A DNA stretch of 40,009 bases, from positions 1-40,009 of the forward strand of contig NZ_CALAEQ010000078.1 in assembly GCF_937891065.1 (NCBI RefSeq), written 5' to 3'. The stretch comes from an uncultured Lutibacter sp. Its GTDB lineage: Bacteria; Bacteroidota; Bacteroidia; Flavobacteriales; Flavobacteriaceae. Positions 1 to 40,009 of this stretch are shown piece after piece (position 1 is the first letter of the stretch; each line of letters opens with the position of its first letter). Under the pieces are notes generated by a model. That model did no database searches and was not told where the DNA came from. It was given only the letters and a program-made list of their open reading frames with translations. The translations under genes were made by a program, and so were the position numbers.

Positions 1-85
1 AATATACGAACCAGGTAACAATCCAAGAGAAAATAGCATTCGAGATTTTTTGAAAAAACTATGGAAAAATAAATATCACTATTGA
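1..85 (+). CDS. 3' end of an unrecognised gene (partial)
   Basis: Reading from base 2, an open frame runs from the window edge to a TGA at 83-85 and gives a basic, tryptophan-containing tail (…RDFLKKLWKNKYHY). It is the only frame here open from the edge with protein-like composition, so I read it as the C-terminus of a gene that starts outside the window. Too little is present to assign a family. The next gene, at 204, is on the opposite strand, so the two are convergent. The 118 bases between them hold only a weak bulged hairpin (about 145-176). Confidence 0.45.
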   Translation, partial: IYEPGNNPRENSIRDFLKKLWKNKYHY

Positions 86-203
86 TTTATCTTCCTTCAA
101 ATTTATCAGTTAGTAATTCAAAATCTTAAAAATTAAATCCAATTGTCATATGCTTTAGCCTATGGACAAAAAGGAATTTAAAACAAATTGGTTTTAGCCA
201 AAA

Positions 204-1106
204 TTATTCAATCCTTTTATAAATTTTTAATGCATTATCTGAATCAACTTTTAAATTTCCCTGTAGGTCTAACTCTAATAACTGAGGTTGCTTGAAAGCT
301 TCCCATTTAATAATAAATAGAGTTGGTTTTGAAGTTTTATAAATAGTAGCAAATTCAAAATTCTCATCACCTCCAACAACAGTAAATTCATCTCCATTTT
401 TTGAAATAGTACTTACTCCCCAATTTTGAAAATTAAATTTTCCTTCAATAGATTTAACAGATGATTTTTCTACATTTTTTAAAGGTGCTATTTTTACATC
501 TTCAACTTCTTTTAATTCAATTACTTTCGCTTCTGCTATAGGTGTAATTTCTTTCAATATGGGTTCAACAGTAACTTCTTTAGCTTCCATACTTTTAATT
601 AAAGGTGCTTTAACTTCCGGTATAGTTACAACTGTTTCTTTTATTTCCGTTTTGTTGTCTTTATTTAAAGTACTATCATATTCATAATTCAATTCTTCTA
701 AATCAACAAAAGTTTTTCTAATTGCAGCATAATATGCTTTTTTATATTCTTTCTCTTTTGACTTTGCCGGTGTTGTTGAATATACAACCCTATTATAACA
801 ATCCAACAAATCAATATTCATTATTGTTTTAAACACCGTTGGACTATTATTAACATTTACTTTTAATCCTAAACATACGTTATTTGCTAAATCTTCAGGA
901 TATTTTTCATCAGTAAATAACACAGTATATTCAGCTTTATTAAATAGAAATTTAATTAATGAATTTAGCTGGTGCTGATCTTCAGATTTTTGAAATTCAA
1001 ATTGTTGTGGAACTAAAATATATTTATATGAGTTGATATTATTTTGAGCAAAAAGTATGGAACAAAAAAGTGTAAAAACAAGGCTAATGGAAAATGATTT
1101 ATTCAT
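204..1106 (-). CDS. secreted hypothetical protein
   Basis: This 300-residue protein begins with a clear Sec signal peptide (Lys-Ser then a hydrophobic run ending …ILFAQ near residue 21), so it is probably periplasmic or surface exposed. The mature N-terminal part (about 22-140) looks globular. The middle (about 150-215) is a low-complexity linker rich in Glu, Lys, Val and Pro. The last 80 residues form a second compact region. I do not recognise a family and assign no function. It is last in a minus-strand run after the YjjG-like, lipoprotein and DUF5723 genes, 50 bases after the DUF5723 stop, so co-transcription is possible. Flavobacteria carry many such lineage-restricted secreted proteins. 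Confidence 0.75.
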   Translation of the reverse strand: MNKSFSISLVFTLFCSILFAQNNINSYKYILVPQQFEFQKSEDQHQLNSLIKFLFNKAEYTVLFTDEKYPEDLANNVCLGLKVNVNNSPTVFKTIMNIDLLDCYNRVVYSTTPAKSKEKEYKKAYYAAIRKTFVDLEELNYEYDSTLNKDNKTEIKETVVTIPEVKAPLIKSMEAKEVTVEPILKEITPIAEAKVIELKEVEDVKIAPLKNVEKSSVKSIEGKFNFQNWGVSTISKNGDEFTVVGGDENFEFATIYKTSKPTLFIIKWEAFKQPQLLELDLQGNLKVDSDNALKIYKRIE

Positions 1107-1156
1107 GATTATATAAATTTCGAAAATATTATTTTACGTTGATCTTTGTAAATGTA

Positions 1157-2527
1157 CTAATTATTATGTTTAATTATAAAATTTACTCCTAATTGAAAAC
1201 TAGTGCTTTTGGCATTGTACAAATTACGCAGACTCAGTAAATTATCTACCACAAAATAAGCATTAAAAATACCAAGCTGTGTTGACAAGCCCATTCCAAT
1301 ATTTGAAAATGAGTACGGGTCTGCAGTATACGTGACTTTAGTTTGTAAATGTTTACCTAATCTTCGTTCATAAAACAACGTTGCGGCGATATAAGAATGT
1401 ACTGCACTTATATTTGAATATAATTGAAACCCAACTTTATTTAAATAAATTTTTGGATTTATTAAAAACCTACAATCATCATATTGCTGTCCAAAAGAAT
1501 AGCTTATTGAACCATTTAATTTTACGGGGCGTAATGTAATATAACTTTTATACAAAGTATCTAACACAATGCTTTTATCAAACTCTTCTTTTAAATCATT
1601 CCAATAATTTTGCGGATTATTAGGGTCAAAAAGCAATTGAAAACCTTCAACTTCATAATTTCCTTTAATTCTATAAGATTCTATATTTTTAGTATACTTT
1701 ATAAAACCTAAATCTAGAACACTTCCAGTAGCAATCCATTGTTTTTTAGGATGATATGTAAATCCAAGATCTAAACCCAATCCTAAATCTCCTCCAAAAA
1801 GAAATTTACTTTTCACATAATCGCTATCAACATCATCGTAATTATCAAAAAAAACACCTGATGTTTGCATTAAAAAATTTACGTTTTCTAAATGTTGTGT
1901 GTATGTATTATTATTTCCATCTTGGGTATAAAATGATCCTGTGTTTAGTTTTGTATTGGCATTAAATACACTAGAATATATTTTAAACCTAGCGCCTAGT
2001 TGAAATTTTTTATTAATTTTTTTTGACAAACCAATGTGAAGCACTCCAAATAATTCAGCTCTGGAGGCCAATTTATTTATATAGTAACGTCTATCAATAT
2101 CAGTATTCCCATCATAAAATAAATCTACGATATCACGTGGAATTTTAGCTAAAAAATCAAGTTCTTGATAATATCCAAAACTTAAATAAGAGTCGTTTTT
2201 TAAACGGAATCCTCCGCTTAACACTTCCAGTTGTTGATTAAAGGCCATAAATTCAGTAGTCCCATAATTGTTTACTGCATTTCTAATTTTATCATTAATA
2301 TCAATACCATCATCCGCAAAAATATCATATACAGAAAATCCTGTGAACCCAGCTTGCACACTTAATTGTGATAATAAAGGTAAACCAATATGAAACTTAT
2401 AGTCTACCTCAGCTCCAGGGTTTAGCAGTAATGTTTGTGGTAAACTGGCAAAATCATATAAAACTTGTTTGTTTTGAGAATAACCTGTAACACCTACAAG
2501 AAAAATTAACACTACTAATTTTCTCAT
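1157..2527 (-). CDS. DUF5723-like outer-membrane protein
   Basis: A 456-residue protein with a short signal peptide (MRKLVVLIFLVGVTGYSQ) followed by repeated amphipathic, Tyr/Phe/Gly-rich strands, as expected of an outer-membrane beta-barrel. The early segment with LLNPGAEVDYKFHIGLP resembles the DUF5723 family, whose members have a conserved 'NP' region after the signal peptide and a barrel-like body distantly similar to PorP/SprF. The function of DUF5723 is not established. The start ATG overlaps the stop of the upstream lipoprotein gene (ATGA), which implies translational coupling and a joint role, perhaps as barrel plus accessory lipoprotein. The family call is from memory of the pattern and was not checked by search. 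Confidence 0.7.
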   Translation of the reverse strand: MRKLVVLIFLVGVTGYSQNKQVLYDFASLPQTLLLNPGAEVDYKFHIGLPLLSQLSVQAGFTGFSVYDIFADDGIDINDKIRNAVNNYGTTEFMAFNQQLEVLSGGFRLKNDSYLSFGYYQELDFLAKIPRDIVDLFYDGNTDIDRRYYINKLASRAELFGVLHIGLSKKINKKFQLGARFKIYSSVFNANTKLNTGSFYTQDGNNNTYTQHLENVNFLMQTSGVFFDNYDDVDSDYVKSKFLFGGDLGLGLDLGFTYHPKKQWIATGSVLDLGFIKYTKNIESYRIKGNYEVEGFQLLFDPNNPQNYWNDLKEEFDKSIVLDTLYKSYITLRPVKLNGSISYSFGQQYDDCRFLINPKIYLNKVGFQLYSNISAVHSYIAATLFYERRLGKHLQTKVTYTADPYSFSNIGMGLSTQLGIFNAYFVVDNLLSLRNLYNAKSTSFQLGVNFIIKHNN

Positions 2528-3075
2528 ATTTTTTGATAGTTAAAAAATAATTTAACTGAAGATTTTAATTCTAATGTTGCTGTATCATTCATAGAAATTG
2601 TACTTCCATCACTGCTTGGTGCGAGATAGATATAAAAACCAAAAGACTTGGTTTCATAAATAACAGGAATATCAACTTGTGGAATTTCAATAATAGTAGT
2701 CAATTCAGAAGAGTTTGGAGGTACCACAATAGTGGGCTGCAAGGTATAAATTGAATTACCAAGCGCATCATAAAAAATAATACTAAGTTCAAAATTTCTA
2801 GGGAACAAATTATTAGTTACTACCGTAAATTCAACTTTTTCTAAATAGGGTTTTGAATCTTGAGTAATTGTAGCTTCAACAGCATCTGTAGTTACAGCAA
2901 TTTCCTGATTAAATGTATCTAAAAACTTTGGTGCTGTTAAGTTTAAGTATACCAAAGTTGATACATAGGTGATGTGTATACTAGCATCATCAATTTGATC
3001 AAAATCAACATTTTTTGTACAACTTTGAAAGCAAATTATTATAATTAGGCTTAAAACTATCTTACTGGGACTCAT
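2524..3075 (-). CDS. small predicted lipoprotein
   Basis: From the ATG at 3075 the protein has 183 residues. It has a lipoprotein signal: a long Ile/Leu run followed by FQSC, with the acceptor cysteine at residue 19. A longer reading from a TTG at 3090 adds five residues but gives a less natural signal peptide, so I prefer the ATG. The mature part is acidic, beta-rich and Thr/Ser-rich (for example a TTIIEIPQVDIP stretch), consistent with a small beta-sandwich. No family is recognised. Its stop overlaps the start of the DUF5723-like gene by four bases (ATGA). The upstream YjjG-like gene ends about 35 bases before this start. Confidence 0.75.
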   Translation of the reverse strand: MSPSKIVLSLIIIICFQSCTKNVDFDQIDDASIHITYVSTLVYLNLTAPKFLDTFNQEIAVTTDAVEATITQDSKPYLEKVEFTVVTNNLFPRNFELSIIFYDALGNSIYTLQPTIVVPPNSSELTTIIEIPQVDIPVIYETKSFGFYIYLAPSSDGSTISMNDTATLELKSSVKLFFNYQKI

Positions 3076-3110
3076 AAAAACTGAATTCAAAACTAAAAAA
3101 CTTTTATATT

Positions 3111-3791
3111 TTATAAATACTGCTTTATTTCTAATAACTGATGCACACTTTTTATATTTGCTCCAACAGGCTGCTTTTCATAATTAAAATAAATAGCATC
3201 AATACCATTATTAATAGCTCCCATAACATCCGCCTCCCAATTATCACCTATCATCATTGATTCTTTTGAGGTTGCTTCAGCCAAATCCAATGCATATTTG
3301 AAAATTTTGGAATTTGGCTTTTTAACACCAGCAGCTTCAGAAGTAATTATTTTATCAAAGTATTTACTTAAACCTGAATTATCGAGTTTTTTATACTGCA
3401 CTTCATTAAATCCATTAGTAATAATATGAAGTTTATATTTAACGTACAAATGTTCTAAAATCTCATGAGCTCCATCAAAAAGCTGATTGTTATTTGGTAA
3501 AACATCTATATAGCCTATTGCTAGGTTATCTATTAATTCATTATCAAACTGTTGCTTAATTTTCAAAAAAGTATCTCTTAATCTACCTACTCTTAATTCT
3601 TCTTTTGTTATTTTTTCATTGCGATATAACCTCCAATAATTTTGGTTAATTCCTCTATAATAATTTAAAAACTTTTGAAGATCTATATCAACTTTATGCG
3701 CTTTAAAAATAGTTTCGAAAGCAATATCAGAATTTGTTTCAAAATCCCATAAAGTATGATCTAAGTCAAAAAATACATGTTTAATTTTCAT
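3111..3791 (-). CDS. yjjG: HAD-superfamily nucleotidase, YjjG family
   Basis: A 226-residue HAD phosphatase. Motif I is FFDLDHTLWDF (Asp9 nucleophile, Asp11 acid/base). Motif II is the Thr in the IITNG segment. Motif III/IV includes the Lys of AAGVKKPNSKIF and the MIGDNWEADVMGA acidic loop. The sequence after motif I and the 226-residue size fit the YjjG subgroup, which dephosphorylates noncanonical pyrimidine nucleoside monophosphates (house-cleaning 5'-nucleotidase, cytosolic). It is the first gene of the minus-strand run at the left of the window. Its start lies 48 bases from a divergent promoter for the glycosyltransferase gene, and a short inverted repeat sits between them. Confidence 0.88.
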   Translation of the reverse strand: MKIKHVFFDLDHTLWDFETNSDIAFETIFKAHKVDIDLQKFLNYYRGINQNYWRLYRNEKITKEELRVGRLRDTFLKIKQQFDNELIDNLAIGYIDVLPNNNQLFDGAHEILEHLYVKYKLHIITNGFNEVQYKKLDNSGLSKYFDKIITSEAAGVKKPNSKIFKYALDLAEATSKESMMIGDNWEADVMGAINNGIDAIYFNYEKQPVGANIKSVHQLLEIKQYL

Positions 3792-3812
3792 TTAGTAAAA
3801 ATATAAATTTAT

Positions 3813-3840
3813 TAAACACTTAAAAATAATATAGTGTTTA
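3813..3840. repeat. 8-bp inverted repeat in divergent promoter region
   Basis: TAAACACT (3813-3820) and AGTGTTTA (3833-3840) are exact reverse complements separated by 12 bases. The right arm overlaps the -7 element of the glycosyltransferase promoter. It could be an operator or simply an AT-rich hairpin; nothing identifies a binding protein. Confidence 0.4.
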
Positions 3841-3846
3841 TATTTG
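3839..3846 (+). promoter_or_regulatory. -7 promoter element of the GT4-flippase operon
   Basis: TATATTTG matches the Bacteroidota -7 consensus TAnnTTTG. It predicts transcription starting near 3853, downstream of the TTG at 3844. That excludes 3844 as the start codon and favours the TTG at 3868. Confidence 0.55.
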
Positions 3847-3867
3847 TTAAATAAAGTTGAATTAACA

Positions 3868-4995
3868 TTGAGTAAAAAACTTCATATATTATTTCTGAGC
3901 AAATGGTACCCTTCAAGAGTTTCACCAACAAACGGGGATTTTATTCAAAGGCATGCCGAGGCTGTTGCAACAAAACACAACGTAACTTTAATTCATGTAA
4001 TTACTGATGAACATTTAAACAAGCCAAGAGAAATTATTGAGTTTAAAAAAAATGACGTTAAAACTTTTATTATATATGTTTCTCCTACTAAAAATCTAAT
4101 TCTTAAATTTTTCCGTTTTTTAAAATCTTATATTAAAATTATCAATAGAATTGATAATTTTAATATGGTACATCTTAATATTACATTCCCTGTAGGGTTA
4201 ATAGCTTTATACTTAAAATGGTTCAAAAAAAAACCATATTTAATTTCTGAACATTGGTCTGGCTATCAATTACCATTGAACAAATCAATTGGGTATATAC
4301 CAAAAAAAATCACTAAAATTATTGTAAAAAACGCATCAATGGTTTGCCCTGTATCCAAAAACCTACAAGATAACATGGTGAATTTTGGATTAAAAGGAAA
4401 TTATTATCCCATACCAAATGTTGTAAACACGGGCCATTTTAATATCTTAAATGAGCCTCACAAAAAATTTATTATTACACATATTTCAGGTATGAATAAT
4501 GAAATTAAAAATGTTGAAGGAATTATTAATGTTATTTCAAAATTACAACATATAATACCTAATTTAAAATTTTATTTAATTGGAGATAATCCTAAGAAAT
4601 ATGCTATCCAACTTGAAAAGATAAAACCTAATACTGTTAAAATTATTAATCAAATATCAAATTCAGAAGTTGCTTATTATTTAAAAAAGTCTTCGGTATT
4701 TGTGTTATTTAGTAATTATGAAAATTTACCATGTGTGATTTTAGAATCTTTCGCATGTGGCATTCCTGTTATTTCAACAGATGTTGGTGGAGTAAGTGAA
4801 TATTTCCCTAAAGACTTTGGGTATTTAATTAAGCCAAAAGATGAAATTTCTTTGAAAAGTTCAATCTTAAAAATTTATAACAACGAATTGAACTTCAATA
4901 AATATTTAATGCATAATTATGCTATTAAAAATTTTGGAGTTGAAACTATTAGTGAAATGTTTTCAAATATTTACTCGAAAATTTTAAGTAATTGA
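3868..4995 (+). CDS. GT4-family glycosyltransferase
   Basis: A 375-residue GT-B glycosyltransferase from the TTG at 3868, reading as (M)SKKLHILFLSKWYPSR, a normal start for this family. The upstream in-frame TTG at 3844 overlaps the promoter. The N-terminal domain has the acceptor loop TNGDFIQRHAEAV. The C-terminal domain carries the GT4 signature CVILESFACGIPVISTDVGG, with Glu293 as the expected nucleotide-sugar ribose ligand. It should transfer a sugar from an NDP-sugar to a polysaccharide or lipid-linked precursor at the inner face of the membrane; the donor and acceptor cannot be predicted. The stop overlaps the flippase start (TTGA), so the two are translationally coupled. Codon use is typical of the window. 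Confidence 0.88.
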   Translation: MSKKLHILFLSKWYPSRVSPTNGDFIQRHAEAVATKHNVTLIHVITDEHLNKPREIIEFKKNDVKTFIIYVSPTKNLILKFFRFLKSYIKIINRIDNFNMVHLNITFPVGLIALYLKWFKKKPYLISEHWSGYQLPLNKSIGYIPKKITKIIVKNASMVCPVSKNLQDNMVNFGLKGNYYPIPNVVNTGHFNILNEPHKKFIITHISGMNNEIKNVEGIINVISKLQHIIPNLKFYLIGDNPKKYAIQLEKIKPNTVKIINQISNSEVAYYLKKSSVFVLFSNYENLPCVILESFACGIPVISTDVGGVSEYFPKDFGYLIKPKDEISLKSSILKIYNNELNFNKYLMHNYAIKNFGVETISEMFSNIYSKILSN

Positions 4996-6257
4996 AGGAA
5001 TTAAAAGACTTTATATCGAATTTTTTAAGCAGGTCTGGTAGCTATGTTTTTGCTTCAACAATACTTTCTAGACTACTTTCCTTTTTTGCTTCTTGGATTG
5101 CACTACAAATGATTCCAAATAAAGAGCTAGGTATTGTAATTTACGCTTTTCAAATAATTTTATTTATTATTCCTATCGGGAGTTTAGGATTAAATCAAGG
5201 TCTTCTAAGATATGGATCTCTTCTGGAATCTATAGATGATAAAAACAACCTTTTTTTTTACGTTTTAAAAAATGGAATATTGGTTAGTTTGCTATTAATT
5301 ATACTAATTATACTTTCTTCTTTCTTAATTAATTTTCAACATGAAAACACACGTTTTTATCTTATACTTCTATCATTAGCTATTACTTCAAATTTTGTAT
5401 TTGAACTTATTAATATACAATTAAGATTGCATATGAATAATAAGTTATTTTCAATAGCTGAGTTTACATATAATTTATTATTAGTGTTTTTTGTATTCAC
5501 ATTAAGTTATCGATTTCAAGAACTAGGTTATGCTATTTCTTTAGTAATCACTCCCCTTATCACTTCATTACTTTTTATTAAAAAACTAAATATTAAAATA
5601 AAAGGAATAAGCACTCCAAATATTGTTGATTTCACTTTTTGGAGATATGGTTTTTTTGCTAGTTTGTCTAATGTTACAACACAATTACTTTTTTCCATAG
5701 ATATTATTTTAATTGGAAGTTTATTAAAAAATATGGAAGCTGTTACTGCTTTTAAATATGTTTCATTGATTCCATTTAGTTTGCTTTTTTTATCTAAGGT
5801 AGTTATAACTACAGATTTCGTAAATTTTACTGAACAAATAAAAAATAAAACTTATATAAAAGCTTATATCAAGAGCTACATTAAACTATTTACTATTATT
5901 AGTTTAGTTTGTATAAGTGTTATTTCTTTATTTGGCTCTACTATTTTATCTTTTTTTGAAGAAGACTATGAGAGTTATCAATCAACTTTAATTATTTTAA
6001 CCATTGGTATTACTGGAATTTTAATTTTACGGGGACTATTTGGAAACTTATTATCATCTATAGGAAAAGCACATGTGAATTTTATTATTACATCAATTGC
6101 ACTTATTTTAAATTTGGGGTTTAACTATTATCTAATTCCAAAGTATGGTCTTTTGGGAGCTGCTATAACTTCATCATTTTTAATGTGGTTTACGGGAATT
6201 TTATCTTTATTATTATTTTACTACTTTTTCAATAAAATGAATAGCTCAAAAAATTAA
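4992..6257 (+). CDS. polysaccharide flippase (MOP superfamily, Wzx-like)
   Basis: A 421-residue, very hydrophobic protein with about 12 predicted membrane segments. The N-terminal pattern (SGSYVFASTILSRLLSFFAS, then NKELGIVIYAFQ) is typical of oligosaccharide flippases of the MATE/MOP superfamily. It likely moves lipid-linked oligosaccharide made with the upstream GT4 enzyme across the inner membrane. The start is a TTG overlapping the glycosyltransferase TGA by four bases. No in-frame ATG lies near the N-terminus, so TTG is required. The last 29 bases overlap tail to tail with the minus-strand GNAT-like gene. Confidence 0.88.
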   Translation: MKELKDFISNFLSRSGSYVFASTILSRLLSFFASWIALQMIPNKELGIVIYAFQIILFIIPIGSLGLNQGLLRYGSLLESIDDKNNLFFYVLKNGILVSLLLIILIILSSFLINFQHENTRFYLILLSLAITSNFVFELINIQLRLHMNNKLFSIAEFTYNLLLVFFVFTLSYRFQELGYAISLVITPLITSLLFIKKLNIKIKGISTPNIVDFTFWRYGFFASLSNVTTQLLFSIDIILIGSLLKNMEAVTAFKYVSLIPFSLLFLSKVVITTDFVNFTEQIKNKTYIKAYIKSYIKLFTIISLVCISVISLFGSTILSFFEEDYESYQSTLIILTIGITGILILRGLFGNLLSSIGKAHVNFIITSIALILNLGFNYYLIPKYGLLGAAITSSFLMWFTGILSLLLFYYFFNKMNSSKN

Positions 6258-7098
6258 AATAAACTTCTCTTTTAGCTCCAAAACTTATATAGAAATCTGC
6301 AAGTCCTTCTATCATTGACCCTTCAAAATCAAACACAAAATTACTGACCGAAAAATGTTTTATTAATTCTGAAATAATAAGTGTTGGTAATCCATTATCC
6401 TTTGCTTCTTTAGAAGCTACGGGCAATAAATAAGTGATTCTATTATTGTCTTTTAACCAAATTAAACTTGCTATTAATTTTTCATCTTCACGAATTCCCC
6501 AAATAAAAACAGCTTTAGTATTAGTTTTTAATAAATCCTTTATTGTCGTTATTTGATCTTGTCTTAATTGATAGTTTTTAGGTTCATTTAAATAAAAATT
6601 CAAAAATTCAGAGGAACTAATTTGTTTATCTATTTTATAATTTTTTAAAACTGCCTTATTTATATTTCTCTTTCGATTCTTATTAAACCCTTTATAAATC
6701 TCTTCATAATCCTTATCCAAAGACAAAATATAATTTACCCTTTTTGCTGTATTTAAAAAACTCACATTATTCCCCGAGTTAAACTGAATCGTAACTTTCT
6801 TGAATTTTTTTGGAATAGCTGCTATAAATTCTTTTAATAAATTTTGCGAAATTGAGCTTTTAGAAAACACACCTAATTGCTGCGTCCAAGCAGGCGGATA
6901 AATATATTTAATAAAATATTTACTTCTCCAAGGCAACGGCATTACAGCCTCATAATCATTTAAAACTAATACATCCCAATTATCCGCAACAATATCTAAA
7001 TACCAACAATATGCATATATTCGAGAATTTAAAGCTAATTCAATACAGCTATTGTACTTATTTTCGTCAATTTCAAATCTTTTTAAATAACGAATCAT
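6229..7098 (-). CDS. GNAT/FemAB-like acyltransferase
   Basis: A 289-residue soluble protein. The N-terminal part (ALNSRIYAYCWYLDIV, then AVMPLPWR) and the C-terminal part (IWGIREDEKLIASLIWLKDNNRITYLLP…SFVFDFEGSMIEGLADFY) resemble the double-GNAT FemAB-like proteins of Flavobacteriaceae. Such proteins often lie in polysaccharide or peptidoglycan loci and transfer acyl or aminoacyl groups. The substrate is unknown. It is six bases downstream of the deacetylase gene, so the two are probably one operon. It converges on the flippase with a 29-base overlap. Confidence 0.7.
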   Translation of the reverse strand: MIRYLKRFEIDENKYNSCIELALNSRIYAYCWYLDIVADNWDVLVLNDYEAVMPLPWRSKYFIKYIYPPAWTQQLGVFSKSSISQNLLKEFIAAIPKKFKKVTIQFNSGNNVSFLNTAKRVNYILSLDKDYEEIYKGFNKNRKRNINKAVLKNYKIDKQISSSEFLNFYLNEPKNYQLRQDQITTIKDLLKTNTKAVFIWGIREDEKLIASLIWLKDNNRITYLLPVASKEAKDNGLPTLIISELIKHFSVSNFVFDFEGSMIEGLADFYISFGAKREVYFNFLSYSFY

Positions 7099-7104
7099 AG
7101 ATAA

Positions 7105-8400
7105 TTAGTCTAAAACAGTAGTTTTATAAATAGTTCTCCAACCTTTCCAAACTTCATTTTCACTTAAAGTTTCATTATGAAATAATGTAATAAAAGTTCC
7201 ATTTACTTCTTTAACAGTTGCTTTTAATTCTAATATTTTCTGTAAACTTTGTTCAGGTGAAAGGTTCATATAATCTTTTAATGTGACATCCATAAAAGCA
7301 AATGAAAATATTTTTAATGGTGTTTGTATTTCAAAATCTAAATCGTAAAAATAAAACGGAGTGCATGTGCTCGCTCTAAAACCAACTACCTTTGCGTATC
7401 CCATTGTATAATCTTCATTAATATCCAAGTCTATTAAATTCTGATAGGTCTCAGGAATACTTAATCGTAAATAATGCTGACGTGAAAATGTGATAGGCGT
7501 ATTCACAATAGTTTCTAATCTTAATTTTTCCTTTTTCAACTTTTCCATATTTTTAAAAGTGAAATAAGATGGGTGCAAACCTACTTTAGCATAATCAGCT
7601 ACCGATTTTATAACCGACTTAAACTTATTATTTGAAGATGAAATATTTTTATCAAAAGTTGTATAATCTCCTATTAAAAAGAAAAAAATGGTGTTTATAT
7701 TGTATTCATTTTTAATACTTAAAAGTTCTTTAAATGTATCAAATGGGTCTGTTTTAAAATCAAAAATGGTTAAAAATCTATGCCAAAAGTTCAAAAATCT
7801 TAATTGTAAAATATCATTAATTAAACCACCAACAGTTCTAACAATTCCCTTATGTTTATAAGCAAAAGCAACATCTATGTCAATTGTTGAAATCAAATTA
7901 AATTCCCGATGTTCATAATCATAATTAGGGAATTTTTCTTTTAATAGTTTTAAAAACTTATATGCCCAAATATCAATAACTGGTTTTTCAATAAATCCGT
8001 TTTTAACTGCTAAACTCTCCTCAGCTGGAAAACGCTCATGAATATCTTGTACGTGAGGTAAATATTCTTCATATCTACTTATTAAATAAAATCCTGCTGC
8101 AAAAATATCAAATGGAATACTTGAGATTTCACCAACTGGAAAAAAACAAAGTATATCATCCCATTGTGAAATATGTATATCTATATCATTAATTCCTTGG
8201 TCAAACAATAAATCGTGACTTCTAATAAAAAACTCAGATCCCAATGGCATTTTGGAATACGTAATTTTAGGCCCATTGTGTGCTACAAATTCATCAACTC
8301 TTGTTGTAAAGGTTACAGGGATTTGAAGTATTCGAACAAAGTAATGTTTAAAAATATAATTAAGTCGAGGTGTAATTTTATGTGTATAAACTAGAAGCAT
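7105..8400 (-). CDS. polysaccharide deacetylase with DUF7033-type N-terminal domain
   Basis: A 431-residue protein. The first ~110 residues resemble the DUF7033 domain that precedes a deacetylase domain in Bacteroidota. The catalytic NodB-like part begins with STIDIDVAF, in which Asp174 and Asp176 match the Asp-Asp motif. It continues with FFFLIGDYTTFDKN, VGLHPSY (metal-ligand His) and TFITLFHNETL near the end. It has no signal peptide, so action in the cytoplasm or at the inner face is likely. It should hydrolyse acetyl or related groups from a sugar polymer or precursor. It pairs with the GNAT-like gene and lies opposite a glycosyltransferase/flippase pair, which fits a role in modifying a surface glycan. 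Confidence 0.78.
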   Translation of the reverse strand: MLLVYTHKITPRLNYIFKHYFVRILQIPVTFTTRVDEFVAHNGPKITYSKMPLGSEFFIRSHDLLFDQGINDIDIHISQWDDILCFFPVGEISSIPFDIFAAGFYLISRYEEYLPHVQDIHERFPAEESLAVKNGFIEKPVIDIWAYKFLKLLKEKFPNYDYEHREFNLISTIDIDVAFAYKHKGIVRTVGGLINDILQLRFLNFWHRFLTIFDFKTDPFDTFKELLSIKNEYNINTIFFFLIGDYTTFDKNISSSNNKFKSVIKSVADYAKVGLHPSYFTFKNMEKLKKEKLRLETIVNTPITFSRQHYLRLSIPETYQNLIDLDINEDYTMGYAKVVGFRASTCTPFYFYDLDFEIQTPLKIFSFAFMDVTLKDYMNLSPEQSLQKILELKATVKEVNGTFITLFHNETLSENEVWKGWRTIYKTTVLD

Positions 8401-8477
8401 ATTTTTTAGTTCTAAGTTGCAGGGTTAACGTTTTTTGAATTGATTTTTCTAATACCTATTCATCTTTTGCCTTTTAT

Positions 8478-9176
8478 CTATATTAAATTTTCATCGGCAA
8501 AGCTAAAATAAGCATTTTCTGTAATAATTATATGATCTAGCACTTTTATGTCTAATGTTTCACCGGCAAGTTTCATTTTACTTGTAATAGATTTATCTGC
8601 TTGGCTAGCTTGTAATTTTCCTGAAGGGTGATTGTGACATAAAATTAGTGCCGTTGCATAAATCTCAATGGCTTTATTATACACCATCCTAACATCTACC
8701 AAAGTTCCTGTTAAACCTCCCTTGCTTAATTGTTTCTTATAAAGAACTTTATTAGAGTTATTTAAATAAATAACCCAAAATTCTTCGTGTTGCAGTTCAC
8801 CAATTATAGGTTGCATAATCTCAAAAACTGCCTTGCTACTTGTTATTTTCGGAAGTACTAAAGCCTCTTCAAGCCTTCTTCTACGTCCTAATTCTAAGGC
8901 TGTAATAATTGAAATTGCTTTAGCTTCTCCAATTCCTTTAAATTTTTGTAAATCTGAAACTGATAATTTACTTAGGTTATTTAAATTATTTTCTATTGAA
9001 TTTAAAATTCTTTTTGCCAAAGCTACAGCGCTTTCGTTTCTGCTACCAGAACCAATTAAAATTGCAATTAATTCAGCATCAGATAATGCTACTTTTCCCT
9101 TTAAAAGTAATTTTTCCCGCGGTCTATCATCTTCAGCCCAAGACTTTATAGAAGTCGCTGTATTTTCATATTCCAT
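8478..9176 (-). CDS. radC: RadC family JAB/MPN metalloprotein
   Basis: A 232-residue RadC protein. The N-terminal part has the UPF0758 helix-hairpin-helix-like region (DRPREKLLLKG, then KFKGIGEAKA). The C-terminal JAB domain has the zinc motif LCHNHPSGKLQASQADKSIT (HxHPSG plus Ser and Asp). The biological role of chromosomal RadC is unsettled; the original DNA-repair assignment in E. coli was withdrawn. I place the start at the ATG at 9176 (MEYENTATSIKSW) rather than the upstream TTG at 9194, because a complete promoter (-7 box 9192-9199) covers that TTG. The gene diverges from trkA. Confidence 0.92.
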   Translation of the reverse strand: MEYENTATSIKSWAEDDRPREKLLLKGKVALSDAELIAILIGSGSRNESAVALAKRILNSIENNLNNLSKLSVSDLQKFKGIGEAKAISIITALELGRRRRLEEALVLPKITSSKAVFEIMQPIIGELQHEEFWVIYLNNSNKVLYKKQLSKGGLTGTLVDVRMVYNKAIEIYATALILCHNHPSGKLQASQADKSITSKMKLAGETLDIKVLDHIIITENAYFSFADENLI

Positions 9177-9191
9177 AAACAATTTTTTTAT

Positions 9192-9220
9192 CAAAGATAA
9201 GTGTAATATATTTGCCTCAA
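9192..9220 (-). promoter_or_regulatory. radC promoter (TTG-N18-TATCTTTG)
   Basis: On the minus strand TTG (9218-9220) is followed after 18 bases by TATCTTTG (9192-9199), a full match to the Bacteroidota pattern TTG-N17-23-TAnnTTTG. Transcription would begin about 10 bases before the ATG at 9176. It interleaves with the trkA promoter on the other strand. Confidence 0.65.
9207..9214 (+). promoter_or_regulatory. -7 promoter element of trkAH
   Basis: TATATTTG, a perfect TAnnTTTG, lies 17 bases before the trkA ATG. No good -33 TTG is seen at the right distance. It sits inside the radC promoter, so the two polymerases would compete. Confidence 0.5.
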
Positions 9221-9231
9221 ATTATTAACAC

Positions 9232-10578
9232 ATGAAAATTATTATTGTTGGTGCAGGAGATGTTGGTTTTCATTTAGCAAAACTACTTTCTTTTGAATCT
9301 CAAGATATATATTTAATTGATATGGATGCTGAGAAACTTGAATATGCAAGTAACCATATTGACGTGATTACATTAAAAGGAGACGCAACTTCAGTAAAAC
9401 TTTTAAAGAGTATTAATATTGAAAAAGCCGATATTTTTTTAGCAGTAACAGAATCTCAAAATACAAATTTCACTTTAGCTGTAATTGCAAAAAAATTAGG
9501 AGCTAAGAAAACCATTGCTCGAATTTCTAATCATGAATTTTCTCAAACTAATGAGATAGACTTTACTGAAATAGGGATTGACGTTATGATTTCTCCAGGT
9601 GAACTAGCCGCTAATGAAATTAAAATGTTGATAAATCAATCTGCATTTAATGATACCATTGAATTTGAAAATGGAACCTTAAATATTTTAGGGAGCACCT
9701 TAGAATATAGTTCTCCGCTCATAAATTTAACCGTTCGAGAAGCCCGCGAAAAATTTAGTGATATAGATTTTATAACCATTGCTATAAAACCTGAAAACAG
9801 CGGTGAAACTATTATTCCAAGAGGAAATACGGTATATAGTGCCAACGATCAAATTTATTTTTCAACTCCTAAAGACCATATTAAAAAATTATATAAATTA
9901 ATGGGTAAAACTCCATTTGGAGTAAAAGATATTATGATTTTAGGTGCCGGTAAAATTGGAGTTAAAGCAGCTCGAAATTTATGTGATAGCAAATTTAACA
10001 TTAAGTTAATTGAACTAGATAAAGAAAGAGCTAAAGATGTAGCTGAAAAACTACCAAACGCCTTAATTATTAAAGGGGACGGAAGAAATGTTGAACTTTT
10101 AGAAGAAGAAAATATTTCAGAAATGGATGCCTTTATAGCCGTTACTGGGAATTCAGAAACTAATATTATGACTTGTTTAGTGGCAAAATCTAAAGGCGTT
10201 AAAAAAACAATTGCCTTGGTTGAAAATATGGATTATATCAATATTTCTCAAACTATTGGAATTGACACCTTAATTAATAAAAAATTATTAGCTGCTAGTG
10301 CTATTTTTAAGCACGTTCGTAAAGGTGAAGTTTTAAAGTTAGCAAACTTACATAATGTTGATGCCGAAGTTTTAGAATTTATGGTGAAAGAAAATTCTCC
10401 TGTTACAAAAAAATTAATTAAAGATATTAAATTAACAAAAAAAGGTGTTTTTGCGGGTGTAATAAGAGATGGAGTTGCAATGATGACATTTGGAAATTTT
10501 CAAATATTAGCTGGTGATAAAGCTGTAGTTTTTTGTTTACCCGAAGCTATTCATAAAGTTGAAAAGTTATTTAACTAA
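9232..10578 (+). CDS. trkA: Trk potassium uptake regulatory subunit TrkA
   Basis: A 448-residue cytosolic NAD-binding gating subunit of the Trk potassium transporter. It has the usual duplicated RCK layout: Rossmann domain 1 starts IIVGAGDVGFH (GxGxxG at 7-12), followed by a TrkA-C domain around 140-225. A second Rossmann domain starts IMILGAGKIG (Gly238, 240, 243) and is followed by a second TrkA-C domain to the end. The length matches the full-length TrkA family. trkH follows after three bases, so this is the normal two-gene operon. A -7 promoter box lies just upstream. Confidence 0.96.
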   Translation: MKIIIVGAGDVGFHLAKLLSFESQDIYLIDMDAEKLEYASNHIDVITLKGDATSVKLLKSINIEKADIFLAVTESQNTNFTLAVIAKKLGAKKTIARISNHEFSQTNEIDFTEIGIDVMISPGELAANEIKMLINQSAFNDTIEFENGTLNILGSTLEYSSPLINLTVREAREKFSDIDFITIAIKPENSGETIIPRGNTVYSANDQIYFSTPKDHIKKLYKLMGKTPFGVKDIMILGAGKIGVKAARNLCDSKFNIKLIELDKERAKDVAEKLPNALIIKGDGRNVELLEEENISEMDAFIAVTGNSETNIMTCLVAKSKGVKKTIALVENMDYINISQTIGIDTLINKKLLAASAIFKHVRKGEVLKLANLHNVDAEVLEFMVKENSPVTKKLIKDIKLTKKGVFAGVIRDGVAMMTFGNFQILAGDKAVVFCLPEAIHKVEKLFN

Positions 10579-10581
10579 TTT

Positions 10582-12081
10582 ATGAAAGGTATAAATTTTA
10601 AAATAATTATAAGTTTCTTAGGGTTAACTTCCATGCTTAATGGAGTATTTATGCTAATTGCTGTTCCTTTTAGTATTTATCATAATGAACCTGAACAATG
10701 GGGCATTTTAAAAGCAGGTATTACAACCATTATTCTTGGTTTCATACTTTGGTTTTCTAATAGAAATGCGCCAAAAAATTTACATAAAAAAGAAGGTTAT
10801 TTAATAGTAACATTAGGATGGCTAATGTTAACACTAACAGGAACCTTACCCTATGTTTTTACTGATACAATACCAATTTATACAAATGCCTTTTTTGAAA
10901 CCATTTCTGGGTATTCAACAACTGGTTCTTCAATATTAACCGATATAGAATCCATGCCAAAAGGAATTTTATTTTGGCGTAGTGCAACACATTGGATTGG
11001 TGGTATGGGAATTATTGTGTTAACTGTTGCCATTTTACCTTTGTTAGGAATTGGAGGAATGCAGTTATTTATGGCTGAAGCTCCGGGACCCTCTGCTGAT
11101 AAAATGCACCCAAGAATTACAGAAACAGCAAAAAGACTTTGGCTTATCTATTTTTTATTAACTTTTACAGAGTTTTTCTTACTTAAAATTGCTGGGATGA
11201 CCTGGTTTGATGCTATAAATCATGCAATGGCAACTATGAGTACTGGTGGATTTTCTACTAAAGATGCAAGTGTAGCTTATTGGAATGGCGCTCCACTAAT
11301 TCAATATATTATTACTGTATTTATGTTTATTGCAGGTGCCAACTTTGTATTAACATATTTTGCATTAAAAGGTAGAATTAGGAAAGTTTTTAAAAGTGAA
11401 GAATTTAAATTTTACCTTTTTGGAGTTCTAAGTTTAACTATTTTAATCACTATTTTAATTGTTAATTACCAAGATCCTAACTTAGTTACAAGTATCAATC
11501 ATCCAAAACCATGGGGAGAAACAGAAAGTGCATTTAGACATGCTGCATTTCAAGTAACCTCTGTACTTACAACAACAGGTTTTGTGACTGCTGATTTTAC
11601 CATGTGGAATTCTTTTGCTACTATGTTAATTTTTTCGCTATTTTTTATTGGAGGCTCAGCGGGATCAACAAGTGGTGGTATTAAAATTGTTCGCCACATT
11701 ATAATGATTAAAAATAGTTTTTATGAATTCAAAAAATTACTTCATCCAAATGCTATAATTCCCGTTCGTTATGATGGAAGTGGTGTCCCTAAAAACATTA
11801 TTTATAACATTTTAGCTTTCTTTATTTTATATATGCTCATATTTATAATGAGCTCAATTTTACTAACATTTTTCGGATTAGATTTTGAATCGGCGATTGG
11901 TGCAGCAGCATCATCGTTAGGTAATATTGGACCTGCGTTGGGTTCTGTGAGTCCCGTCGATAATTATGCGCATTTATCAATTCCAGCCAAGTGGTTTTGT
12001 TCCTTTTTAATGCTTATCGGAAGGTTAGAGTTGTTTACTGTTTTAATTTTATTAACTCCATTTTTTTGGAGAAAGAATTAA
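10582..12081 (+). CDS. trkH: Trk potassium uptake channel subunit TrkH
   Basis: A 499-residue inner-membrane potassium-translocating subunit. The four pore-loop filter segments expected in the SKT superfamily are visible, each with the conserved glycine: SGYSTTGSSIL, ATMSTGGFSTK, LTTTGFVTADF and SSLGNIGPALG. About ten membrane helices surround them. It works with TrkA, three bases upstream, to take up K+. The gene ends two bases from the stop of the convergent DUF59 gene, with no room for a separate terminator hairpin. Confidence 0.96.
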   Translation: MKGINFKIIISFLGLTSMLNGVFMLIAVPFSIYHNEPEQWGILKAGITTIILGFILWFSNRNAPKNLHKKEGYLIVTLGWLMLTLTGTLPYVFTDTIPIYTNAFFETISGYSTTGSSILTDIESMPKGILFWRSATHWIGGMGIIVLTVAILPLLGIGGMQLFMAEAPGPSADKMHPRITETAKRLWLIYFLLTFTEFFLLKIAGMTWFDAINHAMATMSTGGFSTKDASVAYWNGAPLIQYIITVFMFIAGANFVLTYFALKGRIRKVFKSEEFKFYLFGVLSLTILITILIVNYQDPNLVTSINHPKPWGETESAFRHAAFQVTSVLTTTGFVTADFTMWNSFATMLIFSLFFIGGSAGSTSGGIKIVRHIIMIKNSFYEFKKLLHPNAIIPVRYDGSGVPKNIIYNILAFFILYMLIFIMSSILLTFFGLDFESAIGAAASSLGNIGPALGSVSPVDNYAHLSIPAKWFCSFLMLIGRLELFTVLILLTPFFWRKN

Positions 12082-12083
12082 GC

Positions 12084-12401
12084 TTACATTCCTAAAACTT
12101 TTTTACCTGCTTCACTTACCATGGTTGTATTCCACTCAGGGTAAAACACTACGTCAATGATTGTTATAAAATCAGGATGTTGCTGTTTAATGGTTTCAAT
12201 AATATCTGTTTTTATAGTCTCACCTAATGGGCATGCAGGTGTTGAAAATGTCATTACTATATTAATTTTCTTATTTCCATCGTAATACAGTTCGTAAATT
12301 AATCCCAAATCAACTATATTAATTTCAATTTCAGGATCCATTACATTTTTAAGTAACACCAATGTTTCCTCTTCAAATTGTTTTATCTGTTCTTTATTCA
12401 T
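12084..12401 (-). CDS. DUF59/MIP18 iron-sulfur assembly-type protein
   Basis: A 105-residue stand-alone MIP18 (DUF59) domain. It has the family patterns MDPEIEINIVDLGLIYEL (residues 21-38) and FSTPACPLGE with the conserved Cys57. Related domains occur in SufT, PaaD and the N-terminus of some Mrp/ApbC proteins, and act in Fe-S cluster assembly or delivery. It is not in a suf cluster here. Its start overlaps the end of the oxidase-like gene by eight bases, making it the last gene of a three-gene minus-strand operon. The client protein is unknown; context suggests a metalloprotein linked to respiration or nitrogen oxides. Confidence 0.85.
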   Translation of the reverse strand: MNKEQIKQFEEETLVLLKNVMDPEIEINIVDLGLIYELYYDGNKKINIVMTFSTPACPLGETIKTDIIETIKQQHPDFITIIDVVFYPEWNTTMVSEAGKKVLGM

Positions 12402-13683
12402 TATTACTATTTTTAACTTTATGAAATATTATTTTCAACACATTTATATTATACAAAATTGCAACAATTAAAAGTGAAAAACTTCCAATTTTAATTGCTA
12501 TAAAGCTTTTTATAATTAAACCAAGAGCTAAACTTAAAATACTGAGAACATAAAAATAGAATTGAATTTTAGCTATTTTATTTGAATACAACTCTCTTGG
12601 TAATGGTGTTTTAGTTTTTCCAACTAAATTTTTATACTTTTCTAACCAAACTATAAAAGGAAGTGTTTTATAGGTTTGACCTAAAATCATGGTTGTTATA
12701 AATCCAAATATTATTGAAAAGCCATAAAAAGTAGCTATTCTAAATAACAACTCATATTCAATTTTAAAAACAAGTAATAATATTAAACTTACTAAAATTG
12801 GCATTATAATACTTGCAATTGCAAGCATTGTATATTGCATCCCTACATCTAATTTTTTTCGAAGTCTCTTTTTATAAGAGTCATAAATGAACGACATAAA
12901 TGAAATTATCCCAATAACAATTACCGCCCAACAAAAAATTGTAAGCATACTATTTGAAAATATGAACCAGTTTAATATTAAGCACAATAACCCAACATTT
13001 ATTGAAATAAAAGAAATTACTAATTTTTCTTTTTTTAATTGGTGTGAAATTAAAAACATTGGTATTAATGTAGATCCAACGCCAATTATAAGCGACAAAA
13101 ACCAACCAATAGTTCCCAATGACGCATGTATTTTTAAATAATGTAAATGAATTTCACTTAAAAAATTAAACTTAAAATTAAATGCAATAAGCGTCCCGAC
13201 CAATTCAGTAATTACTAACCAAAAAATGGAAGCAATAATAAATTTTGATGAAATATTTTTAATTTCTGATTTTAAATAGGATAAAATTACATTTATAACA
13301 AATAAGAAAAGAGAAAGAAACATGAATACTGAAGCATAAACAAGATGCGTTGTAAATGCACTTACCCAAAATGAATACGTTAAATACAAAACGCTTGCTG
13401 CTGAAGTCCAAAAAGTGATCTTTGCCAATTTTTCACTATAAAGTGAAGTTTCAAAAACTACAGGAATCAATTGGTAGAGCGCTCCAAAAACAATCATTGT
13501 TGCCCATCCTAAAACTGCCATATGAGTTATTGCAATAATTTTAGAATTAAAATAGGCCTCTAATATATTTGTATCAGCTAAAATAATAAGCAATGCTACT
13601 ATTAAAAAAGAGCATCCACCAAATATAAAATGAGGAATTACAACACTACTATGAGGGGCATTATTTGTTTTTAAACCGTTCAA
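12394..13683 (-). CDS. heme-copper oxidase subunit I-like membrane protein
   Basis: A 429-residue protein with about 12 membrane helices, resembling a family annotated as cytochrome c oxidase subunit I-like or NnrS-like. Histidines in helix-like positions include His18, His54 (ITHMAVLGW, then GALYQLIPV) and the cluster His179, His181, His186 (HLHYLKIHASLGTIGW). These are plausible heme ligands. The set of histidines differs from a canonical oxidase, and no separate subunit II gene is present, so a true oxidase is unlikely. The start is a TTG four bases after the DUF2249 stop; the next in-frame Met is residue 55. Relatives are often found near denitrification genes; that is recalled knowledge, not seen here. 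Confidence 0.68.
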   Translation of the reverse strand: MNGLKTNNAPHSSVVIPHFIFGGCSFLIVALLIILADTNILEAYFNSKIIAITHMAVLGWATMIVFGALYQLIPVVFETSLYSEKLAKITFWTSAASVLYLTYSFWVSAFTTHLVYASVFMFLSLFLFVINVILSYLKSEIKNISSKFIIASIFWLVITELVGTLIAFNFKFNFLSEIHLHYLKIHASLGTIGWFLSLIIGVGSTLIPMFLISHQLKKEKLVISFISINVGLLCLILNWFIFSNSMLTIFCWAVIVIGIISFMSFIYDSYKKRLRKKLDVGMQYTMLAIASIIMPILVSLILLLVFKIEYELLFRIATFYGFSIIFGFITTMILGQTYKTLPFIVWLEKYKNLVGKTKTPLPRELYSNKIAKIQFYFYVLSILSLALGLIIKSFIAIKIGSFSLLIVAILYNINVLKIIFHKVKNSNNE

Positions 13684-13687
13684 TCTA

Positions 13688-14215
13688 TTAAGCTTTAAAA
13701 ATTAATAATTGTAGATGATTATCAGTTTTTTTATTATATAAAATTTCAAAGTTTCTTTCTTTTAATTCCGGTAATAAAAACTGGGGAACTTTCTTATGTT
13801 CAACAAATAAAGCATTCCCCATTGGCAACATTTCTAATTCTTCTAAAATAGTTGTCATTGGTTCTGGCATCTCTAAATCTCTAACATCAATTTGCTTTAA
13901 CTTTCCAACAAACTGTTTAAATTTTTCATCAAAAGTTGTGGTATTATTTTCTAATGAATGTTCATCGGAACTTTTTAATTCAGTCGTTTTCTTAAAATAA
14001 GTATGCACAATTCCTGCATCAGATTTCTCTGTCCAAGTTATATAACCTTCTCTTTTTAATTTATTAATTAAAGGAATGGGTTCAAAAGAATTTATAATCT
14101 CTAAGGTTTGTTGATTGTTTAGTTTGTTAACAATCTCCATAATTTCTTTAAAAGGATCATTGCCTGATGCAATAATTGGTCTAACGTCAAGACTTATTAA
14201 ATTATCATTGTTCAT
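13688..14215 (-). CDS. tandem DUF2249 protein
   Basis: A 175-residue cytosolic protein with two DUF2249-like domains. The first starts at SLDVRPI (Asp10-Arg12) and continues through LEIINSFEPIPLINKLKREGY. The second starts at QIDVRDLEMPEPM (Asp110-Arg112) and ends HLQLLIFKA. The repeated 'LDVR' start and the '-F-P-L---L' core are typical of DUF2249, a SirA/TusA-like fold of unknown function. It heads an operon with the oxidase-I-like and DUF59 genes (gap four bases, then an eight-base overlap). The joint presence of a SirA-like protein, a heme-type membrane protein and a MIP18 protein suggests redox or nitrogen-oxide metabolism, but this is inference. Confidence 0.8.
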   Translation of the reverse strand: MNNDNLISLDVRPIIASGNDPFKEIMEIVNKLNNQQTLEIINSFEPIPLINKLKREGYITWTEKSDAGIVHTYFKKTTELKSSDEHSLENNTTTFDEKFKQFVGKLKQIDVRDLEMPEPMTTILEELEMLPMGNALFVEHKKVPQFLLPELKERNFEILYNKKTDNHLQLLIFKA

Positions 14216-14318
14216 TTGTATGTTATTTTTAAAAAAATACTAATTATTATTTCTTAAGAAGTCTCATAAATAATTTCGAAATTTATATTCAAACTTTTAT
14301 GACCTTTTTATCTTCTTT

Positions 14319-14326
14319 CAAAGGTA
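14319..14326 (-). promoter_or_regulatory. -7 promoter element of the DUF2249 operon
   Basis: TACCTTTG on the minus strand matches TAnnTTTG and would give a leader of about 95 bases before the ATG at 14215. No -33 TTG is seen at the expected spacing. I looked for an FNR/CRP palindrome upstream and found no convincing one. Confidence 0.4.
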
Positions 14327-14403
14327 AATACAAAAAATATATTGACCTAATTTAGAATGATTGTAATTAAAGTAGTGTGACAAAAATCAGTAAAGAATAG
14401 TTA

Positions 14404-15756
14404 TTATACTAATTCTTTAAATTTATTAAAATCTAATCCCCCATAATTACCCGAACTCATTAAAAGCAATGCTGTATTTTTAAATTTTTGGTTGAACAAG
14501 AATTCTTTAAATTCGGTTGGATTGGTAAACACTAATAAATCTTCTCGCTCGAAAGCGCTTTTAATTTGTTCTTTCGATATTTTTTCCATTCTTTTTATTT
14601 CTAATGCTTCAGGAGAATAAAAAACCACAGCTTTATCTGCCTTATCTAAAGTTCCTTTGTATTCCTTCAAAAAATCAGCATTTAAACTGCTATATGTATG
14701 CAATTCTAAGCAAGCCAACACAGTTCTATCACTATATTGATTTTTAACAGCATTTGTAGTTGCTTCAACTTTACTCGGTGAATGTGCAAAATCTTTAAAA
14801 ATTACAGTCGATTCATTTTCTGCTATTTTTTCTAATCGTTTGCTTGCTCCTTTAAAACTGGCAATAGCTTCATAAAACTCATCTTCATCAACTCCCATAT
14901 GTTGGCAAATCCATTTAGCACCCGCCATATTCTGTAAATTGTGCGCCCCAAAAAATTCTAACGGCATATCACCTAACGAAGTTTCTATAAAAGTAGTACC
15001 GTTTTCAATTTTATAATTTGGAGTTGAGTATGGATATTTCTGAATGGAACTTGTAGCTTGTTCTACCACTTTTTTCACTTCAACATCTTCTTCATTATAC
15101 ACCATAATTCCACCATTGGTGAGCGAATTGGCAAAAATTAAAAATTGATCTACATAATTTTCGAACGTTGGAAAAACATTGATATGATCCCAAGCAATAC
15201 CACTTATTAAAGCAATATTGGGTTTGTATAAATGAAATTTAGGCCTTCTATCTATTGGGCTCGATAAATACTCATCACCTTCTAATACCATAAATTCATT
15301 ATCAGAAGTTAAATGCACCATCGTTTCAAAACCATCTAACTGAGCGCCAACCATATAATCAACAGGAATATTAAAATAGTTAAACACATGTAAAATCATT
15401 GAGGTAATCGTAGTTTTTCCATGAGAACCTCCAATTACAACACGTGTTTTATCTTTTGATTGTTCATATAAAAATTCAGGATATGAATATATTTTAAGAC
15501 CCAATTCTTGTGCCTTTAACAATTCAGGATTATCAGCTTTTGCATGCATTCCTAAAATAACAGCATCTAATTTAGTCGTAATTTTTTCTTCAAACCAACC
15601 AAATTCTTTTGGCAATAACCCTTTCGCCTCTAATCTAGATTTTGAGGGTTCAAAAATCGCATCGTCACTTCCAGTAATTTTATAACCTTTTTGATATAAA
15701 GCCAATGCTAAATTATGCATAGCACTTCCTCCTATTGCAATAAAATGTATGTTCAT
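14404..15756 (-). CDS. mpl: murein peptide ligase Mpl
   Basis: A 450-residue Mur ligase that joins the recycled tripeptide L-Ala-gamma-D-Glu-meso-DAP to UDP-MurNAc. The N-terminal NAD-like fold begins IHFIAIGGSAMHNLALAL, the central ATPase domain has the P-loop GGSHGKTT (Lys114), and the C-terminal domain includes KDFAHSPSKVEAT, the ligase DxxHxP-type segment. The 'AMHNLA' variant at the N-terminus separates Mpl from MurC. The length is normal. It acts in the cytoplasm in peptidoglycan recycling. It is monocistronic, with a TACATTTG promoter box 22 bases upstream and the macroglobulin gene diverging on the other strand. Confidence 0.9.
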   Translation of the reverse strand: MNIHFIAIGGSAMHNLALALYQKGYKITGSDDAIFEPSKSRLEAKGLLPKEFGWFEEKITTKLDAVILGMHAKADNPELLKAQELGLKIYSYPEFLYEQSKDKTRVVIGGSHGKTTITSMILHVFNYFNIPVDYMVGAQLDGFETMVHLTSDNEFMVLEGDEYLSSPIDRRPKFHLYKPNIALISGIAWDHINVFPTFENYVDQFLIFANSLTNGGIMVYNEEDVEVKKVVEQATSSIQKYPYSTPNYKIENGTTFIETSLGDMPLEFFGAHNLQNMAGAKWICQHMGVDEDEFYEAIASFKGASKRLEKIAENESTVIFKDFAHSPSKVEATTNAVKNQYSDRTVLACLELHTYSSLNADFLKEYKGTLDKADKAVVFYSPEALEIKRMEKISKEQIKSAFEREDLLVFTNPTEFKEFLFNQKFKNTALLLMSSGNYGGLDFNKFKELV

Positions 15757-15777
15757 TTAATAAAATTTTTATAGCAT

Positions 15778-15785
15778 CAAATGTA
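15778..15785 (-). promoter_or_regulatory. -7 promoter element of mpl
   Basis: TACATTTG on the minus strand, a perfect TAnnTTTG, 22 bases before the mpl ATG. A -33 TTG at the right spacing is not evident. Confidence 0.45.
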
Positions 15786-15896
15786 AGTAAAGTATTAAAA
15801 AAAATAAAGACATTAAAGGCTTTTTAAAAGCTTATTTTTAAATGCATTCACACAAAAAACACTTTAAATATTTAGTAAATCTTAAACTTTTCTGAA

Positions 15897-15924
15897 TTGT
15901 ATTAAAATTTAGGTATAACTTTTG
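15897..15924 (+). promoter_or_regulatory. candidate promoter of the macroglobulin gene
   Basis: TTG (15897-15899) is followed 16 bases later by TAACTTTTG (15916-15924), which is TAnnTTTG with one extra base. It lies 26 bases before the ATG. The match is imperfect. Confidence 0.3.
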
Positions 15925-15950
15925 ATACTTTTAAACTAAAATTTAAATAG

Positions 15951-18900
15951 ATGAAAAAAATTGCACTTTCAATCATTGCTTTATGTTTATTTTCAAAAAA
16001 TATAAACTCACAAAATAATGAAATAGAATATGGTAAATTATGGAACCAAGTTGAAAAATTTGAATTGGACAATTTGCCTAAATCTGCTTTAGCAATTGTT
16101 GAAACTATTTTTGAAAAAGCTAAAAAAGAAGGCAATACTTCACAAACCACAAAAGCACTACTCTACAAATCGAAATTTGCATTAACCTTAGAAGAAGAAG
16201 CTCAATTAAAGATTATAAATTTATTTAAAGATGAAATTACAATTTCTAAATTTCCTACAAAAAATATTTTAGAAAATATCTTGGCAAATTTATATTGGCA
16301 ATATTTTCAACAAACTAGATGGCAATTTTATAACCGAACCAAAACCAATGAAAAAGTAGATGAAACCGATTTTAGAACTTGGGATTTACAAACACTATTT
16401 AATGAAATTCATGTGCATTTTCAAAGCTCACTTGAAAACGGGTTAGTATCACAATTAACGGATTTAAATGAATTTAGCGATATCTTAAACTTACAAAAAG
16501 ATTCAAAAATATATAGACCAACACTCTATGATTTTTTATCTCATAATTCCCTAAATTTTTACAAAACTAACGAAACTAGTATTACTAAACCTTCCTATGC
16601 TTTTGAGATAGATGATGTAAAATTATTAGATAACTTCAAGGTATTTTCAATGGTCAATATTGAAACAAAAGATAGTTTATCGCTTCAATTTAATGCTTTA
16701 AAAATTTATCAAAAGTTAGTTCAATTCCATCAAGGCACACATAATATGAATGCTTTAATTATGGTTGATTTAGAGCGCCTTCAATTTGTAAAACAAAACG
16801 CACCTTTTGAAAATAAAGACACTATTTATTTAAAATCGTTGATCAATTTTAAAAATGAATTAAGTCAGTTTGAAGCTTCAACATTAATAGATTTTGAAAT
16901 AGCAACAGTTTATTATAACGAAGGAAATAATTACACTACAAAAACAACACCTGAAAACCAATTTAAAAAAGCCAAAGCAATTGAAATTTGTAATAGCGCA
17001 ATTAACTCATATCCAAAAAGTATAGGAGCCGAAAAATGTCAAGCATTAAAACAGCAAATTTTAAACAAAACACTTCAATTAACCGCTGAAAAACACATCC
17101 CTATTAATACCCATAGTAAAGTATTGGTTTCTTATAAAAATATTAAAAAATTATATTTCAATATTTATGAAATTTCAAATTCAGAAAAAGAACGATTTAA
17201 TAAAATATATAATGATGACGAGAAAACAAGTTTTATAAAAAAATTACCTTTACAAAAACAATTTAATTCAGCTCTAAAAACCGAAAACGATTACCAAAAG
17301 CACAGTTCTGAAATCATTTTCCCTCCTTTAAGTAATGGTAATTATTTAATTCTAGCATCAACTTCTGAAGGAATAGATACCAATAGCACTTATGCTACAT
17401 CAACAATACAAATAACTGATATTGCACTAATTGAAACTATAAATAACGGACTTTACACCTATCAAACAGTTAACAGAAATAATGGAAAACCGTTGGTTGG
17501 CGCTACTATTAATTTAAAAAACAGCCACACAAGTAAATACAATGCACCACTAAATAAAACATTGAAAACTGATAAATTTGGACAAGCTCATATTCATTTA
17601 TCAAAAAGCAGAAACAATGTTGTTGCAACTGTAAATTATAAAAATGACCAAGCTACTTTTGGTGATTATTATCTCTATGAAAAAAGAAAAAAAGATGCTC
17701 TTGAAGATGATGAATCTATTGAAATAAAACCCTTTGTATTCACTGATAGAAGTATTTATAGACCCGGACAAACAGTTTATTTTAAGGGAATATTTCTTAA
17801 AAAAACAGATGATAAAACAGAACTTCTCACCAATGAATTTGTTGAAATCACATTGGAAGACCCAAATGGGCAACTTGTAAAAAAACTCGATTTAAAGTTA
17901 AATGAATATGGCTCAGTTTCAGGTGAGTTTATTTTACCAAACAATGGTTTAACAGGAGAATACACCATAAATACAGATGAAAGTTATGAGCACGACAGTG
18001 ATTTTTATGATACTACCGATTTTGATTTTGACTATAATTATGATGCAACTATACAAGTTGAAGAATATAAACGACCAAAATTCGAAACTTCTTTTAACCC
18101 TATAACTGAAACTTTTAAATTAAATGATAGCATCACTGTTGAAGGCTCTGCAAATGCTTTTGCAGGTAGTAAAATAAGTAATGGTAAAGTTGTATATCGT
18201 GTTGTAAGAACTGCACAATACCCAAAATGGTATGCTTGGTATGCCAGAAATATGTATCAATCTCAACAGTTAGAAATAACAAATGGAGAAACAGAAACGG
18301 ATGCTGATGGAAACTACATAATAAAATTTATTGCAGTTCCTGATTTAAAAATAGCAGCGAAAAACTTACCAACTTTTAATTATCAAATTACAGCTGATGT
18401 TACAGATATTAATGGCGAAACTAGAAGTACCTCAACCAACGTTAAAGTCGGTTATCACACATTAGAAGCTTCAATTTCAATGGATTCTAAAATTGATAAA
18501 AATGAAGTTAACAAAATATCAATTTCAACTACCAATTTAAATGATGAATTTGTGCCAACTGCTGGTACACTTAAAATTTTCAAATTAAAAGCACCTTTAA
18601 AACCACTGCGTAAAAGACCTTGGGAATCACCAGATTATCAATTAATTAATGAACAATATTTTAGAAGTTTATTTCCTCATGAACCTTATACTAATAATGA
18701 AACAGACGAAAATAATTGGGAAAAAGGTGCGCTAGTTTTTGAAACAAATTTTGATACAAATAATTCAAAAGAAATAGAATTAAACACCAATAAAAACTGG
18801 ATTTCAGGAAATTATATTGTTATTGTAGATTGTAAAGATAAATTTAATCAAGTTGTTCACGATGAAAACCGTTTCTCAATTTTCAGTCTAAAAGAACACG

Positions 18901-21900
18901 AAGTTGCCGATGCTAAATTATTTTTTATCAATAAAAATAAAACAAATTACCAACCTCATGAATTGGTTGAATTACAATTAGGTTCTGCTTCAAAAAATGC
19001 AACAATAACTGTTTCTGTTGAAAAAAATCACAACATAATTTCCACACATTTAGTTCATTTAAATAATGAAACCAAAACGCTAAAAATTCCGGTTGAAAAA
19101 GAAGATGTTGGAGGCTTTGCCATTAACTATCATTTTGTAAATTATAATAGTTTTGAAAACGGACAGCTAACTATTGATGTTCCTCAAATCGAAAATAATA
19201 TCACTATTGAAACCCTCACTTTTAGAGATAAATTACAACCAGGAGAAAATCAGACTTGGAGTTTTAAAGTTGTAAATGATAAAAACAATAAAGTTGCTGC
19301 TGAATTATTAGCCAGTATGTACGATGCTTCTTTGGATGAATTTTTAACGCATAGCTGGAATTTTAATCCAATTTCATACAGCAGTTATTACTCAAGCACC
19401 TACACCAATGCTCGAAATAGTTTTGGGACTCTAAATTTTAGAGTTCAAAATATTGGGAATTCATACTTCAATTTCCCAAATCAACAATTTGACACTTTTA
19501 ATTGGTTCGGATTTTCTTTTAATAATAATTCCAATATTAGAATTAGAGGAATGAGTTCTATAAAAATGTCACAAAGAAAAATTGATTCTGATATAGAAGA
19601 AGAAGTAATGCAAGATGTTCCTTTTGCAATAATGGAAAATGATAATAGTTTAGAAGAAGTTGTGGTAACTGGAATAGCAACTTCAAACGAACCTGAAAAA
19701 CCTTTAATTGAAAATAATCTAAATTTTTCTTCAGTTAAGATCCGTAAAAACTTTAATGAAACCGCCTTTTTCTTTCCGCATTTAACAACCGACAAAGATG
19801 GAAATGTAAGTTTTAATTTTACAGTTCCTGAAGCTTTAACACGTTGGAAATTGCAATTATTGGCACATACTAAAGATGCTACAAAAGCCACAAAAACCTT
19901 AACAACAGTAACTCAAAAGGATTTGATGGTATTACCAAATCCACCTCGATTTTTACGTGAAGGTGATAAAATTGTGTTTTCAAGTAAAATCTCAAATTTA
20001 TCTGATAAATTCCTAAACGGTACTGCTATTTTAGAGTTAACCGATGCTATTTCTGGTAAAGACATTAATAATTTATTGGGAAATGCCATAAAAATAAAAC
20101 CTTTTGAAATTGACGCTAAAGGCAATACAAATGTAAGTTGGGAATTATCAATCCCAGATGGTATACAAGCTATACAATACAAAGTAATTGCAAAAGCTGG
20201 TGAGTTTAGTGATGGCGAACAAAATGTGCTACCTGTTTTATCTAACAGAATGCTAGTTACAGAAACATTGCCAATGTGGGTTAGAAGTAATCAAACGAAA
20301 ACATTTAGTTTAGATAAACTTAAAAACACAACCTCTAAAACACTTAAAAATCATAAATTAACGTTGGAAGTAACTTCAAATCCAGCTTGGTACGCGGTGC
20401 AAAGCTTACCATATTTAATGGAATATCCATATGAATGTTCCGAGCAAACTTTTTCTCGTTTATATGCTAATTCCTTGGCTAGTCATATTTTAGAATCCAA
20501 TCCTCGCATAAAAGAAGTATTTAATCAATGGCAAAATAGTGATGCGTTAATTTCTAATTTAGAAAAGAATGAAGATTTAAAATCTATAATTCTTCAAGAA
20601 ACTCCTTGGGTACGCGATGCACAAAGTGAAACTGAACAAAAGAAACGCATTGCCTTATTATTCGATTTAAATAAACTAAGCAACGAGCAGCAAATTGCTA
20701 TAAATCAATTGAAAGAAATGCAATTTAACAACGGAGGTTTTCCATGGTTTAAAGGAAATAATTACCCTAATCGTTATATTACACAGCATATTGCTACTGG
20801 TTTTGGGCATCTTCAAAAATTAGGTCTCACATTTAACAAGGTTGAAAAATCTGATAAATCAGTTGAAAATATCATTTCAAAAGCTGTCAATTTTTTAGAT
20901 GAAGAAGTTTTAGATGATTACAACAAACTTTTGAAACAAGCTAAAAAAATAAGAGATCTCGCTAAAACTAAGGAGCAAGGCATCAAAGCCGAAAAAGCAT
21001 ATTTAGAAAAAAATAATATTAGCTATACACAGCTTCATTATTTATATATGCGTAGTTTTTATAGCGCTATTGAACTTCCAAAAAATATTGAACCTGCATA
21101 TAATTATTATAAAAATCAAGGAGCAACATATTGGAACGATTTTAACCTTTACGGAAAAGGTTTAAATGCCTTAGTACAACATAGAAGTGGAAATAATAAA
21201 ACCACTTCTAAAATTTTAAATTCTTTAAAAGAAAATAGTATTACTAGTGATGAATTAGGAATGTATTGGAAAGAAAATACTGCAAGTTGGCATTGGAATC
21301 AGGCACCTATTGAAACGCAAGCACTATTGATTGAAGTTTTTTCTGAAATTGAAAACGACATTTCAACTGTTGATGAATTAAAAGTTTGGTTGTTAAAAAA
21401 TAAACAAACTAACCGCTGGGGAACAACAAAATCAACCACCGAAGCTGTTTATGCATTATTATTACAAGGCAGTGATTGGCTTTCTGTAAATGAATCTGTT
21501 GAAGTTATAGTAGGAAATCAAAAAATAGAACCTTCAAAATTAGAAAATGTAAAAGTTGAAGCCGGCACAGGATATTTTAAAACTTCGTGGAATGGTAGTG
21601 AAATTACTCCATCAATGGGGAATGTTACCATTTCTAAAAAGGATAATGGCATAGCTTGGGGTGGATTGTACTGGCAATATTTTGAAGATTTAGATAAAAT
21701 TACCTCAGCAGAGACTCCTTTAAAACTGAATAAAAAAATATTTTTAAAAACAAATTCAAACACAGGTAAATTGCTAACGGAAATTAATGAAGAAACTAAT
21801 TTAAAATTGGGTGATTTAATTACAGTACGAATTGAATTAAAAGTAGATAGGTCTATGGAATTTGTACATATGAAAGATATGCGAGCAAGTGGTTTGGAAC

Positions 21901-22139
21901 CTATAAATGTACTTTCACAATACAAATGGCAAGATGGTTTGGGCTATTATGAAAGCACTAAAGATGCCTCAACCAATTTCTTTTTTGACAATTTACCAAA
22001 AGGAGTTTTTGTGTTCGAGTATGATTTACGTGTAAATAATGCAGGTAATTTTAGCAATGGAATTACTACCATTCAAAGTATGTATGCTCCAGAATTTAGC
22101 AGTCATAGTGAAGGTGTAAGGATAGAAATTACAAATTAA
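15951..22139 (+). CDS. alpha-2-macroglobulin family protein with thioester motif
   Basis: A 2062-residue secreted protein, the largest in the window. It has a signal peptide (MKKIALSIIALCLF…SQ) but no lipobox. The first ~450 residues are helical and Bacteroidota-type. Macroglobulin domains follow, with the MG2 signature DRSIYRPGQTVYFKG at 599-613. The alpha-2-macroglobulin domain is near 1270-1300 (FFFPHLTTDKDGNVSFNFTVP, LTRWKLQLLAHT). The thioester site is YECSEQ with Cys1496, Glu1498, Gln1499, then an alpha/alpha-toroid and a receptor-binding-like end. Such proteins trap proteases through a bait region and thioester. Oddly, 1194-1241 contains IRIRGMSSI and LEEVVVTG, like a SusC/TonB-box and plug start. 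E. coli YfhM-type genes pair with pbpC; no such partner is next to this one. Confidence 0.9.
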   Translation: MKKIALSIIALCLFSKNINSQNNEIEYGKLWNQVEKFELDNLPKSALAIVETIFEKAKKEGNTSQTTKALLYKSKFALTLEEEAQLKIINLFKDEITISKFPTKNILENILANLYWQYFQQTRWQFYNRTKTNEKVDETDFRTWDLQTLFNEIHVHFQSSLENGLVSQLTDLNEFSDILNLQKDSKIYRPTLYDFLSHNSLNFYKTNETSITKPSYAFEIDDVKLLDNFKVFSMVNIETKDSLSLQFNALKIYQKLVQFHQGTHNMNALIMVDLERLQFVKQNAPFENKDTIYLKSLINFKNELSQFEASTLIDFEIATVYYNEGNNYTTKTTPENQFKKAKAIEICNSAINSYPKSIGAEKCQALKQQILNKTLQLTAEKHIPINTHSKVLVSYKNIKKLYFNIYEISNSEKERFNKIYNDDEKTSFIKKLPLQKQFNSALKTENDYQKHSSEIIFPPLSNGNYLILASTSEGIDTNSTYATSTIQITDIALIETINNGLYTYQTVNRNNGKPLVGATINLKNSHTSKYNAPLNKTLKTDKFGQAHIHLSKSRNNVVATVNYKNDQATFGDYYLYEKRKKDALEDDESIEIKPFVFTDRSIYRPGQTVYFKGIFLKKTDDKTELLTNEFVEITLEDPNGQLVKKLDLKLNEYGSVSGEFILPNNGLTGEYTINTDESYEHDSDFYDTTDFDFDYNYDATIQVEEYKRPKFETSFNPITETFKLNDSITVEGSANAFAGSKISNGKVVYRVVRTAQYPKWYAWYARNMYQSQQLEITNGETETDADGNYIIKFIAVPDLKIAAKNLPTFNYQITADVTDINGETRSTSTNVKVGYHTLEASISMDSKIDKNEVNKISISTTNLNDEFVPTAGTLKIFKLKAPLKPLRKRPWESPDYQLINEQYFRSLFPHEPYTNNETDENNWEKGALVFETNFDTNNSKEIELNTNKNWISGNYIVIVDCKDKFNQVVHDENRFSIFSLKEHEVADAKLFFINKNKTNYQPHELVELQLGSASKNATITVSVEKNHNIISTHLVHLNNETKTLKIPVEKEDVGGFAINYHFVNYNSFENGQLTIDVPQIENNITIETLTFRDKLQPGENQTWSFKVVNDKNNKVAAELLASMYDASLDEFLTHSWNFNPISYSSYYSSTYTNARNSFGTLNFRVQNIGNSYFNFPNQQFDTFNWFGFSFNNNSNIRIRGMSSIKMSQRKIDSDIEEEVMQDVPFAIMENDNSLEEVVVTGIATSNEPEKPLIENNLNFSSVKIRKNFNETAFFFPHLTTDKDGNVSFNFTVPEALTRWKLQLLAHTKDATKATKTLTTVTQKDLMVLPNPPRFLREGDKIVFSSKISNLSDKFLNGTAILELTDAISGKDINNLLGNAIKIKPFEIDAKGNTNVSWELSIPDGIQAIQYKVIAKAGEFSDGEQNVLPVLSNRMLVTETLPMWVRSNQTKTFSLDKLKNTTSKTLKNHKLTLEVTSNPAWYAVQSLPYLMEYPYECSEQTFSRLYANSLASHILESNPRIKEVFNQWQNSDALISNLEKNEDLKSIILQETPWVRDAQSETEQKKRIALLFDLNKLSNEQQIAINQLKEMQFNNGGFPWFKGNNYPNRYITQHIATGFGHLQKLGLTFNKVEKSDKSVENIISKAVNFLDEEVLDDYNKLLKQAKKIRDLAKTKEQGIKAEKAYLEKNNISYTQLHYLYMRSFYSAIELPKNIEPAYNYYKNQGATYWNDFNLYGKGLNALVQHRSGNNKTTSKILNSLKENSITSDELGMYWKENTASWHWNQAPIETQALLIEVFSEIENDISTVDELKVWLLKNKQTNRWGTTKSTTEAVYALLLQGSDWLSVNESVEVIVGNQKIEPSKLENVKVEAGTGYFKTSWNGSEITPSMGNVTISKKDNGIAWGGLYWQYFEDLDKITSAETPLKLNKKIFLKTNSNTGKLLTEINEETNLKLGDLITVRIELKVDRSMEFVHMKDMRASGLEPINVLSQYKWQDGLGYYESTKDASTNFFFDNLPKGVFVFEYDLRVNNAGNFSNGITTIQSMYAPEFSSHSEGVRIEITN

Positions 22140-22175
22140 GAATTACGAATTTAGATTTCGTTTAAGATTTAACTT

Positions 22176-22183
22176 TACCTTTG
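22176..22183 (+). promoter_or_regulatory. -7 promoter element of kdsA
   Basis: TACCTTTG, a perfect TAnnTTTG, 18 bases before the kdsA ATG. It suggests kdsA has its own promoter rather than being read only from the macroglobulin gene. Confidence 0.5.
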
Positions 22184-22201
22184 CAAAAAAAATAATTTAC
22201 A

Positions 22202-23020
22202 ATGAATTTAAATTTAATTCCTAAAATAAAACATACAGATAGTAACAATTTCTTTTTATTAGCTGGTCCTTGTGCAATTGAAGGCGAAGAAATGGCTTTA
22301 CGTATTGCTGAACATATTTTAAAAGTTACGGATAAACTTCAAATTCCATTTATTTTTAAAGGAAGTTTTAAAAAAGCAAATAGAAGTAGAATTGATAGTT
22401 TTACAGGAATTGGAGATGAAAAGGCATTAAAAATATTACGAAAAGTTTCTGAAACTTTCAACGTTCCAACAGTAACAGATATTCATACAAATGAAGATGC
22501 GGCAATGGCTGCTGAATATGTTGATGTGTTACAAATTCCTGCTTTTTTAGTTCGTCAAACAGATTTAGTTGTTGCTGCAGCAAATACAGGAAAAGTTGTG
22601 AATTTAAAAAAAGGACAATTTATGAGTCCGAGTGCAATGAAACACGCCGTTCAAAAAGTTAAAGATTGTAATAACGACAAAGTTTGGATTACAGATAGAG
22701 GAACAATGTTTGGTTACCAAGATATGATAGTTGATTTTAGAGGAATTCCTGAAATGCAACAATATGCTCCAGTGATTTTAGACGTAACACATTCACTTCA
22801 ACAACCAAATCAAAGTAGTGGTGTTACTGGCGGAAGACCTGATATGATTGAAACTATCGCACGAGCCGGTGTTGTAAATAATGTTGATGGTTTATTTTTA
22901 GAAACGCATTTTGACCCTTCAAATGCAAAAAGCGATGGAGCTAACATGTTAGATTTAAAATATTTAGAAGGTTTATTAAGTAATTTAGTTGCTATAAGAA
23001 AAACAATAAACTCGTTTTAA
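22202..23020 (+). CDS. kdsA: 3-deoxy-8-phosphooctulonate synthase, metal-dependent type
   Basis: A 272-residue aldolase that condenses phosphoenolpyruvate with arabinose 5-phosphate to make KDO 8-phosphate for lipopolysaccharide core. It aligns along its length with my memory of the Aquifex enzyme: LLAGPCAIEGEE, FKGSFKKANRS, QIPAFLVRQTDL and KKGQFMSP. The metal ligands of the class II (metal-dependent) form are present as Cys24, His197, Glu234 and Asp245. The spacings (37 and 11 for the last two steps) match Aquifex Cys11/His185/Glu222/Asp233. The metal-independent E. coli form has Asn in place of Cys. It implies an LPS outer membrane. It ends at a shared terminator facing nrdJ. Confidence 0.95.
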   Translation: MNLNLIPKIKHTDSNNFFLLAGPCAIEGEEMALRIAEHILKVTDKLQIPFIFKGSFKKANRSRIDSFTGIGDEKALKILRKVSETFNVPTVTDIHTNEDAAMAAEYVDVLQIPAFLVRQTDLVVAAANTGKVVNLKKGQFMSPSAMKHAVQKVKDCNNDKVWITDRGTMFGYQDMIVDFRGIPEMQQYAPVILDVTHSLQQPNQSSGVTGGRPDMIETIARAGVVNNVDGLFLETHFDPSNAKSDGANMLDLKYLEGLLSNLVAIRKTINSF

Positions 23021-23044
23021 ATTAGCTGCTTTTATATATTGCAT

Positions 23045-23082
23045 AAAAAAACTCCAAGAATTTAAATCCTTGGAGTTTTTTT
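23045..23082. terminator. bidirectional terminator between kdsA and nrdJ
   Basis: A 14-bp perfect stem (23045-23058 with 23069-23082, core ACTCCAAG/CTTGGAGT) encloses a 10-base loop. It is flanked by an A-run on the left and a T-run on the right, so it works as an intrinsic terminator in both directions. Confidence 0.85.
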
Positions 23083-23099
23083 ATACTTCAAACTAAAAT

Positions 23100-25649
23100 T
23101 TATCCACATTTAGAATGACCACAACTTTTACATTTTAAACATCCTTCTTCATAAATAAGTCCTTCAGGATCTCCACATTCTGGACATTTTTTATCTGCAG
23201 CTTTTGTACCATCTGCAACAAATTGTTTTAATGTACGAACAATACCATTTTTCCAAGTATTAATATTTTCATCGTACATATTTAAATTGTTAATTAAATC
23301 TACTACATATGCAATTGGCATTCCATGACGTAATACTCCTGAAATTAATTTAGCATAATTCCAATATTCTTTATCAAAAGTTCTAGACAGCCCTTCCAAA
23401 GTTACTTTATAGCCTTGTTTATCTAAAAATTGGAAATCGTAACGCGATTTTCCTTCCTCATCTCTATTTTTAATTACCCAACCGTGTTCTAACCAAACTG
23501 GAAGAATAAATGCATCTTCAATTTTTCCTGTAAAAACTTCATAGGGTCTATTGTTAATTAAACCAACTACTGCTACCCATTTGTCATAATCATTTTGGAA
23601 ACGAACAACTTTAGCTTCAATTGATTTAGGGCGTTTTGGGAAAATTGTTTCTGCAAAACAATCATCATTCTTCTTCTCCTTTTTGTTATCATTTGAAACT
23701 AAAATTCCACTTCTAGATCCATCTCTATAAACTGTAATACCTTTTAAACCTTTTTTCCAAGATTCAATATAAATATCACCTACTAATTCAACCGGAACAT
23801 CCGAAGCTAAATTAATTGTAGAACTTATTGAATGTGTGGTATATTTTTGAACCAATGCTTGCATTTCCACACGCTTTTTCCAATTAATCTCTGGGGCTGT
23901 TGCACCTGCGTATGGACTATCTTTTATGTCTGTTTTACCTGTCACTTCCATCCATTGTTTTAACTTTGGATGATATACTTCAAATTCTTCAAAAGCATCA
24001 CCCATATCATCAACATAAGCAATTTTCGCATTTGGATCGTCTTGATTTACTTTTCTTCTTCTTTTATAAGACAATAAGAAAACTGGTTCAATACCTGAAG
24101 ATGTTTGGGCCAACATACTTAAACTTCCTGTTGGTGCGACAGTACTAACAGAAATATTTCTACGTCCATACTTCATCATTCGTTTATAAATAGTAGGAAA
24201 TTCCTTTTCAACCATATGAACAAATTCAGAATAGTTCTCTATTTCAGGGTTAAATACTTCAAATTTCCCACGAGTTATTGCCATATCAATACTACTGTCA
24301 AACTCGCCTTTAAATTTAGTTTTCATTATTTCATCAACAACTGAAATAGCCTCATCCGTATCAAACTTTTTACCTAATGCTGCCATAGCATCAGCTAATG
24401 CAGTAAAACCTAAACCTGTTCTTCTTCCCTTTTTACCTGTTTTATATAATAATTTCCACGTGTCAATTTCAACCTGCTTAATATCCGTAGGTTCTTTATC
24501 GTGCATTATTTTATTGAAAATTTTATCAACTGCTTCTAACTCTAAATCAACTAAATCATCCATTAATCGTTGAGATTCATAAACAACTTCATAGAATTTT
24601 TTATGGTTGAACGTAGCTTCTTCAGTAAAAGGTTTTTCAACAAAACTATATAAGTTAATTGCAATTAAACGGCAACTATCTCCACCTTGCATTGCTATCT
24701 CTGAACAAGGATTCGTAGAATCGTTTTTAAATCCAGGATATATAGATGATGTTGAATAATAATGTTGGCGATCCCAAAATATCAACCCTGGTTCAGCAGT
24801 ATTGTGAGCACATTTTATAATAGTATCCCACAATGTTTTTGCTTTAATTACTTTAGTATAACTAGGTTTTTCACTGTCTATTGGCCAACGCAACGTAAAA
24901 TCATCATCATTTACAACAGCCATCATAAATTCGTCAGATAAACGAAGAGAAATATTAGCTCCTGTAATTTTTGTTAAATCTTGTTTAATTGTGATAAAGT
25001 CTTCAATATCTGGATGCGCAATATCCATGGTAAGCATTAATGCTCCTCTTCTTCCATTTTGAGCTACTTCTCTTGTAGTATTTGAAAAACGCTCCATAAA
25101 TGAAACAGCTCCGGTAGTACTTCCAGCAGAGTTTGATACCTGCGCTCCATTTGGTCTTAAATTAGATAAATCTACACCAACGCCACAACGTCTTTTAAAT
25201 AGTTGCGCCAATTGCTGATCTGTATGAAAAATTCCACCATACGAATCTAATACCGGAGGAACCACAACACAATTTGATAAGGATGCAATCACATTTTTAT
25301 TTCCTAAAGAAGACATAACACTTCCTTGTGGAATGGTATATTTAAAATCTTTAAACAACTCATAAATGGCATCTTCTGTCAAAAAACTACGCTTCTTTCC
25401 GTAAGCTGAAAGTCCTTCAACACTTTTTTCTTTACCTAAATATTTTTTTTCAATACGTGCAAATTCAGTTGCCATTCTAAAATGCATATCATTTGGCGTA
25501 GATTCGAAAAATTCACCTTCTTTATTTTTCATTGCATACTTATTAATCCAAGTAGTTGCTGCAAGCTCATCTCCCTTGAAATATTCTAAAGCACTCTTTA
25601 ACACCTCTTTATGTGTGTATATTTTCGGAAAGACTAATTGTTCGGACAT
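23100..25649 (-). CDS. nrdJ: adenosylcobalamin-dependent ribonucleotide reductase (class II)
   Basis: An 849-residue class II enzyme that reduces ribonucleoside diphosphates to deoxy forms using adenosylcobalamin. Cys127 (SLSNCVVVPP) and Cys326 (GGDSC) form the redox pair. Cys315 in NPCSEIAM is the radical cysteine. The 11-residue spacing of the last two matches the Thermotoga NrdJ. The ten-stranded-barrel motifs FKRRCGVGVDLSNLRP and VAPTGSLS are present. The C-terminus has a TSCPD-type region and a zinc-ribbon tail with paired Cys (CPECG…CLKCKSCG). It needs no oxygen, so DNA precursors can be made at low oxygen, but it requires B12. It is monocistronic. I could not see a clear TAnnTTTG box upstream. 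Confidence 0.94.
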   Translation of the reverse strand: MSEQLVFPKIYTHKEVLKSALEYFKGDELAATTWINKYAMKNKEGEFFESTPNDMHFRMATEFARIEKKYLGKEKSVEGLSAYGKKRSFLTEDAIYELFKDFKYTIPQGSVMSSLGNKNVIASLSNCVVVPPVLDSYGGIFHTDQQLAQLFKRRCGVGVDLSNLRPNGAQVSNSAGSTTGAVSFMERFSNTTREVAQNGRRGALMLTMDIAHPDIEDFITIKQDLTKITGANISLRLSDEFMMAVVNDDDFTLRWPIDSEKPSYTKVIKAKTLWDTIIKCAHNTAEPGLIFWDRQHYYSTSSIYPGFKNDSTNPCSEIAMQGGDSCRLIAINLYSFVEKPFTEEATFNHKKFYEVVYESQRLMDDLVDLELEAVDKIFNKIMHDKEPTDIKQVEIDTWKLLYKTGKKGRRTGLGFTALADAMAALGKKFDTDEAISVVDEIMKTKFKGEFDSSIDMAITRGKFEVFNPEIENYSEFVHMVEKEFPTIYKRMMKYGRRNISVSTVAPTGSLSMLAQTSSGIEPVFLLSYKRRRKVNQDDPNAKIAYVDDMGDAFEEFEVYHPKLKQWMEVTGKTDIKDSPYAGATAPEINWKKRVEMQALVQKYTTHSISSTINLASDVPVELVGDIYIESWKKGLKGITVYRDGSRSGILVSNDNKKEKKNDDCFAETIFPKRPKSIEAKVVRFQNDYDKWVAVVGLINNRPYEVFTGKIEDAFILPVWLEHGWVIKNRDEEGKSRYDFQFLDKQGYKVTLEGLSRTFDKEYWNYAKLISGVLRHGMPIAYVVDLINNLNMYDENINTWKNGIVRTLKQFVADGTKAADKKCPECGDPEGLIYEEGCLKCKSCGHSKCG

Positions 25650-25817
25650 ATTTAAGTAAGTTTATTTGGTTCGTTATTTTAGATTTTAAAACTATAAAAT
25701 ATTTAAACCCAATTTGTCTTTTACTTCAATTAGTTAATAACATTCTATTGTTGAAAAGTTGTTTTTTTCGTCTTCATTTTTTTTGTAAATTTCAGCTAGA
25801 TTAATTAAATAAAAAAA

Positions 25818-26384
25818 TTGAATACTAAAATTCACAATTTATCTTTACAAGGCATTTCCGGAATTTTGTTTGGAATAATTTCGATTTTATTTATTGCATT
25901 AATTAATGAATTAATAAATCAATACACGTCTTCAAGTGGAGTTACATCAGTATTACCAATTTCTATTTTTGAAATTTTAATTTTAGCAAGTGTAATTTTG
26001 TTTGTGTTAATTGCTTATTTTCTTATTGTTTTTACAAATAAACGAAGAAGAAAAAAGACTAATTTAAAAGGGTGGGAATCTAATGCTAAAAAAATTAGAT
26101 TAATATTTTTTATTCAATTTATTATTCTGATTTCGGTTTCTTATGTGTGTATTGAATTAGGAATGTTAAAATTAATTATACCTTTAATACTTTTACTTTA
26201 CGGTATATGCTGTATAATTTCAAATCATTACACAAATGGTTTTTCAAAAATATTAGGGTTCTTTTTTGCTTTACAAAGTATGTTGGCTATGTTTTTTCCT
26301 GAAGTACAGTTTTTACTGCTAAGTGTAGCTTTTGGTGGTTTTCATATAATTTACGCCATTCTAAGTAGGAAAAATTTAGTTTAA
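25818..26384 (+). CDS. hypothetical multi-pass membrane protein
   Basis: A 188-residue protein with about six hydrophobic segments (near 10-35, 48-70, 93-112, 113-133, 140-160, 162-182) and a basic loop (KRRRKKTNLKGW) after the second. It resembles small uncharacterised inner-membrane proteins of flavobacteria; I recognise no domain. The start is a TTG; no in-frame ATG lies near, so the start is less certain. The last four bases overlap tail to tail with the DUF3820 gene. No function is proposed. Confidence 0.65.
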   Translation: MNTKIHNLSLQGISGILFGIISILFIALINELINQYTSSSGVTSVLPISIFEILILASVILFVLIAYFLIVFTNKRRRKKTNLKGWESNAKKIRLIFFIQFIILISVSYVCIELGMLKLIIPLILLLYGICCIISNHYTNGFSKILGFFFALQSMLAMFFPEVQFLLLSVAFGGFHIIYAILSRKNLV

Positions 26385-26608
26385 ACTCTTAATTTTCGAA
26401 CCATATCTTCCAACCCATTTAGCTGAATTTCATAGGCTAAGTGTAACATTTCACCAAATTTTCCAGCAGGAAACCCTTTATTCCTATACCAAACAATATA
26501 ATGTTCAGGCAAATCAATTAAATATTTTCCTTTATACTTTCCATAAGGCATTCTGCTATTTGCCAACTTCATTAAAATTTCATGCTGACTATTCTTTTCC
26601 ATCAACAT
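26381..26608 (-). CDS. DUF3820 family small protein
   Basis: A 75-residue protein with the DUF3820 pattern: RMPYGKYKGKYLIDLPEHY, VWYRNKGFP and a Leu-rich helical end. The family is widespread and has no firm function. Two ATGs (26608 and 26602) are possible starts; both overlap the end of the upstream dehydrogenase-like gene by about 20 bases, which suggests translational coupling. It also overlaps the convergent membrane-protein gene by four bases. Confidence 0.82.
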   Translation of the reverse strand: MLMEKNSQHEILMKLANSRMPYGKYKGKYLIDLPEHYIVWYRNKGFPAGKFGEMLHLAYEIQLNGLEDMVRKLRV

Positions 26609-27791
26609 AATTCTGTAAATACTTAAATCTTCTTTTTAATTTTCCTTTTCCTGTAACTCTTGCCCTTCTCAAAATATCATCTTCATCATTATTAAAAAGT
26701 GAAGGAATTACATGTTCTGCAAAACTGTTACTAAATCCTTCAGATGCATCTTTAGGTAATTCACAAGGTAAATTATCTACTGCCATAACAGCAATTGCAT
26801 TTTCATTTTTATAATCAACTTCCTTACCTGTTTGAGGATCGAAACCATAAACAGGATTTTTAATTGTAGATGGTCTAACTGTTGAAGCTATTGGTCCAAA
26901 GTCACAACTAATATCTGCAATAACTTTAATATTAAACTCTTCAGATTTAATATCCTCAGCCGAAATAATTTTTGGAGCTCCATCACCGTAAAAATGCCCT
27001 GCAATATATAAATCTGCCACTTTGGCAAACCTCATAAAGTTACTTTCATAAGCGCCTGGATGTTCAAAGAAATCATATATACTTTTTACAAAGCCATCTT
27101 TTCTTTTATTATAATCCAATGAATCAATATTTACATACACTGGTTCATCATATGAAGTGTTCAAAAACTCAGTAATATTAACTTCTTTTAATTCCATTCC
27201 ATCAAGTATTTCTTTGGCTCCTCTTCCCACTCTTCCAAAACCCGATAATACAATTTTAATATTTGGCAATTTCACTTTTTTCAATTCATCTATTAAATGT
27301 TGCTGACTGGTTAACTCTTCAGCTTTAGGTAAATTAAAACAATTAAACTTCAATCCATAAGCTCTAAAACCATTGTAAGCACCAACTATTCCCGCATATC
27401 TACCAAAAGCAACAAGTCTAACTCCTTTTTTATTGGTTATTACTTCGTGGTCATAAAGTTTAATATTATTTTCTAAAACAGCTCTTAATAAATTCCTATT
27501 ATAAGGCTGCTTTTTAATAGTATGAGAAAAGAAAAAGTACTCCTTATTTGGAATAAGAAATTCAATAGGAACTTCTTTTACACCTAATAACACATCACAA
27601 TCTGAAACATCACTAACTACTTCAATCCCCTCTTTTCTGTATTCATCATCCTTAAAAACTCGAATATTTGAACTTTCAACTTTAATTTGAAGTTGAGGAT
27701 AATCTTTCAATATTTGCTTGCATTTCTTCGGGGTTAAAACAACTCTTTTATCAACTGGACTCTTTCGCTCTCTAATAATTCCTATCTTCAT
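26589..27791 (-). CDS. saccharopine dehydrogenase-like NAD(P)-dependent oxidoreductase
   Basis: A 400-residue protein of the alanine dehydrogenase/PNT fold, closest in pattern to lysine-forming saccharopine dehydrogenase (LYS1 type). The N-terminal domain starts IGIIRERKSPVDKRVVLTP and has the FFFSHTIKKQPYN segment, like the H-x-x-K-x-Q of LYS1. The NAD-binding domain has GFGRVG at 184-189. The C-terminal part has DISCDFGPIAST and VDNLPCELPKDAS, both typical of this group. Bacteria usually make lysine through DAP, so the substrate may be another amino acid. It is co-transcribed with the DUF3820 gene. Confidence 0.78.
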   Translation of the reverse strand: MKIGIIRERKSPVDKRVVLTPKKCKQILKDYPQLQIKVESSNIRVFKDDEYRKEGIEVVSDVSDCDVLLGVKEVPIEFLIPNKEYFFFSHTIKKQPYNRNLLRAVLENNIKLYDHEVITNKKGVRLVAFGRYAGIVGAYNGFRAYGLKFNCFNLPKAEELTSQQHLIDELKKVKLPNIKIVLSGFGRVGRGAKEILDGMELKEVNITEFLNTSYDEPVYVNIDSLDYNKRKDGFVKSIYDFFEHPGAYESNFMRFAKVADLYIAGHFYGDGAPKIISAEDIKSEEFNIKVIADISCDFGPIASTVRPSTIKNPVYGFDPQTGKEVDYKNENAIAVMAVDNLPCELPKDASEGFSNSFAEHVIPSLFNNDEDDILRRARVTGKGKLKRRFKYLQNYVDGKE

Positions 27792-27870
27792 AAAATAACT
27801 GGTATAAATTTTGCTCTAATATATTAGGAATTAAAAGAACTCACAAATAAACTATGTGACATATTTTGTT

Positions 27871-27878
27871 TAAATTTG
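27871..27878 (+). promoter_or_regulatory. -7 promoter element of ssrA
   Basis: TAAATTTG matches TAnnTTTG. It predicts a start near 27885 and a leader of about 28 bases that RNase P would remove to give the mature 5' end at 27913. Confidence 0.45.
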
Positions 27879-27912
27879 CTTTCTTTTAAAAGAAGAAGAT
27901 CTTTGAAAATTT

Positions 27913-28303
27913 GGGGACGATTGGTTTTGACTGCAAGATCAATTAACATATAAGCATGTCGAGTAATGAAATAGCACTCGTAAATCTCAATTTCAACATT
28001 TTAAACGGCGAAGATAACTACGCTTTAGCTGCTTAATCCGAATTATAGTAGGATGAGCCTCGGCACACTAGGTGTGCAAGCTGAATGTCTCTTGAAAGCC
28101 TTGGTTAGCGGCGGTCAGAATAGAGGCATCGTAAAAGTTAACATAGATTTGCTAGTGTTTCGATAGCATTTTGAAACTAAAGAAACTAAGCTTAAGGTAA
28201 ATTGTTTTCGGTTAGCTTTAAGACTAAAATTAAAAGAAAACTAAGCATGTAGAAAGTATTTTGGTTGCTTGTTTGGACCCGGGTTCGATTCCCGGCGTCT
28301 CCA
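27913..28303 (+). ncRNA. ssrA: transfer-messenger RNA (tmRNA)
   Basis: A one-piece tmRNA of about 391 bases. The tRNA-like acceptor stem pairs GGGGACG (27913-27919) with CGTCTCC (28296-28302), followed by the discriminator A. The T arm GGACCCGGGTTCGATTCCC lies at 28275-28293. The tag reading frame (28007-28036) encodes GEDNYALAA and a TAA stop, close to the Bacteroidota tags GENNYALAA and AENNYALAA. CCA is not encoded (the genome reads CTA) and must be added. The RNA rescues stalled ribosomes and marks the product for ClpXP-type proteolysis. The pseudoknot region between tag and T arm was not folded by me. Confidence 0.97.
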
Positions 28304-28320
28304 CTATTAAATTTTAATTC

Positions 28321-28358
28321 AAAAAGCCCGTGTAAATCTATGTTTACACGGGCTTTTT
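28321..28358. terminator. bidirectional terminator of ssrA and the facing permease gene
   Basis: A 16-bp perfect stem (AAAAAGCCCGTGTAAA at 28321-28336 with its complement at 28343-28358) and a six-base loop. The GC core is flanked by A- and T-runs, so it can end ssrA on the plus strand and the permease gene on the minus strand. Confidence 0.88.
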
Positions 28359-28411
28359 AATTATAATATTTGTTGTTAAATTCTTAGTTTATTTATATGA
28401 ACTAAGCAAAA

Positions 28412-29872
28412 TTATACAAAGGCTTTAATACCTGGTATTAAACCAATGGCAGCCATTGCTAAAGTTGTTAAAATAAACGTGACTACTGGCAAAACAGTTC
28501 TGTATTTAAGTTTTAAACTTTTAGCTCTTTCTACATCCCCTAACAATCCTGTATTATCAGCAACCATTGCCAAAGACCAGCCAAAAACAGGATTTACAAA
28601 AATAGCCGCCATAATACATAAAGTAGCGCTTTGAGCATTTCTTGAATTTTTTACCATTTGTAACCCTGCTTCAATTAAAGGTAAAAACACTCCTACAATA
28701 AGAGCTACTCGAAGAACAGGTGCCCATAAAGCAACATCCATTGGTAATCCAAGTATTGCGATTAATATCCAAGAAATACCTCCTAAAATTGCTCCTGCTG
28801 CGATAGGTCTTTTTGCAATACCCGCAGGAATCATATATGTACCTGCTGATGATGCAAGATTACCACCTCCTAAAATACTTCCAAATATTTGTCTTAAAGC
28901 CGAAATTACCATAGTATCATCAACATCCATCAACACTTTTTTAGATTTTGTAGGGTAATTTGCTTCTTGAAATACTCTATGTCCTAAAAAATCAGGTGGC
29001 CACATAGCAATAGCCAAAACTGCAAATGGAATAACTGCAATAAAGTGACTATATTCAGGTAAACCTAGCATCCAACCACTGTTTTCACCCCACCAATATG
29101 CTGGATTAAGATTTGGGATTCCCGGTTCTGTAACAAATTTAAAAGGCGCTCCTAGTATTAATGCAGTAATTATTGCCAAAAACGAACAAAGCGGTATAGC
29201 TAACCAACGTTTACCATATTTTTCTAATATTGTATATGAGATTATGGTAACTAAAATGATTGCTAAAAATGCGATAGGCATTTCAATTTGATCAGCCCAA
29301 CCTTTAAGTGCCGTTAATTGTCCCATAATTCCCATTACACCAACTACAATTAAAAGACCTCCTCTAACTCCAGGTCCAGTCATTTCAAGCAATTTCGTAC
29401 CTCCTTTTACTCCACCTAGAATCAATCCTAATAATCCTACCATTAAACCAAAGGCAAGTGGATGTCCTCCTGCTACTACAACTAAAGGTATTAATGGTAT
29501 CATTGGACCGTGACAACCAGCTACGTTTGCCGTTGGTAACAAGAGCCCTGAGAATATAATTACAAAAATACCTCCAATGATCATTTCAAAACGAACGTTT
29601 TCAGTCACAAAGCTATCTTCTAATCCAAAACCTGAAGCAAAAGCAGCTACAATTGCTGCTGTCATAACAATCTTTCCAATTAAAACAGCCATTGCAACAA
29701 CGGTGTCTTCTATTTCAAAATTAAAATCACGACCTGGAAGGTTAAGTTTCCATCTTTTTGGTGCCATGATTTGTAACTCATGTTTTAAATACTCGTCTCT
29801 AGATGCGAATTCTTTAGCAGGTCTATGTAAATCCTTGTATGATTTACCTTTATTTGTTTCATTTTTTGTCAT
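28412..29872 (-). CDS. DUF3360-like membrane permease
   Basis: A 486-residue inner-membrane protein with about 12 hydrophobic segments after a ~50-residue hydrophilic, basic N-terminus. Gly/Pro-rich segments such as PTANVAGCHGPMIPLIPLVV and TGPGVRGGLLIVVGVMG recall the half-helix crossings of the NCS2/SulP (UraA/SLC26) fold. The overall pattern resembles DUF3360 proteins described from Vibrio. There is no STAS domain, so it is not a typical SulP sulfate carrier. The substrate is unknown; it may be a molybdate/sulfate-like anion or a nucleobase. It is monocistronic, with 774 gene-free bases upstream, which hints at complex control. Confidence 0.6.
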   Translation of the reverse strand: MTKNETNKGKSYKDLHRPAKEFASRDEYLKHELQIMAPKRWKLNLPGRDFNFEIEDTVVAMAVLIGKIVMTAAIVAAFASGFGLEDSFVTENVRFEMIIGGIFVIIFSGLLLPTANVAGCHGPMIPLIPLVVVAGGHPLAFGLMVGLLGLILGGVKGGTKLLEMTGPGVRGGLLIVVGVMGIMGQLTALKGWADQIEMPIAFLAIILVTIISYTILEKYGKRWLAIPLCSFLAIITALILGAPFKFVTEPGIPNLNPAYWWGENSGWMLGLPEYSHFIAVIPFAVLAIAMWPPDFLGHRVFQEANYPTKSKKVLMDVDDTMVISALRQIFGSILGGGNLASSAGTYMIPAGIAKRPIAAGAILGGISWILIAILGLPMDVALWAPVLRVALIVGVFLPLIEAGLQMVKNSRNAQSATLCIMAAIFVNPVFGWSLAMVADNTGLLGDVERAKSLKLKYRTVLPVVTFILTTLAMAAIGLIPGIKAFV

Positions 29873-30107
29873 GCTATAAAAATCTATTAATTGTTAATAT
29901 AAATTATGATTAATTTAGTTTGCAAAATATGAGTGAAATTGTTTTTAAATATGCTAAAAAAGCAACAAAAAACCTCACACTTTCAAGTGTCAAAAATAGT
30001 TTTTAAGAAGTTTATAAAATATGACATAATTCACCTTTTTTTTAATATTAATTTACGAATGCAACTTTAGTTACTTTACAGAAAAATTAACATTAACACA
30101 TGGATCG

Positions 30108-30115
30108 CAAATGTA
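30108..30115 (-). promoter_or_regulatory. candidate -7 element of the permease gene
   Basis: TACATTTG on the minus strand matches TAnnTTTG and would give a 5' leader of about 230 bases before the ATG at 29872. A second, closer match (TATTTTTG, 29991-29998) would give a leader of about 110 bases. Neither has a clear -33 TTG. Confidence 0.3.
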
Positions 30116-30117
30116 AA

Positions 30118-30159
30118 GGGGCTAATCATTAAATACACTATTATCAATGAGATAACCCC
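30118..30159. repeat. G4/C4 inverted repeat upstream of the permease gene
   Basis: GGGG (30118-30121) and TCATT (30126-30130) pair with CCCC (30156-30159) and AATGA (30146-30150). The CTAA/GATAA segments between form an internal loop, with a 15-base apical loop. The GC run stands out in very AT-rich DNA. It lies just upstream of the TACATTTG box, so it could be an operator or, if transcribed, an RNA hairpin. Confidence 0.4.
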
Positions 30160-30267
30160 CTGAATAAATGTGATTTTTCAAATTAAAAATTTAATTAGAA
30201 TGATTTTTAGTTAAAAAAGATTATTGTAGTTAATATATATTAAATTGATGATTACAATAAATTCATA

Positions 30268-30390
30268 CTAAATAAAGAATGAAGTTGCTGTAATTTCCTC
30301 CTTTACCATCATAGGAATCTGATTTTCATCTATAATTCCTTTTAAAGCACATCCGTTTAAATAATTTTGTAAATATTTTGAAGTAGTTTT
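30268..30390 (-). pseudogene. possible remnant of a protein-coding gene
   Basis: Between a TGA (30391-30393) and a TAG (30268-30270) on the minus strand an open stretch of 40 codons encodes a protein-like peptide with segments YLQNYLNGCALKGII and DENQIPMMVKEEI. It has no start codon of its own before residue 27, and upstream frames are full of stops. Composition is more protein-like than the surrounding sequence. I do not recognise the family. It may be the decayed 3' end of a lost gene, or chance. Confidence 0.25.
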
Positions 30391-30534
30391 TCAAAAATTT
30401 AATATTCTTAGGAACCAGCTCTGATAAGTGTCTTACACTATTTTAATTATAAGTAATCAGATGATTAATTTATATTACAAATTATGACTCTTGGAAAATT
30501 AATTAGGATTCTAAATAAACACAACATAAAACTA

Positions 30535-30582
30535 AAAATGAACAATCAAAAGCATCATTATATACTCTCAATTGTTCATTTT
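30535..30582. repeat. 12-bp perfect inverted repeat
   Basis: AAAATGAACAAT (30535-30546) and ATTGTTCATTTT (30571-30582) are perfect complements with a 24-base spacer. It lies 64 bases past the stop of the CBM48-like gene. It could be a weak terminator for that gene, though no T-run follows on the minus strand, or the footprint of a mobile element. Confidence 0.4.
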
Positions 30583-30646
30583 AAATCTTTTTCATAGCTA
30601 AATAATATATATTTAGACAATACTCTTTAGAAAAGAATAAAAATAA

Positions 30647-30958
30647 TTATAGCACTAAAACCGAATTTTCTTCAGCATCAATACCGTTATTCACATACTT
30701 ATCAGCTTTCTCATCATTTATCCACTTTTCACCATCTAATAAATACTTAAATTGGTATTCTTTTTCACTAGGTAAATCAATAATAACTTTGAAAGAACCA
30801 TCTTTCAATTTTTTCATATTAACAGGTTCTGCAGTATTCCAATTATTAAACTCACCTAATAATTCAACTTTACTTGCACCAGCAGCAATTTCTTTGTTCA
30901 TTAAAAAAGTAACTTTACAAACTGGTTTACTTTTTAAATATTGCTTTTTTAAACTCAT
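30647..30958 (-). CDS. isoamylase N-terminal / CBM48-type glycogen-binding domain protein
   Basis: A 103-residue cytosolic protein that is almost entirely one early-set (CBM48/AMPK1) domain. It has VTFLMNKEIAAGASKVELLG, the signature LGEFNNWN followed by MKKLKDGSFKVIIDLP, and the strand pair YQFKYLLDGEKWINDEKAD. Such domains bind alpha-glucans in branching enzymes and AMPK beta; stand-alone forms are common in Bacteroidota and have no settled role. It has no catalytic domain and no glycogen genes nearby. A TAAATTTG promoter box lies 25 bases upstream, so it is probably monocistronic. Confidence 0.85.
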   Translation of the reverse strand: MSLKKQYLKSKPVCKVTFLMNKEIAAGASKVELLGEFNNWNTAEPVNMKKLKDGSFKVIIDLPSEKEYQFKYLLDGEKWINDEKADKYVNNGIDAEENSVLVL

Positions 30959-30982
30959 AATATTAATTTTAAAATTATACTA

Positions 30983-31016
30983 CAAATTTAATTTAGATTT
31001 TATTCAAATTATACAA
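30983..31016 (-). promoter_or_regulatory. promoter of the CBM48-like gene
   Basis: Minus-strand TAAATTTG (30983-30990) matches TAnnTTTG, with a TTG 23 bases further upstream (31014-31016). The rest of the divergent gap up to 31173 shows no clear motif. Confidence 0.45.
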
Positions 31017-31173
31017 CTCTTTTTTCTTATTTATATTCTAAATTAACCTACAGTATCATATAATAGATTCCTCGGTTAAAATTATACATTAATATATGTT
31101 CATAAATTTCAAAAAATTAAATATCTTTATATAATAAAAAAGATTCCAATTAACGTCAATAATTTTAACTTAT

Positions 31174-31659
31174 ATGGATCAAAATTTTAAAGTAAAAGTA
31201 AATGACTCTTTTAATTATGATTTAAAAAGTTCTGATATTAGTAAATTAGATGTTTTAAAATTATCAAAGTCAAAATTCCACGTTATAAACGACTATAAAT
31301 CTTTCGAAATTAAAATAGAAAAAACTGATTTTCTAAAAAAAGAATATACTATTCAAGTTAATTCTAATTACTATACCGTTAAAATAGCCAATAAATTAGA
31401 CCTACTCATTAAAGAAATGGGGTTTTCAGTAGGGTCAACTAAAAAAGTAAATGATATTAAGGCTCCAATGCCAGGTCTTATTTTAACTATAAACGTGAAA
31501 GAAAAGCAAGAAGTAAAAGAAGGAGAAATATTATTAATTCTTGAAGCTATGAAAATGGAAAACACAATTGTATCTCCAAAAGATGGTATCATTAAATCCA
31601 TACATATTAAAAGTGGAGGAACTGTTGAAAAAGGAGAACTTATGATTGAATTTGAATAA
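31174..31659 (+). CDS. biotin carboxyl carrier protein of acyl-CoA carboxylase
   Basis: A 161-residue carrier. The C-terminal ~75 residues are a biotinyl domain starting KAPMPGLILTINVKE with the biotinylation site LEAMKMENT, the biotinyl lysine being Lys127. The N-terminal ~85 residues are beta-rich and match the short linker domain of carriers from propionyl-CoA or decarboxylase-type systems rather than AccB. It starts a three-gene operon with the biotin carboxylase (59 bases on) and the carboxyltransferase. It carries CO2 on biotin between the two active sites. Confidence 0.9.
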   Translation: MDQNFKVKVNDSFNYDLKSSDISKLDVLKLSKSKFHVINDYKSFEIKIEKTDFLKKEYTIQVNSNYYTVKIANKLDLLIKEMGFSVGSTKKVNDIKAPMPGLILTINVKEKQEVKEGEILLILEAMKMENTIVSPKDGIIKSIHIKSGGTVEKGELMIEFE

Positions 31660-31718
31660 GACTACGCTACTACTCTAATCAATTTTAAAAATTTCTAAAA
31701 ACTTTAAACTGCATTTAA

Positions 31719-33161
31719 ATGAAAAAAATATTAATCGCTAACAGAGGTGAGATCGCAATTAGAGTTATGAAAACTGCTCAAAAAATGGGTATTAAAACAG
31801 TCGCTGTATATTCAGAAGCCGATAGAAATGCGCCTCACGTTAGATTTGCTGATGAAGCTGTTTGTATAGGTGAAGCACCATCAAACAAATCATACCTTTT
31901 AGGAGATAAAATTATTAAAGAAGCTAAAAAACTAAACGTAGATGGTATTCATCCTGGTTATGGTTTTCTAAGTGAAAATGCCAAATTTGCAGAGTTGTGC
32001 GAAAAAAATGACATTATATTTATTGGTCCAAAATCAAAATCTATTAGAATGATGGGCGATAAATTAGCAGCGAAAGAAGCTGTTAAAGATTATAACATTC
32101 CAATGGTTCCAGGTGTTGATAGAGCAGTGACAAACCCAAAAGAAGCCTCAGAAATAGCAAGAAGAATTGGATTTCCAATCTTAATAAAAGCTTCTGCAGG
32201 AGGTGGTGGTAAAGGAATGCGTATTGTAGAAAAAGAACAAGATGTTGAAGAACAAATGGCCAGAGCAATTAGCGAAGCTACTTCAGCATTTGGTGATGGT
32301 TCCGTTTTTGTTGAAAAATATATTACTTCACCTCGTCATATTGAAATTCAAATTTTGGCTGATAGTCACGGAAATGTATTACATTTCTTTGAAAGAGAAT
32401 GTAGTGTACAACGCCGCCACCAAAAAGTTGTAGAAGAAGCTCCTTCATCTATTTTAACACCTGAATTAAGAGAAAATATGGGACAAGCAGCCATAAAAGT
32501 TGCAAAATCATGTGATTATTTAGGTGCAGGAACCGTTGAATTTTTAGTAGATTGTAACTTAAATTTCTATTTCCTAGAGATGAATACACGTTTGCAAGTT
32601 GAACATCCTGTAACGGAATTAATTTCTGGTGTCGATTTGGTTGAACTCCAAATTAAAATTGCACGAGGAGAAGCAATAATGCTAAAACAAGAAGATTTAA
32701 AAATTAATGGTCATGCATTAGAATTAAGAGTATATGCTGAAGACCCAATGAATAATTTTTTACCTAGTGTTGGAAATTTAAGTACCTATAAAATTCCAGT
32801 TGGAGATGGTATAAGAGTTGATGATGGTTTTGAAGAAGGAATGGATATTCCAATTTATTACGATCCTATGTTATCAAAATTAATTACTTATGGAAAAACT
32901 AGAGATGAAGCTATTCAATTAATGATAAAAGCAATTGATAACTATAAAATTGAAGGTGTTAAAACAACCTTACCATTTGGTAAATTTGTATGCCAACACG
33001 AAGCATTTACCTCCGGAAATTTTGATACTCATTTTGTAAAAAACTATTACACACCTGAAAAACTACAAGCTGGCTTAAACGAAGAAGCTGAAATAGCAGC
33101 TTTAGTAGCATTAAAATTATATTTCGAAGATCAAAAAATTGTAAGAATTCCTCTTAACTAA
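31719..33161 (+). CDS. biotin carboxylase subunit of acyl-CoA carboxylase
   Basis: A 480-residue ATP-grasp enzyme that carboxylates biotin on the carrier protein using ATP and bicarbonate. It begins KKILIANRGEIAIRVMKTA, then GIHPGYGFLSENA. The glycine-rich ATP loop is KASAGGGGKGMRIV, with the catalytic region RECSVQRRHQKVVEEAPS and the FLEMNTRLQVEHPVTE signature. It is about 30 residues longer than a plain AccC, as in acyl-CoA carboxylase systems. The gene lies between the carrier and the beta subunit. A housekeeping AccC may exist elsewhere. Confidence 0.93.
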   Translation: MKKILIANRGEIAIRVMKTAQKMGIKTVAVYSEADRNAPHVRFADEAVCIGEAPSNKSYLLGDKIIKEAKKLNVDGIHPGYGFLSENAKFAELCEKNDIIFIGPKSKSIRMMGDKLAAKEAVKDYNIPMVPGVDRAVTNPKEASEIARRIGFPILIKASAGGGGKGMRIVEKEQDVEEQMARAISEATSAFGDGSVFVEKYITSPRHIEIQILADSHGNVLHFFERECSVQRRHQKVVEEAPSSILTPELRENMGQAAIKVAKSCDYLGAGTVEFLVDCNLNFYFLEMNTRLQVEHPVTELISGVDLVELQIKIARGEAIMLKQEDLKINGHALELRVYAEDPMNNFLPSVGNLSTYKIPVGDGIRVDDGFEEGMDIPIYYDPMLSKLITYGKTRDEAIQLMIKAIDNYKIEGVKTTLPFGKFVCQHEAFTSGNFDTHFVKNYYTPEKLQAGLNEEAEIAALVALKLYFEDQKIVRIPLN

Positions 33162-33182
33162 CAAATTATAAAATTCAATAGT

Positions 33183-34724
33183 ATGGATTCTAAAATTGAA
33201 AAATTAAATAAAAGAATTGCATTATCACTTTTAGGTGGCGGAGATGAACGAATTAAAAAACAGCATGCTAAGAAAAAATTAACCGCAAGAGAACGTATAG
33301 ACTATTTATTAGATGAAAGTTCATTTGAAGAAATGGGCGCTTTAGTAACTCATAGAACCACCGATTTCGAAATGGAAAATGAAATCTATTTTGGCGATGG
33401 TGTTGTAACTGGTTACGGAACTATTGACAGAAGATTAGTTTATGTTTTCGCACAAGATTTTACTGTTTTTGGAGGCTCTTTATCAGAAACAAACGCCGAA
33501 AAAATTTGCAAAATAATGGATCAAGCTATAAAAGTTGGCGCGCCATTAATTGGTTTAAATGATTCTGGTGGAGCAAGAATTCAAGAAGGTGTTAGATCTC
33601 TTGGTGGGTATGCTGATATTTTTTACAGAAATGTACAAGCTTCAGGTGTAGTTCCTCAACTTTCAGCAATTATGGGTCCTTGTGCTGGTGGTGCTGTCTA
33701 TTCTCCTGCAATGACCGATTTCACCTTTATGGTTGAAGATACTAGTTATATGTTTGTTACCGGACCAAATGTTGTAAAAACTGTTACCAATGAAGAGGTT
33801 ACCGCTGAAGAATTAGGTGGTGCCAGTACACATTCAACAAAATCAGGTGTTACTCATATTACATCTGCAAATGATATTCAATGCTTAGAAGATGTTAAAA
33901 CATTATTAAGTTATATTCCTCAAAACAATAAAGAAACTACTAAAAAACTACCTTATATTTTAGGTGATGAATTAAGATTAAATCTTGAAACTATCATCCC
34001 AGAAAACCCTACTAAGCCTTATGACATGCATGAGGTTATTAAAGGTATTATTGATGAAAATTCATTCTTTGAAATTCATAAAGATTTTGCTGGAAACATA
34101 CTAGTAGGTTTTGCTCGTTTAGCTGGTAGAAGTATTGGAATAGTTGCTAACCAACCAATGAATTTAGCTGGCTGTTTAGATGTAAAAAGCTCTGTAAAAG
34201 GAGCTCGTTTTACACGTTTTTGTGATTCTTTTAATATTCCATTATTAGTATTGGTTGATGTACCAGGTTTTTTACCTGGAACAGATCAAGAATGGAATGC
34301 AATTATAACTAACGGTGCCAAATTATTGTATGCATTTAGCGAAGCTACAGTTCCACGTATTACAGTTATTACTCGTAAAGCCTACGGAGGCGCCTATGAT
34401 GTCATGAATTCTAAACATATCGGAGCTGATATGAATTTTGCTTGGCCAACTGCTGAAATTGCTGTGATGGGTGCAAAAGGAGCTGCCGAAATAATTTTTA
34501 AAAATGAAATTAAATTGGCTGAAAACCCAGAAGAAAAGCTAATAGAAAAAGAAACTGAGTATGCTTTTAAATTTACAGACCCTTATGGTGCAGCTAGCCG
34601 TGGTTTTATTGATGAAGTAATTTACCCTAAATACACAAGAAGAAAATTAATAAAAGCATTTCAAATGTTGGAAGGAAAAGAACTAAATTTACCCAAAAAG
34701 AAGCATGGGAATATTCCTTTGTAA
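33183..34724 (+). CDS. acyl-CoA carboxylase carboxyltransferase (PccB/MmdA type)
   Basis: A 513-residue carboxyltransferase, fused alpha+beta type. It has the AccD-like half ([35 protein letters not shown]) and the AccA-like half ([30 protein letters not shown]). The length matches PccB (about 510-540). It likely carboxylates propionyl-CoA to methylmalonyl-CoA, or works with a related short acyl-CoA. The sequence also resembles methylmalonyl-CoA decarboxylase alpha subunits, but the adjacent biotin carboxylase favours the ATP-driven carboxylase direction. The product would feed a B12-dependent mutase. It is last in the operon and ends at a shared terminator. Confidence 0.92.
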
Positions 34725-34741
34725 TTTATCTATTCAAGAAC

Positions 34742-34778
34742 AAAAGGCTAAAATTTATTTATAAAATTTAGCCTTTTT
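34742..34778. terminator. bidirectional terminator, carboxylase operon / MtfA-like gene
   Basis: AAAAGGCTAAAATTTAT pairs with ATAAAATTTAGCCTTTT: a 17-bp stem with one mismatch, ending in a T-run. Its symmetry serves both converging transcripts. Confidence 0.82.
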
Positions 34779-34824
34779 ACAATTTCACTTTTAAAATCAT
34801 CAATTCACTACTATTAATAAACCT

Positions 34825-35709
34825 TTAATCATTATTTAACCCACAGCATTTCTTGAATTTTATACCACTTTTACAAGGACAAGGGTCGTTTCTGCCAATT
34901 CTAATATTATTTTTTTTCATATTTTTAGACAACATATCTTGATTGAATATTTGCTCTAGTAAACCATATAAATCAGGATGTTTTCTGGCAAGTAATTTCG
35001 GGCGTTCAAAAAAATACTCACTAGCTACAGAAAAAAATTCTGCTTTATTAGTTCCTCCGTATGGGTTAATATCTGATTGCTTTTCATAAATCTCATCAAT
35101 CTTTTTATTGATAAGATCTAACCAAGGAATTACATATTGCTTTTCTAATAAAAGTGTAGGAATACCATCAATATACCCATCACTTTTATCAATTAAATGA
35201 ACAAATTCATGAATAGCTGTATTCTTTTTATCCAATTCATTTTCAAACCCATGTCTCAATGCTTGTTTTGATAGCACCATTATACCATCCATATAACCAC
35301 TTCCTACCATTCCCATAATATTTCTAGCAGAACCTTCAGTTTCAAATTTTGTATTAAACATTGCAGGATATAATAAAACTTCTTGAATATTCATATATTT
35401 CCAATTATCAAACTCGAAAATTGGGATTACTGCACTGGATGCTACAAGCAACTTATCTGTTATATCAATACTAACTTCTATTCCCGTAATTCTACAATTC
35501 AAAAGAAATTCTTGAACTTTATATTCAAATCTTCTTTTCTCGTCTTCAACTAATGAGTTATAAAATACTATATTTTTTGTAAGAATTAATCTCCAATCCT
35601 CATTAAATACGGTTTTCGGTACAATCCATTCTAACTTTTTTTTATTATTTTCTCTAAACAAAAAAAAAGCAATTAAAACTACAGAAGCTACACTTAAAAC
35701 AAAAACCAT
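34825..35709 (-). CDS. MtfA-like zinc peptidase with C-terminal SEC-C motif
   Basis: A 294-residue protein of peptidase family M90. An N-terminal membrane segment ([17 protein letters not shown]) is followed by a catalytic domain with HEFVH at 167-171. The likely third ligand is Glu224 in [13 protein letters not shown]. This agrees with MtfA, where the zinc ligands are an HExxH pair and a Glu downstream. The last ~20 residues form a SEC-C motif ([20 protein letters not shown]), a zinc-binding tail known from SecA and many small proteins; E. coli MtfA lacks it. MtfA binds the glucose repressor Mlc in E. coli, but Mlc is not expected here, so the role is probably peptidase. Confidence 0.86.
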
Positions 35710-35789
35710 ATACTAATTATAAAACTTAAGGCAAGATAAAAAATAAATAGACAAATGAATACACTTTATACCAAGTCCAACAATTAAAC

Positions 35790-35822
35790 AAAAAACTCTC
35801 GAAAAATTTTCAAGAGTTTTTT
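35790..35822. terminator. hairpin with T-run upstream of MtfA-like gene
   Basis: AAAAAACTCT (35790-35799) pairs with AGAGTTTTTT (35813-35822), and an inner AAAA/TTTT pair closes the loop. It is a typical AT-rich terminator, possibly a second one for the prmA-clpS transcript. Confidence 0.55.
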
Positions 35823-35926
35823 GTAAGAATCTATTTTTTTAACGTCCAATTATTAAAGAGTTTATAATTATAATAAAAATATCCCTTTTATTAATAATGT
35901 TCTTTTGATTAGGTAACTCTTTTTGG

Positions 35927-35958
35927 AAAAGTCAATATTTTTAATATTGGCTTTTTTT
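35927..35958 (-). terminator. terminator of the prmA-clpS operon
   Basis: On the minus strand AAAAGCCAATATT and AATATTGACTTTT form a stem of about 13 bp with one G-T pair, directly overlapping the clpS stop. The T-run is short. Confidence 0.55.
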
Positions 35959-36232
35959 ATAGTATTTCTGCTGAAAGACCTTTAGATAATAACATGGTAC
36001 AACGAGGTTTTAAATCGTTATACTCACCAGTTTTAACAGTGCATTTACCTTTGTAATGCACTAAAATAGCACATTGCTCAGCTTGCTCTAATGTATGTTC
36101 ACAAATATCTATTAATGAATCAATTACATGGTCAAAAGTATTTACATCATCATTAAATAAAACAATCTCATTCAGATTGGTTTCTTTTTCCAATACATCA
36201 ACTTCTTCTTGTATTTTTTTCTTTGTACTCAT
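35957..36232 (-). CDS. clpS: Clp protease adaptor ClpS
   Basis: A 91-residue ClpS, the adaptor that binds N-degron substrates and hands them to ClpA/ClpC. The core NEIVLFNDDVNTFDHVIDSL has the conserved NDD-x-x-T/F segment that binds N-terminal hydrophobic residues. CEHTLEQAEQCAILVHYKGKC and LLSKGLSAEIL complete the domain. The short charged N-terminal tail is the region that contacts the unfoldase. It lies 16 bases after prmA, so the two form an operon. Confidence 0.93.
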   Translation of the reverse strand: MSTKKKIQEEVDVLEKETNLNEIVLFNDDVNTFDHVIDSLIDICEHTLEQAEQCAILVHYKGKCTVKTGEYNDLKPRCTMLLSKGLSAEIL

Positions 36233-36248
36233 GCGGCTAAAATAGTAA

Positions 36249-37079
36249 TTATTTTATATACTTCAAAGATACCCAGTTATTTCGCTCAATTACTTTATCT
36301 AAAATTAAACCAAATTTTGAAACTTCAGCATCAATTATTGGAATATCTTCTTGGTAAAATCCGCTAAATAAAATAACACCTTTATCATTCAAACAATTCA
36401 TATATGATACCATATCATTTAATAAAATATTTCTGTTGATATTAGCTATTATAACATCATATTTTTTATTTATTAAAAGTGAAGCGTCACCTTCAAAAAC
36501 TGAAATATGCTTGCAATTATTTCGTTCTACATTTTCTAAAGAATTTTCGTAACACCAAGTATCAATATCTATTGCATCAATTGGTTGCGCTCCTTTCATT
36601 TCAGCAAAAATGGCTAAAATTCCAGTTCCGCAGCCCATATCTAATGTTTTCTTATTGGTTAAATCTAACGTTAACAAATGTTGAACCATCATATGTGTAG
36701 TTTCATGATGACCTGTACCAAAACTCATTTTTGGTTCAATAACAATATCATATTTTAAATTTGGATTCTCGTGAAAAGGAGCTCTAATACTCACTAAATT
36801 ATCAACTTCAATTTGGTTAAAGTTTTTTTCCCATTCACTATTCCAATTAATTTTCTCAATTACTTCTTCTTCAAAAGTAATTTCAAACTCATCAGAATTT
36901 AAAATTTGAATGTTATTTAAAATTTCAACATTCCAATCATTTTCTTGAATGTAGGCGCTTACTCCATCTTCATTTTCTACAAAACTTTCAAAACCTTCTT
37001 CACTTAATTGAGCAATTAAAATTTCAGTTGCTGGTTCTTTTGGTGATACTTTAAAAATATATCCAATATAATTTATCAT
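36249..37079 (-). CDS. prmA: ribosomal protein L11 methyltransferase
   Basis: A 276-residue SAM-dependent methyltransferase that modifies ribosomal protein L11. The N-terminal domain (about 1-100) is the L11-binding part. The catalytic domain has PKMSFGTGHHETT and the SAM loop LDMGCGTGILAIFA, followed by IDIDTWCYENSLEN and VIIANINRNILL, all PrmA signatures. It is co-transcribed with clpS. Its promoter box (TATTTTTG) lies inside the terminator that ends tpiA. Confidence 0.94.
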   Translation of the reverse strand: MINYIGYIFKVSPKEPATEILIAQLSEEGFESFVENEDGVSAYIQENDWNVEILNNIQILNSDEFEITFEEEVIEKINWNSEWEKNFNQIEVDNLVSIRAPFHENPNLKYDIVIEPKMSFGTGHHETTHMMVQHLLTLDLTNKKTLDMGCGTGILAIFAEMKGAQPIDAIDIDTWCYENSLENVERNNCKHISVFEGDASLLINKKYDVIIANINRNILLNDMVSYMNCLNDKGVILFSGFYQEDIPIIDAEVSKFGLILDKVIERNNWVSLKYIK

Positions 37080-37101
37080 ACGTATAATTTATTACAAAAT
37101 G

Positions 37102-37109
37102 CAAAAATA
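37102..37109 (-). promoter_or_regulatory. -7 promoter element of prmA-clpS
   Basis: TATTTTTG on the minus strand, a perfect TAnnTTTG, 22 bases before the prmA ATG. It overlaps the distal arm and T-run of the tpiA terminator. Confidence 0.45.
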
Positions 37110-37141
37110 CGGTTTCCTTTCAAAATGAAAGAAAACCGTAT
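37107..37141 (-). terminator. terminator of tpiA
   Basis: ATACGGTTT (37107-37115) pairs with AAACCGTAT (37133-37141); after one mismatch CTTTC pairs with GAAAG around a five-base loop. On the minus strand it is followed by TTTT, so it should end the tpiA transcript. Confidence 0.7.
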
Positions 37142-37171
37142 CTATATTTTAAACTATTTTTAAAAGTTTGC

Positions 37172-37930
37172 TTAAAACGAATTCACTAACGCTATAAAAT
37201 CATCAGCATTTAAAGCTGCACCACCAATTAAACCACCATCTACATCTTCTTTAGAAAATATTTCTTTAGCGTTTGAAGGTTTTACACTTCCACCGTATAA
37301 AATAGAAACATTATCTGCTACTTCTTGATTGTATTTGTCTGCAACAATTTTACGAATAAATGCATGCATTTCCTGAGCTTGTTCTGGTGAAGCAGTTTCT
37401 CCAGTACCAATTGCCCAAACTGGTTCATAAGCTAAGATAATAGAATCCCAAGCTGATGCTTCTAAATGAAATAATCCATTTTTAATTTGACTTTCAACAA
37501 CGCTAAAATGTTTTTCTGATTTTCTATCTTCTAAAACTTCTCCAAAGCAGAAAATAACTTCTAATTTATTTTCTAACGCTGCATTTACTTTTTCAGCTAA
37601 AATAGCATCTGTTTCACCAAAATATTCGCGTCTTTCAGAATGTCCTAAAACAACAATTTTTACACCTACAGATTTTAACATTTCTGCCGAAATTTCACCT
37701 GTGAAAGCTCCATTTTTTGCTTGATGCATATTTTGAGCCGCTACTTCAACCTTTGTTCCTTTTGCTTTATTAGCTACTTTTTGTAAACTTACAAATGTAG
37801 GAGCAACTATTACTCGGGTGTTTTGTAACGATTTCTTTTTTAATTTTTTTATTACTTTTTTTACCAAAGATTTAGAAGCATCTAAATCGTTATTCATTTT
37901 CCAGTTACCTGCAACTATTTGTTTTCTCAT
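37172..37930 (-). CDS. tpiA: triose-phosphate isomerase
   Basis: A 252-residue glycolytic enzyme converting dihydroxyacetone phosphate and glyceraldehyde 3-phosphate. It begins RKQIVAGNWKMN with the catalytic-site Asn and Lys. VVLGHSERREYFGE contains the catalytic His, AYEPVWAIGTG contains the catalytic Glu, and ILYGGSVKP and GLIGGAAL form the phosphate loop. The length is normal. It has its own promoter box upstream and a hairpin terminator downstream, so it is probably monocistronic, although prmA follows closely. Confidence 0.97.
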   Translation of the reverse strand: MRKQIVAGNWKMNNDLDASKSLVKKVIKKLKKKSLQNTRVIVAPTFVSLQKVANKAKGTKVEVAAQNMHQAKNGAFTGEISAEMLKSVGVKIVVLGHSERREYFGETDAILAEKVNAALENKLEVIFCFGEVLEDRKSEKHFSVVESQIKNGLFHLEASAWDSIILAYEPVWAIGTGETASPEQAQEMHAFIRKIVADKYNQEVADNVSILYGGSVKPSNAKEIFSKEDVDGGLIGGAALNADDFIALVNSF

Positions 37931-37966
37931 GGTATTCTAATTTACTTTTATCGTTAATTAATGCTA

Positions 37967-37974
37967 CAAATTTA
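37967..37974 (-). promoter_or_regulatory. -7 promoter element of tpiA
   Basis: TAAATTTG on the minus strand matches TAnnTTTG and lies 37 bases before the tpiA ATG. Confidence 0.45.
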
Positions 37975-38106
37975 CAATTTAAAGCTTATAAATAAACCTA
38001 ATAACAGCATGATTGCGCAATCGATTTCGGTTAATTTTTAAACTAATTCAAAAAATATTAATGATATTATTTGATAAACAAATATAACTTAAAGTATTAA
38101 AATTAC

Positions 38107-38114
38107 TATTTTTG
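38107..38114 (+). promoter_or_regulatory. -7 promoter element of pyrF
   Basis: TATTTTTG is a perfect TAnnTTTG. It overlaps an in-frame TTG at 38112, so translation cannot begin there; the ATG at 38136 is downstream of the predicted transcription start (near 38121). Confidence 0.55.
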
Positions 38115-38135
38115 CTTCATTCTTTAATTAAATCT

Positions 38136-38957
38136 ATGAACAGACAAGAATTAATTACACAAATTCAATTAAAAAAATCATTTCTATGTATTGGCCTAGA
38201 TGTAGATTTAACTAAAATTCCTTCACATTTATTAACTGAAAAAGATCCAATTTTCGAATTCAACAAGCAAATAATTGATGCAACACATCATTTAGCTGTT
38301 GCATACAAACCTAACACAGCTTTTTATGAAGCTTATGGTATTAAAGGTTGGAAATCTTTAGAGAAAACAATTAACTATATAAATGCTAATTATCCTGAAA
38401 TTTTCACAATTGCTGATGCTAAAAGAGGCGATATTGGGAATACATCAACAATGTATGCAAAAGCTTTTTTTGAAGATTTAAATTTTGACTCGGTAACAGT
38501 TGCGCCATATATGGGAAGTGATTCTGTAGAACCTTTTTTAGCTTTTAAAAATAAAACAACCATTCTATTAGCTTTAACTTCAAATAAAGGTGGATTGGAT
38601 TTTCAAGGATTAAAAACTGAAAATAACGAGTTATATAAAGAAGTTTTAAAAACTGCATTGACTTGGAAAAATTCAGAGAATTTAATGTTCGTAGTTGGCG
38701 CTACAAAAGCTGAATATTTTTCAGAAATTAGAAAAATAGTTCCAAATCATTTTTTATTGGTTCCAGGTGTTGGCGCTCAAGGTGGAAATTTACAAGAGGT
38801 TTGTAAATATGGATTGAATAAAGAATGTGGTTTGTTAATAAATTCTTCAAGAAGTATTATTTATGCTGGAAATGATGAAAATTTCGCAACAGAAGCACAA
38901 AAAGAAGCACTAAAATTACAACAAGAAATGGCCGTTATTTTAAATGAAAATAATTAA
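38136..38957 (+). CDS. pyrF: orotidine 5'-phosphate decarboxylase
   Basis: A 273-residue enzyme for the last step of UMP synthesis, of the long 'type 2' subfamily. The catalytic segment is [13 protein letters not shown] (Asp94, Lys96, Asp99). Other family patterns are [12 protein letters not shown] near the start, [12 protein letters not shown], and [14 protein letters not shown] near the phosphate-binding end. The start is the ATG at 38136, supported by the promoter; a TTG 24 bases upstream overlaps the -7 box. It overlaps the following BtuF-like gene by 14 bases. Confidence 0.95.
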
Positions 38958-39750
38958 AGATCAACTAGGACGAGAAATCTCTCTAAAAAATACACCAAAA
39001 AGAATTATTTCTCTAGTACCATCACAAACTGAATTACTTTGTGATTTAGCTTTGGAAAATGAATTGGTTGGAATTACAAAATTTTGTGTTCATCCTTATC
39101 ATTTAAAAGCAACAAAAACAATTGTTGGTGGCACAAAAAAGGTAGATTTTGAAAAAATTAAAGCATTAGAACCTGATTTTATTTTATGCAACAAGGAAGA
39201 AAACACCTACGATATGCTTCCTGAACTCGAAAAAATAGCGCCTACTTATTTTTCAGATGTTAACAATTTAAACGATTCAATAGATTTAATTTTACACTTA
39301 GGGTCTATATTTAATAGAAGAACCGAAAGTGATAATTTAGCGCACAAAATAGAGTTCAAATTAAACGACTTCAAAAATTTTATAAAAGATAAGCCAACCA
39401 GAAAAGTTGCTTATTTTATTTGGGCAAAACCTTGGATGGTTGCTGGTAATGACACTTATATAAATGAAATGCTCCAATTAAATAAATTTGAGAATATTTA
39501 CGCAAATATGAGTCGATACCCAAAAGTTGAAATCAACAAAATTAGACATGAAGGAGATCCTGATGTTGTAATATTATCATCAGAACCTTTTCCATTTAAA
39601 GATGAACACGCCATGGAAATTGCTTCTTTTACAAACCGGTCTATTACAGTTTTTGGTGATGGAGAAATGTTCAGTTGGCCAGGTTCTAGAATACTTTTAG
39701 CTTTTGATTATTTTAAAGAGTTACACAAAAAATTAGAAAGTCATTTTTAA
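38944..39750 (+). CDS. BtuF-like helical-backbone metal-receptor protein, cytosolic
   Basis: A 268-residue protein of the helical-backbone (class III) substrate-binding fold used for B12, siderophores and heme. It has the typical start [19 protein letters not shown], the [11 protein letters not shown] segment and the mid-domain [13 protein letters not shown]. Two lobes are joined by a long helix. It has no signal peptide or lipobox, so it should stay in the cytoplasm, unlike BtuF. No ABC permease or ATPase gene is near. Overlap with pyrF suggests coupling of expression. Cytosolic relatives are common in Bacteroidota and their ligand is unknown. Confidence 0.82.
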
Positions 39751-40009
39751 TTTAAAGTTTCTTGTTGCTCGTTTAAAGTTCTTCTTAACCATAACATAAG
39801 TACAACTGAAAGCAATCCTAAACCGCCCATTAAAAACCAATTAGCTTCAAAACCAAATCTGGCAATAACTTCCATTCCTGTTTTTGCACTAAAAATATGT
39901 GCTGCTGAAAAGGCCATAGAATATAATGCTAAATAGCGTCCTTCTTTACCAGAAGGAGCTCTACTCATCGCAAAATTATTTGTAAACGGAAAAGCCAACA
40001 ATTCACCAA
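39747..40009 (-). CDS. C-terminal part of an MFS transporter (partial)
   Basis: The frame is open to the right edge and ends at 39747, giving the last ~87 residues of a major-facilitator permease. Visible are the loop and helices GELLAFPFTNNFAMSRAP, KEGRYLALYSMAFSAAH, FEANWFLMGGLGLLSVVLML and a basic cytosolic end. The pattern fits the drug-efflux-type MFS group. The start is outside the window. It is convergent with the BtuF-like gene with a 4-base overlap. Confidence 0.85.
   Translation of the reverse strand, partial: GELLAFPFTNNFAMSRAPSGKEGRYLALYSMAFSAAHIFSAKTGMEVIARFGFEANWFLMGGLGLLSVVLMLWLRRTLNEQQETLN

Follow-up and report, generated by a model that had tools for sequence, protein, structure and literature searches.

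A conserved DUF2249, oxidase-fold and DUF59 gene triplet with a predicted iron-type operator in an uncultured Lutibacter

Three adjacent genes for a tandem-DUF2249 protein, a 12-helix COX1-like membrane protein and a DUF59 protein are found on a contig of an uncultured Lutibacter sp. (NZ_CALAEQ010000078.1; Table 1). The window, the whole stretch of DNA that was analysed, has a length of 40,009 nucleotides and is the entire contig. The open reading frames and Pfam matches in the window show the triplet as a single minus-strand unit. The DUF2249 and membrane protein genes are 4 bases apart, and the membrane protein and DUF59 genes overlap by 8 bases; coordinates and Pfam matches agree with the three-gene operon of the original prediction.

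Table 1. Features of the triplet locus, in window positions
Feature	Positions	Strand	Description	Basis
Tandem-DUF2249 protein	13688..14215	-	175 aa	Pfam, alignments
Heme-copper-oxidase-fold membrane protein	12394..13683	-	429 aa, TTG start, 12 helices	Pfam, predicted model
DUF59 (SufT/PaaD-like) protein	12084..12401	-	105 aa, invariant C57	Pfam, alignment
Palindrome AATTACAATCATTCTAAAT, likely operator	14350..14368		mpl-DUF2249 gap	Motif search

The gene order recurs in relatives, thus the arrangement of the triplet is not a chance one. Among the best 80 of at least 550 relatives, DUF2249 is situated upstream in 77/79 loci and DUF59 downstream in 75/79, 79 being counted as the membrane protein open reading frame was not called in one locus (L082). 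Three of the four loci that lack DUF59 end at that point. In a second set of 27 relative loci, DUF2249 is upstream in all 27 and DUF59 downstream in at least 23. Routine unlinking of the three genes, named beforehand as evidence against a module, is therefore not seen in these best 80 loci. The evolutionary distances of the three proteins correlate with r = 0.67–0.74 over 39 loci, the largest value in 999 permutations being 0.27. These comparisons support the triplet as a conserved and co-inherited module. The junction of mpl and trkH, where the triplet is situated in the window, is empty in G047, the single genome of the same genus that was examined.

The membrane protein gives a Pfam COX1 score of 36.8 bits (cut-off 34.8), with the best stretch at positions 49–112. 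Its predicted model (pLDDT 94.0, pTM 0.93) displays 12 helices and compares with CcoN, subunit I of the cbb3 oxidase, at Z = 36.5 over 394 residues and 2.8 A, and with NOR at Z = 33.8. As modelled, the protein is an oxidase fold with three four-helix units. When the units were compared separately by hhalign, the third gave no clear match. Lysine and arginine are richer on the N-terminal side in 76/76 members, which is an N-in charge pattern.

Five histidines in helix-like positions had been proposed as heme ligands. All five are present, but only two are conserved: H54 and H186 are invariant in 28/28 and 76/76 rows of two alignments, the larger consisting of the window and 75 of the 80 loci after a length filter. 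H18, H179 and H181 are outside both the invariant and the 90-percent lists, so three of the five proposed ligands do not survive in relatives. The ligand roles of the CcoN histidines are known, including those of the low-spin-heme pair. With CcoN profiles aligned by units (hhalign), H54 falls on the second histidine of the CcoN HxH and H186 on the helix-2 histidine; in the single PDB CcoN alignment inspected (9g83_t), H54 takes the same register. Two of six metal-ligand histidines are thus kept, corresponding to the low-spin pair, whereas the CuB and high-spin-heme ligands and the HxH are absent. A shallow NOR profile places both histidines in the last third of NorB (H331, H329), while CcoN places them in two different thirds. 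H54 and H186 are candidate bis-His ligands of a plausible heme site, which from the aligned positions would appear six-coordinate, with two histidines, like electron-transfer hemes. The protein is unlikely to be an oxidase or NO reductase because its two histidines match the low-spin pair and the remaining metal ligands are lost. It differs from CcoN also in having no adjoining partner subunits in the window, and from NorB, with which it shares the fold and hosts carrying nor or nos genes, in lacking the catalytic ligands and an adjoining NorC; the nor-type operon of this genome is a separate one.

The family is probably of the published HCOH type. HCOH families, reportedly described by Pei, Li, Kinch and Grishin in 2014 (Protein Sci), are said to combine a 12-helix HCO fold, made up of three evolutionary units, with two conserved histidines for one heme and a DUF2249 and denitrification setting. 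By this description the 12-helix three-unit fold, the two conserved histidines (76/76 rows) and the DUF2249 and denitrification setting are common to both; the triplet for its part shows DUF59 as a partner, a cyclically shifted ligand pair and a putative iron-type operator. HCOH is also cited for its link to DUF2249 (PMC11218638).

The DUF59 protein scores 48.3 bits with Pfam FeS_assembly_P (PF01883), over the cut-off, and shares this match and an invariant cysteine with SufT, PaaD and MIP18. It is below the NCBIfam cut-offs for SufT (72.1 against 202.6 bits) and the SUF-associated family (70.1 against 143.4 bits) as well as that for PaaD, and it is outside any suf operon here. The invariant C57 lies within a T-x-x-x-x-x-C-P stretch in an alignment of the window and 44 loci, obtained by a length filter and then manual thinning. 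Structural relatives are 3lno and 1uwd. The conserved cysteine and the Pfam match support a predicted Fe-S-type accessory protein. DUF59 proteins function in Fe-S maturation, and the same source describes SufT as uninvolved in repairing clusters damaged by ROS (PMC4982691).

The DUF2249 protein matches Pfam DUF2249 (PF10006) with 92.6 bits, over the cut-off, in two stretches and so carries two copies. The N-terminal DUF1858 domain found in most relatives is missing from the window's protein. The second domain has the motif MPxPM (116–120) and H140. A resemblance to TusA/SirA is weak throughout. TusA Pfam PF01206 gives 22.6 bits on domain 2, below the cut-off of 28.6, and hhalign of TusA with this domain (probability 6.7 percent) was used for register only. 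The tandem-DUF2249 model has a pTM of 0.49 and gave no Foldseek match at E = 0.001; weak rows include SirA-like 3hz7 (TM 0.75 by target, E = 0.06) and TusA 3lvj_C (0.69, E = 0.09). The position of the TusA catalytic cysteine is occupied by methionine (Met116) in 54/54 rows, and cysteine is found in at most 20/54 rows of any column, in an alignment of the window and 53 loci made by a length filter and then manual thinning. That DUF2249 acts as a thiol protein or sulfur carrier is therefore unsupported and was rejected. Of the Fe-S or thiol accessory proteins foreseen in the original prediction, the DUF59 protein with its invariant cysteine stands but the DUF2249 thiol does not.

The palindrome AATTACAATCATTCTAAAT matches ATTTAGAATnATTCTAAAT at 16/18 positions and lies 134 bases ahead of the DUF2249 start codon. 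Within the window there are 2 matches to the motif against a chance mean of 0.63, and 16/100 shuffles gave at least 2, which is weak alone. The motif is found at 15/18 or better upstream of the triplet in 17/75 relatives compared with 9/974 other upstream regions, the first count being partly non-independent because a handful of these 75 regions had served to choose the consensus by eye. In its own genome the motif has 16 sites compared with 1 for the reversed pattern. These include sites upstream of feoAB, a SufS-family gene (sufS), two divergent sdhC-type genes (sdh) and nqrA, and also ahead of a multiheme cytochrome, an Fe-S/NrfD protein, a TonB-receptor operon and a YceI gene. The predicted palindrome is common to iron-uptake and Fe-S genes, as in a putative Fur-type regulon, and the genome has one Fur-family gene, on contig C184. 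We infer that Fur may control the triplet. No published Fur box for Bacteroidetes or Flavobacterium was found in the open-licence literature searched. The sequence near the putative operator was also inspected visually for a flavobacterial promoter, and none is claimed.

Iron control appears better supported than control by NO or low oxygen. Control by NO was rejected for the window's copy, as no RIC or Rrf2 neighbour of the triplet was found in the window and the palindrome was found instead. Among relatives, RIC is nearby in 1/17 loci with the palindrome compared with 32/58 without it, a contrast that is partly trivial because RIC-linked DUF2249 genes often sit inside a longer operon.

The original prediction described a module without respiratory partners. 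No respiratory partner gene was found in the window, but the genome has what we read as a nor-type operon on contig C15; its nosZ genes are on C112 and C207, and a partial copy is on C68. All further COX1 matches of the genome, like those to nosZ and hemerythrin, are on contigs other than the window's. With these nor-type and nos genes, and a palindrome common to iron and respiratory genes, the triplet is not self-contained as had been suggested, although the co-inherited triplet and plausible heme site at H54/H186 are consistent with a heme-protein module. The proximity of related sets to denitrification genes, also predicted, is seen in some loci: nosZ is found within the stretch compared (up to about 10 kb on each side) in 7/27 relative loci and in 3 of the best 80 of at least 550, and in some relatives other HCO genes are within about 10 kb. 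RIC-type genes (RIC/YtfE/ScdA, iron-centre repair) are close to the triplet in 15/27 and, among the same best 80, in 34 loci, and Rrf2 and hemerythrin genes are also near it in many relatives. In many relatives RIC proteins are also fused to DUF2249. The operon in the window has no RIC gene; a gene resembling RIC is on C15 (152.9 bits, under the cut-off of 204.7). Within the phylum, 24/26 genomes with the membrane protein carry nosZ compared with 105/369 without it. As only 26/395 phylum genomes carry the membrane protein and 129/395 carry nosZ, the membrane protein is dispensable for N2O respiration. The analysis suggests a role in tending the iron centres of nitrogen-oxide-respiring bacteria.

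DUF2249 proteins and oxidase relatives without the catalytic site occur in many denitrifiers, and no biochemically tested function for the pair was found in the open-licence literature searched. Given the strict three-gene unit, its pair of invariant ligands and the connection with a putative iron regulon, what was a vague 'denitrification accessory' becomes a testable hypothesis. We tentatively favour the reading that the triplet is a module which maintains iron centres and is itself regulated by iron. Its membrane protein would be an HCO fold that has lost its catalytic site and holds, in the membrane's periplasmic half, a single bis-His heme b (H54/H186). Through this protein, electrons would pass between the respiratory chain and the two small proteins, joined in a cytosolic complex. 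In this complex the DUF59 protein would handle Fe-S through C57, and the DUF2249 protein would be a TusA-like adaptor in which Met/His replace the sulfur-carrying cysteine. Under iron shortage or NO damage, the complex may serve to mature or repair iron centres, Fe-S and others. Weighing against this reading are the register of the two histidines in the NOR profile, the lack of RIC and Rrf2 neighbours in the window, the small share of nosZ-carrying genomes that have the membrane protein, the rarity of nearby nosZ in the best 80 loci and of this genome's cNOR type in the 26 genomes, the limits of the motif counts, and the description of SufT as uninvolved in repair after ROS damage. The fullest form of this scheme is doubtful: an iron-controlled oxidase scaffold, with its single bis-His heme between the first and second four-helix units, would supply a cytosolic DUF59/DUF2249 complex with electrons from respiration, and this complex would rebuild or repair Fe-S and di-iron sites while the cell respires nitrogen oxides. 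If true, this would be a class of Fe-S maintenance coupled directly to the respiratory membrane.

NnrS is a 12-helix, heme-containing, NO-related protein that protects iron metabolism against NO. By analogy, the membrane heme of the triplet might lose a histidine ligand, bind NO and so shield cellular iron, with the small proteins passing on or releasing nitrosylated iron. The fold class is the same as that of NnrS, and the co-occurrence with nosZ as well as the RIC, hemerythrin and Rrf2 neighbours in many relatives would fit. However, NnrS (PF05940) is not among the five Pfam families matched by the 76 members at E = 0.01, which led us to reject NnrS identity, and a six-coordinate site would point to electron transfer. 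NO buffering is thus a questionable alternative to the maintenance module.

A nitrogen-oxide sensor, as has been proposed for DrpA and DrpB of Thermus, is unlikely; in it the DUF2249 and membrane heme proteins would detect NO, nitrite or the redox state and pass a signal on to respiration genes. DrpA belongs to the DUF2249 proteins, nitrate-reductase regulation is altered when DrpA or DrpB is lost (PMC6282519), and all four DUF2249 genes of Haloferax mediterranei are up under denitrification (PMC11218638). However, the triplet shows no match to a DNA-binding or signalling family in Pfam at E = 1, and it is not obvious what DUF59 would do in a sensor. Cellular location does not decide here, because DrpA is reported in the periplasm despite having no recognisable signal (PMC6282519).

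It is quite unlikely that the triplet is dedicated to assembling a single respiratory metalloenzyme (nosZ, nor or an oxidase), as a chaperone with no part in redox chemistry. An HCO-like scaffold minus the catalytic ligands would suit such a role, and so would the nosZ genes near some loci. Against this, the genomes with nosZ and no triplet are numerous, and the neighbours vary while the two candidate heme ligands stay fixed. That the membrane protein is a genuine oxidase or NO reductase whose active site is unusual is highly improbable, and this reading was rejected on the lost catalytic ligands (76 rows; CcoN profile alignment), since in spite of the CcoN-like fold and a COX1 score just above the cut-off there are only two invariant histidines, which match the low-spin pair, and no partner subunit adjoins the gene in the window.

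A tie to the cNOR type of this genome was rejected as well: it is found with high identity in 2/26 genomes, and 4 more show weak matches (29–31 percent) to longer frames. At the family level, the membrane protein is found in 3/120 genomes, its own genome counted; the initial tally of 4/120 was lowered because the match in G089 is a CcoN.

Three minus-strand open reading frames lie where the original prediction of an operon had placed them, and the 4-base gap and 8-base overlap are borne out. The first protein shows two DUF2249 stretches in Pfam, and the third a DUF59 (FeS_assembly_P) match. The membrane protein has a COX1 match barely above the cut-off, with the best stretch at residues 49–112. 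The triplet lies between mpl and the trkA and trkH genes, these names being a reading of the gene calls. The remaining COX1 matches of the same assembly (GCF_937891065.1) all fall outside the window, on other contigs, as do the matches to nosZ and hemerythrin.

The triplet, the upstream palindrome and the genes linked to the palindrome in the same genome
Feature	Location	Strand	Remarks
tandem-DUF2249 gene	window, 13688-14215	-	175 aa
COX1-like membrane-protein gene	window, 12394-13683	-	429 aa
DUF59 gene	window, 12084-12401	-	105 aa
palindrome, window copy	window, 14350-14368		16/18 matches
triplet	window		palindrome-linked
feoA-feoB	own genome		palindrome-linked
SufS-family desulfurase	own genome		palindrome-linked
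two divergent sdhC-type genes, sdhA-type behind	own genome		palindrome-linked
nqrA (Na-NQR)	own genome		palindrome-linked
multiheme cytochrome c	own genome		palindrome-linked
Fe-S/NrfD protein, then molybdopterin oxidoreductase	own genome		palindrome-linked
TonB receptor	own genome		palindrome-linked
YceI protein	own genome		palindrome-linked
380-aa protein, no family match	own genome		palindrome-linked

An AlphaFold2 model of the membrane protein, built with 76 sequences, displays 12 long helical stretches (pLDDT 94.0, pTM 0.93). Its best PDB match is CcoN (Z = 36.5, 394 residues, 2.8 Å), followed by NO reductase (Z = 33.8). Five histidines had been proposed as heme ligands; H54 and H186 are invariant, but H18, H179 and H181 are not. 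H54 and H186 are situated close to where helices 2 and 6 begin. In 76/76 members, most of the lysine plus arginine is on the side of the N-terminus, thus this terminus is probably inside and the two histidines probably in the periplasmic half.

In profile comparison, the best match for the protein's first third is CcoN's last third (probability 97.5), where H54 aligns with H348, the second His of HxH; the single PDB CcoN alignment inspected gives the same register for H54. The next best match, to the first third of CcoN (82.9), is out of register with its His. For the second third it is CcoN's first third (93.6), with H186 on H61, and the last third shows no clear match. In CcoN, the residues matched by H54 and H186 ligate the low-spin heme b. 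No invariant His of the membrane protein corresponds to the high-spin-heme His or the three CuB His of CcoN, and in the full-length alignment F322 occupies one of the lost ligand positions. Against a shallow NOR profile, both H54 and H186 map to the last third of NorB. Comparison with CcoN makes a cyclic shift of the ligands clear, comparison with NorB does not; in both cases H54 and H186 would lie in adjacent units of the three-fold scaffold, an arrangement suited to a single heme. That the catalytic ligands are lost speaks against this protein reducing oxygen or NO. From sequence, retention of the bis-His pair argues for a heme that would serve electron transfer or sensing.

The HCOH families of Pei et al. 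reportedly have 12 helices and two His able to bind one heme. The membrane protein fits this description and is therefore classed with a known kind. Pei et al. are cited in PMC11218638 for a link to DUF2249.

A genome search finds the membrane protein in 26/395 genomes of the phylum, own genome counted, and in 3/120 at the family level after one CcoN match is set aside. In a first set of 27 relative loci, the DUF2249 gene is directly upstream of the membrane gene in all 27 (in L034 as an ORF of only 91 aa, just below the Pfam cut-off) and DUF59 is directly downstream in 23. A second set holds the best 80 of at least 550 relatives, with the membrane ORF called in 79. DUF2249 is upstream in 75 of these within set limits, and in 77 with the addition of L105, where the overlap with the membrane gene is slightly beyond the limit, and L109, where DUF2249 is about 330 bases upstream. 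None is seen in L124, and the L135 sequence begins inside the membrane gene. DUF59 is downstream in 75 (66 called ORFs and 9 more by tblastn); of the four loci lacking it, the contig ends there in three, and the fourth is L085.

Pairwise distances of the three proteins correlate over 39 loci (r = 0.67–0.74; largest permuted value 0.27), and shared host ancestry adds to this correlation. In the one genome of the same genus examined (G047, locus L192 on C96), the mpl-trkH junction is empty, the two genes being direct neighbors. The triplet adjoins mpl in L064, L067 and L068, and also trkH in the latter two; in G412 and G116 the triplet and mpl are on separate contigs. trkH was not found beside mpl in two other triplet-less genomes of the family. 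From the conserved cassette, the correlated distances and the empty junction, it follows that the triplet is gained, lost or placed as a single piece. Membrane proteins of triplets in Melioribacteraceae and Neomarinimicrobiota records (L069, L070, L073, L074) are 53–57% identical to that of the window, closer than many flavobacterial ones, which suggests horizontal transfer, with binning errors possible.

DUF1858 is found at the N-terminus of the DUF2249 protein in 44/54 members. The window protein is without it, its open frame being only 183 codons. The called DUF2249 ORF is below 215 aa in 12 relatives among the best 80 of at least 550, so DUF1858 may have been lost more than once. In the second DUF2249 domain, MPxPM and one His are invariant in 54/54. 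The first Met of this motif falls, in a weak alignment, at the position of the catalytic Cys of E. coli TusA, and no alignment column has Cys in more than 20/54 rows. A sulfur carrier role is thus unlikely on alignment grounds; the Met and His could possibly contact a metal or heme. C57 of the DUF59 protein is kept in 45/45. This protein resembles solved DUF59 proteins but is below the SufT, SUF-associated and PaaD cut-offs. SufT is reported to assist Fe-S maturation as an accessory factor when demand is high, and to take no part in the repair of ROS-damaged clusters (PMC4982691).

Neighbors were counted within up to about 10 kb on each side of the triplet, in the first set and in the second (best 80 of at least 550), respectively. 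RIC-type genes are found at 15/27 and 34/80 loci, Rrf2 regulators at 14/27 and 37/80, a further hemerythrin at 4/27 and 24/80, Crp/Fnr regulators at 10/27 and 4/80, norB-like genes at 3/27 and 4/80, and nosZ at 7/27 and 3/80. At least one of RIC, hemerythrin, Rrf2, nos or NOR-like genes is present at 24/27 and 46/80. The RIC neighbor is often a DUF2249-ScdA_N-hemerythrin fusion (L119:7489-8445 and relatives), which may tie DUF2249 directly to iron-centre repair.

Among phylum genomes, nosZ is present in 24/26 with the membrane protein versus 105/369 without (Fisher p = 8e-11, uncorrected for kinship), and DUF2249 in 26/26 with it. The own genome carries two full nosZ genes and a partial third (C112, C207, C68; L154, L155, L156), which may be a true duplication or reflect a mixture of strains in this 276-contig assembly. 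The two full copies are in similar operon layouts. Contig C15 carries an Rrf2 gene followed by putative norC, norB, norQ, norD, RIC, hemerythrin-type and norE/F genes. The norB-like gene matches COX1 (209 bits); NCBIfam gives no match for norB, norC or norD on C15, and a RIC match below cut-off. Given these nosZ and nor-type genes, the triplet probably works in a cell handling NO and N2O, though it does not adjoin those genes.

The palindrome ATTTAGAATnATTCTAAAT is common to upstream sequences of several close relatives. With at least 15/18 matches within 300 bases upstream of DUF2249, it is found at 17/75 loci versus 9/974 other upstream regions of the same loci, the former count being somewhat favorable since the consensus was derived from a few of the counted loci. 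Within the window alone it is not beyond chance. The own genome has 16 sites at two or fewer mismatches versus 1 for the reversed pattern, and for 13 of the 16 a gene begins no more than about 135 bases away. These 13 include two at C99:45046-45096 that reach the called start of a 139-aa ORF preceding the TonB receptor. Of the other three, two are inside ORFs (on C145 and C251), and the one at C99:19948 has no called gene downstream of it. Linked genes of these kinds are typical of an iron (Fur) regulon, and the set appears to be this lineage's Fur regulon. There is one Fur-family gene in the genome, and we infer that its product binds the palindrome. RIC is nearby at 1/17 loci with the palindrome versus 32/58 without, as if iron controlled the stand-alone triplet and a local Rrf2 regulator the longer form.

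Both the partner proteins and the regulon suggest a connection with iron centres. Together with the lost catalytic ligands and the kept bis-His pair, they lead to the tentative proposal, a little short of an even chance, that the membrane protein would serve in the membrane as a redox partner in the maturation or repair of iron centres. Ranked after this redox-partner reading is an NnrS-like buffer of NO, and after that a DrpAB-like sensor. Two papers favor the sensor: in Thermus, DrpA and DrpB affect how nitrate reductase is regulated (PMC6282519), and in Haloferax mediterranei the expression of all four DUF2249 genes goes up during denitrification (PMC11218638). A role as an assembly factor is placed behind the sensor.

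A 151-aa COX1-like protein with a weak DUF2871 match as well is found near the triplet at L045:8477-8929 and other loci of L032–L058, in total 9/27 of the first set and 0/80 of the second. In length it is close to the single-unit HCOH proteins, which have four helices.
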